DNA of 64,000 nucleotides from Thiomicrorhabdus sp. Kp2 (GTDB lineage: Bacteria; Pseudomonadota; Gammaproteobacteria; Thiomicrospirales; Thiomicrospiraceae), in assembly GCF_000478585.1 (NCBI RefSeq), contig NZ_ARWI01000001.1, positions 1,860,001 to 1,924,000 on the forward strand, read 5' to 3'. Under the pieces are notes generated by a model. That model saw only the letters and a program-made list of their open reading frames with translations, was not told where the DNA came from and searched no databases. Positions 1 through 64,000 of the stretch are shown in pieces (position 1 is the stretch's first letter; the number at the start of each line of letters is the position of its first letter). The position numbers and the translations under genes were made by a program.

Positions 1-658
1 GAACACGGATACCCGTAGTATCCATATTAATAATATAGTTGGTTGAAGACTTATCTACTTTAACGACTTTACCTTTAATGATTCTAAAACCTTCATCGTC
101 CGACGTGAGCGTGGTGCTTTCAGCCAACGGAAAATGTCTATCTGGGTTTTTGGCTAAAAAATCCCAAAGTTGATAACCGCCATTACGGGCTTTTTGTTCG
201 GCTTTATAGTAACAGTCGGCATGTTTGAGGTTGTTGTACATTGAACGGTTTAGAGCAAAACCACTCTCAAGCATTTTTTGTTGAACACTGGTGCCATCTT
301 TAAAAAATAGGTGGGCAAGTTGGCGGTTACGATTGTCTAAACGTGTGCTATCAAATTCAACGCCCACTTCTAAATCATTATTAGCCAGCAATTTATTTAA
401 AAAGGTTTGCGACTCTTTGGCTAGAGGTTCGCCAGGTGTATGCCATTTTTGTTTTTTTTCTAATTGTGGCGCATAAATACCTGCGAGCTTGACTCTTTGT
501 TTGTTAATGACAATGGTGTCGCCCGTAATCGCGTATTCAGCTTTAGTCCAAAGTAGCTTTTTGGTGTCGATGGCACAGCTTTTTTCATCAGCAGCTAAAA
601 CATTTAGTGAGAGAAAAAGTGTGGTTAAGATAACAAGCGGGGAATTTAGTATTTTCAT
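1..658 (-). CDS. Secreted thermonuclease-like (SNase fold) protein, 3' end outside window
   Basis: The reading frame starts at ATG 656-658 on the minus strand and stays open to the window edge, so the C-terminus is missing. Residues 1-22 form a typical Sec signal peptide (hydrophobic core ending LNVLAADE). The mature part resembles staphylococcal nuclease: a GDTIVI strand, then VKLAGIYAPQ at the position of the usual VRLIGIDAPE, then NRQLAHLFFKDG and MLESGFA. The conserved Arg before the LIGID strand is Lys here, the metal-binding Asp is Tyr and the catalytic Glu is Gln; the second catalytic Arg (NRNR) appears kept. I infer a periplasmic SNase-fold protein whose nuclease activity may be lost. 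Fold assignment is fairly sure, catalysis is not. Confidence 0.75.
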   Translation of the reverse strand, partial: MKILNSPLVILTTLFLSLNVLAADEKSCAIDTKKLLWTKAEYAITGDTIVINKQRVKLAGIYAPQLEKKQKWHTPGEPLAKESQTFLNKLLANNDLEVGVEFDSTRLDNRNRQLAHLFFKDGTSVQQKMLESGFALNRSMYNNLKHADCYYKAEQKARNGGYQLWDFLAKNPDRHFPLAESTTLTSDDEGFRIIKGKVVKVDKSSTNYIINMDTTGIRV

Positions 659-757
659 GGCTTTGATTGTAATGATTTTAGTGAGAAATACAAAGCAATT
701 GATAAGCCAAAGCTTGATGGTTGTGTGTTTACTGAATATTTACCTAAGCGCATTGTA

Positions 758-1032
758 TGATTGATAAAATGAAAGTTTTAACCACGAAGACACGAAAGCA
801 CGAAGAGACTCTAAAATCTAACATCTGTTTTATTTGAATGAATAACCAATCTCAATGTAATTGGTTATAGGTTCTAAAGCTTTATAAATAAGTGATTAAG
901 ACATGGGTCAATGTAAGGATTGTGTTCATATAGATATAGTGGTTTCTATTTATTTTTATATCTTCGTGTCTTAGTGACTTCGTGGTTGATTTTTTACAAT
1001 GCTGAATAATCAATACACAAAATATGGATACC
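758..1032. repeat. Dispersed inverted-repeat element, copy 1
   Basis: This fills most of the 455-bp gap between the nuclease-like gene and rpmE. Outer ends are TGATTGATAA on the left and CAATACACAAAATATGGATACC-type sequence on the right. Inside are inverted arms (ACCACGAAGACACGAAAGC on the left; the complementary CTTCGTGTCTTAGTGACTTCGTGGT-type arm on the right). Three other copies lie at 18822, 24209 and 40820. No open frame of note lies inside, so it looks like a non-autonomous, MITE- or REP-like element. Confidence 0.8.
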
Positions 1033-1054
1033 CATTCATTAAAATTCAGCTATA

Positions 1055-1093
1055 AAAAAAGCGCTAGAGGCTTTTGGCCAATAGCGCTTTTTT
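1055..1093. terminator. Bidirectional-looking rho-independent terminator downstream of rpmE
   Basis: AAAAAAGCGCTA (1055-1066) pairs with TAGCGCTTTTTT (1082-1093) across a 15-base loop. The minus-strand reading ends rpmE 20 bases after its stop codon. Confidence 0.85.
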
Positions 1094-1113
1094 GTGTAAT
1101 CAAAAAGATTTGA

Positions 1114-1362
1114 TTAACGACGAGCGTATTTCTGCTTGAATTTCTCAACACGACCTTCAGTATCTACAAGAGTCTGCTTACCAGTGTAGAAAGGGTGAGA
1201 TGCGCTAGAAACTTCAACACGTACTAGCGGGTAGTCTTTACCGTCTAGAGTAATAGTGTCGCCAGAAGTCTTTTCAATTGTTGAACGAGTAATGAAAGTT
1301 TCGCCAGTTGAGATATCCTGGAAAACTACTTCTTTGTACTCTGGATGAATGTCTGCTTTCAT
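1114..1362 (-). CDS. rpmE2: 50S ribosomal protein L31, type B (zinc-independent form)
   Basis: This 82-residue protein opens with [16 protein letters not shown] and contains [12 protein letters not shown] and GRVEKF, diagnostic of L31. It has no cysteine, so it lacks the CxxC zinc site of type A L31 and belongs to the type B (YkgM/RpmE2) class. It would sit in the large ribosomal subunit at the intersubunit bridge. Type B paralogs in other bacteria are often repressed by Zur and replace zinc-binding L31 under zinc shortage. Whether this genome also has a type A copy cannot be seen here. A good promoter lies just upstream at 1405-1432 and a terminator follows, so it is probably monocistronic. 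Confidence 0.93.
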
Positions 1363-1404
1363 GATGACGGTCCAATTAATTAGTTAATTCTTTAAAAAAT
1401 GAGC

Positions 1405-1432
1405 ATTATATTCTTAAAAATAAGAATTGCAA
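1405..1432 (-). promoter_or_regulatory. Predicted sigma70 promoter of rpmE2 with a palindromic spacer
   Basis: On the minus strand, TTGCAA (1427-1432) and TATAAT (1405-1410) are separated by 16 bases, about 43 bases upstream of the start codon. The spacer itself is a near-perfect inverted repeat (ATTCTTA, AAAA, TAAGAAT), a plausible repressor site. Confidence 0.6.
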
Positions 1433-1526
1433 CAAACTTTTTACAGTTGGTTGCAAATTTTTACCAATGAATACAGTGTTTTAGTTGCGTAACAATTATT
1501 TACAGCAACTCTCTCTTAGTGGCTTT

Positions 1527-2783
1527 TTAGCCTTTCATGGCATCAAATAATGCCTGGTTTGTTTTTGATACTTTCATTTGATCAATCAATGTTTCTATCG
1601 CTTCAACTTCATTCATTGATTGTAAGAAACGACGAAGAATCCAAATATTTTGTAACTCTTCAGGAGTGGTCAGTAACTCTTCTTTACGAGTCCCCGACTT
1701 CGTCAGGTTGATCGCTGGGAAAGTACGTTTTTCTGCAATATTGCGAGAAAGGTGTAGTTCCATGTTACCTGTACCTTTGAACTCTTCAAAGATAACCTCG
1801 TCCATTTTAGAACCAGTATCCACAAGAGCCGTGGCAATAATGGTTAAAGAGCCTCCTTCTTCAATATTACGTGCCGCACCAAAGAAACGTTTTGGACGGT
1901 GTAAAGCATTCGCATCCACACCACCCGTTAAAATCTTACCTGATGCAGGCACAACCGTATTGTAAGCACGTGCTAAACGAGTAATAGAGTCTAATAAGAT
2001 AATAACGTCTGTTTTATGTTCAGTTAAACGTTTGGCTTTTTCGATCACCATTTCTGCCACTTGAACGTGTCGAGAAGCGGGTTCGTCAAAAGTAGAGGAG
2101 ATAACTTCACCTTTAACCGTACGTTGCATCTCGGTCACTTCTTCTGGACGCTCGTCAATCAGCAGTACAATTAAGTAAGCATCAGGATAGTTTTCGGCAA
2201 TCGATTGCGCCATTTGCTGAAGAATAACCGTTTTACCCGATTTAGGCGGTGCAACGATGAGACCACGCTGACCTTTACCAAATGGTGCGGCAATATCAAT
2301 AATACGTGGGGTAATATCTTCGGTACTACCATTACCAATTTCCATTTTTAAACGCTCTTGAGCGTGTAAAGGGGTTAAGTTCTCAAAGGCAATTTTCTTA
2401 CGAGCGACATCAGGGTCTTCAAAGTTGATTTTTTCAACTTTTAACAACGCAAAATAACGCTCACCCTCTTTAGGCGGGCGAATTTTACCTTGAATGGTAT
2501 CCCCTTTACGTAATCCAAAACGGCGGATTTGACTAGGTGAAACATAAAGATCATCAGGGCCAGCTAAGTAGGAGCCGTCACCAGAACGTAAGAAACCAAA
2601 ACCATCAGGCAAGATTTCTAATACACCTTCACCAAAGATATCTTCACCCTTTTTTGAGTGACCTTTTAAAATGGCAAAAATGATGTCTTGTTTGCGTAAA
2701 CGCGCTAGGTTGTCTAAACCCATGCTAGCAGCAAGGTCTAAAAGTTTAGCGGCAGATTGTTTTTTTAAATCGAGTAAATGCAT
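1527..2783 (-). CDS. rho: Transcription termination factor Rho
   Basis: A hexameric RNA-dependent ATPase that ends transcripts. The length of 418 residues matches the family (about 419 in E. coli). In order: N-terminal helical domain (residues 1-45, [15 protein letters not shown]), cold-shock-like RNA-binding domain (about 50-115, GFGFLRS and [12 protein letters not shown]), and RecA-like ATPase (about 130-418) with Walker A PPKSGKT, Walker [15 protein letters not shown], and the Q-loop/R-loop region [13 protein letters not shown]. The stop follows FDAMKG. It lies downstream of trxA with a 152-base leader containing a strong hairpin. The trxA-rho order is conserved in gammaproteobacteria. Identification is secure. 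Confidence 0.98.
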
Positions 2784-2902
2784 AGTTTAATTTTTTATTT
2801 GATGGTTTCTTGAAGAGTTGAAATGAATATTAAATTCGTTCAATGATTGAGTTTTTTTGAGTTTCTTACTGAAGTTCTAATGACTAAAAAGAGAGGATTT
2901 TG

Positions 2903-2928
2903 CTCCCCAACAAGTTAACGTTGGGGAG
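2903..2928 (-). terminator. Hairpin between trxA and rho, terminator or attenuator
   Basis: CTCCCCAAC (2903-2911) pairs perfectly with GTTGGGGAG (2920-2928) around an 8-base loop, 8 bases past the trxA stop. It is not followed immediately by a long U run on the minus strand (the nearest is CTCTCTTTTT about 9 bases on). It could therefore be a partial terminator, an RNA-processing end or part of the rho leader. Confidence 0.55.
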
Positions 2929-2935
2929 GAAGATA

Positions 2936-3250
2936 TTATAGGTTTCCGTCTAAGAAAGCCGTTAACTGTGATTTAGATAATGCGCCTACTTGAGTTGCAT
3001 CTACTTCACCGTTTTTAAATAACATTAATGTTGGGATACCACGTACACCATATTTAGGTGGGGTAGCAGGGTTTTCGTCAATGTTTAATTTAGCTACTTT
3101 AACTTTGCCTTCATACTCAGAACAAATATCGTCTAAGATTGGGGCAATCATTTTACAAGGGCCACACCATTCTGCCCAAAAATCCACTAATACTGGAATG
3201 TCTGATTGTAAAACTTCTGCGTCAAAGTTTGAATCGCTTGTTGAGATCAT
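2936..3250 (-). CDS. trxA: Thioredoxin 1
   Basis: A 104-residue cytosolic thioredoxin with active site WCGPC at residues 28-32 ([10 protein letters not shown]), the buried NIDENP segment, the cis-proline loop GIPTLM, and the FKNGE turn. It reduces protein disulfides using thioredoxin reductase and NADPH and supplies electrons to ribonucleotide reductase and similar enzymes. The position before rho matches trxA-rho in relatives. An AGGAG-type ribosome site precedes the ATG (minus-strand TTAGGAGAAAAC). No abnormality is visible. Confidence 0.97.
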
Positions 3251-3535
3251 GTTTTCTCCTAACTCTTATTATCATACAGATACACATATCACGCATACTC
3301 AGTTTTTAGAGTAGGTCGTGTAATTTAAAACGTGTAGGAGCTGTATGGATTTTTTCTGTTTGATGTGATGTCGAACTTGTTGATACCAACTGAAATTCGT
3401 TTTGAATAAAATTCAATGTTCTTTGATATTGAGCAAACATTACAGGAAGATTTTTTAAATATCAAGTCTTAATATTAAAAAAACATTAGAAAAAAGTGAT
3501 GTTTTTTTCGGTGTTAGCTATGAACTCCTTAATCT

Positions 3536-3547
3536 ACCAGGCCTGGT
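3536..3547. repeat. Iterated palindrome ACCAGGCCTGGT, copy 1
   Basis: Exact 12-bp palindrome, followed by AA, in the trxA-uvrD gap. Confidence 0.95.
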
Positions 3548-3729
3548 AACTAAGTATGACGATTTTGCTTTATCATTTAAGTTTTATCAATTTCGCCAAA
3601 TTTAAGGCAATTTATCGTACGATATGAAGCATTATTTTTTATGGCTAAGTGCTAATTTTAAACTCAATTTAGCGTTTATTACCACTTATAACATTATTTA
3701 AAGCACTTAATTGGTTATTGTTATAAACA

Positions 3730-3741
3730 ACCAGGCCTGGT
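3730..3741. repeat. Iterated palindrome ACCAGGCCTGGT, copy 2
   Basis: Exact copy 35 bp before the uvrD start codon. Confidence 0.95.
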
Positions 3742-3775
3742 CAGTTTGCTTTAAATAACGCACACGGAATTTTTG

Positions 3776-6049
3776 ATGGATATCTCTTTTATATTAAATG
3801 ATTTGAATGATGCGCAGCGTGAAGCGGTCACGGCTGATGAAACTCACGCTTTGATTTTAGCGGGCGCAGGCAGTGGTAAAACCCGTGTGTTGGTACACCG
3901 TATTGCTTGGCTAACGCAGGTTATGGGGCACTCTCCTTATAATGTATTGGCGGTTACCTTTACCAATAAAGCGTCTAATGAGATGCGTGGCCGTATAGAA
4001 AAACTCATTGGTCAGCAAGCCAGTGGACTCACTATGGGTACGTTTCACGGGATTGCTTATCGTATTTTGCGCCAACATCACCAAGAAGCAGGCCTGCCAA
4101 AAGATTTCCAGATTTTAGATTCAGATGACCAAAAACGAGTGATTAAACGCCTATTAAAAGCGATGGAGTTAGATGAGGCTCAGTGGCCACATAAACAGAT
4201 TCAAGCCTTTATTAATGGCGAAAAAGAAGAGGGCAGACGCCCACATCACATTGATATTGGTCACAACCCGTTTGTTGGCAAAATGGTTCAGGTCTATAAA
4301 GCTTATGAAGAGCAGTGCCAACGATCAGGCCTGGTAGATTTTGCCGAACTGCTGTTAAGAGCACATGAATTATGGTTAAAACAACCATTAGTGCTGGCAC
4401 ATTATCAAGCGCGTTTTAAACACATTTTGGTGGACGAATTTCAAGATACCAACAGTTTGCAGTACGCTTGGTTAAGAGTGTTGGCAGGTGGTTCTGGTAA
4501 GTTATTTGTGGTGGGCGATGATGACCAATCTATTTACGGTTGGCGTGGTGCTAAGGTCGAAAATATTCGCCAGTTTGATGAAGATTTTGCCAATGTCAAA
4601 ATGGTGCGTTTAGAACAGAACTATCGCTCAACCGAAACGATTTTGACTGCCGCCAACGGCTTAATTGCCAATAACACCTCACGCATGGGTAAAGAGCTTT
4701 GGTCGGCAGGCGAAAAGGGTGACCCGATTAAAGTCTATGAAGCCATGAATGAAATGGACGAGGCACGTTATGTCTGTAACCAAATTGAACAGTGGTGTGA
4801 AAACGGTGGTGCACGTAATGAAGCGGCGATTTTATATCGCTCAAACGCCCAGTCACGAATTTTAGAGCAAGCCTTAATGCAAGCACAAATTCCGTATCGA
4901 GTTTATGGCGGTTTACGTTTTTATGATCGCGCCGAGATTAAAGATGTTTTAAGTTATTTGCGTTTACTGGTTAACCGAGCAGACGATGCCGCCTTTGAGC
5001 GCGCTTACAATCATCCGCCAAGAGGCATCGGTCAAAAAACCGCCGATACCATTCGAGAAGTCGCCAAGCATAACCAAATTCCACTTTGGGATGCCGCCAA
5101 ACAACTTGCTGAAAATGGCTTAACGCCAAAGGCCAAATCTTCGGTAGCAGGGTTTTTGGAGTTAATTGAGACTTTGGATGAACTCACGCAAGCGCTGAAT
5201 CTTGAAGACCAAATGCTCAAAGTCGTGTCGCAATCGGGGTTGCAAGCGCACTTTGAAAAAGACCGTTCAGAACAAGGTCAAGGCCGTTTAGAAAACATTG
5301 ACGAATTAATCAACGCCGCTAGCCAATTTAAACAAGCCAATGCCCAGCAAAATGCCCAAGGTGTAGAAACCGAACAACAAGCGTTTATGGCTTCTGCCAC
5401 AGTTGAAGGCGTTGATGAAGACGGCAATACCATTATGCTCACGCCAACCTTTGATAACCCGTTATCGGAATTCTTGGCACAAGCGGCTTTAGAAGCGGGG
5501 GAACGTCAGGCCGATGAGTGGGAATCTTCTGTTCAATTAATGACCTTGCATGCCGCCAAAGGGTTGGAGTTTCCATTGGTGTTTATGATTGGGGTCGAAG
5601 AAGGTTTATTCCCATCACAACAATCGCATGAAGACGCTTCACGTTTAGAAGAAGAGCGTCGTCTCGCTTACGTTGGCGTGACTCGTGCCGAAAAGCAATT
5701 GATGATTACCTACGCTACACGCCGTCGTTTGCATGGTAAAGAGCTCTTTCCTGTGCCATCACGTTTTATTAAAGAGATTCCGCAAGATTGTATTGAGGCG
5801 GTTCGCATGTCGGGTTCGGTGGCGCCAGCGTTTGGTGGTTATGCACAACAACCTACTTTTGGTTTAAACAGTACGGTCAATGAAACGGGATTTAGTGTGG
5901 GGGAGCGTGTCTTTCATCAAAAGTTTGGTGATGGTGTTGTAACGGGTACCGAAGGCAGTGGCGACCATGCGCGTATTCAAATCAACTTTACTCATGCAGG
6001 GTCAAAATGGTTAGTGACCGCTTATGCTAATTTAGAGAAAAAGGGGTAG
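3776..6049 (+). CDS. uvrD: DNA helicase II (UvrD/Rep superfamily 1)
   Basis: A 3'-5' helicase for nucleotide excision and mismatch repair. From N to C: Q motif LNDAQREAV, Walker A AGAGSGKTRVL, motif Ia TFTNKAS, motif II VDEFQDTN, motif III VGDDDQSIYGWRGA, motif IV QNYRST, motif V TLHAAKGLEFPLVF, motif VI AYVGVTRAEKQL. A C-terminal Tudor-like segment (FHQKFGDGVVTG) is characteristic of UvrD. I start at ATG 3776 (757 residues) because GGA at 3766-3768 is well spaced; a TTG one codon earlier is possible. The length is somewhat above the usual 720. fetA follows after 3 bases. Confidence 0.95.
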   Translation: MDISFILNDLNDAQREAVTADETHALILAGAGSGKTRVLVHRIAWLTQVMGHSPYNVLAVTFTNKASNEMRGRIEKLIGQQASGLTMGTFHGIAYRILRQHHQEAGLPKDFQILDSDDQKRVIKRLLKAMELDEAQWPHKQIQAFINGEKEEGRRPHHIDIGHNPFVGKMVQVYKAYEEQCQRSGLVDFAELLLRAHELWLKQPLVLAHYQARFKHILVDEFQDTNSLQYAWLRVLAGGSGKLFVVGDDDQSIYGWRGAKVENIRQFDEDFANVKMVRLEQNYRSTETILTAANGLIANNTSRMGKELWSAGEKGDPIKVYEAMNEMDEARYVCNQIEQWCENGGARNEAAILYRSNAQSRILEQALMQAQIPYRVYGGLRFYDRAEIKDVLSYLRLLVNRADDAAFERAYNHPPRGIGQKTADTIREVAKHNQIPLWDAAKQLAENGLTPKAKSSVAGFLELIETLDELTQALNLEDQMLKVVSQSGLQAHFEKDRSEQGQGRLENIDELINAASQFKQANAQQNAQGVETEQQAFMASATVEGVDEDGNTIMLTPTFDNPLSEFLAQAALEAGERQADEWESSVQLMTLHAAKGLEFPLVFMIGVEEGLFPSQQSHEDASRLEEERRLAYVGVTRAEKQLMITYATRRRLHGKELFPVPSRFIKEIPQDCIEAVRMSGSVAPAFGGYAQQPTFGLNSTVNETGFSVGERVFHQKFGDGVVTGTEGSGDHARIQINFTHAGSKWLVTAYANLEKKG

Positions 6050-6052
6050 TTT

Positions 6053-6679
6053 GTGTCTGAATCGGTAAACCAACCCTGTTTTTTTAGCGTTAAAGACTTT
6101 AAGGCTAAAGGGATGCCAGAGGCGATTAATTTAGAGCTAAAGCCTAATGATATTTGTATGGTTTCGGGTGTTTCTGGAAGCGGTAAATCCCAGTTTTTTA
6201 AAGCATTGGCCGATTTAATTGAGCATCAAGGTACGGCTCAATTGCAACAACAGTCGCTTGATAAAATTTGCCCTGAAAATTGGCGGGCGCAGGTCATGTA
6301 TTTTTCGGCCGAGAGTGCTTGGTGGGAAGATGAGATTGAGCGGCATTTTGAAAGCGTCCCAAAAGCAGAGGAGCTAGAAAAAATTGGTTTAGATAGCGCG
6401 CAATTAAAATCCAATCCCGATGCACTCTCATCTGGTGAAAAACAGCGTTTTGCCCTATTACGTGGTTTGCAATATCAGCCCAAAGTATTGCTGTTGGATG
6501 AAATTACCGCCAACCTCGACCCAAAAAGTGAACAGCTTGTTGAAGCAATGGTTTTAGATTATGTTCAACAGCAAAATGCCGCCGCAATGTGGATTAGCCA
6601 CGACCCAGAGCAAACCGAGCGTATGGCAACGAAAACACTGGTGTTTTCTAAAAACCAAATAGAGAGGCAGAGCGCATGA
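6053..6679 (+). CDS. fetA: ABC transporter ATP-binding protein, FetA/YbbL type
   Basis: A 208-residue ATPase with Walker A GVSGSGKS (about residues 39-46), signature LSSGEKQR, Walker B VLLLDEITANLD and the switch His in WISHDPEQ. It starts at GTG 6053, three bases after uvrD, and overlaps the next gene by four bases (ATGA). The partner is a UPF0014 membrane protein, so the pair matches E. coli FetAB (YbbLM), reported as an iron exporter that helps oxidative-stress resistance. Identification rests on this pairing; the exported substrate is inferred. Tight linkage to uvrD suggests one transcript. Confidence 0.85.
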   Translation: MSESVNQPCFFSVKDFKAKGMPEAINLELKPNDICMVSGVSGSGKSQFFKALADLIEHQGTAQLQQQSLDKICPENWRAQVMYFSAESAWWEDEIERHFESVPKAEELEKIGLDSAQLKSNPDALSSGEKQRFALLRGLQYQPKVLLLDEITANLDPKSEQLVEAMVLDYVQQQNAAAMWISHDPEQTERMATKTLVFSKNQIERQSA

Positions 6680-7470
6680 TATTAATTAGTTATTGGGATT
6701 TAGCCAGCCTCTCTGTACTGGTCTTACTCTTGGGCATTTTTCTGTGGTTAAGCGGTTTTAATAAAGTAAAAGAGCTGTGGATTGCCACCGCCAGAATGGT
6801 GGTGCAACTCCTTTTTATGGGCGTATGGCTCAGCTATGTGTTTTATGCCGATAACCCACTGTGGATTGTTTTAGTGGGAATCATTATGCTCACCGCGGCG
6901 GGCTATGAAATCACTAAACGTCAGCAGTATCGCTTTAAAAAACTAAACGGGCTCTTGGTTGGTTTTTTAGCACTTTCCATGACGTCATTGGTGCTGTTGA
7001 TTGGTGTGTTAACCATTATTATTCAACCAAGTCCGTGGTACGAACCACAATATGCGATTCCGCTTTTAGGCATGTTATTAGGTAATAGTATGACCGCAAT
7101 TGGTTTAGGGTTAGATACCTTAACCCGCAATGCGGTGCAATCCAAAGCCAAAATCGAAGCGCAATTAGCCTTGGGCAAAACCGCCAAGCAGTCCATGAGT
7201 TTTATTCGCCAACAGAGTTTACATTCGGCGATGATTCCAGTGATTAATATGTTGGTAGCCGCAGGAATCATCTCTCTACCAGGGATGATGACAGGGCAGA
7301 TTTTAGCAGGTGCAGACCCTATGGAAGCTGTGAAATACCAAATTATGATTATGCTTTTAATCGCCACTTCAACAGGTTTTGGTACGTTAATTGCCGTCAA
7401 TATGGCATGCCGAAAATTGTTTGATTCACGCCAGCGTCTTAATCTTGAAATCTTGCAAAAGCAAAAATAA
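6676..7470 (+). CDS. fetB: UPF0014 membrane protein, FetB/YbbM type iron exporter permease
   Basis: A 264-residue inner-membrane protein with about seven hydrophobic segments (for example LASLSVLVLLLGIFLWLSGF and MIPVINMLVAAGIISLPG). It carries the family hallmark stretch GLGLDTL, LALGKTAKQS and ISLPGMMTGQILAGADP. The ATG overlaps the stop codon of fetA, so they are translationally coupled. Known FetB proteins export iron; here that is by homology. No terminator is evident in the 138-base AT-rich gap that follows. Confidence 0.88.
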   Translation: MILISYWDLASLSVLVLLLGIFLWLSGFNKVKELWIATARMVVQLLFMGVWLSYVFYADNPLWIVLVGIIMLTAAGYEITKRQQYRFKKLNGLLVGFLALSMTSLVLLIGVLTIIIQPSPWYEPQYAIPLLGMLLGNSMTAIGLGLDTLTRNAVQSKAKIEAQLALGKTAKQSMSFIRQQSLHSAMIPVINMLVAAGIISLPGMMTGQILAGADPMEAVKYQIMIMLLIATSTGFGTLIAVNMACRKLFDSRQRLNLEILQKQK

Positions 7471-7608
7471 TTTAAAATAAATAAATCTTCAATAAATCGC
7501 TAATAAATTGATTTAAATGAAGAATATCCGCTGATATAAAATCAAAGTAACGTTTTATTTATGATAAATTGAAAGCGTAATTTATCCCTTTCAATTAGGA
7601 GAAGTAAC

Positions 7609-8061
7609 ATGCCAGCAAGATTAAAAGACCTCGTTTCTGCCGCTAAAGCCAATATTAAAGAAGTCACCACCTCAGAAGCCAAAGACCTATTTAAATGTGG
7701 TGGCTACAAACCGCTTGATGTACGTGAACCAGCCGAATACCTAGATGGCACTATTCCTATGGCGCTACATGTACCACGCGGCATGCTAGAGCCGATGTGT
7801 GATAAATGTTACGAAGGCCACAGCGGTGAGCTAGCCGATTTAAACCAAGGCTGGGTGGTATTCTGTTTATCGGGCGGGCGAGGCGCGTTAGCGGTAGATA
7901 CCATGGTAAAAATGGGCTACACCAATGTGGTGAACTTAGCGGGTGGTTTTAATGCCTGGAAAGAGTGTAATGGCGATATCACCATTCCACCTGTCGATAA
8001 CGGATTAATCCGCCTAGACCACCCATGGAACCCAGGATTTCAAGAAGGCAATGTCTGTTAA
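7609..8061 (+). CDS. Rhodanese-like sulfurtransferase domain protein
   Basis: A 150-residue single-domain rhodanese, probably cytosolic because no signal peptide is seen. It has LDVREPAEYLDGTIPMALHVPRG (shown here by its blocks LDVRE and GTIP), active-site loop CLSGGR with Cys86, and the C-terminal AGGFNAWK motif. Two extra cysteines (MCDKCYEG) lie midway. Rhodaneses move sulfane sulfur to cyanide, thiols or carrier proteins, and small ones of this kind are common in sulfur-oxidising bacteria. A clear AGGAG ribosome site precedes ATG 7609. It stands alone, with the tandem repeat directly downstream. Confidence 0.9.
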   Translation: MPARLKDLVSAAKANIKEVTTSEAKDLFKCGGYKPLDVREPAEYLDGTIPMALHVPRGMLEPMCDKCYEGHSGELADLNQGWVVFCLSGGRGALAVDTMVKMGYTNVVNLAGGFNAWKECNGDITIPPVDNGLIRLDHPWNPGFQEGNVC

Positions 8062-8094
8062 TTGTGAGCGAAGGGACGGTACCCTTTAGTCAGT

Positions 8095-8106
8095 ACCAGG
8101 CCTGGT
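8095..8106. repeat. Iterated palindrome ACCAGGCCTGGT, copy 3
   Basis: Exact copy at the left edge of tandem unit 1. Confidence 0.95.
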
Positions 8107-8389
8107 AAATTTGAATTTTGATAATTCAAAAACACCTATCATTGCGAGAAAGCAAGATATTAAAAACACCTGTCATTGCGAGTCACGCAGTGACGTGGCA
8201 ATCCATGACAATCCATGGCGAATATTGCATTGGCCTTGGGAGATTGCCACGCCTTCGGCTCGCAATGTCTACTCATAAACACCCACCGTCATTCCCGTGC
8301 TTGACTCGGGAATCTCCAAAAGGGGGTATAAGAATTATTAGGTCGAGCTGGATAATGACGTGTTGGGGTTGTTTATTGAATTAGAGGAT

Positions 8390-8401
8390 ACCAGGCCTGG
8401 T
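8390..8401. repeat. Iterated palindrome ACCAGGCCTGGT, copy 4
   Basis: Exact copy at the junction of tandem units 1 and 2. Confidence 0.95.
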
Positions 8402-8649
8402 AAATCTGAATTTTGATAATTAAAAACACCTGTCATTGCGAGTCACGCAGTGACGTGGCAATCCATGACAATCCATGGCGAATATTGTATTGGCCTTGGG
8501 AGATTGCCACGCCTTCGGCTCGCAATGACGATTCATAAACACCCACCGTCATTCCCGTGCTTGACACGAGAATTTCCAAAAGGGGGTATAAGAATTATCA
8601 GGTCGAGCCAGATAATGACGTGTTGGGGGTGTTTATTGAATTAGAGGAT

Positions 8650-8661
8650 ACCAGGCCTGGT
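8650..8661. repeat. Iterated palindrome ACCAGGCCTGGT, copy 5
   Basis: Exact copy at the junction of tandem units 2 and 3. Confidence 0.95.
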
Positions 8662-8923
8662 AAATCTGAATTTTGATAATTAAAAACACCTGTCATTGCG
8701 AGTCACGCAGTGACGTGGCAATCCATGACAATCCATGGCGAATATTGCATTGGCCTTGTTAGATTGCCACGCCTTCGGCTCGCAATGACGATTCATAAAC
8801 ACCCACCGTCATTCCCGTGCTTGACACGGGAATCTCCAAAATGGGCTATAAGAATTATCAGGTCGAGCCCGATAATGACGTGTTGTGGGGCAGTGCTTAC
8901 AAAAGAGATGCGGCCTGTGAATA

Positions 8924-8935
8924 ACCAGGCCTGGT
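8924..8935. repeat. Iterated palindrome ACCAGGCCTGGT, copy 6
   Basis: Exact copy closing the tandem array, 29 bp before the stop codon of the chemoreceptor gene. Confidence 0.95.
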
Positions 8936-8963
8936 AGGTTTGTATTTTGTGGTGTTTGTTTAA

Positions 8964-11858
8964 TCAGTTTAATTTACGTTGTAATTGAAACGCACTGACA
9001 GAGTTTTGCAGTTGTGTGGATGAATCTAATAGGGATTCAGCCGTGGCAGTGGTTTCTTTGACGAGTGCGGCATTTTGTTGGGTATTGTTATCAATGGTGG
9101 TTATTGCGTCATTGATTTCACTCACTCCTTGAGATTGTTCTTGCGAGGCGGTTGAGACCTCTCTTACAATTTCAAGCATTTTTTGGGTTTCACTGGTCAC
9201 TTGAACGAGTGAATTACCTACTTTATCGACTTGATTAACCCCTATATTGATTGCATTAGAGGTTTGTTCAATTAAGCTGCTAATGTCCTTGGCTGCATCG
9301 GCAGATTTACCTGCAAGCGTTCGTACTTCGCCAGCAACTACGGCAAAACCTCGACCGTGTTCACCTGCTCTGGCCGCTTCTACCGCGGCATTTAAAGCGA
9401 GTAGGTTGGTCTGAAAGGCAATTGAGTCAATTAAGCTTGTAATCTCTCTAATTTTATTTGATGCTTCTTGGATATTGTTCATGGAGCTTTTGGTATCGCC
9501 CATAACCTTATTGGCATCGTGTAGCATATTGCTTTGAGTCTCTGCAATTGAGCTTGCCATTTTGGTGTTATCTAAATTGTTATGAATTTGTGCGTTGGTT
9601 TGTTCCATGGCCGCAGAGGTTTTTTCTAAGGTAGCGGCTTGTTCTTGAGTACGGTTGTTGAGGTTGTGAGCACCTTCGGCCACGCTTGAAACGCCCTCTT
9701 TAACTTGGTGTGCAATCTCGGTGACTTGAGAAAGCGTGTCAGTTAGGCTGGTAATACTTTGGTTGATTGCTTGTTTGGCTTGCTCAATGGTGTATTCGTA
9801 TTCGTGAGTAATTGGCTGAGTTAAATCACCTTGTGCAATACGTTGTGCGGCTTGAACGATATCTGCAAAGCCTGTTTCAATCTGCTCTAACGTTGCGTTT
9901 AGGTTTTCTTGCAGTTTAGCCACGTCTCCTTTGGCAATGTTTAGAATACGTTCATCAAATTTACCTCTAGCGGCAAAATCCATGACTTGGTTTATCTCTG
10001 AAAAAGCGTTAGACATGGTCTGCATAGAGGCTAAGCAGTCATCCACCACCTTGGCATAAGCGCCATGTAGATTGTTTTGGTGTGGTTTATTGAATTCGCC
10101 GTCACGCAAGTCTTGCATCACATCTTCAATTTTTTCAAAGGTCTCTTTTAATGAGATACTTGTATCATTAATACGTCCTTGCAAAATTCCGTAGTCAGAC
10201 TGGAAGGGGTATTCAATGGTGTAGTCGAGTCGTCCTGCTAGAATCTCTTCCATAGCGGCAGAAATTTCGGCAATGGCTACCTGAGAAAGCATCGACTGGC
10301 GATTGTAAGCCTTAGCCATTTGGGCGATTTCATCATTACCATAACTGTGAACACGTGCAAATAGATCTGAATTTTTAACCGATTTTTCCATAGTATCTTG
10401 GGTTTTACGAATCGGTTTAATAATCATGTTCCAAAGCAGGGCTAAAATAATCAGAATCATAGAAATGAGTGAGAATAAAACCTGATAAAAAGCGGACTCA
10501 GCCACATCGTATTGTTTCATTAAAATGGCATGAAACTTGGCGATGTCTTCGGTAATGATGTGGTAACCCATGAGTGCATTTGCGCTATCAAAAATAGGTT
10601 TTGCAAAGTGAAAGTGGTCATGGGTAACTAAATAACCTTGTTTAAAAAGGCTGTTAATATCCACTTGTTGAAGGGCATTAATCTGTTTGCCAGAAACTTC
10701 CATAGAGAAGTGTTTATCGTTACCTACAACCCAGTTTTTGTCGGCAGAAACCGCAATGTTATTGGCGTTTTTTTGACGGTATTTGTCCCCAGCTAAAGCG
10801 TATTCTTTTGAAATGGCAACCAGATAGGCTCGCTCACTTTTATTCAAATCACGGCGTATTGAACCCACTCCTTGAATGAATTCAACCCCGCCTTCAAAGC
10901 GACCCTCTTTAAAAATGGGAATAATGGATTTGATATTAAAACCTAATGAACTCACCGCTAATGCCACTTGTGGTTTTTGTTCTTTTGCCAGTGTTTTTAA
11001 GTAGCCACGGTTAGACAAGTCATCAATTTTTTGTTGGTTTAGAGGTTTCCAAGACTTATAGAATGAGATGCCATTTTCATCGGTGAAATGCAGTTTTACA
11101 TTGTTCAATGAACTCATTGACTTGTATTCGGGGCTAATGCCCATTAAGGCTTTATTTAGAGTTGCTTGATCCATGCTAGCGGTGGCTTGTTGAATCTCTT
11201 TTGAATGGGTAATCCCTATGGCATTGGTTAAGCCAATTTGCTCTTTTTTATCCATTTGACTGTCAACTAAGTCAGCAATGCTTTTGGCATAGTTTTCAGC
11301 CGCGTGCGTTTCGATTGCACTTTTACTTGATTCCATATAAACAAATGAGAGGCCTAAAATGAATAACGAAACAATGGAAATAATTGCAATGATTTTTTGA
11401 TTTAAGGAGGCTTTATGAAAACCGATGGCCGCATTAACAGCATGACTGGTTTTATTGACCCATTCGCCATTAAAGTACACCAGTTTTTTATCTCTAATTT
11501 TTTGATACAAAGCCTCCGCACTTTGAATTTTTAGCGGGTCAGTGATAATACGTTTTACTGAGGTGTAACCAAGGTACTGGCCATCGTCATGGATAGGCTG
11601 AATTCGCATGTCTGTCCAATAGAGCTCGCCATTTTTTTTGGTTTCACAGACAGGGAAATTGATAGGTCGGTTTTTATGACACTGTTCGGCAATGGTCTCT
11701 TGTATCCCTTGCGGTAAATTGGGTGCTCTAAGAATGACAGTGGGCTGTCCTACCAACTCTTCTGAACGGTAACCCGCCCAAGATAGGTATTCTTGGTTGA
11801 TATACTGAATAATGCCCTCGGCATCAACTCGAGCAATAAGACGAATAGATTCTTGCAT
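8964..11858 (-). CDS. PAS-containing methyl-accepting chemotaxis protein
   Basis: A 964-residue chemoreceptor. Residues about 5-110 form a cytoplasmic PAS domain ([17 protein letters not shown], typical of Aer-like sensors). A membrane helix (155-174) is followed by a large periplasmic region (about 175-455) and a second helix (458-480), then HAMP (about 480-535) and additional HAMP-like repeats. The signalling hairpin lies near 810-860 with tip [20 protein letters not shown] and [17 protein letters not shown]. The C-terminus (FQLQRKLN) lacks a CheR-tethering pentapeptide. Two sensory modules, one in each compartment, are unusual but known. Ligand unknown; the PAS may bind flavin or haem. No che genes are nearby. 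Confidence 0.93.
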
Positions 11859-12035
11859 AATACATTCCTAACAAACGATTGAGTTTAAGTTGAATGCATT
11901 CTAAGCAATATGTATGCAATTTAGTGTTATTAATTCCACTTAGTGTTATTTTTTTTATTTTGTATCAAGAAAGTACCGTTTTAGAGCAGATTAAATTGTG
12001 TGGCAAGTCTAAGGCATTCAAGCACGATAATGATG

Positions 12036-12122
12036 ATTCATAAACTCCCAACGTCATTCCCGTGCTTGACGCGGGAATCTGCAAAAGGCTTTTAGAAGAT
12101 TTTTAGGGACGATACCCTTTAA
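12036..12122. repeat. Partial copy of the tandem-repeat sequence
   Basis: In the 275-bp gap after the acyltransferase gene, ATTCATAAACTCCCAACGTC-like sequence, then TCATTCCCGTGCTTGAC and GGGAATCTGCAAAAGG match the second half of the units at 8095-8935. The run GGGACGATACCCTTTA also resembles GGGACGGTACCCTTTA next to that array (8075). Confidence 0.75.
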
Positions 12123-12133
12123 ACCCTTTAATG

Positions 12134-13888
12134 TTAGGCTTTAATTGGGTTGAGATAGCGTTCACGTTTTTTGGGTTTGAGCTTATCTAATTCAACTAAA
12201 ATCAGGGCATCAACGCAATCGTTAAAATCAGGGTCTGTGCTGAAGTCAATAAAACGGCATCCTTTATCATCAGCCACTTCAGCATATTGTTTAAATAGGG
12301 TGGGGACTTTTACACCTTCTAAATCCAGTAAAGCATTTAGTTTTTTATAGCTCTCTTTGTAGTCGCCGTTAAAAATCTCTTGGGCAATTTGTTGATTGTT
12401 TTTACTTAACTTAACGGAGCGGATGCCTTGGGCTAAATCTTGGTTAGAGCCTAATTGTTGCTGATAAAAACCAATAATCAATTCTTTAGCATTCAAAGGG
12501 TAAGCATCACTTAATGAAACTGGGCCAAACAGGTATTTAATGTGCGGATGTTGGGCAACATAAGCACCAATGCCATACCATAAATAATCTAAACTGCGTT
12601 TGCCCCAATATTTGGGTTGCACAAAACTGCGGCCTAGTTCAAGAGCGTTAGGCAGGTAGTTTTCAATCTGAGGTTTTAGGTTAAAAAGTGTGCTGGTGTA
12701 TAAGCCTTTTAAACCGTGTTGTTCAACAATCTGTTTGCATTCACCAATGCGGTAAGCTCCTACAATTTCTAACTCTTCATCATCCCATAAAACTAAGTGA
12801 CGGTAACGTACATCGTACTGGTCTAAATCAATTGCGCCGCCAGTGCCTTCTTCCACGGTTCTAAAGGTGAGCTCTCGTAGGCGACCAATTTCATGCATAA
12901 CGGGGGAATCATCTTCAAAGTCATAAAGATAGATTTTTTTGCCATCTTGCGTTTGCCCCAGTAGAGGGGATTTTTTAAGCGCCTTTTTAAGGGCTTGTTT
13001 ATCGCCAGGATGGGCAATGGTTTCTATGGTTTTAAAGGGGGTGGATTTGCCTTTTTTGAGCTGTTTACTCTCTTGGTCAAGTTGGTAGAGATGTTTACGA
13101 AACTGATTAGCCAACTGTTTAGTGGGTAATTCACTGTTTTCTATGGATTTCCATGGAATTTGTTTACCCACAAAAAACTGAATTTCTTGATGTTTTTTAT
13201 TAAACATCTCCTTGACTAACATCATGGTTCCAAGCGGTTTGTATAGTGCCGATAGAGCATAAAACAGAGAGGAATTTCTAGCATCAATGTAAATCGGTTG
13301 AATGGGTGCTTTGGCCTTTTGAGCGAGTTTTAAGAAGCCGCCTTTCCATTTGCCATCACGCACACCATTAGGACGAATGCGGGAGACTTCACCTGCGGGA
13401 AAAATAATGACCGCTTGTTCTTTTTCTAAGGCATTGAGCATCTCTGTGAATTGTTTTTTGTGAGCGCTCTTTGCGCTTAGGTTATCTATGCCTAAAAACA
13501 GCGATTTGAGTGGTTCTATATGATTAAGTACATCGCTGGCCACAATTTGCACATCTGGGCGAATGCTTCGTACCATTTTTAATAAAGCTAAACCATCCAA
13601 AGAGCCAATGGGATGATTGGCTACCATCACAATACGTCCATCGGAAGGGATCCGGTTGGTGGCTTTTGAGCTGATTTTGTAACTGAAGTTAAAGTAATCT
13701 AACACCGCATCTAAAAACGCAAAGCCCTTTAAGTGCTGGTGTGTTTCTATAAATTGATTAATTTCAGCTTCATGGGTTAGCGCTTTAATTAAACTAATGA
13801 CGAGTTTGCCTGTTTTTTTGGTGTGCAGCTCTGGAAACTTCTCAATAATTGCGGCTTCAATGTTTAGCATGTTTGGTGCAGATCTCAA
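12134..13888 (-). CDS. OlsF-like bifunctional acyltransferase (PlsC domain plus GNAT domain)
   Basis: A 584-residue protein of two halves. The N-terminal half (about 60-270) is a lysophosphatidate-acyltransferase-like domain with NHPIGSLDGL (catalytic His-Asp), FPAGEVSR and the GGFLKLA block. The C-terminal half (about 310-500) is an acetyltransferase-like domain of the OlsB/hemolysin family (REL.FR.VEEGTG, YDVRYRHLVLWD, ELGRSFVQPKYWG). This architecture matches OlsF of Serratia and Flavobacterium, where one half N-acylates ornithine and the other O-acylates it to make ornithine lipid. The lipid product here is inferred from architecture only. It stands alone with a gap of about 300 bp upstream. 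Confidence 0.82.
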   Translation of the reverse strand: MRSAPNMLNIEAAIIEKFPELHTKKTGKLVISLIKALTHEAEINQFIETHQHLKGFAFLDAVLDYFNFSYKISSKATNRIPSDGRIVMVANHPIGSLDGLALLKMVRSIRPDVQIVASDVLNHIEPLKSLFLGIDNLSAKSAHKKQFTEMLNALEKEQAVIIFPAGEVSRIRPNGVRDGKWKGGFLKLAQKAKAPIQPIYIDARNSSLFYALSALYKPLGTMMLVKEMFNKKHQEIQFFVGKQIPWKSIENSELPTKQLANQFRKHLYQLDQESKQLKKGKSTPFKTIETIAHPGDKQALKKALKKSPLLGQTQDGKKIYLYDFEDDSPVMHEIGRLRELTFRTVEEGTGGAIDLDQYDVRYRHLVLWDDEELEIVGAYRIGECKQIVEQHGLKGLYTSTLFNLKPQIENYLPNALELGRSFVQPKYWGKRSLDYLWYGIGAYVAQHPHIKYLFGPVSLSDAYPLNAKELIIGFYQQQLGSNQDLAQGIRSVKLSKNNQQIAQEIFNGDYKESYKKLNALLDLEGVKVPTLFKQYAEVADDKGCRFIDFSTDPDFNDCVDALILVELDKLKPKKRERYLNPIKA

Positions 13889-14195
13889 TAATGGAAAATG
13901 TCATTGAGTATTATTACTGGCAAAAAGGCTAGAGAGGTGACGAAAAGATGACAGCTTGATGATAGTTTTTTAAAGGCTAGCTTTCTGTTATTGAACTGCA
14001 TTGAGTTACCAGGCCTGGTAAGTTTATGACTATTTAGCTAAGGTTTAAGCCTTATTCAAAAAGTGAAGTGTTTGAAGAGATAAAAAGTTTTTATTGATAA
14101 TAAAAAGAATGTGCTTAAAGGCGCTATGTCAGAGTTGTTAACTATTTTTGTTAGGGTATGATGTCAAACTTATATTGCACAATAAGTTTGTAACT
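13889..14195. other. Intergenic region with one iterated palindrome
   Basis: The gap between the divergent acyltransferase and GGDEF-EAL genes holds the palindrome at 14008 and AT-rich sequence that should carry both promoters. I see nothing else. Confidence 0.5.
14008..14019. repeat. Iterated palindrome ACCAGGCCTGGT, copy 7
   Basis: Exact copy with the extended 16-bp form TTACCAGGCCTGGTAA. Confidence 0.95.
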
Positions 14196-17100
14196 ATGAC
14201 ATCCGTACCTTCGGCTCAGTTTTTTAAACATTTTCTACGTTATTTCCTTCCATCAATGGGGCTGGTTTTGGTTTTGGCCTATGTGGGTATGCAGCAAGCG
14301 CAAAAAGAACCGTTAAGCTCATTAAACGCTAAGGCCAATGAAAAGGTCTTGATGGCTACGACTGCGGCAATCGAAAACTTAGACCTAATTGTGCGAGATA
14401 TTTTTTATATCACAAACAGTGAACTATTGAGTGAAGTATTAAATTCAGATGTCTCACTAGATAAATTGGCCAGAGATTGGCAAGCATTGATGGCCAACTC
14501 ACCGATTTATGACCAACTGCGTTGGATTGATGCTAAGGGCCATGAAAGGCTTCGCATTGATCGTTCTGAAGCTTTTCCAGTCCGCATTCCTGAAGATGAA
14601 CTGCAGAATAAAAGTAACCGCTATTACTTTTCTAATGCCATGAAATTAAAGGAGAACCAGTTTTATCTCTCTCCATTTGACTTGAATGTTGAATACGGCA
14701 TTATTGATGAACCTCGTAAGCCGATGATTCGATTGGCTAAACCTGTCTTTGACCAACAGGGCGTAAAAAGAGGGGTGATTGTCTTAAACTATCTTGGCAA
14801 TGATATGTTGCAACATCTTAAAAAGCTAAAGGATAAAAACAGCCAAAAAATTTGGTTAACCAATGCTCAAGGTTATTGGTTGTTAGGCTGTACTCCTCAA
14901 AATGAGTGGGGGTTTATGTACGATAAGCCCGAACTCACCGTTAAACACCGCTATCCCGATGCATGGCAAAAAATTATCAGCCAAGAAAAAGGCTCTTTTA
15001 GCGATGAAAGCGGACTTTGGCACTTTGATACCATTCGACCCCTTCAACAAGTGGAATACCTAAATTTGGCCGACCAGGAGCAAATTGTGGTTGATGATGT
15101 TAACTCAAAGAAAGTGGTATTAAATTCTCATAGTTATAACCCGTATTTTTGGAAGGTTGTGTATTTTTCACCCATGCAAGAGATCATGGCATTGAAACGT
15201 TCGGTTCTTATGCCCTTTTACGTAGGGTTGTCTGTTATTTTGATTTTGGTTCTCATAGGTTCAATCTTTTTAGCGCGCTCTCGCTTGGCAAAAGAAGCTG
15301 CTTTACGAGCGCTTAAAGCGAGCAATAAAAAATTAGATAAAACCAGTAAACAGTTGACTTTGGATATTGTCGCTAAAGAGAGGGCGAAAAAAGAACTAGA
15401 AGAGAGTGTAGAGCGTTACTCAAGTGTGTTAAACGCCTCAATGGATGGGTTTGTGTTAATGAATCAACAAGGCTTTGTTCTAGAGTGTAATTTGGCTCTC
15501 TATGAGATTTTGCACATAGAAAACAAAAATATTGATGGCGTGTTTTTAGGCACTCTTTTTGATAAAGAACAAGAGCAAAAAATAACTCAGTATATTAGTG
15601 ATATCTTTGAAAGAGGTTATTGTAAAGTTGAGCTTGCACGCCTAGTGGATAATGCTAAATTTCACATTGAAATTAGTTTGATGCCTGTGTGTGCCACCCA
15701 GCAGATTTGTGCTTTTATACGAGATGTGACTTCGCAAAAAGAGAATGAATTTCAATTGGAAATGGCCGCATCCGTTTTCACTCATGCCAATGAAGGTATT
15801 ATCTTAACCGACGCAAATTTTCTGATTGTGGATATCAATGATGAATTTGAATTCATTACTGGAAATCAACGTGAAGACGTGATTGGCAAGATACCCAGTA
15901 TGATGAATTCAAATATGCAGTCTAGCGAATATTATGCGGATATAAAACACGCCTTATTGAGAAAAGGACACTGGTACGGTGAAGTATGGAGTCGTCGCAA
16001 AACGGGCGAACCTATCTTGGTATTTTTAAATATTACAAAAGTTAAAAACCCTCATGGCGGTGCTTGCCATTATGTTTGGATGTTTAATGATATTACTTTA
16101 GAAAAACAGTATCAAAAACGTTTACAAAACTCCGCACATTACGACATGTTAACCAATTTACCCAATCGATTTTTGCTTAATGACCGCATTCAGCAAGCGA
16201 TAAAGGAAGCTAAACGAAACCAAAAAAGTTTGGCGATTGTGTTTATTGATTTAGATGGCTTTAAAACAATTAATGATACGTTTGGTCACGACGCTGGCGA
16301 TCAGCTACTCGTCAATGCTTCTACCGAGATGAAAGCCGCTTTAAGAGCAACCGATACCATTGCTCGTATAGGCGGGGATGAGTTTGTCGCAGTTATTGGA
16401 GGGTTGCATGATTCTGATGAAGCCTTGCCAATTATCGAAAAGTTGCTGGCGGCCATTTCAATTCCCGTTAAAAAAGGTAATCAATCGCTTCAAGTTAGCG
16501 GGAGTTTAGGGGTGACCTTTTTTCCTCAAGAAACCAGTTTAGATGGCGAGCAGTTAATTAGACAAGCCGATCAGGCGATGTATCAAGCCAAGCAGTCGGG
16601 TAAAAATGGTTATCATGTTTTTGATACTGAAAGAGATGCCTATAACCGAGATTTGATTAGAAGCCTAAATAGTGTTGAACAAGGTTTGTTAAATAATGAG
16701 TTTGTTTTGCATTATCAGCCCAAAGTCTCATTACGCAATGATGAAGTTGTGGGGGTCGAGGCGTTAATTCGCTGGCAACACCCAGAAAAAGGCTTGCTCT
16801 ATCCAGCTGAATTTTTACCGAGTGTCGAGAATACTCCGCTTTCAATCAAAATGAGTGAGTGGGTCATAAATCAAGCTTTACAGCAAATTGACACTTGGCT
16901 TAAGCAGGGCATTAAGCTCTCTGTTAGTGTTAATGTTGGAGTAATGGAGTTACAAAAAGGCGATTTTGTAGAGTGGATATCTGAATTGCTGAATCAGCAC
17001 CCAAGTGTGCCGCGCAGTATGCTTGAGTTTGAAGTCTTGGAAACCTCTGCCCTTGAAGATGTGGTGTCGGTTAAAGCGTTGATTGAAGAGTGTAAAAAAT

Positions 17101-17471
17101 GTGGAATTGCCTTTGCTTTAGATGACTTTGGTACAGGCTTTGCCTCTTTATCCTACTTAAAACGTTTACCCATTAAAACGATTAAGATTGACCAGTCGTT
17201 TATTCGAAATATGTTTGAAGACCCTGAAGATATTACCCTTTTAGAAGGGCTTATTGGCTTAACAAAATCGCTTAACCGAAAAGTGATTGCAGAAGGTATT
17301 GAGTCAGAAAAACATGGCAGTATGTTAATTGAGTTGGGTTGTAATTATGGCCAAGGGTATTTTATTGCAAAACCTATGGAACCGAAATTTATTGCAAAAT
17401 GGTTAGCAAGCTGGCACAGACCTGAGAGTTGGATCACGCAAGTGAGTTTTGCTGAAAAGGCGCGGGCTTAA
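14196..17471 (+). CDS. Membrane sensor with PAS, GGDEF and EAL domains
   Basis: A predicted c-di-GMP turnover protein of about 1091 residues. It has an N-terminal membrane helix (SMGLVLVLAYVGM), a periplasmic dCache-like sensor, a second helix (FYVGLSVILILVLIGSIFLA) and a short coiled coil. Two PAS domains follow, then GGDEF (intact RIGGDEFVAVI) and EAL (VEALIRW, with conserved LETSALED, LDDFGTGFASL, IKIDQSF, AEGIES and GQGYFIAKPM). Both catalytic domains look intact, so it may synthesise and degrade c-di-GMP. ATG 14196 is preferred to an upstream TTG at 14148, which has no better ribosome site. The thioredoxin-like gene follows after 13 bases, suggesting cotranscription. Confidence 0.92.
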   Translation: MTSVPSAQFFKHFLRYFLPSMGLVLVLAYVGMQQAQKEPLSSLNAKANEKVLMATTAAIENLDLIVRDIFYITNSELLSEVLNSDVSLDKLARDWQALMANSPIYDQLRWIDAKGHERLRIDRSEAFPVRIPEDELQNKSNRYYFSNAMKLKENQFYLSPFDLNVEYGIIDEPRKPMIRLAKPVFDQQGVKRGVIVLNYLGNDMLQHLKKLKDKNSQKIWLTNAQGYWLLGCTPQNEWGFMYDKPELTVKHRYPDAWQKIISQEKGSFSDESGLWHFDTIRPLQQVEYLNLADQEQIVVDDVNSKKVVLNSHSYNPYFWKVVYFSPMQEIMALKRSVLMPFYVGLSVILILVLIGSIFLARSRLAKEAALRALKASNKKLDKTSKQLTLDIVAKERAKKELEESVERYSSVLNASMDGFVLMNQQGFVLECNLALYEILHIENKNIDGVFLGTLFDKEQEQKITQYISDIFERGYCKVELARLVDNAKFHIEISLMPVCATQQICAFIRDVTSQKENEFQLEMAASVFTHANEGIILTDANFLIVDINDEFEFITGNQREDVIGKIPSMMNSNMQSSEYYADIKHALLRKGHWYGEVWSRRKTGEPILVFLNITKVKNPHGGACHYVWMFNDITLEKQYQKRLQNSAHYDMLTNLPNRFLLNDRIQQAIKEAKRNQKSLAIVFIDLDGFKTINDTFGHDAGDQLLVNASTEMKAALRATDTIARIGGDEFVAVIGGLHDSDEALPIIEKLLAAISIPVKKGNQSLQVSGSLGVTFFPQETSLDGEQLIRQADQAMYQAKQSGKNGYHVFDTERDAYNRDLIRSLNSVEQGLLNNEFVLHYQPKVSLRNDEVVGVEALIRWQHPEKGLLYPAEFLPSVENTPLSIKMSEWVINQALQQIDTWLKQGIKLSVSVNVGVMELQKGDFVEWISELLNQHPSVPRSMLEFEVLETSALEDVVSVKALIEECKKCGIAFALDDFGTGFASLSYLKRLPIKTIKIDQSFIRNMFEDPEDITLLEGLIGLTKSLNRKVIAEGIESEKHGSMLIELGCNYGQGYFIAKPMEPKFIAKWLASWHRPESWITQVSFAEKARA

Positions 17472-17484
17472 TATTTGGGGTTTT

Positions 17485-18774
17485 ATGAAACACGCTTTAC
17501 TTTTTTTTCTAATGTGGTTGTTAACACCGACTGTCTGCGCTCAAATAAAGGTGGTTGAGATTGAGGATGTTTCAATCAATATTGAGGTGGTTCAGCCCCA
17601 GGTGGCAAACGATGAGAACAGACCAAAAGCACGACTACTTTGGCTGCCTTCTGAGTATGGAGTTTTAGCTCAAGAAAAAACCGTTGCCAAACAGCTTGCC
17701 AAACACGGAATTGAATCTTGGTTTGTGGATTTTTACGAGGCGATGTTTTTATCACCGACGCCGAGCGCTGTGGATAAAATTAATCCAGTTTGGACGGCAC
17801 ACATCATTGCCTTAGCCTCTCAAAATGGCGACCATTCAAATGAATCCATCCCTTTATGGGTTATAGCGCCAAATAAAGCCGCACAAACGGCGGTGCGTGG
17901 TTTGCAGCCCATTTTGAGTCGGTCAATAAACCAGATTGGCTTGATTTTAATTAATCCTAACCTCTATCTCGAAACACCTTTACCAGGCCAGGTAGCTCAT
18001 TACTGGCCAGAAACCGCTAATATCAATATACCCACAACCATAATTCAAGCAGAACTTTCGCCCTGGAAACTTAGGGTAAGCGAATTGGCGGAGCAGTTAG
18101 CTGGCGCAGGTAGTGATGTGTTTACTCAGCTTATTCCCAAGGTGAGAGACCGTTTTTACTTTAGACCTGATGCCTTAGCAATAGAACAAGAAAAGCGTTC
18201 TAAGTTGGCGGCTCAGTTATTACAAACTATGCGTTTACAGATACCTTATTTGGGTATTGAAAGAACGATTAAACCGCTCGCTAAAGAAACGGTTAAGCCG
18301 ATAAAATCGAGCCGAAATATTCACTTGTCGGATTACCAAGGCAAACAAAATTTGGGCTTGTCGTTAACGGATATTGAGCAAAAACCATTTAATATCGTTA
18401 ACTATCAAGGCAGAGTGGTTTTAGTAAACTTTTGGGCTAGTTGGTGCCCGCCTTGTGTGCATGAAATGCCTTCTATGGCGCGTTTAAAAAATTATTATAG
18501 TAATCAAGATTTTGAAATTTTAGCGGTTAATTTAGGTGAAGAGTCTGCCGAGATTAAAAGCTTTTTAAAAGAGCACCCCGTTAATTTTTCAGTGCTGTTA
18601 GACCCAGAGTCTAAAGCGGTCAAAGAGTGGCAAGTATTTGCCTACCCAAGCAGTTATTTGATAGATAAAAAAGGCCAAATTCGTTTTGCTTTATTTGGCG
18701 CAACCGAGTGGGATAGTGCAGAACATATTCAGGTGATTGATTCTCTTTTAAAAGAAACCTATCAAGCGCCTTAA
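17485..18774 (+). CDS. Secreted protein with alpha/beta-hydrolase-like N-terminus and TlpA-type thioredoxin C-terminus
   Basis: About 429 residues beginning with a Sec signal peptide (MKHALLFFLMWLLTPTVCAQ). The C-terminal third (about residues 290-425) is a TlpA/ResA-like thioredoxin fold with FWASWCPPCVHEMPSM, LAVNLGEE and FAYPSSYLIDKKGQI, a periplasmic redox domain. The N-terminal two thirds (LLWLPSEYGVL, VAKQLAKHGIESWFVDF, IPLWVIAPNKAA, IGLILINPNLY) read like a Rossmann-type alpha/beta-hydrolase scaffold, but no GXSXG nucleophile is obvious. ATG 17485 is chosen because GGGG precedes it and the signal peptide then starts cleanly; TTG 17449 would overlap the upstream gene. The thioredoxin domain is sure, its client unknown. 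Confidence 0.8.
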   Translation: MKHALLFFLMWLLTPTVCAQIKVVEIEDVSINIEVVQPQVANDENRPKARLLWLPSEYGVLAQEKTVAKQLAKHGIESWFVDFYEAMFLSPTPSAVDKINPVWTAHIIALASQNGDHSNESIPLWVIAPNKAAQTAVRGLQPILSRSINQIGLILINPNLYLETPLPGQVAHYWPETANINIPTTIIQAELSPWKLRVSELAEQLAGAGSDVFTQLIPKVRDRFYFRPDALAIEQEKRSKLAAQLLQTMRLQIPYLGIERTIKPLAKETVKPIKSSRNIHLSDYQGKQNLGLSLTDIEQKPFNIVNYQGRVVLVNFWASWCPPCVHEMPSMARLKNYYSNQDFEILAVNLGEESAEIKSFLKEHPVNFSVLLDPESKAVKEWQVFAYPSSYLIDKKGQIRFALFGATEWDSAEHIQVIDSLLKETYQAP

Positions 18775-18786
18775 ACCTTTTGAGTT

Positions 18787-18798
18787 ACCAGGCCTGGT
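18787..18798. repeat. Iterated palindrome ACCAGGCCTGGT, copy 8
   Basis: Exact copy 12 bp after the preceding stop codon. Confidence 0.95.
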
Positions 18799-18821
18799 TG
18801 TTTTAAAGGGTAAGCGTATTT

Positions 18822-19089
18822 GATGATTGATAACAATAAAAAAATTAACCACGAAGACACGAAAGCACGAAGAATTCTAAAATCTAACACCAGTTTTATT
18901 TGAGAAAATAACCGTACAAATTGCCATTTGTTACTTGAAACTGCGCGTTATAACACCGTATAAATAAAGTATTTATGTTGAATGAGTTAAAACACATGAA
19001 CGGTGTTATTTCTAATCTCTATTACTCCTTTTTAAACCTTCGTGTCTTCGTGGTTGATTCTGACTAATCAATCACAAAATTTGGATAGC
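18822..19089. repeat. Dispersed inverted-repeat element, copy 2
   Basis: The left end GATGATTGATAACAA leads into ATTAACCACGAAGACACG; the right arm is CCTTCGTGTCTTCGTGGTTG, then GACTAATCAATCAC and TTTGGATAG. It fills most of the 343-bp gap between convergent genes. The interior shares AAAATCTAACACC and TTTTATTTGA with copies 1 and 3. Confidence 0.85.
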
Positions 19090-19117
19090 TCTTTTAAATA
19101 AAGAGGGCGAATGGGTG

Positions 19118-22100
19118 TTATTGATTAAGCCAATCTGGAACTTGATCGGCTGGCATTGGTTTGGCAATACCATAACCCTGGCCAATAAAGCAACCTAGCT
19201 CAATCAGTCGACTACTGTGTAGGTCGCTTTCAACCCCCTCGGCAATGGTTTCCATACCAAAGGCTTGGGCAAGCCCAACTACAGCGGTAAGAATGGCCAA
19301 ATCGGCTTCGTCCTCGAGCATGTCACGTACAAATGATTGGTCAATTTTTAGATAGCTAGCAGGTAAGTTTTTTAAATATTCCAATGAGGAATAACCTGTA
19401 CCAAAATCATCAATTGAGACCTTAATGCCCAGAGCTTCACTGGTATGCATTAAGGCAGAAGCGTGTTTCATATCTTCTAATGCGCTGGTTTCTAATACCT
19501 CTATTTCAATGAGTCTAGTCGGTACTTCGGGGTACTTTTGTAGCATTTCTTCTAAAAACTCAATCAGTTTATAGTTTTGTAATATTTGAGCCCCTAAATT
19601 AACGCTAATTGGATATTCAATGCCTTGCTTAACCCAAAAGTGAGCTTGTTTGAATGCTTGTTCAATAACCCATTTATCCAGGTCAATGGAGGTTTTGCTT
19701 TTTTCAATGGCTGGCAAAAATTCAATCGGTGGTAGCAGTCCCTTTTTTGGATGTTGCCAACGTACCAAGGCTTCAAAACCAACCGTTTTATTGGAGCGCA
19801 TATCCACTTTAGGTTGATAGTAGAGCACTAATTCATCTTTTTGAATGGCTTCATTGATGGCCATAATTTTTTGATGGCGCTCTCGTGCGATTTGGTCTTT
19901 TTCATTATCAAAGATGTGATAACCATTTTTACCTGCGAGTTTAGCCTGATACATGGCATTATCAGCCTGACGAATCAACTGGTCAGAATCAATAGGGAAT
20001 GTTTGTGGATAGTAAGAGATACCTATACTGCACGAGATGGTGAAGTGATGATCTTTTATCTGAATGGGTTGGCGTGTGATTTCTAAAAAACGGTCATAGA
20101 AAGAAAGAGACTCTTCTATGGTCTCAACTTGATCTAACAGTATAATGAATTCATCGCCACCAATGCGTGCAATAGTATCATTTTCACGGGCTTGTTGGCT
20201 GTATCGGCCACTAATAATTTTCAGTACTTGATCGCCCACTTCATGGCCAAAGGTGTCGTTAATTTGCTTAAAGCCATCTAAATCTAAAAAGGCTAAAGAG
20301 ATGATTTTTTTATCTCGATCTGAACGTGCGATTGAGCGGTTAAGACGGTCACTTAGCAGAACACGGTTGGGCAATCCTGTTAACGGATCATAATGCGCCA
20401 TTTTTTTGAGTTTAAGTTCATTGCCTTTTTGGAGTGAGATATCTGAAAAAAGGGCCAGATAATTTTCGACCTCATTATTGGCGTCTTTGATAGTGCTAAT
20501 CCTAATGTATTCAGGGTAGGTTTCACCACTTTTCTTACGGTTCCATATCTCGCCTTCCCACTTTCCTGACGTTTGGATAGATTCCCACATCTCACGGTAG
20601 AAATCGGTATGGTGAATGCCTGAATTTAGGACGTTGGGGCTTTTTCCTAAGACCTCTTTTTTGCTGTATCCTGTGATTTCGGTAAAGGCGTCATTTACAT
20701 CAATAATAAGGCCTTGCTTATTGGTAACCACAATCCCTTCATTGGCATTTTTATAAACATTTGCAGCCAGCGTCAGTTTACTTTCAGTACGTTTTTGATC
20801 TGAAATATTTTGAATTGTGCCAAACATTTCGCAAGGTAAACCATTATCGTCAAATGTTAAGGTCGCTTTAGAGTGTACCCACAGCATTTCATTGGTGGTT
20901 TGATTGATGATTCGGTACTGTTTGTCAAACTCTGTTATTTTGGCGGCCACTTTTTGCGTGAAGTAGTTATGTACTTCTTGGCGGTCTTCTGTACAGATGA
21001 TTTGCATCCAGTCTTCGATCTCTTTTGGATAATTGTCATCTATGCCAAATATTTTGTTAATTTCGGTTGAACATGACCACTGATTGGCTTTTAAATCGAT
21101 CGTGTAATAGCCAATTTTAGCGAGTTTTTGTGCTTGTTTAAGCATAAACTCACTCTGTTCTAGCTGTTGCTGAACTCGGGTACGTTCAGTAATATCAATG
21201 GCAGAGCTTAAAGAACCAATCACTTCATCTTTGTCATTTCTAAGCAGAGTACTGCTCCAAGTAAACATCTTAACTTCGTTATTGGCCGTGATTAATGTGT
21301 GATCTATAGGTTTACTCAAATCAATTTTTTCAGCAATAAATTCGGAATGGATCTGTTTAAATTTAGCGTGAATTTCTTTTGGTAAAAAGGGTTGTTTAAA
21401 CCAAGACTGGCCTAATATAGAGGCTTCTGTAACGCCCAAAACCTCACAACCTTTTTTGTTGAGCATGGTATTTTTATCGAGAGCCAACATAATGGTTGAA
21501 GTGGTGTTTAGATAGGTTGAGGTTAATTTGATTTGTTGATTTAGCTTGTCTTGAATAGCAACAATATCCGTTAGGTCTACATGCGTGCCAATTAAGTGCG
21601 GTATGGTGCTACCGTTTTTAGGGATGTCTACTTTTTGAGCTCTTGAAAGTATTGGAACATAGTGCCCCTGTTTATGTTTCATTCTAAAGCGTGTTTCAAA
21701 ACCGTTATCGGTGTTGTCTAAAAACGTTTGCACACACTGTTTTGCATCATCAATGTCGTCAGGATGAAGCAGGTTTTCCCAAGATGAAAAGGCATTTTCT
21801 ATTTCGTTTTCTTTATAACCTAGAATAGACTTCCACCGGGGAGAGTAAAAGGCCTCGTTGGTGTCTAAATTCCAATCCCAAACACCATCTTGACTACCCT
21901 CTAGCGCATAATGTAAACGCTCTTTAATACTTAAATTTTCAGCGGTAAGTGAATTTTTTTCATCAATATAGTCGGTTAGGTCGGTGTGAAAACCAAGCAT
22001 TCTGTGAGGTTTGCCCTGTTCATTTTTAAGGGCAAAACAGCGACATTGAACATGGATAATCGAGCCATCTTTGTGTAGATAGCGAATAGTGCGGTTTAAT

Positions 22101-22381
22101 GGATATTCAGTGCTACAAGCTTGTTCGGTTAAGCATTTTTGGGTAAGGGGTAAATCTTCTGGATGAATGACGCTTTCCCACGCCTCTTGGGTGTGCGCTT
22201 TTTCTGCTGGCTTATACCCAAGCGTGAGCCAAAACTTTTCACTCATCCAGCGGTTGTTGGGGTTTTCTAAATCCCAAAACCACATGCCATCAAAAACCGT
22301 ACCTTCTAGAAGGTGAAAAAGCGTTGTATTGGATTTTAATAACGCATTTAATTCGGATTCAAGTTTGTTTGTTTGTGGCAT
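19118..22381 (-). CDS. Multi-PAS GGDEF-EAL c-di-GMP turnover protein
   Basis: A 1087-residue, apparently soluble protein. About five PAS/PAC modules cover residues 15-660 (for example NNRWMSEKFWLTLGY, EGSQDGVWDWNLDT, YKNANEGIVVTNKQG, and the PAC-type ISTIKDANNEVENY). GGDEF (about 670-830) has RIGGDEFIILLD. EAL (about 840-1087) has FEALVRWQHP, IEVLETSALED, SIDDFGTGYSSL, LKIDQSFVRDM and GQGYGIAKPM. Both active sites appear intact. No transmembrane helix is seen, in contrast to the gene at 14196, which has the same catalytic order. Likely integrates cytosolic redox or small-molecule signals; ligands unknown. Confidence 0.92.
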   Translation of the reverse strand: MPQTNKLESELNALLKSNTTLFHLLEGTVFDGMWFWDLENPNNRWMSEKFWLTLGYKPAEKAHTQEAWESVIHPEDLPLTQKCLTEQACSTEYPLNRTIRYLHKDGSIIHVQCRCFALKNEQGKPHRMLGFHTDLTDYIDEKNSLTAENLSIKERLHYALEGSQDGVWDWNLDTNEAFYSPRWKSILGYKENEIENAFSSWENLLHPDDIDDAKQCVQTFLDNTDNGFETRFRMKHKQGHYVPILSRAQKVDIPKNGSTIPHLIGTHVDLTDIVAIQDKLNQQIKLTSTYLNTTSTIMLALDKNTMLNKKGCEVLGVTEASILGQSWFKQPFLPKEIHAKFKQIHSEFIAEKIDLSKPIDHTLITANNEVKMFTWSSTLLRNDKDEVIGSLSSAIDITERTRVQQQLEQSEFMLKQAQKLAKIGYYTIDLKANQWSCSTEINKIFGIDDNYPKEIEDWMQIICTEDRQEVHNYFTQKVAAKITEFDKQYRIINQTTNEMLWVHSKATLTFDDNGLPCEMFGTIQNISDQKRTESKLTLAANVYKNANEGIVVTNKQGLIIDVNDAFTEITGYSKKEVLGKSPNVLNSGIHHTDFYREMWESIQTSGKWEGEIWNRKKSGETYPEYIRISTIKDANNEVENYLALFSDISLQKGNELKLKKMAHYDPLTGLPNRVLLSDRLNRSIARSDRDKKIISLAFLDLDGFKQINDTFGHEVGDQVLKIISGRYSQQARENDTIARIGGDEFIILLDQVETIEESLSFYDRFLEITRQPIQIKDHHFTISCSIGISYYPQTFPIDSDQLIRQADNAMYQAKLAGKNGYHIFDNEKDQIARERHQKIMAINEAIQKDELVLYYQPKVDMRSNKTVGFEALVRWQHPKKGLLPPIEFLPAIEKSKTSIDLDKWVIEQAFKQAHFWVKQGIEYPISVNLGAQILQNYKLIEFLEEMLQKYPEVPTRLIEIEVLETSALEDMKHASALMHTSEALGIKVSIDDFGTGYSSLEYLKNLPASYLKIDQSFVRDMLEDEADLAILTAVVGLAQAFGMETIAEGVESDLHSSRLIELGCFIGQGYGIAKPMPADQVPDWLNQ

Positions 22382-22573
22382 GTAATAGTAGGCTTTTATA
22401 CGGGTTTATGAGAGTTTGATTCTACTAGGAGTTATTCAATAACAAAAGGCTAAATTTAATAATAACCCTATAATATTAAAGGATAAGAGCTTATTTAAAC
22501 GATGAGGGAGCTTGGGATGGCCTAACCCCTTGATTAATTGAGAGGTTAGGATGGGTTGAGAGTTGGGCGGTTT

Positions 22574-23137
22574 TTATGCTCGAGATAAAAATTTGCCTGT
22601 TAAGGTGCTGACCTTAACCACTTCATTTGGTTCAATAAATTCAGGTACTTGTATTTCATAGCCTGTTGAAAGCACGGCGGGTTTAGTGCGGCCTGCCCCC
22701 GTTGCTTTGGTTCCTGGGTTGGTTTCAACCACTTCTAAATCCACATTGGTGGGCATCTCTATCGCAAGAATTTGCTCTTCATATAATAAAGCCGTTATGC
22801 CAGTTAATCCTTCAGTGATGTACTTTTTTTCATCTTCTAGTTCATTTGCAGCGAGTAGATACTGTGTATAGTCTTCATTGTTCATAAAGACATAGTTATC
22901 ACCATCAATATAAGAGTACATAACCGAAACTTTGGTGGTTTCAACTTCTTTAATCATGTCTTCACCTTTGAAGGTTTCATCGACTTTTTGACCTGTTTTA
23001 AGATTGTTAAAACGCACTTTATACATGGTTGACGCACCACGAGAAGAGGGGTTTCTAACGTCGTAAGTTTTTACAATGTGCGGTACACCATTGATTTCAA
23101 CAACACTGCCTTTTTTAAGTTCATTGATTCTAGGCAT
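22574..23137 (-). CDS. efpL: Elongation factor P-like protein EfpL (YeiP)
   Basis: 187 residues from ATG 23135-23137. An upstream in-frame extension to 23278 is rejected because MPRINELKKG matches the conserved start MPRANEIKKG of YeiP. Three EF-P-like beta domains are visible (N-terminal KOW-like, YSYIDGDNYVFMNNEDY, and C-terminal DLEVVETNPGTKATGAG with TLSTGYEIQVPEFI). The tip of the first domain reads NPSSRGAST with Arg33 where classic EF-P has a modified Lys. That places it in the EfpL branch, reported to relieve ribosome stalling at polyproline and other motifs. No modifying enzyme gene is nearby, and none should be needed. The patatin-like gene lies upstream on the same strand. Confidence 0.9.
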   Translation of the reverse strand: MPRINELKKGSVVEINGVPHIVKTYDVRNPSSRGASTMYKVRFNNLKTGQKVDETFKGEDMIKEVETTKVSVMYSYIDGDNYVFMNNEDYTQYLLAANELEDEKKYITEGLTGITALLYEEQILAIEMPTNVDLEVVETNPGTKATGAGRTKPAVLSTGYEIQVPEFIEPNEVVKVSTLTGKFLSRA

Positions 23138-23234
23138 GGGGGTTTCCTTTAAGAAGTTTGAGCGGATTATAATGGCGCTATTTTCAGGAGTTTTGATGAC
23201 GAATGCAAGCAGTGTTTGAGAGCAGGTGGGAGTT

Positions 23235-24143
23235 CTAGTCACTGAGCGATTGTTGAGCGGTTTGATAGCCGAGTTCAATCATCTCATTCACTTTGGTGAA
23301 CTCCAGCATACCACAGGCATCACGCGGTATTTCTAAGACGATATCTGGTGGATAGGCGGCTAATTTTTGGCGTGCAATGGTGCTTTGCATACTATCGAAT
23401 GCTTTGTTGCTGATGTCGTACATATCCCAGTTAAATGACGCAAGATTCGATTTTTTATCGGGCCTAAATCGTTTAATGAGTGAATTAAATAATTCAGAGG
23501 CATTATTAAGCCAAGAGTCATCTTGAGAGGTATTTGGTTTTTCAACCGTTTTGGGTTGATTGGTTTTGGGTTTTCCGCCAAGGTTGACCGCAATGGTTAA
23601 ATCATTGGTTTGGCTAAAGGTGGGGGCGATGGGAATTGGGTTGAGTACCCCACCATCAATAAGTGTCAGCCCATGACGGTGAAAAGGGGTAAAAATCATT
23701 GGTAGGGCGATAGAGGCACGAACTGCTTCTAATAATGGCCCTTTTTGAATCCAAACTTCTTTTTCATTTTCTATATCGGTGGCAACCGCTGTAAAGGGAA
23801 TGGTTAAGTCCTCAATGTTTGGATGACCAATGAGCTCTTCCAGTTGATTAAAGAGTTTATCGCCTTTAATTAAGCCACTGCTATCCCACGCAATGTCGGC
23901 AAGCCCAAGAATGTCGGTATGGCCTAACTTTTTAAACCAGGTTTCAAATTCATCAAGTTTGCCAACGGCGTATACGCCACCAATTAAGGCGCCCATTGAA
24001 CTACCCGAGATAAAGTTGATTTGGTAGTTATGTTCTTCTAGCCAGCGAATCACGCCAATGTGTGCCAAACCACGCGCACCACCACTGCCTAAAATGAGAG
24101 AGACGGTTTTGGTTGTTTGGGTGAATTGTTTAGGTTTAGACAT
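23235..24143 (-). CDS. rssA: Patatin-like phospholipase, RssA/YchK family
   Basis: A 302-residue cytosolic serine hydrolase. The oxyanion block GSGGARGLAHIG is at residues 19-30, the nucleophile elbow GSSMG at 47-51 (Ser49), and the catalytic Asp in IDGGVLNPIP. It also has VRASIALPMIF, characteristic of the bacterial patatin (RssA) branch. Such proteins are presumed lipid acyl hydrolases; the substrate is unknown. A Lys/Asn-rich insert (QPKTVEKPNTSQDD) sits between the core and C-terminal region. It reads toward efpL, about 97 bases away, so the two could share a transcript. A near copy of the iterated palindrome (AACCAGGCCTTT) lies upstream of its start. Confidence 0.85.
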   Translation of the reverse strand: MSKPKQFTQTTKTVSLILGSGGARGLAHIGVIRWLEEHNYQINFISGSSMGALIGGVYAVGKLDEFETWFKKLGHTDILGLADIAWDSSGLIKGDKLFNQLEELIGHPNIEDLTIPFTAVATDIENEKEVWIQKGPLLEAVRASIALPMIFTPFHRHGLTLIDGGVLNPIPIAPTFSQTNDLTIAVNLGGKPKTNQPKTVEKPNTSQDDSWLNNASELFNSLIKRFRPDKKSNLASFNWDMYDISNKAFDSMQSTIARQKLAAYPPDIVLEIPRDACGMLEFTKVNEMIELGYQTAQQSLSD

Positions 24144-24208
24144 CTATATAACCTTTGGATGTTTTATAACCAGGCCTTTATACTTCTATACGGGATGTGG
24201 TTATTTTA

Positions 24209-24410
24209 GGTATCCATATTTTGTGATTGATTAGTCAGAAACAACCACGAAGACACAGAGACACGAAGGTTTAAAAAGGAGTAATAGCGATTAGAAATAA
24301 CAACCAATGGCAATTAGTACGGTTATTTACTCAAATAAAACGGGTTTAGATTTTAGAGTTCTTCGTGCTTTCGTGTCTTCGTGGTTAATTTTTTAGTTTT
24401 TATCAATCAT
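24209..24410. repeat. Dispersed inverted-repeat element, copy 3 (reverse orientation)
   Basis: Reads GGTATCCATATTTTGTGATT at the left and GTGGTTAATTTTTTAG then TTATCAATCAT at the right, the reverse of copy 2. It shares GAGTAATAGCGATTAG-like interior with copy 2 and sits between the patatin and pgm genes, 16 bp from the pgm stop. Confidence 0.85.
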
Positions 24411-24426
24411 AAATTCCGCTTACTCG

Positions 24427-26067
24427 TTATTTTAAAGCTTCGGATACAATCGCTTTAGCTTCTTCTAAAATAGCATTTAGGTGTTCTTGGCCTTTGAAAC
24501 TTTCAGCATAAATTTTATAAATATCTTCTGTACCCGATGGACGAGCGGCAAACCAACCGTTTTCGGTGGTGATTTTTAAGCCACCAATCGCTGCGCCATT
24601 GCCAGGTGCGTGGGTGAGTTTGGTGGTAATGGTTTCGCCTGCTAAGGTATCGGCTTTAACCATCTCTGGTGAAAGATTGCTTAAAATCGCTTTCTCTTCA
24701 CGGTTGGCTGGTGCATCGATTCGGCTGTAAATGGGGTTGCCAAATTTTTCAGTGAGTTCTTGATAAAGTTCGCCAGGGTCTTTACCTGTTACCGCAGTGA
24801 TTTCTGCCGCTAATAAGTTCAGGATAATGCCGTCTTTATCGGTACTCCAAGGCGAACCATCAAAGCATAAAAAAGACGCACCTGCGGACTCTTCACCACC
24901 AAAACCAAAGTCACCTGTTTGTAAACCATCCACAAACCATTTAAAACCCACTGGCACTTCACTTAAATTCAGGTTCATGGCGTTGGCGACTCGGTCAATC
25001 ATCGAGCTGGATACCAAGGTTTTACCGACCGCAGCATTTTTTGGCCAGTTTGGACGGTGGCTAAATAGGTATTGAATGACTACCGCTAAATAGTGGTTTG
25101 GGTTCATTAGCCCTACTGATTTGGTGACAATGCCGTGGCGGTCAACGTCTGGGTCATTACCAAAGGCTAAATCGTAGTTGTCTTTTAAATCAATAAGCCC
25201 TGCCATGGCGTAGGGTGATGAGCAGTCCATACGAATTTTGCCATCTTTGTCGACATGCATAAATGAAAAAGTGGCATCGACTTGTGGGTTAACAATCTCT
25301 AAATCTAAACCGTAATGGTCAGCAATCGGTTGCCAAAAATCAACGGCTGCACCGCCCATTGGATCAATCGCTAATTTTAAGCCCGCGTCTTTAATGGCTT
25401 GCATGTTAACGACTTTATCTAGGTTTTCTACATAAGGCGTAATTAAGTCAGTCGGTGTCACAAATTCTGAAGCCATGGCTTCTTTAAGTGGCATACGTTT
25501 GACCTCGTTCATGCCACCAATAATCATCGCATTGGCTCGGTCTTGAATCCAGGTGGTTACATCAGTATCCGCTGGGCCGCCTGTTGGCGGATTGTATTTA
25601 AAACCACCATCTTGTGGAGGGTTATGCGAAGGGGTAATTATCACGCCGTCTGCCAGGCCTCCTTGACGGCCTTGGTTGTAACTTAAAATGGCATTAGAAA
25701 TCACTGGCGTTGGAGTATAACGACCATTTGATTGAATAATCACATTGACATTATTTGCGGCAAAAACCTCAATCGCGGTAGCATGAGCCGCTTCAGATAA
25801 TGCGTGCGTGTCCATACCAATAAACATTGGGCCTATAAAACCTTCTAAGCGGCGGTATTCAACAATCGCTTGGCAAATGGCGGCAATATGATTCTCATTG
25901 AAGGTGGTTTTACTGGAACAACCGCGGTGCCCTGATGTGCCAAAACTAACCGCTTGGTCAGGATTACTTGCATCGGGAGTAAGGTTGTAATAGTCCGCCA
26001 TCAATAAAGGGATGTTTTCCAAAAGAGTGTATGGGGCTTTTTTGCCTGCGTATGGAGAGTTGGCCAT
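24427..26067 (-). CDS. pgm: Phosphoglucomutase (alpha-D-glucose specific)
   Basis: Interconverts glucose 1-phosphate and glucose 6-phosphate, feeding glycogen and surface polysaccharide synthesis. 546 residues from ATG 26065-26067 equals E. coli Pgm in length; a GTG start 18 codons earlier is less likely. Motifs: FGTSGHRG near the N-terminus, the phosphoserine loop [12 protein letters not shown], the metal loop [11 protein letters not shown], the sugar-binding GEESAGASF, and the phosphate-binding [15 protein letters not shown]. All key residues look intact. It is probably monocistronic, with element copy 3 just downstream. Confidence 0.96.
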
Positions 26068-26223
26068 AATGTTACTCGCTTTAATGAGGTTGTCAGTTGT
26101 AAAGTGTTTCTGTTTAAACACAGTAACGATTCAGTTTAACGATGTAAAGTAGAGATTTATATTACGTTTTTTTGATAAGGGTTTGTAGCTGATTTTAGAC
26201 TGAATCTGATTGCAAAATAAGTT

Positions 26224-26235
26224 ACCAGGCCTGGT
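26224..26235. repeat. Iterated palindrome ACCAGGCCTGGT, copy 9
   Basis: Exact copy with the extended form TTACCAGGCCTGGTAA, upstream of the His-rich protein gene. Confidence 0.95.
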
Positions 26236-26345
26236 AACTTATAACGGCTTAATTTGTTTCAAATTTATCTGTTTTGTTAATCATTCAATATTAAAATCCT
26301 TTATAATCCGAGTCCACTTTCTCTATTTTATTTGCCAGTTTATTG

Positions 26346-26684
26346 ATGATAATTTCACCAGCAGACAATTTGATTGCTCAGCACAGCAAAGAGCACCATT
26401 CCAGTACGAATAAGTTAAGTCGTTGGATTGCTGCGCTTATTTTGCTGTTTGTGTTTACGCAAGCAGCAGGGTTGATACATGCTGAGATTCATCCGTTTCA
26501 TGAACATGAAGCCAGTTGTGATGTATTTGATAACCTTGCTCAGCCAATAAACCATGATTCAAATGTCTCTTTTGAATTTGTAAAAGTGCCTTTTGTTATT
26601 CCAACAGGTTTGGCATTGCGTTCCGTCTTTGACGCGCAATACATTCCTCACTTCATGGGGCGTGCACCGCCTGTTCTTAATTGA
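26346..26684 (+). CDS. Small His-rich membrane or secreted protein next to a TonB receptor
   Basis: 112 residues from ATG 26346. A hydrophobic helix (WIAALILLFVFTQAAGLIHA, about residues 30-49) looks like an uncleaved or late signal peptide. It is followed at once by a metal-ligand-like cluster EIHPFHEHEASCDVFDN. The rest ends in PHFMGRAPPVLN. This resembles DUF2946-type small proteins found beside copper or zinc uptake genes, but I do not recognise it with certainty. The TonB-dependent receptor starts 94 bases downstream on the same strand, so a shared operon and a role in metal handling are reasonable inferences. A TATAAT-like box lies near 26303. Confidence 0.6.
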   Translation: MIISPADNLIAQHSKEHHSSTNKLSRWIAALILLFVFTQAAGLIHAEIHPFHEHEASCDVFDNLAQPINHDSNVSFEFVKVPFVIPTGLALRSVFDAQYIPHFMGRAPPVLN

Positions 26685-26778
26685 TTTTGCTTTAGTTTAT
26701 CAAGGGGTTAATACCTCAAATATTTTGCGATTGTTATTTAGCTAAATGCACTCGCCTGCAAAACCATTAGGAAACATT

Positions 26779-28980
26779 ATGAAACTCAATAAAATCACGC
26801 TGGCTGTTTATTGCGCCAGTGGAATCGTTTGTCTGTCTGCGCCATTAACAGCTATGGCACAAGCAACACAAGAAAACAGCAATACCTTATTACCTGCTAT
26901 TACTGTCTCAGCATCGCCGATTCATGACCATGAAGCGTTTGAAGTGCCGTCGCAAATCGATAGTATTACTGATGAACAAAAAATGGCACAAGAGAGCGGC
27001 TCACTTGGCAAAATGTTAGAGAGCATCCCAGGGGTAAACAATCAATCGGCGGGTGCGCAATCAGGTAAGCCTGTGATTCGTGGTCTAACGGGTAACCGCG
27101 TTAAACTGCTCTCTAATGGCCAAGCGACTGACTATCAGGCTTATGGCACACGTCATAACCCAAATACTGAGCCTTATTTAGCTGAGCGTGTGGAAGTTAT
27201 ACGAGGGCCACAAAGTGTATTGTATGGCTCAGAAGCAATGGGCGGTGTGGTCAATGTGTTGCAAGCTGAGTTGCCTTATGGTCAAGAGATGAAAGGTCAA
27301 GTGGCAACCGAATATAACAGCAACAACCAAGAAAAAATGTTGGGTGCAAAAATCGGTGCAGGTTCTGAGAAGTTTGCAATCAATGCAGGTGTGGCAATTC
27401 GTGAAGGCGATAACTTTACTGTGCCAAATACCTCGTCATCAGAAGGGGCGACACCAAGTAGCGCAATAGGTGATAAACCCTTGTTTGTTGGCGAAGTACC
27501 AAATACAAATTTTAAAAACCGAACTGGAAACATCGCACTTGGTTATCAAGATGACTGGGGTAAAGTTGAGTTGCGTCATACACAATGGACAGCGTATCAA
27601 AACTTTTTAGGTATTGAGGCAGCAAATGCGGTGTCTGAATATGAAGCTTTGGCCACAGGGCAACGTTTACAAAATGATGAGACACAGTTAAGTGCCGAGT
27701 TTTATACCGATAATGACTGGGTCATTAAACCAAGCTGGACACACACGCGTAACGCCCGTGAAGCCTCACATGATTTACCGTTTGAAACCATGTCGGCGGA
27801 TAAAGGAACTGAAGAATATTTAGACCTTTTGGTTAAACGTGATGACTTTAAACTAGCTTTGGAACACCCTAAAGTGGGGGATTTTGAAGGTGAAATCGGG
27901 TTTGAAGTGACTGAAAAGCAACAAACCTTACGTTCAGGGCATTTAACGCCTTCAGCCGATGAAAGCAAACGTGCTATTTATGTGTTTGAAGAAGCGGATT
28001 ATGATAAGTGGTTGGTACAGTTTGGCGCGCGATACGATACCGTATCAATTAAAGCCCCTTTAGGTGAAGAGAACGAACATTTTGTAGGTGATATTTTTGA
28101 TGCCACCAATAATAAACGTGATTTTGACGTGGTTACAGGCTCATTAGGGGCGACTTACCGCGTTGATTCTCAATGGAGTATTGCAGGGAATATTGCTAGA
28201 GGATTTAGAGCGCCAAGTATTTTTGAACTCTATGCTGGTGGCGAACATGGCGGTGTTCAAGCTTATCAAATCGGTAATCCTGATTTAGAAGCAGAAACGG
28301 CAATTAACACCGACTTATCGCTTCGTTGGCAGTCACCTAAATCTCAGGTTGTAGCAACGGTTTATCAAAACTGGATTGATAATTATATCTATCTAGCTAA
28401 CACTGGATTGTATCGAGCAAAAGAAGGCGCGCCGAACGAAGGTCAAGTTGTTGCTTCCACGGCACCAGGAGCCATTCCTGAAATGAAGGCGGAACAAACC
28501 GATGCCACTATTTACGGCTTTGAATTCAGTGCCAAACATCAATTTAACCAGGCCTGGTCAACCGACCTAGCCTTGGAATTAATTGCGGGTATGGACACTA
28601 AAAACAGCCAGGATTTACCGCTAATGCCAGCCAATAACGCCAAATTAAATGTGCATTATCATCCACAAGATTTTGCGGGTTTATCTCAGCAAAAAGTGAG
28701 TGTTGGTGTTAAGCTCGTGGACGCTAAAAACTCGGCGGGTGCTTATGAACCATTCTCTCAATTTGATAATTTGCCCATTGGCACGGCTTCAACGGATGCT
28801 TATGCTTTATGGAATGTAAATTATCAAACAGCTGTTAAGTTAGATAAACAAACGTTACATTTAAGTGCCGCAGTGGAGAATTTGTTTGATACCCCGTATG
28901 TGGATTTTTTAAATACATACAAAGGCTATACGCTTAACTTGGGTAGAAATATTCAACTTAAAGCACGTTTGGATTTTTAA
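26779..28980 (+). CDS. TonB-dependent outer-membrane receptor, ZnuD-like
   Basis: 733 residues from ATG 26779, chosen because AGGA sits just upstream and a clear signal peptide follows (MKLNKITLAVYCASGIVCLS). The plug domain has LGKMLESIPGVNNQSAG, GKPVIRGLTGNRVKLL, and VEVIRGPQSVLYGSEAMGG. The barrel has the receptor C-terminal box GNIARGFRAPSIFELYAGGEHGG and ends in an aromatic-terminal strand (NIQLKARLDF). A His/acid-rich N-terminus (IHDHEAFE) and overall resemblance suggest the ZnuD zinc/haem branch, but the substrate is inferred. The neighbouring His-rich small protein supports a metal ligand. One iterated palindrome lies in frame at 28547. Confidence 0.85.
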   Translation: MKLNKITLAVYCASGIVCLSAPLTAMAQATQENSNTLLPAITVSASPIHDHEAFEVPSQIDSITDEQKMAQESGSLGKMLESIPGVNNQSAGAQSGKPVIRGLTGNRVKLLSNGQATDYQAYGTRHNPNTEPYLAERVEVIRGPQSVLYGSEAMGGVVNVLQAELPYGQEMKGQVATEYNSNNQEKMLGAKIGAGSEKFAINAGVAIREGDNFTVPNTSSSEGATPSSAIGDKPLFVGEVPNTNFKNRTGNIALGYQDDWGKVELRHTQWTAYQNFLGIEAANAVSEYEALATGQRLQNDETQLSAEFYTDNDWVIKPSWTHTRNAREASHDLPFETMSADKGTEEYLDLLVKRDDFKLALEHPKVGDFEGEIGFEVTEKQQTLRSGHLTPSADESKRAIYVFEEADYDKWLVQFGARYDTVSIKAPLGEENEHFVGDIFDATNNKRDFDVVTGSLGATYRVDSQWSIAGNIARGFRAPSIFELYAGGEHGGVQAYQIGNPDLEAETAINTDLSLRWQSPKSQVVATVYQNWIDNYIYLANTGLYRAKEGAPNEGQVVASTAPGAIPEMKAEQTDATIYGFEFSAKHQFNQAWSTDLALELIAGMDTKNSQDLPLMPANNAKLNVHYHPQDFAGLSQQKVSVGVKLVDAKNSAGAYEPFSQFDNLPIGTASTDAYALWNVNYQTAVKLDKQTLHLSAAVENLFDTPYVDFLNTYKGYTLNLGRNIQLKARLDF
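28547..28558. repeat. Iterated palindrome ACCAGGCCTGGT, copy 10 (in CDS)
   Basis: Exact copy inside the TonB-dependent receptor gene, read as N-Q-A-W-S. Confidence 0.95.
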
Positions 28981-29010
28981 TATTTTGTAAATTTAAATCT
29001 AAAAAACTTA

Positions 29011-29048
29011 CAGGCCTGGTGATTTGCATAAATCCCAGGCCTTTTTTA
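29011..29048 (+). terminator. Terminator of the TonB receptor gene, built from a palindrome-like half repeat
   Basis: AGGCCTGGTGATTT (29012-29025) pairs with AAATCCCAGGCCT (29030-29042) with one bulge around loop GCAT, then TTTTTT. The stem contains AGGCCTGG and CCAGGCCT. Confidence 0.88.
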
Positions 29049-29082
29049 TGTGCTTGAGATGCTTATTTGGAAAGCTGCGAAT

Positions 29083-29138
29083 GTTTTACCAGGCCTGGTA
29101 AGCTCTGTGGCCATATATACTTTTGTGAGCATAGGGTA
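29083..29138. repeat. 56-bp repeat containing the palindrome, copy A
   Basis: Runs from GTTTTACCAGG through CTGTGGCCATA to TTGTGAGCATAGGGTA and matches 59322-59376 with a handful of mismatches and one indel. Confidence 0.85.
29088..29099. repeat. Iterated palindrome ACCAGGCCTGGT, copy 11
   Basis: Exact copy, extended form TTACCAGGCCTGGTAA, between the receptor terminator and cbpA. Confidence 0.95.
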
Positions 29139-29277
29139 GAATAGCCTCAATTTTTGATTAAATAACGACTTTAGTGGGTTTTAAAATGCAGTGAAAAAGT
29201 CGCAGATTGCCCTTGAAAAAGGGCGAGTAAGTCCTTATTTACAAGGCAATTAAAGAATTTAAGAGATTAAACACATT

Positions 29278-30180
29278 ATGAGCAAAGATTATTATGCGAT
29301 TTTGGGCGTTTCTCGCAGTGCGAGTGATGCTGAAATTAAGAAAGCCTATCGAAAAATGGCGGCAAAATATCACCCAGATAAACCGACAGGGGATGAAGCT
29401 AAATTTAAAGAATTAAGTGAAGCTTATGAAACTTTGAGCGATGCTGAAAAGCGCTCAATGTACGACCAGTTTGGCTCGGATTATCAACAGCGTGGTGCAG
29501 GCGGTTTTGGCGGCGGGCACGGTGGCTTTGGTGGTGCCGATTTTGGCGATATCTTTGGTGATATGTTTGGCGGCGGTGGCGGCTTTGGTGGTGGTCATGG
29601 CGGTTTTCAGCAACAAGCTCGTCCTAGGGCAGGTGAAGATCAGTCTGTTAATGTTATGGTGTCGCTGGTTGAAGCCGTAGAAGGTACAGAAAGAACCATT
29701 AACGTACAAACAGGTAACCCTCAGTCGAGTAGCTATTCTTATGATACGACACCGATTAAAGTCCGTATTCCAGCAGGGGTAACGCAAGACCAAAAAATTC
29801 GTGTGAAAGGCAAAGGTTTTTCTGGATTCAATGGCGGGCCAAATGGTGATGTGATTATCCAAATTAAATTGGAAAAACATCCTCACTATAAAGTAGAGGG
29901 TAAAGATATCTATTTGGATTTACCTATCACGCCTTGGGAAGCCGCTTTGGGTGCAAAAGTAGATATACCAACCTTAAAAGGTAAGGTAAGAATGGCGATT
30001 GCCGCTGGAACGCAGTCGGGCACTAAGCTACGCATTAAAGACCGTGGATTAGGAGCCACCCCTGGTAATCAGTATGTGATTGTGCAAATCCATACGCCAC
30101 CTGCGGCAACCGATGAAGATAAAGCGTTGTATGAAAAAATGGCTGGGCAAATGCCATTTAATCCAAGGGCAGACTATTAA
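29278..30180 (+). CDS. cbpA: Curved DNA-binding protein / J-domain co-chaperone CbpA
   Basis: 300 residues: J-domain (1-70) with the HPD tripeptide in YHPDKP, which stimulates DnaK ATPase; a Gly/Phe-rich linker (about 71-118, repeats of GGFGGGHGG); and two C-terminal substrate-binding beta domains ([38 protein letters not shown]). There is no CxxCxGxG zinc-finger region, which separates it from DnaJ. CbpA also binds curved DNA as a nucleoid protein in E. coli. No cbpM modulator gene follows; the next gene is convergent and shares the terminator at 30230. Confidence 0.95.
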
Positions 30181-30229
30181 GTTTTCATTCAGCAAAAGGA
30201 TTAAGGTCCAGCAACAGGATTAAATTTTA

Positions 30230-30258
30230 GAGCCAGTGGGAGACTACTGGCTTTTTTG
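30230..30258. terminator. Shared terminator between convergent cbpA and histidine kinase genes
   Basis: AGCCAGT (30231-30237) pairs with ACTGGCT (30246-30252), followed by TTTTTT. The hairpin overlaps the last codons and stop of the kinase gene on the other strand. Confidence 0.8.
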
Positions 30259-31560
30259 TTGGTAAGAGAGAATTAAATTTTGTATTTCATCAATTTTAAA
30301 GGGTTTACTTAAAAAGCCATTCATACCACTATCAAACGCCAGTTGCTTATCTTCATTGGAGGTGTTTGCAGTTAAGGCAATAATCGGTGTATTTAACTTT
30401 AAGCCTCGAATGGTTCGTGTCGCTTCAAAACCGTCCATCTCGGGCATTTGACAATCCATTAAAATCAAATCATAAGCGGGTAAAGCGTTTATTTGTTTCT
30501 GCTTGACTAAGGCCACTGCTTCAAAACCGTCTTCGGCTAAATCCACTTTATGTCCGAGTTTTTCTAAAATCTTTTGGCCTATTTGGCGATTCACTTGGTT
30601 GTCATCGACTAATAAAATCGTGCTGCTTTGTGCTTTTAAATCTGCAATATTTGGTTTGATAGATAGCTTATTTTGCGAGTCGGTAGGCTGATTGGATAGG
30701 CAAACCCAAAATTTTGAGCCAATGTTTGGGGTGCTCTCAACCCCGACCTGACCACCCATAAGCTGTGCGAGTTTCATGGATATGACCAAGCCAAGCCCCG
30801 TTCCACCAAATTGACGAGTCGTTGAGGCATCTACCTGAGAAAAGTCGATAAAGAGTTTGGCTAAGCCCTCTTCAGAAATGCCGATTCCTGTGTCAATAAT
30901 GCTGAGCTGGATTTGCTCATCAATTGCTTCGATTTTAAGCAGTATTTTGCCTTGTTCAGTAAATTTAACGGCATTGCTTAAGTAGTTGTTTAACACCTGC
31001 GTAATTCGGAAAGAGTCGCCTATTTGCCAATGTGAGATTGTCTCATCCCACTCAAAACATAAATCAATATTTTTCTCGGCACACTTTTCCTGAAAAGGTA
31101 GGAGTGAATTTTGACAGGCCTGGTATAAATCAAAAGGGATATTTTCAATATCCATTTGCCCAGCTTCGATTTTAGAAAAATCCAAAATATCGTTAATGAT
31201 ATGCAATAGAACATTGGCCGAATGGTCGGCAATGCCCAGTAGTCTTTGGCACTCATTAGAGACAACTTCCGATTCCAGTAAATTTAACGCGCCGATAATA
31301 CCGTTAATCGGCGTACGAATTTCATGGCTCATCGTGGCGACAAATTCAGATTTGGCTTTACTTAAGGCCAGAGCGCGATTTTTCTCTTTTTCAGCCTCTG
31401 CGGTACGCTGTTCGACTTGAAGCTCCAAATCTGAAGCCAGCTGGGTCAGGGCTTGGTTGCTTTCGTAAAGCTCTAGTGATTTTTGTTCTAAAATTTGTTC
31501 CGCTTGTTTACGAGCTTGGCGCTCACGGAAAAAACGTTTTTCAAAAGGGTTGTTGGTCAT
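30244..31560 (-). CDS. Soluble hybrid histidine kinase with C-terminal receiver
   Basis: 438 residues without transmembrane helices. An N-terminal coiled coil (about 10-70) is followed by HisKA with phospho-accepting His79 in SHEIRTPINGIIGAL. HATPase_c comes next (NYLSNAVKFTEQGKI, DTGIGISEEGLAKLF, GGTGLGLVISMKLAQLMGG), then a receiver domain (about 315-435) with VDDNQVNR and phosphorylatable Asp in LMDCQMPEMDG. It lacks its own sensor domain. The H-NOX gene ends 18 bases upstream on the same strand, so the two probably form a nitric-oxide-sensing phosphorelay like HnoX-HnoK. An output regulator is not adjacent. Kinase identity is sure; the signal is inferred. Confidence 0.92.
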   Translation of the reverse strand: MTNNPFEKRFFRERQARKQAEQILEQKSLELYESNQALTQLASDLELQVEQRTAEAEKEKNRALALSKAKSEFVATMSHEIRTPINGIIGALNLLESEVVSNECQRLLGIADHSANVLLHIINDILDFSKIEAGQMDIENIPFDLYQACQNSLLPFQEKCAEKNIDLCFEWDETISHWQIGDSFRITQVLNNYLSNAVKFTEQGKILLKIEAIDEQIQLSIIDTGIGISEEGLAKLFIDFSQVDASTTRQFGGTGLGLVISMKLAQLMGGQVGVESTPNIGSKFWVCLSNQPTDSQNKLSIKPNIADLKAQSSTILLVDDNQVNRQIGQKILEKLGHKVDLAEDGFEAVALVKQKQINALPAYDLILMDCQMPEMDGFEATRTIRGLKLNTPIIALTANTSNEDKQLAFDSGMNGFLSKPFKIDEIQNLILSYQQKSQ

Positions 31561-31578
31561 TTTTGTGGCCGAAAGCGG

Positions 31579-32121
31579 TTAAGATTTAGTTAAGGTAAAA
31601 ACGACTTTAGTTAAGCTTTCTGAAGATTGGTCATTCATTTGAATCTCAATCTCTTCGTCAAAATAGGTGGAGGAACCTTTAATCAAACCATAAGCCAGAG
31701 CAGAAAATGGGCGTTTTGAACTATAGATTAATGTCATGCGTTTTTCCGATTCTATTTGGGAATCAAAGGTCGGTAGCTCTGCCTCAGGGTAAAGCTTTTT
31801 CACTTCAACATGCACTTTGTTTTCAATGGTGTGTAAAAAATCAAAGCAGTTATCGACTGTTTCAAAAAACATGGGATAACCTTCAGAAAACCGTACCAGA
31901 AGATGTTCGCCAAATATCTTCACTAAGTCTTCAACTGAAATACCTGTCTCAGCACTTAAATGAGTGACTAATTCAAGTAATTCTTGGTGGTCATAGGTTC
32001 CCACGGAGGTATAGGCACCACCTGAAGGTAGGTTGGATTTTTCAATGATCTCATCGGCCATTTCAAAGCCAAATTTATCTTCAACAAGCTCTATAAACTC
32101 GGCAAATACAATTCCTTTCAT
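31579..32121 (-). CDS. H-NOX haem-based gas sensor
   Basis: 180 residues matching the haem-nitric-oxide/oxygen-binding fold: N-terminal MKGIVFAEFIELVE, proximal haem ligand His104 in KVHVEVKKLYP, and haem-propionate-binding Y-x-S-x-R at 133-137 (YSSKR). All hallmark residues sit at the family's usual spacing. The position that is a distal-pocket tyrosine in oxygen-binding H-NOX appears to be non-polar here, which would favour NO selectivity, but I place that residue only approximately. It is transcribed ahead of a sensorless hybrid kinase, whose activity such proteins regulate. Confidence 0.93.
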   Translation of the reverse strand: MKGIVFAEFIELVEDKFGFEMADEIIEKSNLPSGGAYTSVGTYDHQELLELVTHLSAETGISVEDLVKIFGEHLLVRFSEGYPMFFETVDNCFDFLHTIENKVHVEVKKLYPEAELPTFDSQIESEKRMTLIYSSKRPFSALAYGLIKGSSTYFDEEIEIQMNDQSSESLTKVVFTLTKS

Positions 32122-32211
32122 GCTGGAAGCGCCTTTTGATGTGTGGGTTGAATAAGTGCTTTAGTTTTATCTAAGCCCTGATTAAAGTCAACCTAAGCTT
32201 TAATTCAAATT

Positions 32212-34881
32212 TTATTTCTGATGAGTTAATAACGTTTTTTGTGAAGCTATTTCAAATCCAGATACCGCCGATTCAAGCTCTTTGGCTTCATTGTTTACCC
32301 CTTGCGCGTTGGCCGATAAGGTTTCAACCAGGTGTGCATTGTGTTGTGTGGACTGATCCATTTCGCTAATGGCTAGGTTTACCTGACTAATGCCGTTAGC
32401 TTGCTCACTGCTGGCAGAGCTGATCTCTGCAACAATATCATTGACCTCTTGAATCGCTTGGTTAATGTTGTCTAAAGAGGCACTGGATTGGTTGACCAGT
32501 TCCGTTCCATTTTTAATTTGACTGACCGCATTACTGATTAATACTTTAATTTCGTTAGCGGCTTCTGCTGAACGTCCTGCTAAGCTTCTAACTTCACCCG
32601 CTACCACGGCAAACCCACGGCCAGCTTCTCCAGCACGCGCAGCTTCTACTGCGGCATTTAAGGCCAATAAATTGGTTTGAAAGGCAACGCTATCTATCAT
32701 GGTGATGATGTCGTTAATTTTATTACTGGCCGCTTCAATATCTTGCATAGATTGAATGGTTTTTTGCATGATTTGAACACCTTCTTGTGTGGTGTTTCGT
32801 GCATTCAAAGCTAATCGGTTGGCACGTTGGGCGCTGTCCGAATTGCCTTGAACGGATGAGGTCATCTCCTCCATAGAAGCGGCGGTTTCTTCAAGCGCGG
32901 CGGCCTGTTGTTGAGTTCGGCCATTTAAATCCGTACTGCCTGCTGAGATTTGATTGGCTCCACGTGAAACCGTTATTGAGGCATCGCGTACCGACTGCAC
33001 CATTTGCCCTAAATGGGATATAGAACTGTTTAAGGCATCTTGTAGTTCTTTTAACTCACCCTCATGAGTACCTTGAATGGTTTGGGTGAGATCTCCTGTA
33101 GCCATCGCTTTTGCTGAGTTGGTTATTTCATCAATGGCAGATTGAATCTCTTCTAAAGAGGCGTTAACAGAGTGTTTAAGTTTGACCATATCGCCTTTTA
33201 ATTCACCCGTAACACGATGTGAGAACACGCCTTTTGCGGCATATTCCATGGCATCGGTAATGGTGTGAATGGCTTGATCCATTTGCGACAGAGCATTATC
33301 GACTAACTCTTTTAGTTCACCCTTAACACTTTCATCTAAACGTACCGAGAAGTCGCCATTAGCAATACCTTGCATAACGGTTGAAAGGGCGTTCATGGTG
33401 TTTTCAACACTGCCAGCAGAAGCATTAACAGAGTCTTTTAGTTTTTCTAAGTCTCCATGTAGTGGAGATTCGACTCGTTGACTAAAGTGGCCTTCACTTA
33501 TCGATTGCATGACTTGTTGTATTTCTGTGAATGACTTATCAAGATTGCCCATCAACTGGTTGATTGCTTGACCTGCTTGTGAGATTTCATCATTCCCTGA
33601 AGCGGGATGGCGAAGGGTGAAATTTGACGATTTTTCAATATTATCAATCGTTTCAACCAGTTTATGAATCGGATTAGAGATGCTTCGTGCAATCACAAAG
33701 GCAACCAGTACAATGACTAAGATGGCAATGAAGATTGTAAGCAAAGCGGTACTGAGAAGCGCATCTGAGCTTGCAAGCGCCTCTTGTTCATCTAGTTCTG
33801 CAACGAGCGCCCATTTTGTACCTAAGGCATCAATGGGGGTATAGGCACTCATAACTTGGGTGCTGTTAAAACTGGGTGTTAAATCAACGCCAGTTTTTCC
33901 TTGCAGTGCTTGGTTAACCGAAGAGTAATTTGCCTGCCCCGTTTTGGGGTTGGCAAATGAGTTGAGTACAGTATGATTTTTATCCTTAGCTGAATCGGTA
34001 CGCATCAAAAAATCGGTACCTACTAGAAAAGTATCTCCAGAAGCCCCCATACCTGAGTTATCAGTCATAATGGCATTGAGCTGTTCTGTGTCTAACTGTA
34101 CCACCAAAATACCTAACGTTTTACCTTGGTAAACAACAGGTGCCGCCATAAAAGACTGCGGTAAATTGCCCGCAGGGGCGTATCGACTAAAGTCAGTAAA
34201 AGCAGTTTGGTTGGCTGTTAGATTTTTGGCGTTTTGGTACACCGCATTTAAGCCCGAATTTTTTAAAGGGTTTGTGGCAATATTTACCCCAAAATCACTG
34301 CCTTTATTCACGCTATATAGAACACGGTCGGTTTTTTGATCGATTAGGTAAAGTTCATTAAAGTTGGCATTACGGATGAACTTATGAATGACGGGTTGCA
34401 TTGAGGCGTGTATGGCGTGATAGGCTGATTTGCTTGCCCCTTTATTGAGTTTCCAACGCTCGCTACTTGAGTTGGGGTTATTGACTAAATAGTCATTTTG
34501 CATCATTAAGGCGATACCATCTAGCTGAGAGGCATAATCAGGGTTAAGGTCTAATGTTTGGTATTTCTTTTGTAGAGCCTCTTTTAGCGCTGTTAAATCG
34601 GCATTGTCTGCAAGTGCCTGATACCCCTGTACCTGAGTGGGAAGGTAGAACATCGCTTGTAGAATAACTTGTGTATCGGCAAGAGTCGTTACCTGGCTGG
34701 AAACCGTATCAAAATAACGTTGAATAGAGGCTTTTTTACTGTCTCTAATCGATTCTAGCTGTTGAGTCGCGAGGTTTTTTAAACCGTGGTCGGCATTTTG
34801 AATTGAGATGGCGGCAAAAATGAATAGCGGTGCCAAACCAATAAATAAAAAGCTAGTGACCAGTTTTGGGGTAAGTTTCAT
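32212..34881 (-). CDS. Methyl-accepting chemotaxis protein with dCache-type sensor
   Basis: 889 residues from ATG 34879-34881, chosen for the GGAGG ribosome site 5 bases upstream. A membrane helix (residues 8-28) is followed by a large periplasmic dCache-like domain (about 30-365: [70 protein letters not shown]). A second helix ([21 protein letters not shown]) leads to HAMP and several HAMP-like repeats. The signalling hairpin has [20 protein letters not shown] and [18 protein letters not shown]. The C-terminus has no NWETF-type pentapeptide. dCache domains commonly bind amino acids or organic acids; the ligand here is unknown. Confidence 0.93.
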
Positions 34882-35049
34882 ATTGCCTCCAAACAACATG
34901 TAAGGAAATTGTATTAGGTGATTTCTGCATGAGAAGAGGCTTATGTGTACACCTCATTGGTACAAAAATCACCTTAAATTTATGAGGTTAAGTTTATCAG
35001 CAAGAGCCATACCTGCAATACGTTAAGGGACTGGTTTTTATAAAAAAAC

Positions 35050-35093
35050 CTATTTTGTATTATGTTTTTGCTTAAAATGTCCTTACAAAATAG
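35050..35093. promoter_or_regulatory. Inverted repeat upstream of the TRAP binding protein gene
   Basis: CTATTTTGTA (35050-35059) and TACAAAATAG (35084-35093) are perfect 10-bp arms 24 bases apart, just ahead of the AAGGAG ribosome site. Either a regulator site or an mRNA hairpin that controls translation. Confidence 0.5.
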
Positions 35094-35112
35094 TAAGGAG
35101 CCTATTTAAAAA

Positions 35113-36216
35113 ATGAAACGTAGAGACTTTATTGGCGCCATTACAGGTGCAACTGCAGCAACCGCTTTAACAGCTTGTGGTACAGACGAGAGCCCAACAC
35201 AAACAGCTACGGCCGCACCGCAAAAAACCTATCAGTGGAAAATGGTGACTACCTGGCCAAAAAACTTTCCAGGCCTGGGTACTGGGGCAAATAATATTGC
35301 CAAATTAATTACCGAGATGTCGGGTGGTCGTATTGATGTTAAGGTTTATGGTGCAGGTGAGTTAGTTGGCGCTTTTGAAGTGTTTGATGCGGTCTCACGA
35401 GGCAATGCTCAATTAGGTCATGCTGGAGCTTATTACTGGAAAGGAAAGATTCCATCTGCCGCATTCTTTTCATCGGTACCTTTTGGTTTAACGGCGCAAG
35501 AGATGAATGCTTGGATGTACTATGGTGGAGGCTTGAAGCTTTGGGAAGAAGCTTATAAACCATTTGGTTTAATTCCTAACCCAGGTGGCAACTCAGGTAC
35601 TCAAATGGGTGGGTGGTTTAACAAAGAGATCAACTCAGTGGCTGATTTAAAAGGGCTTAAAATGCGTATTCCTGGCCTAGGCGGTGAAGTGTTAAAGCGT
35701 GCTGGCGGTATTCCCGTGACTATGCCAGGTGGTGAGCTTTTCCCTGCGATGCAGTCAGGTGCATTGGATGCCACCGAGTGGGTTGGCCCTTATAATGATT
35801 TAGCGTTTGGCTTTTATAAGGCCGCTAAATATTACTATACGCCAGGTTGGCATGAGCCAGGAACCACAATGGAATGTATGATTAATGAAGCGGCATTTAA
35901 TGAACTGCCTGCCGATTTACAAAGCATTGTACGTAATGCAATCAAGGCCGCTAATGCTGATATGTTGGCTGAATATACTGCACGTAATCAGCAAGCGTTA
36001 CATACCTTAATTACCGAACACAATGTTCAGCTTAAAGACTTTCCTGACGATGTATTAAAAGAGTTAAAAAGCATCTCTGAACAAGTGGTTGAAGAGGAAG
36101 CCGCTAAAGACCCATTATCTAAAAAAGTTTGGGCTTCGCAAAAACGCTTTAAAGAGCAAGTTATGCAGTGGACGAATGTTTCTGAACAAACTTATTTAAG
36201 AGCGCGTTCACTATAA
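35113..36216 (+). CDS. TRAP transporter substrate-binding protein (DctP family)
   Basis: 367 residues. The N-terminus MKRRDFIGAITGA is a twin-arginine signal, and ALTACG right after it is a possible lipobox. The mature protein has the TRAP-type signature blocks WKMVTTWPKNFPGLGTG, KVYGAGELVGAFEVFDAVSRG, LKGLKMRIPGLGGEVLKRAGG and GALDATEWVGPYND. The latter resembles the TakP (2-oxoacid-binding) branch with Arg and Trp ligands. Such proteins deliver substrate to DctQM membrane subunits, but none are encoded next to it. The gene is bounded by its own ribosome site (AAGGAG) and a strong terminator, so it is an orphan monocistron. Confidence 0.92.
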   Translation: MKRRDFIGAITGATAATALTACGTDESPTQTATAAPQKTYQWKMVTTWPKNFPGLGTGANNIAKLITEMSGGRIDVKVYGAGELVGAFEVFDAVSRGNAQLGHAGAYYWKGKIPSAAFFSSVPFGLTAQEMNAWMYYGGGLKLWEEAYKPFGLIPNPGGNSGTQMGGWFNKEINSVADLKGLKMRIPGLGGEVLKRAGGIPVTMPGGELFPAMQSGALDATEWVGPYNDLAFGFYKAAKYYYTPGWHEPGTTMECMINEAAFNELPADLQSIVRNAIKAANADMLAEYTARNQQALHTLITEHNVQLKDFPDDVLKELKSISEQVVEEEAAKDPLSKKVWASQKRFKEQVMQWTNVSEQTYLRARSL

Positions 36217-36248
36217 TCTTTACTGTTGATTGCGTTTAATATGAAACT

Positions 36249-36286
36249 AAGCCCAATCTACCAGGCCTGGTGGATTGGGCTTTTTT
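36249..36286 (+). terminator. Terminator whose loop is the iterated palindrome
   Basis: AAGCCCAATC (36249-36258) pairs perfectly with GATTGGGCTT (36273-36282), then TTTT. The 14-base loop is ACCAGGCCTGGT plus one flanking base on each side, so the loop can itself fold into a stacked stem. Confidence 0.93.
36260..36271. repeat. Iterated palindrome ACCAGGCCTGGT, copy 12
   Basis: Exact copy inside the loop of the terminator at 36249-36286. Confidence 0.95.
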
Positions 36287-36439
36287 GTTCTTAAACTTTG
36301 TACTTAAGCAGGGTGTAATTCCTACTGTTTTTGATTGTTTTTATTTCCATGCAAAGCGCTATACTGAACTTGAGAGGATGGCAAAATTCCACTCTACTCT
36401 AAATGTTAGATTTAGATAACAGGAGATTGGCTTATCATT

Positions 36440-37618
36440 ATGTTTTTAAAGAATATATTTAAAGAATCTTTTTGGTTAAAGCTTGTTGTTTCGTGGGTTG
36501 ATGAAGAGGATTCACACATTTTTTCTCGTGCGTTATTTGCCCATGCTATTTTGTTGGTAATGGGGCTGTTAATGGCTTTTTTTACGCTTTATCACTTTCT
36601 TTATACAGGTAATTATAAGGTAGGGTTCTTTGATTTAGTTGCTTTGTTGTTTGTGATATTTTTGTACTTTCAACTTAGAACTAACAAGTCAATCAAATTG
36701 GTTGGGCACTTTTTGGCAATAGGCACCTCTATTATTTATTTGATGTTTATTCTGATTACCCAGAATAAAGATATGAGTTTAATTTGGGTTGTATTTTTGC
36801 CGTTCTTCATCATTTTATTAAATGGTTGGAAAGTCGGCGGGCTTTATGTGTTTGCTTTCTATATTGTGGTGTTTCCACTGGCCTATTTCAATATAGGTGT
36901 TTGGGATGATGGCCTTTGGAACTATGTTAATTTTTACCGTTTTGTGGCAACCTTGTTATTAGCTATGAGTATGGCTGTATTGATTGATTTAACTCAAGTT
37001 TATTCATATAAACGTGAGTTAAAAATGCATGAAAAAGAGCTCCTGTATCTTGATGAGTTAAAAATAATGTCAAGAACCGATGGGTTAACGGGCTTGTATA
37101 ATCGTCATTACTTCAATCAGATTTTTGCTCAAAAAATAAAAGAGCTAGAAAGTGCTCAGCATTCGTTGATGTTTTTTATAGTTGATATTGATAACTTTAA
37201 AGCTTATAACGACTTTTATGGCCACCAGGCAGGTGATGAGGTTATTCAGCAGATAGGTGCTGCTATACAGAAATTTATTCATCGTGAAAACGATTTGGTT
37301 TTTAGGCTTGGGGGAGAAGAGTTTGCAGGTTTATTAGAAGCGCGAGACCCAAAACAAATGGCCTGTTGGTTGACTCAGTTGTCTGGTGTTATTGAGTCAT
37401 TAAAGCTAAAACATGCGCCAGGATTGGATTTACCTTGGGTCACTATTTCAGGGGGAATAAGTTCAATGTCACCAGGCAGTCGCACTACAATAAATGCGCT
37501 GTATAGAAATGCGGATAAAGCCCTCTATCAAGCGAAACATTTAGGTAGAAATCAATTTGTGATTGATGGTGTTGAAACGAAAAACTGTCTTGCTGGTTAT
37601 GATGAGCAGCTGGGGTAG
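36440..37618 (+). CDS. Membrane diguanylate cyclase (GGDEF)
   Basis: 392 residues. The N-terminal half has about six transmembrane segments (for example ALFAHAILLVMGLLMAFFTL and IYLMFILITQ), resembling 7TM-type or MASE-like sensor modules. A short linker leads to a GGDEF domain (about 205-375) with SRTDGLTGLYNRHYF, DIDNFKAYNDFYGHQAGD and the active site FRLGGEEFAGLL (GGEEF, the functional variant). It should synthesise c-di-GMP. The ribosome site AACAGGAGA precedes ATG by about 13 bases, which is a little far. It stands alone between the TRAP terminator and ldhA. Signal unknown. Confidence 0.92.
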   Translation: MFLKNIFKESFWLKLVVSWVDEEDSHIFSRALFAHAILLVMGLLMAFFTLYHFLYTGNYKVGFFDLVALLFVIFLYFQLRTNKSIKLVGHFLAIGTSIIYLMFILITQNKDMSLIWVVFLPFFIILLNGWKVGGLYVFAFYIVVFPLAYFNIGVWDDGLWNYVNFYRFVATLLLAMSMAVLIDLTQVYSYKRELKMHEKELLYLDELKIMSRTDGLTGLYNRHYFNQIFAQKIKELESAQHSLMFFIVDIDNFKAYNDFYGHQAGDEVIQQIGAAIQKFIHRENDLVFRLGGEEFAGLLEARDPKQMACWLTQLSGVIESLKLKHAPGLDLPWVTISGGISSMSPGSRTTINALYRNADKALYQAKHLGRNQFVIDGVETKNCLAGYDEQLG

Positions 37619-37741
37619 TTATAATCTGTTTTACATTGAAATTTGCCTAACTTGTGTAAAGCGCGGTTTAAGTGGACTCATTCCAAATAGTATCCTAACC
37701 AAGTCATTACTCAAAACACCAACAGAAACAAGAGGATGCCC

Positions 37742-38740
37742 ATGAAAATTGTTGCTTATAGTGCTAAACCTTACGATAAACAGGTGTTGTGTCGAGTATT
37801 TCATCATCAATGGGACACTCTATATTTGGAAGTGCCATTAGACTTGGATACGATTGCTTACGCTAATGGTGCCGAGGTGGTGTCGGCGTTTGTAAATGAT
37901 AGGCTTGATGCTAAGGTTTTGACTTTGCTTGCTGAAGGTGGCACAAAATTGATTGCCTTACGTTGTGCGGGTTTTAATAATGTTGACTTAGAAGCGGCTA
38001 AAAAACTCGGCCTTAAAGTGGTACGAGTGCCTGCTTATTCGCCTTATGCGGTGGCCGAGCATACCATTGCATTAATGCTTGGGTTAAACCGCAAGTTGTA
38101 TCGAGCTTATAACCGAGTGAGAGAGGGTAACTTCTCTTTAAATGGTATGTTGGGTTTTGATATGCATGGCAAAACGGTGGGCATTATTGGTGCGGGTCGA
38201 ATCGGTCGTTTAGTGGGCAAAATGCTTAAATCATTTGGTTGCGAGGTGTTGATTTATGACCCTTATACTTGTGAGGCGTGTCATGACCTGGGCATAAAAC
38301 AAGTTGAACTGAGTGAGATTTTTGCAGAGTCAGATATCATCTCATTACACTGCCCATTAAATAAAGAAACCAATCATCTCATTAATGCTAAAAGTATCTC
38401 ACAAATGAAAAATGGGGTTATGCTCATCAATACAGGACGTGGGGCTTTAATGGATACCACCGCTTTGATTGAAGGCTTAAAAAACAAAAAAATTGGCTAT
38501 TTAGGCATGGATGTTTATGAGAAAGAAGGCGCCCTGTTTTTTGAAGACCACTCTTGTGAGATTATTCAAGATGACGCTTTTGAACGCCTGCTTACCTTTC
38601 ACAATGTTTTGATTACGGGTCATCAAGCCTACTTTACCCAAGAGGCATTAACCCACATAGCTGAAACCACTACGGCAAATATACATGAATATTTGGCAAA
38701 CCCTGAAAGCTGTTTAGAAAATGAGGTGACTTGTGAATAA
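37742..38740 (+). CDS. ldhA: D-lactate dehydrogenase, fermentative (2-hydroxyacid dehydrogenase)
   Basis: 332 residues from ATG 37742; ATG 37736 would sit on top of the AGAGG ribosome site. Converts pyruvate plus NADH to D-lactate. It matches E. coli LdhA through RCAGFNNVD, KLGLKVVRVPAYSPYAVAEH, Rossmann motif GAGRIGR, catalytic Arg in NTGRGALMD, Glu in DVYEKEG, and His in ITGHQAYFT. The next gene overlaps its last 8 bases, so they are likely cotranscribed. It implies fermentative reductant disposal at low oxygen. Confidence 0.94.
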   Translation: MKIVAYSAKPYDKQVLCRVFHHQWDTLYLEVPLDLDTIAYANGAEVVSAFVNDRLDAKVLTLLAEGGTKLIALRCAGFNNVDLEAAKKLGLKVVRVPAYSPYAVAEHTIALMLGLNRKLYRAYNRVREGNFSLNGMLGFDMHGKTVGIIGAGRIGRLVGKMLKSFGCEVLIYDPYTCEACHDLGIKQVELSEIFAESDIISLHCPLNKETNHLINAKSISQMKNGVMLINTGRGALMDTTALIEGLKNKKIGYLGMDVYEKEGALFFEDHSCEIIQDDAFERLLTFHNVLITGHQAYFTQEALTHIAETTTANIHEYLANPESCLENEVTCE

Positions 38741-39743
38741 ACTCTATTCGCTCTCTCTAAAGTTACCACACCCCGCAGGGGGGTATAAAGGCCTGGTATT
38801 GAGTGTGACGCTAGTTAGTCTTTTGTCTGGCTGTGCGACGATTAAGCTAGGCCAGTCTTACGATAGTCCCATAAAAGAGCAGTTGGTTGAAGAGGGCAAA
38901 ACCGAAGATAAGGTGTTGATTATTAATATCAACGGTCTATTGAGTGACCGTCCAAAAACAGGCCTATTGTCTAAAGCTCCGAGTGTTTTAGACTCGGTGA
39001 TGATGCAGCTTAAAAAAGCCGAAAAAGACGATAAGATAAAAGCAGTGTTACTCAAAGTGAATAGCCCTGGTGGGGGTGTGACCGTTAGCGATATTTTGTA
39101 CCATGAGTTATTTGCGTTTAAAGAGCGCACCAAGAAAAAGCTCTATGTACAAATGATGGATGTTGCTGCCTCTGGCGGGGTTTATATTGCCATGGCGGGG
39201 GACCATATTCAGGCACACCCTTCAACCATTACGGGTTCGGTTGGGGTGATTTCAATGAGTGCCGATTTATCTGGCACTATGGAAAAAATTGGTGCGAGGG
39301 TGAATGTTTATAAAACGGGTGAAAATAAGGATATGGGTTCACCATTTAGGCAGGCGAGCGACTCGGATAAAAAGGCCTTTCAAAGTTTAGTCGATGAGAT
39401 GGCTATGCGTTTTTATGAGATGGTAAAAACCACTCGTAATCTGAATGATGAACAGATGGCTGTATTGAAAACGGCGCGAGTTTTTACAGGTAAAACTGCC
39501 ATTCAAGCAGGCCTGGTAGATTCATTGGGTTATGTAACGGATGCAACTAAAAAGGCTTGTGAGTTGGCAGAGGCCAAACAGTGTAAAGTGGTCACTTATC
39601 GTTTTAACGAAAATGCCAATGCCACCCCTTATTCACCTACTATGCAGTTTAATGAAAGCGGTCAAACGGTTAAGTTGATCGATATCCCCATGTTAGAACA
39701 GATGCAATTGAAGTCGGGCATCTACTATTTATATTTACAGTAA
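38733..39743 (+). CDS. Lipoprotein S49 signal-peptide-peptidase-like protease
   Basis: 336 residues, GTG start overlapping ldhA. The N-terminus is a lipoprotein signal with lipobox LLSGC (Cys34). The S49 core has VNSPGGG, nucleophile Ser147 in VAASGGVYIAM, GSVGVI and base Lys199 in ENKDMGSPF; this Ser147/Lys199 dyad matches the short Bacillus-type SppA. The family usually degrades cleaved signal peptides in the membrane; a lipid-anchored form is less usual, so a distinct periplasmic role is possible. A near copy of the palindrome (CAGGCCTGGTAG) lies in frame at about 39508. Confidence 0.88.
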   Translation: MNKLYSLSLKLPHPAGGYKGLVLSVTLVSLLSGCATIKLGQSYDSPIKEQLVEEGKTEDKVLIININGLLSDRPKTGLLSKAPSVLDSVMMQLKKAEKDDKIKAVLLKVNSPGGGVTVSDILYHELFAFKERTKKKLYVQMMDVAASGGVYIAMAGDHIQAHPSTITGSVGVISMSADLSGTMEKIGARVNVYKTGENKDMGSPFRQASDSDKKAFQSLVDEMAMRFYEMVKTTRNLNDEQMAVLKTARVFTGKTAIQAGLVDSLGYVTDATKKACELAEAKQCKVVTYRFNENANATPYSPTMQFNESGQTVKLIDIPMLEQMQLKSGIYYLYLQ

Positions 39744-39764
39744 TTGCTTAGAATCATTTTCTAA

Positions 39765-40781
39765 CTATTTACAACTTGCCTGTTCTGATTTGTTAAACAT
39801 CGCCTGGCGATCTTTCTGTTTATAATCCGCATCCACATACTGTTCGGGTTGCGGTTTTAAAAAGTAGATAAAATCGTCATTTGCATTTTTTTCTGATTTT
39901 TTAAAACCTTTTATCTCATCTAAACTTTCTACCCTTATTGGGGTAATCACTTGTATATTCAATTTTGGGTTTAAGCGTTTTAATGCGGCCACTGTGCCTA
40001 AATGGTTTTCACTATGAAAAGCGCCATTGACATGAATCACTTGATGTTGAGGGTGATTTAACCAGGCCTGGTAGATTGATTCCGCCATAGTATTGTCTCG
40101 GGTGATTTGCGCTAAATAACTGTTGTTTTTGCGTTCATCAGGCAAGTGGCGCATCTCTTCTAAAAAGCCATTAAACTTGGCTTTATAGCCTGGTATTTCT
40201 GCAAAAGGATTTTGGGCTATATTGGCTTTTTCTTGGGGGTTTAGTTTGCTCAGGTAGCTTTCACCTTTACGGCCAATACAGCGCACAATATCTGCTGAGG
40301 CGTTAGCCGCGATTACGGGCAAAAAATGCTGTTTGGCAAACTCCACAAGCGGGCGATAACTGGCCACATAGTTATTCCAGGCGGGTGTCTCTTTTACCAA
40401 TTGAACTTCACCAATTTCACTGTCTAAATATTGATTAAGCATGGTTTGTTGGTCGCGGTTAAACATTTCCATACTTAATAGAATGTTTGGGTTTTGCTTA
40501 AACAAGCCTGCCAACAGTTGCATTTCCAATAAATGCGAAGCGTGGTTACCGTGAAATTCACCCACAAAGACAATATCTGCGGACTGTAGTTGCACAATAA
40601 GCTGTTTTAGAGATAGGTTTTGCAGTGATGAGTTTACCAGTTGATAATCATAAGCGGTCATTAACGAAACGTTTTGTTGGTCTGCTTTAGGCTTGACAGG
40701 CGTCTGTGATAGACAGCCTGACAATAATAATGATGCAATCAATAAGCTACTTATTTGTAATGAAAATTGAGTTTTATACAT
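39765..40781 (-). CDS. ChaN-family (DUF399) haem/iron-related lipoprotein
   Basis: 338 residues with lipoprotein signal MYKTQFSLQISSLLIASLLL and lipobox LSGC. The DUF399/ChaN core is recognised by VFVGEFHGNHASHLLEMQLL near residue 70, SMEMFNRDQQTMLNQYL, and HVNGAFHSENHLGTV near the C-terminus. The spaced His and Glu residues are proposed haem or metal ligands in ChaN. The function in the family is poorly established (haem binding in Campylobacter ChaN). It converges with the S49 peptidase gene. One exact iterated palindrome lies in frame at 40061, encoding Y-Q-A-W-L. Confidence 0.85.
   Translation of the reverse strand: MYKTQFSLQISSLLIASLLLSGCLSQTPVKPKADQQNVSLMTAYDYQLVNSSLQNLSLKQLIVQLQSADIVFVGEFHGNHASHLLEMQLLAGLFKQNPNILLSMEMFNRDQQTMLNQYLDSEIGEVQLVKETPAWNNYVASYRPLVEFAKQHFLPVIAANASADIVRCIGRKGESYLSKLNPQEKANIAQNPFAEIPGYKAKFNGFLEEMRHLPDERKNNSYLAQITRDNTMAESIYQAWLNHPQHQVIHVNGAFHSENHLGTVAALKRLNPKLNIQVITPIRVESLDEIKGFKKSEKNANDDFIYFLKPQPEQYVDADYKQKDRQAMFNKSEQASCK
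40061..40072. repeat. Iterated palindrome ACCAGGCCTGGT, copy 13 (in CDS)
   Basis: Exact copy inside the ChaN-like gene. Confidence 0.95.
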
Positions 40782-40819
40782 AGTTATCCACAGGCTGAAA
40801 ATTTAAGTTAATAAACTTA

Positions 40820-41012
40820 GGTATCCATATTTTGTGATTGATTATTCAGTATTGTAAAAAAACGACCACGAAGACACGGAGGCACGAAGATTAAAAAAAT
40901 GAGTAAAAACGATGAGACAAGCATAGTCCATATATTTTAATTATTCGTCCAAATATATAAGTGTTATATTTTAGAATTCTTCGTGCTTTCGTGTCTTTGT
41001 GGTTAAAACTTT
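40820..41012. repeat. Dispersed inverted-repeat element, copy 4, overlapping the malic enzyme stop
   Basis: Begins GGTATCCATATTTTGTGATT, has the arm CGACCACGAAGACACGGAGG and the partner CTTCGTGCTTTCGTGTCTTT, then GTGGTTAAAACTTT. Copy 1 ends in the same AAAGTTTTAACC on the other strand. The outer GATTGATAA end seen in copies 1-3 is absent, so this copy seems truncated against the malic enzyme gene. Confidence 0.82.
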
Positions 41013-42247
41013 TGTGCCTCTTTGGGCATGGAAATTCTCGCTACTCCTGATTCAATGGCGGCTTGGCTAATAGCCTGCGGTATGACATTAATTAGCCTTG
41101 GGTCATTGGGTTTTGGCAAAATATACTCTTTGCCATAACTTAACTCGGTAAGCCCATAGCTATGCAATACCGTTTTAGGTACAGAGCCGTGCGCTAACTT
41201 TCGTAGCGCTTCAACAGCGGCAATTTGCATTGGCATATTAATTTCAGAAGCACGTACATCTAAAGCTCCTCTAAATATATATGGAAACCCTAATACATTG
41301 TTTACCTGATTGGGGTAATCACTTCGCCCTGTTGCGATGATTAGGTCATTACGAGTTTTATGCGCAAGGACTGGATTAATCTCAGGGTCAGGATTCGCCA
41401 TAGCAAATACAATCGGATTAGCCGCCATACTTTGCAACATCTCCACCGTTAAAATATCTTTGCCTGACACGCCAAAAAAGACATCAGCATTTTCCATCGC
41501 ATCCGCTAAAGTGGTTTTGTTAGTGTCTTGAGCAAAAGCCTCTTTATAACGGTTTAAATCTGTACGGTGTGTGGTCACAATACCTTTGCTATCCACCAGG
41601 GTAATATTGGATTTTTGTGCCCCCATTGCCATGAGTAAATTCATACAGGCAATACCTGCGGCACCCGCGCCAACACAAACAATACGCGCCAGTTCAAGTG
41701 TTTTGTGTTGCAGTTCTAAGGCATTTACCAGGCCTGCTGAAGCAACAATAGCTGTACCGTGTTGGTCATCGTGAAATACGGGAATATCCAACTTGGCTTT
41801 AAGGGCTTGCTCAACTTCAAAACACTGCGGTGCGGCAATGTCCTCTAAATTAATGCCACCAAAGGTAGGGGCGATATTGGCAATGGTTTGAATCAGTTCT
41901 TGGGTATCGGTGCAATCGACCTCAATGTCAAAGACATCAATATTGGCAAAACGTTTAAATAACATGCCTTTGCCTTCCATTACAGGTTTGCTGGCTAGAG
42001 CACCTGTGTTGCCTAAACCTAACACCGCAGTACCATTAGAGATGACACCCACCAAATTACCTTTGCCTGTATAGCGATAGGCATCATCTGGCTTTTTTTC
42101 AATCTCTCTAACGGGTTCAGCCACACCAGGGCTGTATGCCAAGCTTAAATCACGCTGGGTTTCACACGCTTTGGTTAAGCTTATTTCCAGTTTTCCTGGT
42201 TTTGGCAGTTCGTGATAGTGCAAGGCATCGGTTCGTAAATCGCTCAT
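41003..42247 (-). CDS. NAD(P)-dependent malic enzyme (short form)
   Basis: 414 residues from ATG 42245-42247 (AGGA ribosome site in TGAGGATTGT); an upstream in-frame start adds 15 unlikely residues. Decarboxylates malate to pyruvate. Motifs: TKACETQRDLSLAYSPGVAEP, GNLGALAS-like GLGNTGALASKPVMEGK, metal-binding INLEDIAAPQCFEVE, DDQHGTAIV, and Rossmann GAGAAGIACMNLL. It lacks the C-terminal phosphotransacetylase-like domain of long MaeB proteins. Its last codons (KF, stop) lie in sequence shared with repeat element copy 1, so the 3' end may come from an element insertion. Confidence 0.93.
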   Translation of the reverse strand: MSDLRTDALHYHELPKPGKLEISLTKACETQRDLSLAYSPGVAEPVREIEKKPDDAYRYTGKGNLVGVISNGTAVLGLGNTGALASKPVMEGKGMLFKRFANIDVFDIEVDCTDTQELIQTIANIAPTFGGINLEDIAAPQCFEVEQALKAKLDIPVFHDDQHGTAIVASAGLVNALELQHKTLELARIVCVGAGAAGIACMNLLMAMGAQKSNITLVDSKGIVTTHRTDLNRYKEAFAQDTNKTTLADAMENADVFFGVSGKDILTVEMLQSMAANPIVFAMANPDPEINPVLAHKTRNDLIIATGRSDYPNQVNNVLGFPYIFRGALDVRASEINMPMQIAAVEALRKLAHGSVPKTVLHSYGLTELSYGKEYILPKPNDPRLINVIPQAISQAAIESGVARISMPKEAQKF

Positions 42248-42429
42248 ACAATCCTCATGGTTAGTTAGGCTAGTCGTTAAATTGTAAAACAAATAATAAG
42301 ATAAACGAAATCAGCCTTTTTAGAGAGGACTTAATCAGGGTATTTTTCATTTAATGATTGATTAACCAGTCGATTATTTTAATATGTTCAATAAAACAAG
42401 ATTTTAGAAATGATAATGAAAGGGATCGT

Positions 42430-42990
42430 ATGGAAGGCTATTATTTTCAGCTAGCTTTAACCGTAGCATTGGTTTCAGGCTACTTTTTTAGCAAGTGGAC
42501 TCTGGTCAAGATATTCATTAAATTGGGGGCGGCCAAACAAGTCCCTGAGGTGCGTATTAAGAATGTCACCAACTACTTTATTTTAATTCTCTTTCTAATA
42601 CTGTTTTTGAGTTTAATGATGGTTTGGGGAGTCGACTATGAAGGGATGTTGGTTTTTCTCTCCTCTGTTCTCGCAGTTATTGGGGTCGCGTTGGTTGCTC
42701 AGTGGTCTATTTTGAGTAATATTACCGCAGGAGTCATCGTGTTCTTTTCATTTCCTGCTCGTATTGGTGATACCGTAGAGGTTGTTGATGGTGCGCATCG
42801 TATAAAAGGCACAATCACAGAGATTAACCTGTTTCAGGTATTATTGATTGATGAAGATAATCAAGAAATCGCTTACCCCAATAACCTCATTCTTCAACGA
42901 CCTGTGATTAAGGTAGTCAATAGTCTCAAAGAAGAGCGAGATAACTCAACCTCTGCTTGGGTAAAAAGAGCCGAGTCTCGAGCAAAATAG
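42430..42990 (+). CDS. Small MscS-family mechanosensitive channel
   Basis: 186 residues from ATG 42430 (AGGGA ribosome site at 42421-42425). Transmembrane segments are at the N-terminus (YYFQLALTVALVSGYFF), a second (YFILILFLILFLSLMMVWG), and the pore-lining TM3-like helix (VLAVIGVALVAQWSILSNITAGVIVFF, listed here by parts). A beta domain follows: FPARIGDTVEVVDG, EINLFQVLLIDEDNQEIAYPNNLILQRPV. It lacks the larger C-terminal alpha/beta cage of full-length MscS. It probably opens under membrane tension to release solutes, though short forms can have modest or regulatory activity. It is divergent from the malic enzyme gene. Confidence 0.88.
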   Translation: MEGYYFQLALTVALVSGYFFSKWTLVKIFIKLGAAKQVPEVRIKNVTNYFILILFLILFLSLMMVWGVDYEGMLVFLSSVLAVIGVALVAQWSILSNITAGVIVFFSFPARIGDTVEVVDGAHRIKGTITEINLFQVLLIDEDNQEIAYPNNLILQRPVIKVVNSLKEERDNSTSAWVKRAESRAK

Positions 42991-43159
42991 CTTTGTTTTT
43001 AGCCATATTCATTTTACGTACAGTTGTTTGCACAAGTGGTTAATTGTGTCTATCTTTTTGTTTTTTAAAGTTTCTATTTATCTCTGCCCTAGAATATTTG
43101 AATGGTTAATTGAAGAGGTCTCTATAAAATAATGTAATCAAGGACGATAACGGTTATTA

Positions 43160-44371
43160 ATGGGGTCAATTCAAATGCAATCGGAACAAAAAGAGGATTT
43201 TTTTGTTGGTCGGCAACCAATCTTAGATGTTGATAATAATATTTATGGTTATGAGCTGTTGTTCCGAGGTGGGTTGAACCCTAATCAGGCTCATTTTGAT
43301 TCACCTAGTCAAGCCACCGCAACGGTTATTTGTAATGCCATGATGTATATGGGATTAAATCAGTTAGTTGGTAATGCTAAAGCCTTTATTAACTTTCCTG
43401 AAGAATACTTCTTTGAAATGCGTGATCCGTGCTTTCATCACTCTCAAGCGGTTATTGAAATTCTAGAAACGGTTGAGCCAACGGATGAGGTGGTTGAAAG
43501 TGTTCGTTACTTAAAAGAACAGGGCTATATGATTGCCTTGGATGACTTTATTTTTAGTAAAAAGTTTATTCCATTTATCAAAATGGCGGATATCGTTAAG
43601 TTTGATGTATTGGATATTCAGCCTGAAAAAATTAAACCTCTTTTTCAAAAAATTAAACAGCTAAAAGAGGTAACGATTCTGGCTGAACGGGTTGAAACCA
43701 GAGAGATGTTTGAGCTTTGCAAAGAGGCGGGTGCAAACCTGTTTCAGGGCTATTATTTTGCCAAACCTGAAGTGCTCTCAGGTAAAAGGTTGAGTGTAGC
43801 CAAACTGAACCTTCTTGAATTGCTGGAAAAGGTGGTCGATGAATCTCTACACTTGGATGATCTAGAGAAAATCATTGAAAAAGACATTGGTTTGAGTATT
43901 AAGATTATGAAATTGGCCAAGCAATATCGAACAGAAACCATGCCAGATTTTGCCTCACTTAAAGAGGTGTTGATATTGTTTGGTTTAAAGCGTGTGCAAT
44001 CTTGGGCAACTATGATCTCGATGACCGCTTTAGAAGATGTTTTACCAGAAGTATTTAATTTAGCGCGCTTGCGAGCTAATTTTATGCGTAATGTGGCACA
44101 AAAAGAACGACTTCCTGCGGTAGACAGTTATTACTTAGCGGGTCTATTTTCAATGATGGATGTGATTGTGGGTCAAAGTTTAGAAGAGGCTTTAGAGCAG
44201 ATTCCTCTTAATGACAATATTAAAAAAGGTTTGCTAAAAGGCGAGGGGGAATATGGTCGTTTACTGCAAGCCGCGAAAAGCTTTGAAATGAATCATGCTG
44301 ACCAACATCAGGAGTATGCGCTGATTTACTTTGAGGCCCTTAAAGAAGTCAACGCTTTGACTAATATCTAG
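43160..44371 (+). CDS. EAL-like/HDOD domain protein (YuxH type)
   Basis: 403 residues; ATG 43175 is an alternative start with GGGG at better spacing. The N-terminal half is an EAL-fold domain: VGRQPILDVDNNIYGYELLFRGG (ELL in place of EAL), INFPEEY, ILETVEPTDE, ALDDFIF (normally DDFG), IVKFDVLD, LAERVET, FQGYYFAKPE. Several catalytic residues are kept but the DDFG loop is altered, so phosphodiesterase activity is doubtful. The C-terminal half (about 205-400) is HDOD (IEKDIGLSIKIMKLA, LKEVLILFGLKRVQSWATMI), a signalling domain without HD metal residues. This pairing is often a c-di-GMP effector in flagellar or redox signalling. Confidence 0.88.
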   Translation: MGSIQMQSEQKEDFFVGRQPILDVDNNIYGYELLFRGGLNPNQAHFDSPSQATATVICNAMMYMGLNQLVGNAKAFINFPEEYFFEMRDPCFHHSQAVIEILETVEPTDEVVESVRYLKEQGYMIALDDFIFSKKFIPFIKMADIVKFDVLDIQPEKIKPLFQKIKQLKEVTILAERVETREMFELCKEAGANLFQGYYFAKPEVLSGKRLSVAKLNLLELLEKVVDESLHLDDLEKIIEKDIGLSIKIMKLAKQYRTETMPDFASLKEVLILFGLKRVQSWATMISMTALEDVLPEVFNLARLRANFMRNVAQKERLPAVDSYYLAGLFSMMDVIVGQSLEEALEQIPLNDNIKKGLLKGEGEYGRLLQAAKSFEMNHADQHQEYALIYFEALKEVNALTNI

Positions 44372-44387
44372 TTGCAATACCTATCTA

Positions 44388-45098
44388 CTATCTCGGTAAA
44401 GAACCATTATTAATATCTATACAACTCCCATTGATATATTCAGGTGAATCAGTCGCTAACCAATACATGGTATTGGCCACTTCTTGAGCGGTGGCAAAAC
44501 GCCCTGCAATGGTGTTTTTTAGAAAAGCTTGTTGTCTGTGTTCAGGTATATTATTTAGCATCTCCGTTTCTACTGGGCTAGGTGCAACAGCATTCACAAT
44601 AATCTCGCCTTGAAAATATTTAGCCAAACTTTTAGTGGCATTAATTAATCCTGCTTTACTAATGCCATACCAAATATCGGGATGGCCAATTTGACCAGCA
44701 ATTGAGGCGTTATTGACAATTCTGGGTGTATAGTTCGAAGTGTTTTTCAGTTTCTCAGTGAGCAGCTCGGTGAGTTTTACGGGCGACATAATGTTTAATT
44801 GCAAAGAGTAATCACGCGCATCGTCTGGGTAGCTATCCAGGGTAATGGGTTGTAATAGACCTGCATTATTAATTAATACATCCAGTTGCTCAATCGAATC
44901 TACCAGGCCTGGTAAGTTGTCTAAATCGGTTAAATCAAACTCTGTGCAAGTCACTTGTGGATGATTTTGGTAATCAAAATCTTCTTGATTACTAAAGTCT
45001 CGAGCAATAATTTGCACGGTGTCACCTGCTTCTACAAATTTTTGGGTTAAGGCGAGGCCAATGCCTTTATTTCCGCCTGTAATCACAACATGTCTCAT
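44388..45098 (-). CDS. Short-chain dehydrogenase/reductase
   Basis: 236 residues of the classical SDR family: nucleotide-binding GGNKGIGLAL at the N-terminus, NNAG (LINNAGLL), catalytic Ser in NNASIAGQ, and Tyr-x-x-x-Lys in WYGISKAGL. The C-terminal VNAVAPSPVETEM and YWLATDSPEYINGSCIDINNG are typical of FabG-like members. The substrate cannot be told. An exact iterated palindrome lies at 44902, here encoding L-P-G-L-V, a frame different from the other genic copies. The gene ahead of it on the same strand is metR, over 1.4 kb away. Confidence 0.92.
   Translation of the reverse strand: MRHVVITGGNKGIGLALTQKFVEAGDTVQIIARDFSNQEDFDYQNHPQVTCTEFDLTDLDNLPGLVDSIEQLDVLINNAGLLQPITLDSYPDDARDYSLQLNIMSPVKLTELLTEKLKNTSNYTPRIVNNASIAGQIGHPDIWYGISKAGLINATKSLAKYFQGEIIVNAVAPSPVETEMLNNIPEHRQQAFLKNTIAGRFATAQEVANTMYWLATDSPEYINGSCIDINNGSLPR
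44902..44913. repeat. Iterated palindrome ACCAGGCCTGGT, copy 14 (in CDS)
   Basis: Exact copy inside the SDR gene. Confidence 0.95.
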
Positions 45099-45137
45099 AG
45101 ATACTTTCTTTATATTTAATGGGTTTATTGTAGGGTT

Positions 45138-45536
45138 TTATTCAATGGGTTCTGCCCAGCTAATAATCACTTGCTGTTTACCCCAGTCTTTGGCTTTTTG
45201 AACATCTTTACCCATATAAATATCGATTTTCTTTTCCCAACGTTTATTCATTTTATCCAACACAATATATTCGCCAGGAAGTCCAGAGATTGTCACTTTG
45301 CTCCCATTTGTTAAACCCATTTTGAGTAAATCCCTAGATACCGCAATGGACTTCATTCCAGGTTCTAAAACATTGTTCCAAGCGGCTAAAAAAGGTGTTT
45401 TATCGGTTTGAGAAGCGTGAGAAGTGTAGGCAGTAGCAGTCACTTCTGTTTCGATGCGTTTAGCTTGTTCTGCTTCACAACCCAGCAGCGCTAGGCTCAT
45501 TGTAGCCATTAAAAAAGCATTTGATAAAGTTCTCAT
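45138..45536 (-). CDS. 3D (double-psi beta barrel) domain lipoprotein
   Basis: 132 residues with lipoprotein signal MRTLSNAFLMATMSLALLGC (Cys20). The mature part contains VTATAYTS near the start, GMKSIAVSRDLLKMGLTNGSKV, and DKMNKRWEKKIDIYMG, matching the 3D domain of MltA/YabE-type proteins with its three conserved Asp (only some obvious here). The family binds or cleaves peptidoglycan. The domain call is good; enzymatic activity is unproven because no catalytic partner domain is present. It is upstream of the SDR gene on the same strand by about 40 bases, so they may be cotranscribed. Confidence 0.82.
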   Translation of the reverse strand: MRTLSNAFLMATMSLALLGCEAEQAKRIETEVTATAYTSHASQTDKTPFLAAWNNVLEPGMKSIAVSRDLLKMGLTNGSKVTISGLPGEYIVLDKMNKRWEKKIDIYMGKDVQKAKDWGKQQVIISWAEPIE

Positions 45537-45649
45537 CTTAAACCTCGCAAACGTTATTAGATTGATTGTAATGGCTTTCCACTGTTATGGGAAAGCTTTT
45601 ATTGTTGACGAATAGGCTGACAAAAGCGTTTATTTGTTTCGTTTTCCTT

Positions 45650-46540
45650 TCAAAGTTTCATTTTGTCGGCAACCTGATTAATAAAGTCTTGAATATAGGC
45701 TTGATGATGACAATTTTGAATAGAAGCGGCATACAAAGTTGACCAAAGCCCATCTTTACCAAGGCTAAGTGAGGGTAAATGTGCAAACTCTTGCTGGCTG
45801 GTAATGAGCCATTTAGGCAGAACGCAAATGCCACGCCCTGATTCCACCAGTTGCAACATCATTAAAGTTAATTCTGAATAGCGAATTGATTTCGGATTAA
45901 CCTGATTAGGCAAGAGAAATCGTTTAAATATGTCTAACTTTGTTTCGGGTACAGGATAGGTAATTAACGTCTCATTGTAAAAGTCTTGCGGTTCCAACCA
46001 CTGTTTTTTTGATAAAGGGTGATTGACAGGCAAAACAGCCATTAATTCATAGCTAAATAAAGAATCAAATTTCACTAAATTGAGTTGCTCTGGGTCAGAG
46101 GTAATCACTAGATCGAGTTTATTTTCAGTGAGCTTTTTGAGCGGTTGGTCTCCTGATGAATTCAGTATGTCTAAGTCAATATTGGGCCATTTATTTTGAT
46201 AGTTTCTGACCATAGGCAATAGCCACTCAAAGCAAGTATGGCAGTCTACGCCAATATATAAGCGACCTTGTTCACCCTGAGATAACGCGAGTAAGGTTTG
46301 TTGGGTCTGTTGTAGTTTAGGTAAGACTTCTTGTGCGGTTTTCAGTAAAGTTTGCCCCGCCAAAGTAAATTGAATGGGATTTGTTTTGCGTTCAAATAAC
46401 TTTAAATCTAAGGTTTGTTCTAACTGTTTTATTTGGTGTGAGAGGGCGGATTGTGTCATACATAAACGTTCAGCCGATAGGTTAACCGAATGAGTTTCAG
46501 CCAAACTCGCAATGGTTATTAAATGCTTTGTTTCAATCAT
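45650..46540 (-). CDS. metR: LysR-type regulator MetR
   Basis: 296 residues from ATG 46538-46540 (MIETKHLITIASLAE, matching the MIEVKHL start of E. coli MetR). The N-terminal winged helix has the recognition helix TQSALSHQIKQLEQ. The effector domain has IGVDCHTCFEWLLP, closely like MetR's CHSCIQWL, plus LDLVITSDPE and VESGRGICVLPKW. MetR activates metE and other methionine genes with homocysteine as coeffector. It is divergent from metE with two MetR-type boxes between them. Confidence 0.93.
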   Translation of the reverse strand: MIETKHLITIASLAETHSVNLSAERLCMTQSALSHQIKQLEQTLDLKLFERKTNPIQFTLAGQTLLKTAQEVLPKLQQTQQTLLALSQGEQGRLYIGVDCHTCFEWLLPMVRNYQNKWPNIDLDILNSSGDQPLKKLTENKLDLVITSDPEQLNLVKFDSLFSYELMAVLPVNHPLSKKQWLEPQDFYNETLITYPVPETKLDIFKRFLLPNQVNPKSIRYSELTLMMLQLVESGRGICVLPKWLITSQQEFAHLPSLSLGKDGLWSTLYAASIQNCHHQAYIQDFINQVADKMKL

Positions 46541-46555
46541 GTGTATTTTCCAATA

Positions 46556-46568
46556 TGAATTAAATTCA
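46556..46568. promoter_or_regulatory. MetR box 1 between metR and metE
   Basis: TGAATTAAATTCA fits the MetR consensus TGAA-N5-TTCA exactly and lies 16 bases upstream of the metR start. Confidence 0.75.
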
Positions 46569-46576
46569 TTTAAAAA

Positions 46577-46589
46577 TGAATTTAATTCG
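46577..46589. promoter_or_regulatory. MetR box 2 between metR and metE
   Basis: TGAATTTAATTCG matches TGAA-N5-TTCA at all but the last base and is 21 bp (two helical turns) from box 1. Confidence 0.65.
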
Positions 46590-46664
46590 TTTGTTTTCAT
46601 TTGGTATGAATTCTATCATTCTTTGTGTCAAACACAGAACTAAACAAAAATAAAAGGAATGGAG

Positions 46665-49013
46665 ATGAAATCACATAACTTAGGTTATCCACGTATTGGT
46701 GATAAGCGCCAACTTAAATTTGCTATTGAACAATATTGGAAGGGCGAGAAATCCCTTAATGAACTTGAAGCTGTTGGCGCAGAGATTCGTTATCAAAACT
46801 ATCGTACTCAAATTGAAGCGGGAATTGATTTTTTGCCCGTTAACGATTTTGCCTATTATGATCATGTGCTTAATATGAGTTGTTTATTGGGGGTGATTCC
46901 AGAAAGGTTTAAGCAAGATTCTTTTGATGTAGAAGTCGCCTTTAGAATGGCGCGTGGTCGTGCGCCATCAGACGATGTTTCAGCTTGTTGTGCTGGTCAT
47001 GCTGATGTTAATTCTCAAGCATCTAAAGCAGATTATGCTGGTGCAATGAAAAAATGGTTTGATACCAACTATCATTACATTGTCCCTGAGTTGGAAGAAA
47101 ATACCCATTTTGAATTAACAGATACGCGTTTGTTTGATGAAGTAGATGAAGCCTTAGTGATTGCTCAAGATGGCAATAATGTCAAAGTAAAACCTGTTTT
47201 ATTAGGGCCTGTAAGTTTCTTGTATTTAGCAGAAAATAAATCGGCTTCTATACCCAAGTTGAGCCGTTTAGAAGCATTGCTAGCGGTTTACAAACAAATT
47301 TTGACTAAACTTGCAGACAAAGGGATTGAATGGGTGCAAATTGATGAGCCAATTTTGGGTCTTGAATTAGCCAATGAGTGGCAAGAAGCGTTTAAAAAAG
47401 CCTATCAAACACTCAAAAGCAATGACATTAAGATTTTACTGGCAAGCTATTTTGAAACCTTAGGTGAACACTTAGCTTGGTTGCCAGAACTGCCTATTGA
47501 TGGGCTGCATTACGATGGGCTGTATGGTAAAAACCAATTAAAGGAAATTATTGAATCTCTGTCAGCAGATAAGGTTCTATCACTCGGTTTAATTGATGGT
47601 CGTAATGTATGGAAAGCCAATTTACAGCAAGCGATTGAAACAGCGCAAGCCGCTAACACCAAGTTTAAAGACAATCTATGGATTGCACCGAGTTGTTCAT
47701 TGTTACACGTACCTGTGGATTTAGATTCAGAGAAAACTTTATCAAATGAGTTGCTTCAATACTTGGCGTTTGCCAAACAAAAGTTATCAGAAGTTTCATT
47801 ATTAAAACGTGCACTCATGGGTGCAGATGTTTCGTTAGAATTAGCAGAAAATACCAAAGCGATACAAGCACGTTCTGAGTCTAAGATTGTTAATAATGCA
47901 GAAGTACAACAACGTGTAAATAATATTGACCAAGTGGCATTAAATCGCCAGTCAACTTACCCAAATAGAGCCATTTTGCAAAAGGCAAAATTTAATTTAC
48001 CTTTGTTTCCAACCACAACAATTGGCTCTTTCCCACAAACCCAACAGATTAGACAAGACCGACGTGATTTTAAAGCTGGTTCCATCAATGAATCAGAGTA
48101 CATTACCAAAATGCAGCAAGAGATTGATGAGGTGATTGCGCGCCAAGAAAAAATGGATATTGATGTATTAGTACATGGTGAACCAGAGCGTAATGATATG
48201 GTGGAATACTTTGGCGAACAGCTTGATGGCTATGCTTTTACCCAGTTTGGTTGGGTGCAATCTTACGGTTCGCGCTGTGTAAAACCGCCTATTATTTATG
48301 GTGATGTATCCCGCCCAAAAGCGATGACGGTATTTTGGTCTGAATATGCTCAAAGCAAAACCAAAAAGCCAATGAAAGGCATGTTAACAGGGGCGGTCAC
48401 CATGCTTAAATGGTCGTTTGTGCGCAATGACCAACCGCTAGAAACAACCTGTAACCAAATAGCCTTGGCATTACGAGATGAAGTTTTAGACCTTGAAAAA
48501 GCGGGTATTGAAATCATTCAGATTGATGAAGCCGCTTTACGAGAAGGGCTACCACTTAAAAAATCGGCTTGGGCGGACTATCTTCGCTGGGCTGTAAACT
48601 CATTTAAACTGACGACATCGGGTGTACAAGACAGTACACAGATTCATACTCATATGTGTTATTCAGAGTTTAACGATATTATTGAAGCGGTTGCCAAAAT
48701 GGATGCCGATGTGATTACCATTGAAACCTCAAAATCGCAGATGAAATTATTGGATGCGTTTGTAGATTTTGACTATCCAAATGAAATTGGACCTGGGGTG
48801 TATGACATCCATTCGCCTAATGTGCCAACCGTTGAACAAATGGTTAAATTAATAGAAAAAGCCTCGAAAACACTACCTGTAGAAAACTTATGGGTTAATC
48901 CTGATTGCGGTTTAAAAACTCGTGGTTGGAAAGAAACTGAACCAGCACTCAGCAATATGGTGACGGCGGCTAAAATTTTAAGAGAGCGATTTAATTTAAA
49001 ACAGACGGCATAA
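46665..49013 (+). CDS. metE: Cobalamin-independent methionine synthase
   Basis: 782 residues from ATG 46665, with AAGGA correctly spaced; ATG 46659 would be too close. Transfers methyl from methyltetrahydropteroyl-triglutamate to homocysteine. Two (beta/alpha)8 halves: the N-terminal half has LGYPRIG, GIDFLPVNDFAYYDHV and PVSFLYLAENK; the C-terminal half has TTTIGSFPQTQQIR, VHGEPERNDMVEYF, and zinc ligands in HTHMCYSEF and the conserved Cys of NPDCGLKTRGW. It is controlled by the divergent metR and ends in a strong terminator. Confidence 0.97.
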   Translation: MKSHNLGYPRIGDKRQLKFAIEQYWKGEKSLNELEAVGAEIRYQNYRTQIEAGIDFLPVNDFAYYDHVLNMSCLLGVIPERFKQDSFDVEVAFRMARGRAPSDDVSACCAGHADVNSQASKADYAGAMKKWFDTNYHYIVPELEENTHFELTDTRLFDEVDEALVIAQDGNNVKVKPVLLGPVSFLYLAENKSASIPKLSRLEALLAVYKQILTKLADKGIEWVQIDEPILGLELANEWQEAFKKAYQTLKSNDIKILLASYFETLGEHLAWLPELPIDGLHYDGLYGKNQLKEIIESLSADKVLSLGLIDGRNVWKANLQQAIETAQAANTKFKDNLWIAPSCSLLHVPVDLDSEKTLSNELLQYLAFAKQKLSEVSLLKRALMGADVSLELAENTKAIQARSESKIVNNAEVQQRVNNIDQVALNRQSTYPNRAILQKAKFNLPLFPTTTIGSFPQTQQIRQDRRDFKAGSINESEYITKMQQEIDEVIARQEKMDIDVLVHGEPERNDMVEYFGEQLDGYAFTQFGWVQSYGSRCVKPPIIYGDVSRPKAMTVFWSEYAQSKTKKPMKGMLTGAVTMLKWSFVRNDQPLETTCNQIALALRDEVLDLEKAGIEIIQIDEAALREGLPLKKSAWADYLRWAVNSFKLTTSGVQDSTQIHTHMCYSEFNDIIEAVAKMDADVITIETSKSQMKLLDAFVDFDYPNEIGPGVYDIHSPNVPTVEQMVKLIEKASKTLPVENLWVNPDCGLKTRGWKETEPALSNMVTAAKILRERFNLKQTA

Positions 49014-49090
49014 AAAGTCATAAATAGCGTATCTATATCGGAAACTGCATCGTATTAGCAATGCATTCAGTTTTTGATAAAATTGCCTAC

Positions 49091-49126
49091 AAAAAGCCCA
49101 AAGAGATGAATCTTGTGGGCTTTTTT
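49091..49126. terminator. Terminator of metE
   Basis: AAAAAGCCCA (49091-49100) pairs with TGGGCTTTTT (49116-49125), followed by T, 78 bases past the metE stop. It may also serve tamB in the other direction. Confidence 0.88.
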
Positions 49127-49213
49127 ATTGCCTATGCCCCGTCCTAAAATAGAGTCATAAAAAAGAGTTAGCAACAGATGAATCTTCTTAACTTCACTAA
49201 AAATATTACTAAA

Positions 49214-52200
49214 TTAACGCTCTAATCGGTAGATGAGGTCAACCGAGTTTTCATCGTCACTGGTATTGCTTTTAAGTAGCCATTTATCGGCAATTTTATA
49301 GAAGAACTGGATGGCATTGTTTTGTTGCCCCGTTAAGTCTCGTGCGTAACGCACATAGAGTTTGTCGGTTAATGATCGACCTACTAATAAGTTACTGACC
49401 TTCTGATTTTTCACATCAAAATACACATCTTCTATTCCTAAAGTGCGCGTTAAGGTATTTAGCACGGGGGTGTTGTTTTGAATCCCCAGCTTGTAAAAAG
49501 CACTCAGTACTTGTGACTCGTAGTTGGGTTCATCGGTAGAGTCTCCAGCACGTCCAAAAATCATTAGGTTAATAATGCGGCCTTGAGATAACGCAGGGTC
49601 TGAATAAAAGACAAACTGCGGTTGGGTGGCATTGCCTGTAATATTGAGGCGCGCTGTGGTTTGGTCAACCACTCTAAAGAGGTTTACATTCAGGTCTGGG
49701 TTGCCAATAACACCGTTAAAACGGAAGTTAGATTCTGAGATTTCAACTCGGTTACGGGCATCAAGTTTAATAAAACCTTCTGTGAATTTAACTTCGCCAA
49801 ACGCTTGCATATCAGGGCTGTCGCCTTGTTTGATGAGTTGTAGTTGACCGCCTAAGAAAACCTGAGCATCGCGAACATTTACTTTTACCTGTTCACCAAA
49901 GCCAATTTTGACATCATAACTCAGTGCGCTAACCGCTTCAGCTCGTGGTAAGACATTGCCTTGTTGGTCGATAATCTTTTCATCATCGCTGGTTTGAGTA
50001 CGTTCGTGCAAAGGCATGGCTTCTAAATCAAGCCGACTATTGTGCAGTTGCGCCAAACCTTGAATATGGGTTGCTCCTTCAAGCAGTGTGATATTTATAT
50101 CGGCAGAGGTATTGAAATGCGCAAATTCTGTTTTAAGTAATTCGATGGAGTCGGTTTGTAAACTGGCTAAAATTTTGGGTTGGGATTTAAAATCAGTCAG
50201 GGTGAGCAAGAGGTCAGCTTGGCGATCTCCTGGCTGTTTTAAAGTTCCATTGGCATCAACTTTATCTTGGGTCACATCGGCCTTGAGTTGAAGCTCTTGG
50301 TCGTTCAGGCCGAGTAAGGGTAAATTCAGTTTTAGTTCTAAGTTAGCTTGTGTTGAATGTTTAATGGCATTGAGATTGCCTGATAACTGGCTCTCTAATA
50401 GAAGGGCTGTTTTTTGCAGTTCAATCAGTTCTAAGGCGCGTTTATTGAGTTTCCAATCATTCAAATTAAGAGTGATTTTTCCATTGATTTTGGCATTTGA
50501 CCAGGCCTGGTTAAGTGCTTTTGTACTGTTAATATCAGCCTGTAATCGGCCTGTTTCATTTAATTGTGCTTGGCTAATTAAGCTGGCTTTTTGCGGGCTA
50601 AATTGTAAATCGGTCTGCCACTCTTTTAAGCGCAGAGGTATTTCAAACCCTTGTTCTGTAATGGTGGCATCGAGTTGAGGAACAGTTAATTTTTGCGTTA
50701 AGTTAAATGCTTTGTTCCACTGAGCATGACCTTCACCATTGAGTACGCCAGTAAGTGAAATCGAAGGACTTATCCACGGCTTTAACCACTCTAAAACGGG
50801 TAATGACCGCATTGACCAATTTGCGTTATGGGCTTTAGCGTTTAAACAAAGTTTGGCTTGTTTGTCTTGAATAGAGTGCAAACAAAGGCCTGGAATGGTC
50901 ACTTTATTGGGTGACTGCCAATCGATATTGGCACGGCTTTCAAGCGCCCAGTTGCCTGTAACGGGTTGCGTAATATCCACACGATTTAATTGTATGGTTT
51001 GTTGTGTGAAGGAGGGTTTGTTTTCATCAAATTGTGCATGAATGCTGATATCTGGATGAACGAACTCGATGTCTGTATTTAAGCCATTGCTCTTTTTAGA
51101 TGGTTGCTGACGAGTAATCTGTAATTGTGTAAAAAAAGTTTGGCTCTGGTGAATATTAGAGCGTTTTGCCAGTTGATTGGCTTTAAAGCTAAACGTACTC
51201 CATTCGGGTTGATGAAGCGGAATATCGCCCTGTAGGGTTAAACTTTTGAGTGTATAAAAGTCTTGTGTGGCCGTTTTATTTTCGGTTTTAGGTATTTGGT
51301 AGTGGAGTTGAGAAGCGGTCAGGTTGATGGTTGACCAGGCCTGGTTAAAGCCTGAAAAATCTTTTTTAACTTGGCCATTTGCATTGACATTGAGCGCTAT
51401 TTTTCCGCTAACAGGCGAATAAAGCTGTTCAAGCTGATTGAGTTTTGCGGTTAATTTTAAGGCAAACTTATCTGACCATTGTCCACTTAAATCTAAATGG
51501 TTATTGCCTAAACTCATGTGCGCTTTATCAATGTTTATGGTTGATAAATCTGGCTTTAAAACAAGTTTGGCTTGAAGTTTACCCGTGTGATTAGCGTAGT
51601 TTAGCTTTGAGCTGAGTAGGTTTACCGCATAGTCTTGTTTTGCATTCAGCTGAGTATTTAAGCGGCCATTGGCGATTAAGGTTTCTGGCAGGCCTGTTAA
51701 CTTAAACTGCTTAATATCAAGCTGGCTTTGACGTTGTGTAAAGTCGGTTAGTTGCCAAGTCAATTGGCTGTCTATTTGGTAATTTTGAGCGGGATTTATC
51801 CACTGTAAATTTAACGCCTGAGTGGCTATATCCATATTAGCGGTGGTGTTTGCTAAATTAACCTTTGCGTTAGCTTGTAGAGCACCCATGCCCTCAAATT
51901 GGCTGTGTAATTTAAACGCTAATAGGTCTGAATTTGTTTGCTGTAAAGCAGGGTAATCAACCTCAAATTCAAAAGTAGCTTTGGGTCTATTGGCTAAAGC
52001 CAGTTCAAGTTTACCTTGGCTGCTGATTTGTGCAGAATCGAGTTGATACTGGAGAGTGCTATTGCCTTGAAGGTTTTCAATCTGCCATTGTTCATGTAAA
52101 TTTGCACTGAAGGCTTGCCATTGAGAATCGACACGAATCGAAGCACCATCCATATTAAGGGTGTGATGCGACTTACTCTTATAAGGTTGAGTGGTTTCTA

Positions 52201-52969
52201 ACTGAATCTGGAGTTGGTTTATTCCACCTTTGATATTGGCAGAGAGGGCAATTTCATTTTTTTGATTAGGGAATTCCGTACCCAATAATTTAAGACCAAG
52301 ATGCGCTTCAAAGCTTTCGGTATCTTGAATGGTGGCACTTGAGGTCGTTTGTAATTGATAGGTTTGGTAATTGGCAGAGAAGCGCTCTAAGCGTAAGTTT
52401 AAATCTTGCCAGTGAACGGCACTGTTTATTTTTGCGACTTCAATCGCGGGTTGTGAATCGACTTGAAGGCTGGATTGAGTGAGTTGCAAATCATCAATGT
52501 GTATGTCCGTCGCAAATTGGCTATTGAGTTGAGTGATGATTTCAAACGGTGCGGTTGCAATCGATGAGTTGTGAGCGGCCTCATTGGTTTTTAAGGTGAT
52601 TTTTGTTTGGTTGATATGCAGTTTATCAAACTGAAGCTGATTGATTAGCAGAGCGCTCAGTTGCCAGCGCCACTCTAGCTGTTGAATTTCTAGATTAAAC
52701 TCAGGGCTTTGATAATGCACATTGTGCAACTGCAAACCCTCAATAAGGCGGCCTTCGGCAGATTCAATTTTAAGTTGACCATCGGTTAATTGTTCTAAAT
52801 AAGGCAGAGCGTATTGACTGGCTTTAGGGTGCCACAGTATTAAGCTCACAACGAGCGTAAAAGTGAGCATAAAGAACAGGGTTGAACTTAATAAAATCAG
52901 GCTAAACCAATCGATAAAATTACGTTTTTTTGGTTGTGTGGCTGGTTTTTCTGTGGGTTTTGTACTCAT
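49214..52969 (-). CDS. tamB: Translocation and assembly module subunit TamB
   Basis: 1251 residues. An N-terminal inner-membrane anchor (about 19-48, WFSLILLSSTLFFMLTFTLV) is followed by a very long periplasmic beta-rich region of AsmA/DUF490 type, and a C-terminal DUF490 domain (about 1000-1251: SYDVKIGFGEQVKVNVRDAQ, NFRFNGVIGNPDLNV, FVFYSDPALSQGRIINLM, GIEDVYFDVKNQK). It bridges the inner membrane to TamA and is proposed to help outer-membrane protein insertion and phospholipid transport. The ATG overlaps the tamA stop by four bases. Two exact iterated palindromes (50500 and 51334) lie in frame, both encoding N-Q-A-W-S. Confidence 0.95.
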   Translation of the reverse strand: MSTKPTEKPATQPKKRNFIDWFSLILLSSTLFFMLTFTLVVSLILWHPKASQYALPYLEQLTDGQLKIESAEGRLIEGLQLHNVHYQSPEFNLEIQQLEWRWQLSALLINQLQFDKLHINQTKITLKTNEAAHNSSIATAPFEIITQLNSQFATDIHIDDLQLTQSSLQVDSQPAIEVAKINSAVHWQDLNLRLERFSANYQTYQLQTTSSATIQDTESFEAHLGLKLLGTEFPNQKNEIALSANIKGGINQLQIQLETTQPYKSKSHHTLNMDGASIRVDSQWQAFSANLHEQWQIENLQGNSTLQYQLDSAQISSQGKLELALANRPKATFEFEVDYPALQQTNSDLLAFKLHSQFEGMGALQANAKVNLANTTANMDIATQALNLQWINPAQNYQIDSQLTWQLTDFTQRQSQLDIKQFKLTGLPETLIANGRLNTQLNAKQDYAVNLLSSKLNYANHTGKLQAKLVLKPDLSTINIDKAHMSLGNNHLDLSGQWSDKFALKLTAKLNQLEQLYSPVSGKIALNVNANGQVKKDFSGFNQAWSTINLTASQLHYQIPKTENKTATQDFYTLKSLTLQGDIPLHQPEWSTFSFKANQLAKRSNIHQSQTFFTQLQITRQQPSKKSNGLNTDIEFVHPDISIHAQFDENKPSFTQQTIQLNRVDITQPVTGNWALESRANIDWQSPNKVTIPGLCLHSIQDKQAKLCLNAKAHNANWSMRSLPVLEWLKPWISPSISLTGVLNGEGHAQWNKAFNLTQKLTVPQLDATITEQGFEIPLRLKEWQTDLQFSPQKASLISQAQLNETGRLQADINSTKALNQAWSNAKINGKITLNLNDWKLNKRALELIELQKTALLLESQLSGNLNAIKHSTQANLELKLNLPLLGLNDQELQLKADVTQDKVDANGTLKQPGDRQADLLLTLTDFKSQPKILASLQTDSIELLKTEFAHFNTSADINITLLEGATHIQGLAQLHNSRLDLEAMPLHERTQTSDDEKIIDQQGNVLPRAEAVSALSYDVKIGFGEQVKVNVRDAQVFLGGQLQLIKQGDSPDMQAFGEVKFTEGFIKLDARNRVEISESNFRFNGVIGNPDLNVNLFRVVDQTTARLNITGNATQPQFVFYSDPALSQGRIINLMIFGRAGDSTDEPNYESQVLSAFYKLGIQNNTPVLNTLTRTLGIEDVYFDVKNQKVSNLLVGRSLTDKLYVRYARDLTGQQNNAIQFFYKIADKWLLKSNTSDDENSVDLIYRLER
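50500..50511. repeat. Iterated palindrome ACCAGGCCTGGT, copy 15 (in CDS)
   Basis: Exact copy inside tamB. Confidence 0.95.
51334..51345. repeat. Iterated palindrome ACCAGGCCTGGT, copy 16 (in CDS)
   Basis: Exact copy inside tamB, 834 bp from copy 15. Confidence 0.95.
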
Positions 52970-54768
52970 AAATCAAACCCTAGAGAGAAGTGTATACGCC
53001 AGGGTTGTTCACCCTCTTCAGAAACGGGCCAAGCAATATCGAGTTTAGCCATGCCAACAGGCGTATAACCACGCAGACCAAACCCCGCACCCACTTTAAG
53101 GTCGGTAGAGTCATCAAAGTCAAACAGTTGCCCCGCATCGGCAAATAGGCCTAAACCAAAGTATTCGGTTAAACGGTAATCGGTTTCAAGTGAACCTAAA
53201 ATTAAATTTCTTGCACCCACAGTAGCGCCATCTTCATTTATTAAACCGACCGATTCGAATTCATAACCTCGTAAGGTTTCCCCACCAAGCAGGTAGCGAT
53301 AAGAGGCGGGAATCACTTGGTTTTTGTCAGAAGCGGTGACAATGGTTTTGGCATTAGCGTGTAAACGCCAAAATTCTTGTATTGAAAAAATAGCTTGTGA
53401 ACTGAGTTCAAGTTGGGCAAATTGAGATTCGGACACTAAGCCGTCCATACTCGCACGTAAGGTGGCACTGTGGCGATAGCCTGATGTAGGGTAGGATTCA
53501 TTATTAACCCAACGCGTTGTGGCATTAATCCCCACTAGCAGAGTATTAATCTCTTCAGAAGGTTCATATTTATAGCGAAAGGATTCTGTTTCTAATGAGA
53601 CAAAGGGTTTAATCAACCAAAGTGGGGTGATTTGATAGTTATAATCTCCAGAGATTGAGGTTAATGATTTTTCTAAGGTGTCGGATTGGGTGGCCTCATA
53701 ACCTACACCAGCATTCCAATATTGCACAGCGGGACGTTCCCCTGGAATGTGGTAATTAAAATTAAAGTTCTGTGCACGTTCACCAAATAAACTGTCTACT
53801 TGGTAGCTGTGTCCATATTGATTCACCAATCGGTTTTCAAAGCCAAATAGCACACGTGCGCCTGTATCGGTTCCATAGCCAATCCCCATGTCGTAGTGGT
53901 GTTTTAAGCTCTCTTCAAGCTCTACATTAATTGGGATTTTGCGGTCTACTTGTTCACTGTATTGTGGAATGACACGAATCAATCCAAAAAAACGGCTATC
54001 AATCAAACTTTTTTGTAAGGCGGTAATGCCTGCATACTGATAGGTGTCACCCTCTTTAAATTCGGCATAGCGAGATAAAAAACCACTATTAATGGTTTTA
54101 TTGCCTTGAAAGCTTACCTTGCCAAATTGATAAGATTGTTTGGTATCAAGGTGAATATGCACGTCTACAGCATGTAAGTGTGGATAGACTTTAAATTCAC
54201 GCTGGGTAAATTCAGCATCCATATGCCCTTCATTAATGGCCAAATTTTTGAGTGCATTGATCGTGTCTGAATAATCCTCATGGCGAAACTGCGTTTTGGG
54301 GCGTAAAGTCAGTTTAAATTTTTTGTACTGTTTCCAGCTCGCTAAATTTTTACCCTCTCCGTTTATGACAATATCCACTTTGCGAGTTTTAACGGGTTTG
54401 CCTAAATCAATCTGAAAAGAGGCTAGAGTCTGCTTACCATTGCGTTGTAATGAATGGGTTATTTTAGGTTCGTAATAACCCAATGCCCGCAATACATCTA
54501 AAATCTCTTGTTCAGCGCGCTTAAATAAAAAGTCGGTTTGCGCTGGAAACTCATCCCTTTCAAGGTGAGTTAAGGCAATCTCATTTTGTAGTTGCTTGCT
54601 TAATTCAGGCTTGGCATTGCCTTTTAATGTTATTTTGACTTCAAGTTTTGGAAAGCTTTTTTTAGCGGTGCTATTTTGGGTGGTTTCAGCTGTTGTTGGC
54701 GCAATAGGCTGGGTTAATCCAACGCTAGGGATTAAAAACGCGACACTACATAAAACTCGAATCAGCAT
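52966..54768 (-). CDS. tamA: Translocation and assembly module outer-membrane subunit TamA
   Basis: 600 residues. Signal peptide MLIRVLCSVAFLIPSVGLTQ; three POTRA repeats (about 45-280, for example ILDVLRALGYYEPKI and GKVSFQGNKTINSGFLSRY); and a C-terminal 16-strand Omp85 barrel (about 290-600) with the lid-lock motif region LLGGETLRGYEFESVG (the VRGF/Y-type tetrad) and final strand WRIHFSLGFDL ending in the expected hydrophobic residue. It partners with TamB, encoded directly downstream with ATGA overlap, in outer-membrane biogenesis. Confidence 0.95.
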   Translation of the reverse strand: MLIRVLCSVAFLIPSVGLTQPIAPTTAETTQNSTAKKSFPKLEVKITLKGNAKPELSKQLQNEIALTHLERDEFPAQTDFLFKRAEQEILDVLRALGYYEPKITHSLQRNGKQTLASFQIDLGKPVKTRKVDIVINGEGKNLASWKQYKKFKLTLRPKTQFRHEDYSDTINALKNLAINEGHMDAEFTQREFKVYPHLHAVDVHIHLDTKQSYQFGKVSFQGNKTINSGFLSRYAEFKEGDTYQYAGITALQKSLIDSRFFGLIRVIPQYSEQVDRKIPINVELEESLKHHYDMGIGYGTDTGARVLFGFENRLVNQYGHSYQVDSLFGERAQNFNFNYHIPGERPAVQYWNAGVGYEATQSDTLEKSLTSISGDYNYQITPLWLIKPFVSLETESFRYKYEPSEEINTLLVGINATTRWVNNESYPTSGYRHSATLRASMDGLVSESQFAQLELSSQAIFSIQEFWRLHANAKTIVTASDKNQVIPASYRYLLGGETLRGYEFESVGLINEDGATVGARNLILGSLETDYRLTEYFGLGLFADAGQLFDFDDSTDLKVGAGFGLRGYTPVGMAKLDIAWPVSEEGEQPWRIHFSLGFDL

Positions 54769-54973
54769 GAATAATAAGCCAAATTAGTTGTTTAAAAAGT
54801 GATGATGTAATTGCGCAGTAAAAGCAGGGTGAGTCACGGTTTGATAAAGTAGCACGGGTAAACTTCCTAGTAGGTTGAATGCAAATAAGTTTATGACGCT
54901 TATCAGTAGCATTCTAGCAAAACTAAGAGATATCAGTCATGCATACTTTTAAATAAGTGTGGTGCTTGAACTT

Positions 54974-54985
54974 ACCAGGCCTGGT
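54974..54985. repeat. Iterated palindrome ACCAGGCCTGGT, copy 17
   Basis: Exact copy 14 bp from the hydrogenase stop codon, in the 230-bp gap before tamA. Confidence 0.95.
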
Positions 54986-54998
54986 TGTGAATGTTTAA

Positions 54999-57074
54999 TC
55001 ACGTGAGTGGTTTTCGCACCAGTTTTGTAATTACGGTTTTGGGTTGAGAGTCGTTAGTTTGGCTCTCTGTTTGCATAATAAATCGGCAACGCTCGCCTGT
55101 TGGTGTGATAACGGTTAGATCGTCAACTTCAGCGGTAGAGGCCATTTTATGGCGTGCATAGTGAGAACCGTATTGACGTGGTGGAAGCGTTTCATTGATG
55201 AATTTTTCAATGTTTGCAGAGCCTTGAATATCACCAAAATCAGAAGCAGTTGACCACACCGCTTGTGGATGAAATAGCTTCGCAGCACTGCTACTATCTC
55301 GTCTATCCACGCAGTCAAGAAACTGCATTAACAGTAAACGTTTAGAGTTACGAGCAGCATAATGAGTATGTAGTAAGTGATGAGCTTTGGCTGAATTGGG
55401 TTGCTCTAATTCTGTTGCATAGAGTTTTTGAATGTCTTGGTTTTCGTAGGAGCGTCTACGAGGGGTATTTTGGTCGATGTTATAAATCGCCTGCATACGT
55501 TTTTCAAGAATAAGTGGGTCCATAGACTTGGGTTCTCCACCTCCGCCTAGGCAACCCCCTACACAGGCCATGACTTCAATCGCTACATAGTCATCCCGCC
55601 AGTTTTCAGTTTCAAGCATCTGCTGTGCGGTGGCAATGCCATTACAAATGGCGACCTTGCCTACGCCTGGAATCTCGGCTTCTTTAACCGCCAGGTTTAC
55701 GCCACGCATTTGATGCCAATCCAAAGGCATAGAATCTTCTTGGCCAATCAAGTGGGCGGCTGTTCGTACCACGGCTTCCATCACTCCGCCTGACGCCCCA
55801 AAAATCTGGGCGGCTCCTGTACTTTCACCTAGTGGATTGTCAAATTCCGCATCTTCAGACAAAGCACCAAATGCAATGCCACGAGCCTTAATCATTCTTG
55901 CCAGTTCACGGGTGGTTAATACATGGTCAATATCACCAGCAACACCAGGGCGTTGCGATTCATCTTTTTTGGCGGTACAAGGCATGACACTCACCACATA
56001 GGGTTCTACTTGACCGTTTGCAAACTCACCGCCTAATGAACGAGCAAAAGCGCCGCGTTTGGTTAAGGCGCCATGCATTTGTTGTGGAGATTTGGTGGTA
56101 CTCAAATGAGGTAATAAGTCAGGACGATTGATTTCTAGCCAGTTCACCCAGCCAGGGCAGCAGGAGGTGAATAGGGGGAGCTGTTGTTGGTTCTTAAATC
56201 GTGTTAAAAACTCATTAGCCTCTTCCATAATGGTTAAGTCAGCCGCAAAATTGGTGTCGAATACATAGTCAAAACCAAGCTCTCTTAACGCATTAATCAT
56301 GCGGCCTGTGCTCACCGTACCAGGCTTCATGCCAAACTCTTCACTAATGGCTACGCGGGTTGCAGGGGCGACTTGTACCGCTGAGACTCGCCTGTGGGCA
56401 TCCAGCGTATGCAGTACATCATGCCAGTGCGGGGTTTCTATTAAAGCCCCCGTTGGGCAAACTAAAGTACATTGCCCGCAGGAGATACAGTTGGTTTCAG
56501 AAAGGGGTTTATCAAATACGGTAACGGGTAAACGTCCAAATCCATGTTCCGCAAAGCCAATCACATGCTGTTGTTGCCCCGCATCACCGCAGGCTTCAAC
56601 ACATAAACCACACTCCACACATTTGGATAAATCGCGCCAAATGCTGGGGGAGGTATGGTCCATGAGTTTGTGTTCTGGGTGTTCCTCACAACCTCTTGGC
56701 TCTTTAGGCCAAAGGTCTTCCAATTGATATTCGCTTACCAGATTTTGAAACTGGCAAGAGCCGTTTACTTCACAGCGCATACAGTCATTGGGATGACGAG
56801 CCAATAACCACTGCATATCCATTTTGCGAAATTCAATCAGTTCTGGCGTGTCAGTTTCAACAATGTCACCATCCATGGCAGGCGTTTTACAAGCCGCTTT
56901 GGGACGAGCTTTACTACTGATATTCACTAAACATAAGCGACATACGGCATGAGAGGGAATGCGTGGGTAGTAACACAATGTAGGAATATGCACGCCAGCT
57001 TCTCTGGCCGCATCCAATATGGTTGTGCCTTTTTCGACTTCTACCGTGCGTTCATTAATAGTCACTTTAATCAT
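54999..57074 (-). CDS. hydA: Cytosolic [FeFe]-hydrogenase with extra C-terminal NTF2/SnoaL-like domain
   Basis: 691 residues from ATG 57072-57074 (GGGAG ribosome site). N-terminal [2Fe-2S] domain (Cys34, 45, 48, 62); His-ligated cluster (His94, Cys98, 101, 107); two [4Fe-4S] sets (Cys152, 155, 158, 162 and Cys196, 199, 202, 206). The H-cluster domain has TSCCPGW (Cys305 as proton-relay residue, Cys306 as ligand), MPCTAKKDE (Cys366) and MACVGGCLGGGGEP (Cys504, Cys508). A small-subunit-like segment (RRRSYENQDIQKLY to HTHY, about 538-572) follows. Residues about 576-691 are extra and resemble an NTF2/SnoaL fold (FLDCVDRRDSSSAAKLF). No signal peptide, and no hydEFG in this window. Confidence 0.93.
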   Translation of the reverse strand: MIKVTINERTVEVEKGTTILDAAREAGVHIPTLCYYPRIPSHAVCRLCLVNISSKARPKAACKTPAMDGDIVETDTPELIEFRKMDMQWLLARHPNDCMRCEVNGSCQFQNLVSEYQLEDLWPKEPRGCEEHPEHKLMDHTSPSIWRDLSKCVECGLCVEACGDAGQQQHVIGFAEHGFGRLPVTVFDKPLSETNCISCGQCTLVCPTGALIETPHWHDVLHTLDAHRRVSAVQVAPATRVAISEEFGMKPGTVSTGRMINALRELGFDYVFDTNFAADLTIMEEANEFLTRFKNQQQLPLFTSCCPGWVNWLEINRPDLLPHLSTTKSPQQMHGALTKRGAFARSLGGEFANGQVEPYVVSVMPCTAKKDESQRPGVAGDIDHVLTTRELARMIKARGIAFGALSEDAEFDNPLGESTGAAQIFGASGGVMEAVVRTAAHLIGQEDSMPLDWHQMRGVNLAVKEAEIPGVGKVAICNGIATAQQMLETENWRDDYVAIEVMACVGGCLGGGGEPKSMDPLILEKRMQAIYNIDQNTPRRRSYENQDIQKLYATELEQPNSAKAHHLLHTHYAARNSKRLLLMQFLDCVDRRDSSSAAKLFHPQAVWSTASDFGDIQGSANIEKFINETLPPRQYGSHYARHKMASTAEVDDLTVITPTGERCRFIMQTESQTNDSQPKTVITKLVRKPLT

Positions 57075-57405
57075 AGTTTTCTCCCAGTAATGATTCAAGC
57101 CGATTGGCTTGTTTATACCAGGTACGGGGCGGTATAGACTGGTATAGGGCTGAATTGAGTATTACATATTAATGGTGAATTAGAAAGTAGAAGCTTTATC
57201 ATTACAGGTCAATCAAAGAGGGCTGATTAATTGACCAGGCCTGGTAAATTGCTATTCGTTCTTGCCAGCTCACTATCAATGCCAGCAGTGAAAAAGAAGA
57301 TAAATGTGGTGTTAGTAATAGAGGCGGGTGTTCTAGTTTATTGATGTACGTAATAATACTTGTTATTATGTCGGATAATCGTTGGCATTTAAGGTAGGAG
57401 GTGGT
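57075..57405. other. Intergenic region between hydA and the SANT-like gene
   Basis: 331 bp with the hydA promoter side and one exact palindrome at 57234. A possible 71-codon frame on the minus strand is not convincing. GGTATAGACTGGTATAG is a short local direct repeat. Confidence 0.5.
57234..57245. repeat. Iterated palindrome ACCAGGCCTGGT, copy 18
   Basis: Exact copy in the gap between divergent hydA and the SANT-like gene. Confidence 0.95.
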
Positions 57406-57804
57406 ATGCAGCAAAAAGAAGTAATTTCAATAATAGAAGGTTTAGCAAATGGCGTTAATCCGATTACGGGTGAAATTTTACCCAGCACTTCACCTTACAA
57501 TCACCCTGATGTGATTAGAGCGCTGTTTCACGCAATTAACCTTATTCCTAAAGTTAGAAAGCCTAAACAAACGCTAGCGCAGAAACAGCAGGCTAATATT
57601 GAAAAAGGGTTACCTCAAAATTATGGTTTACCTTGGAATCAAACAGATATTGATTCTGTTATTCAACAGTTTAACGAAAACATAGCGATTCACCTTATAG
57701 CTGATCAGTTTTGCCGTAAACCACGTTCAATTATTGGCTTATTAAATAAGCAGGGTGTTATAACCGATGAACAAGCTTCACTGATGTCGCAGAGTTATAA
57801 ATAG
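57406..57804 (+). CDS. Small protein with SANT/Myb-like C-terminal helix-turn-helix
   Basis: 132 residues from ATG 57406, supported by a strong AGGAGG site. The N-terminal part (EVISIIEGLANGVNPITGEILP, NHPDVIRALFHAI) resembles the short VNP-TGE segment found beside or inside some helicase-like proteins. The C-terminal part (GLPWNQTDIDSVIQQF to FCRKPRSIIGLLNKQGVI) has the W-x-x-x-D and R-x-x-x-I pattern of bacterial SANT-like DNA-binding repeats. I infer a small nucleic-acid-binding protein of unknown role. It is divergent from hydA and convergent with the AEC permease. Confidence 0.7.
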   Translation: MQQKEVISIIEGLANGVNPITGEILPSTSPYNHPDVIRALFHAINLIPKVRKPKQTLAQKQQANIEKGLPQNYGLPWNQTDIDSVIQQFNENIAIHLIADQFCRKPRSIIGLLNKQGVITDEQASLMSQSYK

Positions 57805-57817
57805 CCGTTATATACAG

Positions 57818-58795
57818 TTAATATTTAAGGTGTTGCAATAATAGCGACAACGTCAGCAAAGAAAACAAGGTGGATATTAGTACGGTCTGGGCGGTGATTA
57901 AGGCGTCTCGTTTATAAAACTCCGCCAACATATAAGGGCCTGTGCCCGTGGGTAGGGCGGCCAAAAACACCGCCATCATTGCTAACTCAGTTTGCATCTT
58001 AAATACACCAAACGCCAACCAAGCGACCAATAACGGTTGCAATATTAATTTAACGATTGTTAGGCTGAGAGCTGTTTTGCGAGCCTCGGCTAAATTTACA
58101 TTTGGTTGAGCCGACCCATGAGCCAAAAATAGTCCTAAACTGATCAACGCCGCAGGGCTTGCAGCATCAGCTAAAAGGCCTAAAAAGGTCGCCACGGCTT
58201 CGGGCAGTGTGTAGGGAGTGGCCGAAAACAGCGCACCCGCTAGTGGTGCGACCACCAACGGGTTTTTAAACACCGCTTTAAACACGTTCAAAGCACGTAA
58301 GTGCCAGGCTAGAGAGGCGTGTAACGCACTTTCTATTAACACAATCCCAAAACCGAATAGCAAAGAGGCCACGATAATGCTCGCTAAAGCGGTAGGCACT
58401 TCGCTGGCCGTGCCAAACACCAGAAACATCAGCGGAAAACCGATATACCCGGTATTGGCATAAGAAGCCGCCATGCTATCAATGCTGGCCTCAGCTAAGT
58501 CTTTTCCGTTATGTAAACGCCAAAACAAAACCAGCAAAAACACAGCAAACGAACCAATGATATACACCGCAATAAAGTCCGCTTGAAATAGGTTTTGCCA
58601 ATCGCTTTTGGCGGTAATTTCAAACAACAGTGCAGGCAGAGCCAACCAAATCACAAAACGACTCAATTCCGTGGCCGATGCAGGACCTAAAATTTTAGTT
58701 TTATAACTAATATAGCCCGTTGCGATTAAAGCGAATACGGGAAATAGGATTGAGAAAGTCGCGAGCATAAATAGAGGTAACCAAGGTAAAGGCAT
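57818..58795 (-). CDS. AEC-family (auxin efflux carrier-like) permease
   Basis: 325 residues with about ten transmembrane segments; an in-frame ATG at residue 11 is an alternative start, and neither has a strong ribosome site. Typical AEC/MleP features include FPVFALIATGYISYKTKILG at the N-terminus, NTGYIGFPLM, and a conserved C-terminal half AALISLGLFLAHG, PTGTGPYMLAE. Members export or import small organic anions such as malate; the substrate here is unknown. The inverted-repeat island lies upstream of its start, so its promoter region may be influenced by that island. Confidence 0.88.
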   Translation of the reverse strand: MPLPWLPLFMLATFSILFPVFALIATGYISYKTKILGPASATELSRFVIWLALPALLFEITAKSDWQNLFQADFIAVYIIGSFAVFLLVLFWRLHNGKDLAEASIDSMAASYANTGYIGFPLMFLVFGTASEVPTALASIIVASLLFGFGIVLIESALHASLAWHLRALNVFKAVFKNPLVVAPLAGALFSATPYTLPEAVATFLGLLADAASPAALISLGLFLAHGSAQPNVNLAEARKTALSLTIVKLILQPLLVAWLAFGVFKMQTELAMMAVFLAALPTGTGPYMLAEFYKRDALITAQTVLISTLFSLLTLSLLLQHLKY

Positions 58796-58924
58796 TAAAA
58801 ACGTATTGTACGGAAGCCAGTGTTTTTTGCAGATGAAAATTTACCCTTTGCTCACAATGTAGAAATGGCCACAGGACATGACAGACTGGGTAAATTTGGT
58901 TTTAAGGTTTGATTAGTCTTAGCT

Positions 58925-59622
58925 ATTGAGAAGCCTTTTTAATATTTATAGGTCTTCAATTTTATGATTCTGGCTTCCCGTCACTTTTTCTCGTCTCTTC
59001 AGCCGAGTTCTTCGTTTGCAGTTCGGCAAAAAGTAACCAAATACGCGCCCTGAAAGAAGTGCTCTTGGGGCAAACCCCGCTGAAGTAGTCGATTTTACTA
59101 AGTTTGTCTGCTGAAGTTTGTGAACTCGCTTCGCTCAAACGAAGAACTTGGCTGCAGCGAAGCGGAGAGACAAGAAACAGATGAAACGTTTAAACGCCAC
59201 CTACGCATGTGCGCCCAACGGAAGTGCCCTTGGGGTAAAATTACGATTTCTTACAGAGGGGAGGTTTTTTCTACGTTAATTCCGTATTCCATTTTTAGTA
59301 ATTTTGAGCTGTGACTTTTCAGTTTTACCAGGCCTGGCATGTCCTGTGGCCATACATACATTGTGAGCATAGGGTAAATTTTGATTTTGTTCTGTAAAGC
59401 CAACCACAAACGCCAAGATTCCCCTTGGAATAAATTGTGCAGAGTTCTTAACGAAACGAAGAACTCGGCTGAAGAGCCGAGAAGTGAACGGTTAAAAAAC
59501 GCTGCTGTTTCTTGTCTCTCCGCTTCGCTTCAGCCGAGTTCTATGTTTGGGCGAGCAATAAGGTAAGGGGAGGCCTAAATGACAATTTCAAAGGTATATA
59601 AATATTAAAAAGGCTTCTCAAT
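58925..59622. mobile_element. Inverted-repeat island with perfect 26-bp terminal repeats
   Basis: ATTGAGAAGCCTTTTTAATA... at 58925-58950 recurs, reverse-complemented, at 59597-59622 (26 of 26 bases). Inside, 59144-59180 and 59505-59541 form another inverted pair of about 37 bp with two mismatches (AGCGGAGAGACAAGAAAC core), and further CGAAGAACT/AGTTCTTCG fragments recur. No transposase frame is present. It lies between the AEC gene and the restriction-modification genes and looks like a non-autonomous or decayed element. It contains the near-palindrome ACCAGGCCTGGC at 59327. Confidence 0.75.
59322..59376. repeat. 56-bp repeat containing the palindrome, copy B
   Basis: Matches 29083-29138; here the palindrome has one change (ACCAGGCCTGGC). 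It lies inside the inverted-repeat island. Confidence 0.85.
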
Positions 59623-59681
59623 TATATAAAGATAAAAAGGGTAGCATCGACTGATTCACAATGATTTTCAATTGTTTCAGT

Positions 59682-60401
59682 TCAAAATTTTGACAAATCT
59701 TGAAGTGTCTTGGCAGAAGCGAGTTCTTTAATCAAATCTTTGATTTCTTCTGCAAAGTTAGCCTCGACAGCAACTTCACCAATAACTCGAATAAGGTCAT
59801 GATAAAAGTCTTTATCTCCAGTTAATTTATACCAAAACTCTTCACCAATTATTACAGGGAAATAATACTGACTTTCAATTCTTTTATAATGACCATTTAG
59901 CCCATTTGGTTCTCCATAAATAACACCAACAATCATATCTTCGTGGGGTATTCTCAGTCCATTTACACGACCAAGATTTATTACATTTTTAAAGTGCCCT
60001 GCAATAGTTTCAACATCATCTTTGTTGATTGTATTTGGTCCTGATTTTAACTGGCAATATTTTCTATTCCCATCTAATTGGTCTATAAACTCAATATCAA
60101 TCCCTGAAGTTGTGCTTGCGAAGGAAGAAAGAACTTCATTTGTGAATTTCTGAATATTAGTTCCAAAAGAAGTTGTAATCGAGGTTCCAAGTACTCTAGG
60201 ATAGATTAATGCTTTTGCGATATTTTCTGGTTCAGAGTTGCCAGATAAGAAGTTTGATAAATAAACGGCCAAAAAAGGATTTATATCAAAACTTGAAATA
60301 TTGCCTAATTTCTTAGCATTTTTGATGTGGTTTAGAGCGATGCTATCTTTAAACCAAGTTTGAGCTTTAATCAAAATTAATTCTTTTTCATTTTTATCCA
60401 C
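59682..60401 (-). CDS. Type II restriction endonuclease, PmeII-like
   Basis: 239 residues from GTG 60399-60401, with AAGGA about 9 bases upstream. Helical N-terminus, then NPFLAVYLSNFLSG, ALIYPRVLGTSITTSFGT and the likely PD-(D/E)xK core: GIDIEFID (Asp), followed by YCQLKSGPNTINKDDV (Q-x-K). These blocks resemble type II endonucleases I associate with the PmeII family; family name is from memory. It is divergent from a cytosine-5 methyltransferase gene 58 bases away, which strongly supports a restriction role. Recognition site unknown. The gene is AT-rich and next to repeats, consistent with recent transfer. Confidence 0.82.
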   Translation of the reverse strand: MDKNEKELILIKAQTWFKDSIALNHIKNAKKLGNISSFDINPFLAVYLSNFLSGNSEPENIAKALIYPRVLGTSITTSFGTNIQKFTNEVLSSFASTTSGIDIEFIDQLDGNRKYCQLKSGPNTINKDDVETIAGHFKNVINLGRVNGLRIPHEDMIVGVIYGEPNGLNGHYKRIESQYYFPVIIGEEFWYKLTGDKDFYHDLIRVIGEVAVEANFAEEIKDLIKELASAKTLQDLSKF

Positions 60402-60459
60402 GTAAAACTATCCTTATGATAAAATTAGTAACCATGTCCAATCTTGGGTAACATTGTTT

Positions 60460-61716
60460 ATGAAAAGCTATTACTCACTTTCAGAAACCGCAGAACTGCT
60501 TTCAGTCTCAAAAAAGACATTACGTCGTTGGGATGAAAATGGCAAATTAAAATCAATTAGATTACCTAATAAATATAGAATTTATACACCAGAATCTTTA
60601 AAAGAACTTACTATGGGTAAAAGCATTTTTGAAATTGACGTCATTGACGAAAACCACTATACACCAATCAAACCTTATCATGTTCTCGAGCTTTTTGCAG
60701 GAGCAGGAGGTTTAGCATTAGGTTTAGAGAAGTCTGGCTTGCATTGTACAATGCTTAATGAAATAGATAAGTGGGCATGCCAAACTCTTAGGGAAAACCG
60801 TCCGAATTGGAATGTAGTTGAAGGGGATGTTTCACAAGTCTCTTTTAAAGAATACAAAGGTAAAGTAGATATTGTCACTGGGGGGTTTCCTTGTCAATCT
60901 TTCAGTTATGCAGGTAAAAAATTAGGTTTAGAAGATGCACGTGGAACACTTTTTTATGAATTTGCTCGTGCGGTTAAGGAAGTTGAGCCTTTAATTTGCG
61001 TTGGTGAAAATGTTAAAGGCTTAACAAGTCATGATGGTGGAAAAACTTTAGAATCAATGATTCAAATATTAGATGAACTTGGCTACGATGTTTTAGAGCC
61101 CAAAGTTTTAAAAGCAGCTTATTTCAATGTGCCACAAAAAAGAGAGCGTCTGTTTTTAGTTGGTGTAAAAAAAGGTTGTATTATACCATTTCAATATCCT
61201 CTGCCAAATCCTGAAATGCTACCTTTAAAACTGGCTTTAAAAGCAGGCGAACTCTACCCTACAGATGTACCAAAATCTCCTGGGCAATCTTACCCTGGCC
61301 GTAAAAAAGAAATAATGGATATGATTCCTCCAGGTGGGTATTGGAGAGATTTGCCCGAAGACATACAAAAAGAGTATATGCTTAAAAGCTATTATTTGGG
61401 TGGTGGTAAAACAGGTATGGCAAGAAGGATTTCATGGGATGAGCCTTGCCTCACTTTAACAACATCACCAGCGCAAAAACAAACAGAACGATGTCACCCA
61501 GATGAAACTAGACCTTTTACAGTCAGAGAGTATGCCCGTATCCAAACTTTTCCTGATGATTGGAAGTTTATGGGTAGTATCAATCAGCAATATAAACAAA
61601 TAGGTAATGCCGTTCCTGTCAATTTAAGTTATGCGCTTGGTAAGGAATTAGTAAGAGCTCTAAATAATTACTTCATAAGGGAAGAAATTAAAGAAAGATT
61701 TCAAAATTCAGCTTAG
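60460..61716 (+). CDS. Cytosine-5 DNA methyltransferase with N-terminal MerR-like helix-turn-helix
   Basis: 418 residues from ATG 60460 (TTG 60454 is also possible). Residues 1-50 form a MerR/excisionase-type helix-turn-helix (YSLSETAELLSVSKKTLRRW, then LPNKYRIYTPESLKEL). The methyltransferase follows: motif I ELFAGAGGLALGLE, motif IV GGFPCQSFSYAG with catalytic Cys, motif VI ENVKG, motif VIII QKRERLFLVG, and motifs IX-X (ARIQTFPDDW, KQIGNAVPVNLSYALGKEL). It protects DNA against the divergent endonuclease. The fused HTH probably binds the short intergenic region to set methylase and endonuclease timing, as HTH-fused methylases do elsewhere. The target sequence is not deducible. Confidence 0.93.
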   Translation: MKSYYSLSETAELLSVSKKTLRRWDENGKLKSIRLPNKYRIYTPESLKELTMGKSIFEIDVIDENHYTPIKPYHVLELFAGAGGLALGLEKSGLHCTMLNEIDKWACQTLRENRPNWNVVEGDVSQVSFKEYKGKVDIVTGGFPCQSFSYAGKKLGLEDARGTLFYEFARAVKEVEPLICVGENVKGLTSHDGGKTLESMIQILDELGYDVLEPKVLKAAYFNVPQKRERLFLVGVKKGCIIPFQYPLPNPEMLPLKLALKAGELYPTDVPKSPGQSYPGRKKEIMDMIPPGGYWRDLPEDIQKEYMLKSYYLGGGKTGMARRISWDEPCLTLTTSPAQKQTERCHPDETRPFTVREYARIQTFPDDWKFMGSINQQYKQIGNAVPVNLSYALGKELVRALNNYFIREEIKERFQNSA

Positions 61717-61770
61717 ATAAATGCAGCAACTTTGCTATGAGTATAATTGACCTAAGCCATCAATAATATA

Positions 61771-61805
61771 AAAAAACCCGCTAAGGAAATCCTTGCGGGT
61801 TTTTT
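61771..61805. terminator. Bidirectional terminator between the methyltransferase and gltD genes
   Basis: AAAAAACCCGC (61771-61781) with AAGG pairs with CCTT and GCGGGTTTTTT (to 61805): a long perfect stem with A and T runs on both sides. Just beyond it is the variant ACCAGGCCAGGT at 61812. Confidence 0.93.
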
Positions 61806-61838
61806 GTAATTTACCAGGCCAGGTGGGTTTGAAAAGAT

Positions 61839-64000
<2,162 letters not shown>

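Follow-up and report, generated by a model that had tools for sequence, protein, structure and literature searches.

Closest described relatives of HydA-NTF2

To our knowledge, the maturases HydE, HydF and HydG (HydEFG) are indispensable for [FeFe]-hydrogenases, and we know of no other route to the CO/CN/dithiolate site. Besides the catalytic enzymes, the sensory HydS proteins (groups C and D) carry a PAS or other signalling domain and have lost the cysteine corresponding to C299 of CpI, the Clostridium pasteurianum hydrogenase, and Nar1/NARF of cytosolic Fe-S assembly have a HydA-like fold with no diiron site and a role in Fe-S delivery. The described systems closest to the protein reported here, HydA-NTF2, are group A enzymes of the M3/A6 type, i.e., the HydABC complexes of Thermoanaerobacter kivui (8a6t) and Acetobacterium woodii (7q4w) and CpI (4xdc), to which it is 42, 39 and 35% identical, respectively, in the Foldseek alignments. 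It shares with them the domains from the [2Fe-2S] domain to the small-subunit end as well as the ligands and the proton path. However, HydA-NTF2 differs from this type by an extra NTF2-like domain and family-specific substitutions around the H-cluster, and unlike these systems it comes from a genome in which HydEFG were not found and has no adjoining HydB/HydC.

Parts of the picture are already in print. The [FeFe]-hydrogenase-rubrerythrin chimera CperHydR likewise joins HydA to an accessory domain, but this is a rubrerythrin domain with a diiron site, and in CperHydR the H-cluster is confirmed and H2-dependent H2O2 reduction takes place (PMC11926857). The HydA of Rhodospirillum rubrum, an alphaproteobacterial protein, resembles HydA-NTF2 in coming from a genome without maturases, and it was taken as probably inactive or of a different role (PMC4967309); a few species are described as holding the hydrogenase but not the maturases (PMC3226654). 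In a Thiomicrospira listing, proteins of T. chilensis, T. kuenenii, T. pelophila and H. marinus were classed as putative A1 [FeFe]-hydrogenases (Greening et al. 2015, cited in PMC4744846). The first three of these species took up no H2 in tests with a main gas mix of 2% H2 and 1% O2 and other conditions for non-growing strains; these tests addressed H2 uptake, not H2 production, and the authors leave the functionality of the proteins undecided (PMC4744846). The passages of that paper on the putative A1 proteins mention no lack of HydEFG and no additional domain. T. chilensis carries HydA-NTF2 (locus L038), and the putative A1 proteins of T. kuenenii, T. pelophila and H. marinus probably belong to the same family. 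The original prediction knew of no characterised fusion of this kind. In our search of the open-licence literature, neither the HydA-NTF2 fusion nor the conserved lack of maturases was found described.

HydA-NTF2 is a group A HydA protein with an additional C-terminal domain

The gene lies in a 64-kb stretch of DNA (the window) from a Thiomicrorhabdus genome, which consists of one contig of 2,725,706 bp and is estimated to be 100% complete. A soluble HydA-like protein had been pointed out as unexpected in a presumed sulfur oxidiser, and the genus bears this context out. The reading frame runs on the minus strand from the ATG at 57074-57072 to the stop codon at 54999-55001. In the program-made list of open reading frames the start is placed at an in-frame TTG, 8 codons upstream of this ATG, while a putative ribosome-binding sequence, GGGAG at 57081-57085, supports the ATG at 57074. 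The features are as follows.

54999..57074, minus strand: gene, with stop codon, of the HydA-NTF2 protein of 691 aa (open reading frame and profile matches)
57081..57085, minus strand: GGGAG, Shine-Dalgarno-like (sequence reading)
56847..57074, minus strand: [2Fe-2S] domain, residues 1-76, with C34, C45, C48 and C62 (PF13510, 1.9e-17)
56718..56828, minus strand: His-Cys3 [4Fe-4S] motif, residues 83-119, with H94, C98, C101 and C107 (PF10588, 1.2e-11)
56445..56624, minus strand: two [4Fe-4S] ferredoxin clusters, residues 151-210 (Fer4 families)
55539..56381, minus strand: H-domain, residues 232-512 (PF02906, 8.2e-83)
56148..56168, minus strand: TSCCPGW, residues 303-309, with proton-relay C305 and ligand C306 (aligned with CpI C299 and C300; both cysteines in 59/59 sequences)
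55959..55985, minus strand: MPCTAKKDE, residues 364-372, with ligand C366 and K369, equivalent to CpI K358 (CpI alignment)
55551..55577, minus strand: EVMACVGGC, residues 500-508, with ligands C504 and C508 and M502, equivalent to CpI M497 (CpI alignment)
55350..55511, minus strand: small-subunit-like segment, residues 522-575 (PF02256, Fe_hyd_SSU, 8.9e-21)
55002..55349, minus strand: NTF2/SnoaL-like domain, residues about 576-691 (profiles, AlphaFold2, Foldseek, VIA)

In both sequence and fold, HydA-NTF2 is a group A member of the HydA protein family. It has the TSCCP, MPCxxKKxE and MxCxGGC motifs together with the four H-cluster cysteines, and as a whole protein it scores 433.7 bits with TIGR02512 'FeFe_hydrog_A' of NCBIfam (cut-off 405.95). 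NF040763 (NADH-dependent A6/HydABC) is the top NCBIfam match, yet its 671.1 bits stay under the cut-off of 765. Pfam places Fe_hyd_lg_C over residues 232-512 with 278 bits and also gives Fer2_4, NADH-G_4Fe-4S_3 and Fer4 domains, and it detects no output domain (PAS, HTH, kinase or GGDEF) in the protein. Among solved structures, the best match in sequence is HydA1 from the T. kivui complex (8a6t), and the top Foldseek matches of the full-length model, whose mean pLDDT of 75.6 is moderate, are HydABC (2.5e-43) and CpI (5.8e-38).

For the approximately 115 residues that follow the small-subunit-like end, an NTF2/SnoaL fold had been proposed, and the profiles, the AlphaFold2 model, Foldseek and VIA agree on it: the C-domain is predicted to have the cystatin-like alpha+beta cone of this fold. 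When scanned in isolation, it scores 25.3 bits with SnoaL_4 (cut-off 24) and 23.9 bits with SnoaL_2 (cut-off 27), and both are under cut-off when the whole 691-aa protein is scanned. The match is not a chance one, because SnoaL_2 is found at E<=0.01 in 61 of 62 homologous C-domains (SnoaL_4 in 59 of the 62). The AlphaFold2 model, built from 62 aligned sequences, has a mean pLDDT of 87.5, and Foldseek matches it to ketosteroid-isomerase/NTF2 folds with E from 7.4e-5. In VIA-align, Z reaches at least 8 for 830 of 1000 chains, and the best 50 rows show Z of 11.4-13.1 over 99-116 residues; the fold is one shared with SnoaL, NTF2-like and ketosteroid isomerase proteins, at an identity of 8-22% to these 50 rows. 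A catalytic role of the C-domain like that of ketosteroid isomerase, with its Tyr/Asp set, was considered, but the sequence-profile matches in the PDB have E of 0.11 or worse, cover profile positions 14-67 only and do not demonstrate it. The invariant residues of the domain include D587, D590, R592, W607, T609, R641, H642 and F665.

The fused proteins are found in scattered Pseudomonadota

PF02906 searches, which unlike the peptide-pattern scan described below are unbiased with regard to the fusion, matched 17 of 62 genomes of the host's bacterial family, in three of seven genera, and all 17 proteins have the C-domain. In an even phylum sample, PF02906 was over cut-off in 4 of 398 genomes; three of these carry the fused protein (the window genome, G485 and G539) and the fourth, G746, an ordinary short HydA. 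In an even class sample it was over cut-off in 9 of 369 genomes; leaving aside the window genome and the marginal G205, seven have a clear HydA, and two of these, G042 and G393, are of the HydA-NTF2 type. A scan over 84,980 species, each represented by one genome, yielded 63 loci, all titled Pseudomonadota; as they were found with two C-domain peptide patterns, all of them necessarily carry the C-domain, and 63 is a minimum. Eight of them are family genomes already counted, and 23 have titles bearing neither MAG nor uncultured. The isolates belong to Thiomicrorhabdus, Hydrogenovibrio, Thioclava, Alloyangia, Salipiger, Jannaschia, Lutimaribacter, Janthinobacterium, Pseudoduganella, Rhodoferax and Paraburkholderia, and there is also a Mariprofundus MAG; we take the carriers' genera to be mostly aerobes or facultative. 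No relatives were found in viral contigs, and no fusion in the nine plasmid records covering at least 80% of the query, in which the match stops at residue 572-576.

A quickly computed ML tree places all 67 fused rows on one side of a branch with an SH-aLRT of 100 and a stem of 2.79 changes per site; long branches occur among the 12 ordinary rows, and the joining of two of them to the fused group may be false. From this tree we read the HydA-NTF2 sequences as a separate, monophyletic family.

The active site is conserved in the fused proteins

The H-cluster ligands and the proton-relay cysteine had been judged intact, which the CpI alignment confirms: C306, C366, C504 and C508 align with CpI C300, C355, C499 and C503, and C305 aligns with C299. 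Conservation was assessed in 59 full-length fused sequences (58 distinct). All 16 accessory-cluster ligands, namely the four cysteines of the [2Fe-2S] domain, H94, C98, C101 and C107 of the His-Cys3 motif and the eight cysteines of the two ferredoxin clusters, are present in 59/59, as are the four H-cluster cysteines. The same holds for the equivalents of CpI A230, P231, E279, E282, R286, C299, P324, M353, P354, K358, F417 and M497, and those of S319 and Q325 are kept in 58/59; for the roles of these residues as ligands, in the proton path or in the diiron pocket we rely on what we take to be established in the hydrogenase literature. The proton path (C299, E279, E282 and R286 in 59/59, S319 in 58/59) is complete. 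The view that the protein is no sensor of the HydS type is upheld to the extent that HydA-NTF2 shows neither a signalling domain nor loss of the C299-type cysteine, which is kept in 59/59.

Near the active site, T239, Q423, V505, L509 and E514 are specific to the family; Q423 lies two residues before the F417 equivalent and V505 directly after ligand C504. They are absent from the 12 ordinary HydA sequences used here and in the tree, which are 11 sequences from plasmid records and one from G746, with maturase status checked for G746 only. Six tryptophans (89, 122, 217, 312, 453 and 492) and C477 likewise occur in all 59 fused sequences and in none of the 12 ordinary ones.

The core is under strong purifying selection, with many more synonymous changes than replacements (dN/dS of 0.029-0.183 in 11 pairs). 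In the C-domain the values range from 0.076 to 0.871 in 11 pairs, with the highest in pairs that have very few changes. In 57 sequences, 206 columns are invariant and the mean column identity is 78%. At one of the 63 loci (L074, Oxalobacteraceae strain BJB404, 7272-8396) the frame of the homologue is broken, being open for only 375 aa; this gene looks broken or mis-sequenced.

Maturases are not found in genomes that carry HydA-NTF2

HydG, HydE and HydF were searched for with TIGR03955, TIGR03956 (cut-off 254.6 bits) and TIGR03918 (cut-off 325.55 bits), respectively. In the single-contig genome of the window there was no match to HydG, none to HydE at E<=0.001, and nothing over the cut-off for HydF (best 96.7 bits vs 325.55). 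The original prediction had mentioned only that no maturases were nearby; indeed none adjoins the gene, and beyond that none of the three was found genome-wide. Its expectation that the enzyme should be catalytic is not supported, as the absence of hydEFG, named beforehand as arguing against it, is what the searches of the protein's own genome show. Since the HydEFG required by [FeFe]-hydrogenases were not found, we do not class HydA-NTF2 as a working [FeFe]-hydrogenase.

The carriers gave the same result. HydG was over cut-off in 0/62 family genomes and 0/67 carriers (17 family genomes, 49 further carriers and G539), HydE in 0/66 carriers, and HydF in 0/66 carriers (0/62 family genomes, 17 of them carriers, and 0/49 further carriers). 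Going by their scores and incomplete coverage, and as a group, low matches were taken as presumably other radical SAM proteins in the case of HydE (up to 42.3 bits in 15/66 carriers) and HydG (3.2e-4 in the carrier G434 and 4.7e-6 in the non-carrier G044), and as other GTPases in the case of HydF (up to 106.1 bits; most of the matches listed are confined to roughly the first 170 positions of the 392-position model). The searches do detect maturases: each profile was over cut-off in 1 of 14 control genomes, and Thermotoga maritima was among the matching controls. Of six gammaproteobacteria that have an ordinary HydA, five gave a HydG match over cut-off (G155, G164, G275, G280 and G746, not G373), while the same search gave none over cut-off in four genomes with the fused protein (G393, G399, G485 and G539; the first three are probably loci L090, L031 and L046). 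G205 and G642 had been dropped before this count, given their weak PF02906 matches (for G205 a score of 22.3, barely over the Pfam cut-off of 22.1) and the lack of HydA motifs in their two longest frames. Draft or metagenome genomes make up many of the carriers, and there lone absences carry little weight; the absence counts because the run of absences and the single-contig genome are taken together.

The gene stands alone

As predicted, HydA-NTF2 is encoded by a lone gene, with tamA on one side and an open reading frame without known family on the other, according to the window's reading frames and profiles. No HydB/HydC (NuoF/NuoE-like) genes lie beside it in the window. The open reading frame directly upstream, on the opposite strand (57382-57804, plus strand), encodes 140 aa; its best Pfam E is 0.075 or worse and it has no NCBIfam match. 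Neighbours were clustered across the 63 loci (position relative to the HydA-NTF2 gene known in 59), and families other than HydA-NTF2 itself were confined to 7 loci or fewer; among 130 near neighbours scanned with Pfam, no family had more than 3 members. A conserved partner gene was thus rejected. The families common to at least two of the 130 neighbours include neither a HydB/HydC-type (NuoF/NuoE-like) nor a signalling one.

Upstream of 8/57 genes there are FNR-like sites with at most one mismatch to TTGAYNNNNRTCAA, vs an average of 1.0 in five letter shuffles, which is a weak hint at possible low-oxygen control. An IscR-like pattern (at most two mismatches) occurs in 16/57 upstream regions vs 10.6 in shuffled ones, and Sigma54 and CRP-type sites show no clear excess over letter shuffles upstream of these genes. 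The perfect 12-bp palindrome ACCAGGCCTGGT flanks the HydA-NTF2 gene and was considered as its operator. This was rejected: the window holds 18 exact sites, from 3536 to 57234, and 24 with at most one mismatch vs 0.05 expected, and because of these 24 copies we regard it as an iterated repeat that is not gene-specific. It is likewise present at related loci of Thiomicrorhabdus, Hydrogenovibrio and Thiomicrospira and resembles the iterated palindromes of cyanobacteria. Elsewhere in the window, an EcoO109I-like restriction endonuclease (PF14511; 59682-60401, minus strand) lies beside a C5 cytosine methylase (60454-61716, plus strand) with a fused N-terminal MerR-like HTH; judging by its domains, this methylase may double as a repressor.

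Possible functions of HydA-NTF2

The explanation that we prefer, and to which we give about an even chance, is that HydA-NTF2 is a HydA-derived Fe-S redox enzyme, diiron-free or differently filled, that does not need HydEFG. The ordinary Fe-S assembly system would load its clusters, and the CO/CN-bearing diiron subsite would be missing or replaced. Along the cluster chain, electrons from ferredoxin or an NADH-linked donor would reach the H-domain, whose conserved acid-base chain might support either the binding or the proton-coupled reduction of a small molecule that is not H2. The NTF2-like domain would probably give a binding pocket or a dimer contact. We favour this explanation because HydE, HydF and HydG were not over cut-off in any carrier searched while HydG is present in 5/6 gammaproteobacteria with an ordinary HydA, because the fused rows fall on one side of a branch (SH-aLRT 100) and have their own active-site residues, because the core dN/dS is 0.029-0.183 with no recurrent neighbour, and because T. 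chilensis (L038) consumed no H2 (PMC4744846). It is weakened, however, by the retention of diiron-contact and proton-path residues in 58 or 59 of 59 sequences, where some relaxation would be expected, and also because the cited tests covered H2 uptake only and many carriers are draft or metagenome genomes. Conservation of the pocket residues argues that the pocket is in use, and the absence of maturases that it is not filled by the known route.

The main rival to such a redox enzyme, rather unlikely in our opinion, is a working [FeFe]-hydrogenase that obtains its diiron subsite via an unrecognised route and serves fermentative H2 release or H2 sensing during brief anoxia. Retention of the ligands and of the equivalents of C299, E279, E282, R286, K358, M353, M497 and F417 in 59/59 (S319 and Q325 in 58/59) would be expected of such an enzyme, and the weak excess of FNR-like sites (8/57 vs 1.0 in shuffles) would suit its use under low oxygen. 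However, HydEFG are the sole route to the site that we know of, and no conserved neighbour offers itself as a candidate new maturase. The lack of H2 uptake by T. chilensis (PMC4744846) also speaks against it. Still more doubtful is the broader proposal that these are widespread [FeFe]-hydrogenases of aerobic Proteobacteria whose H-domain is catalytic without HydEFG, either with a diiron site from an unknown pathway, for which the NTF2-like domain would be a built-in cofactor carrier, or with that pocket occupied by another metal/ligand centre.

A sensor or regulatory redox switch, in which the cluster chain and the NTF2-like domain would read the redox state, O2 or H2 without turnover, is improbable. 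A lone gene with a fused accessory domain would fit this role, the NTF2-like fold being a common ligand-binding module and the carriers presumably being mostly aerobes or facultative, but the protein has no output domain (PAS, HTH, kinase or GGDEF), no signalling family is common to at least two of the 130 neighbours, and the C299 equivalent and the small-subunit segment are kept, unlike in sensory HydS. That the gene is a decaying, functionless relic of horizontal transfer, as its patchy occurrence (17/62 family genomes) and the one broken frame among 63 loci might suggest, is very improbable given the core dN/dS of 0.029-0.183, the 206 invariant columns in 57 sequences and the 78% mean column identity.

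Whether or not the redox enzyme that we prefer proves right, a defined clade that includes isolates of Thiomicrorhabdus, Thioclava, Janthinobacterium and Alloyangia has kept the catalytic and wiring apparatus while its maturases were not found. Either the H-domain would perform a second chemistry, independent of an organometallic site, or such a site could be built in a second way. For surveys that equate HydA genes with H2 metabolism this is a warning, as in the class sample the HydA-NTF2 type accounts for two of the seven clear HydA genomes besides that of the window.
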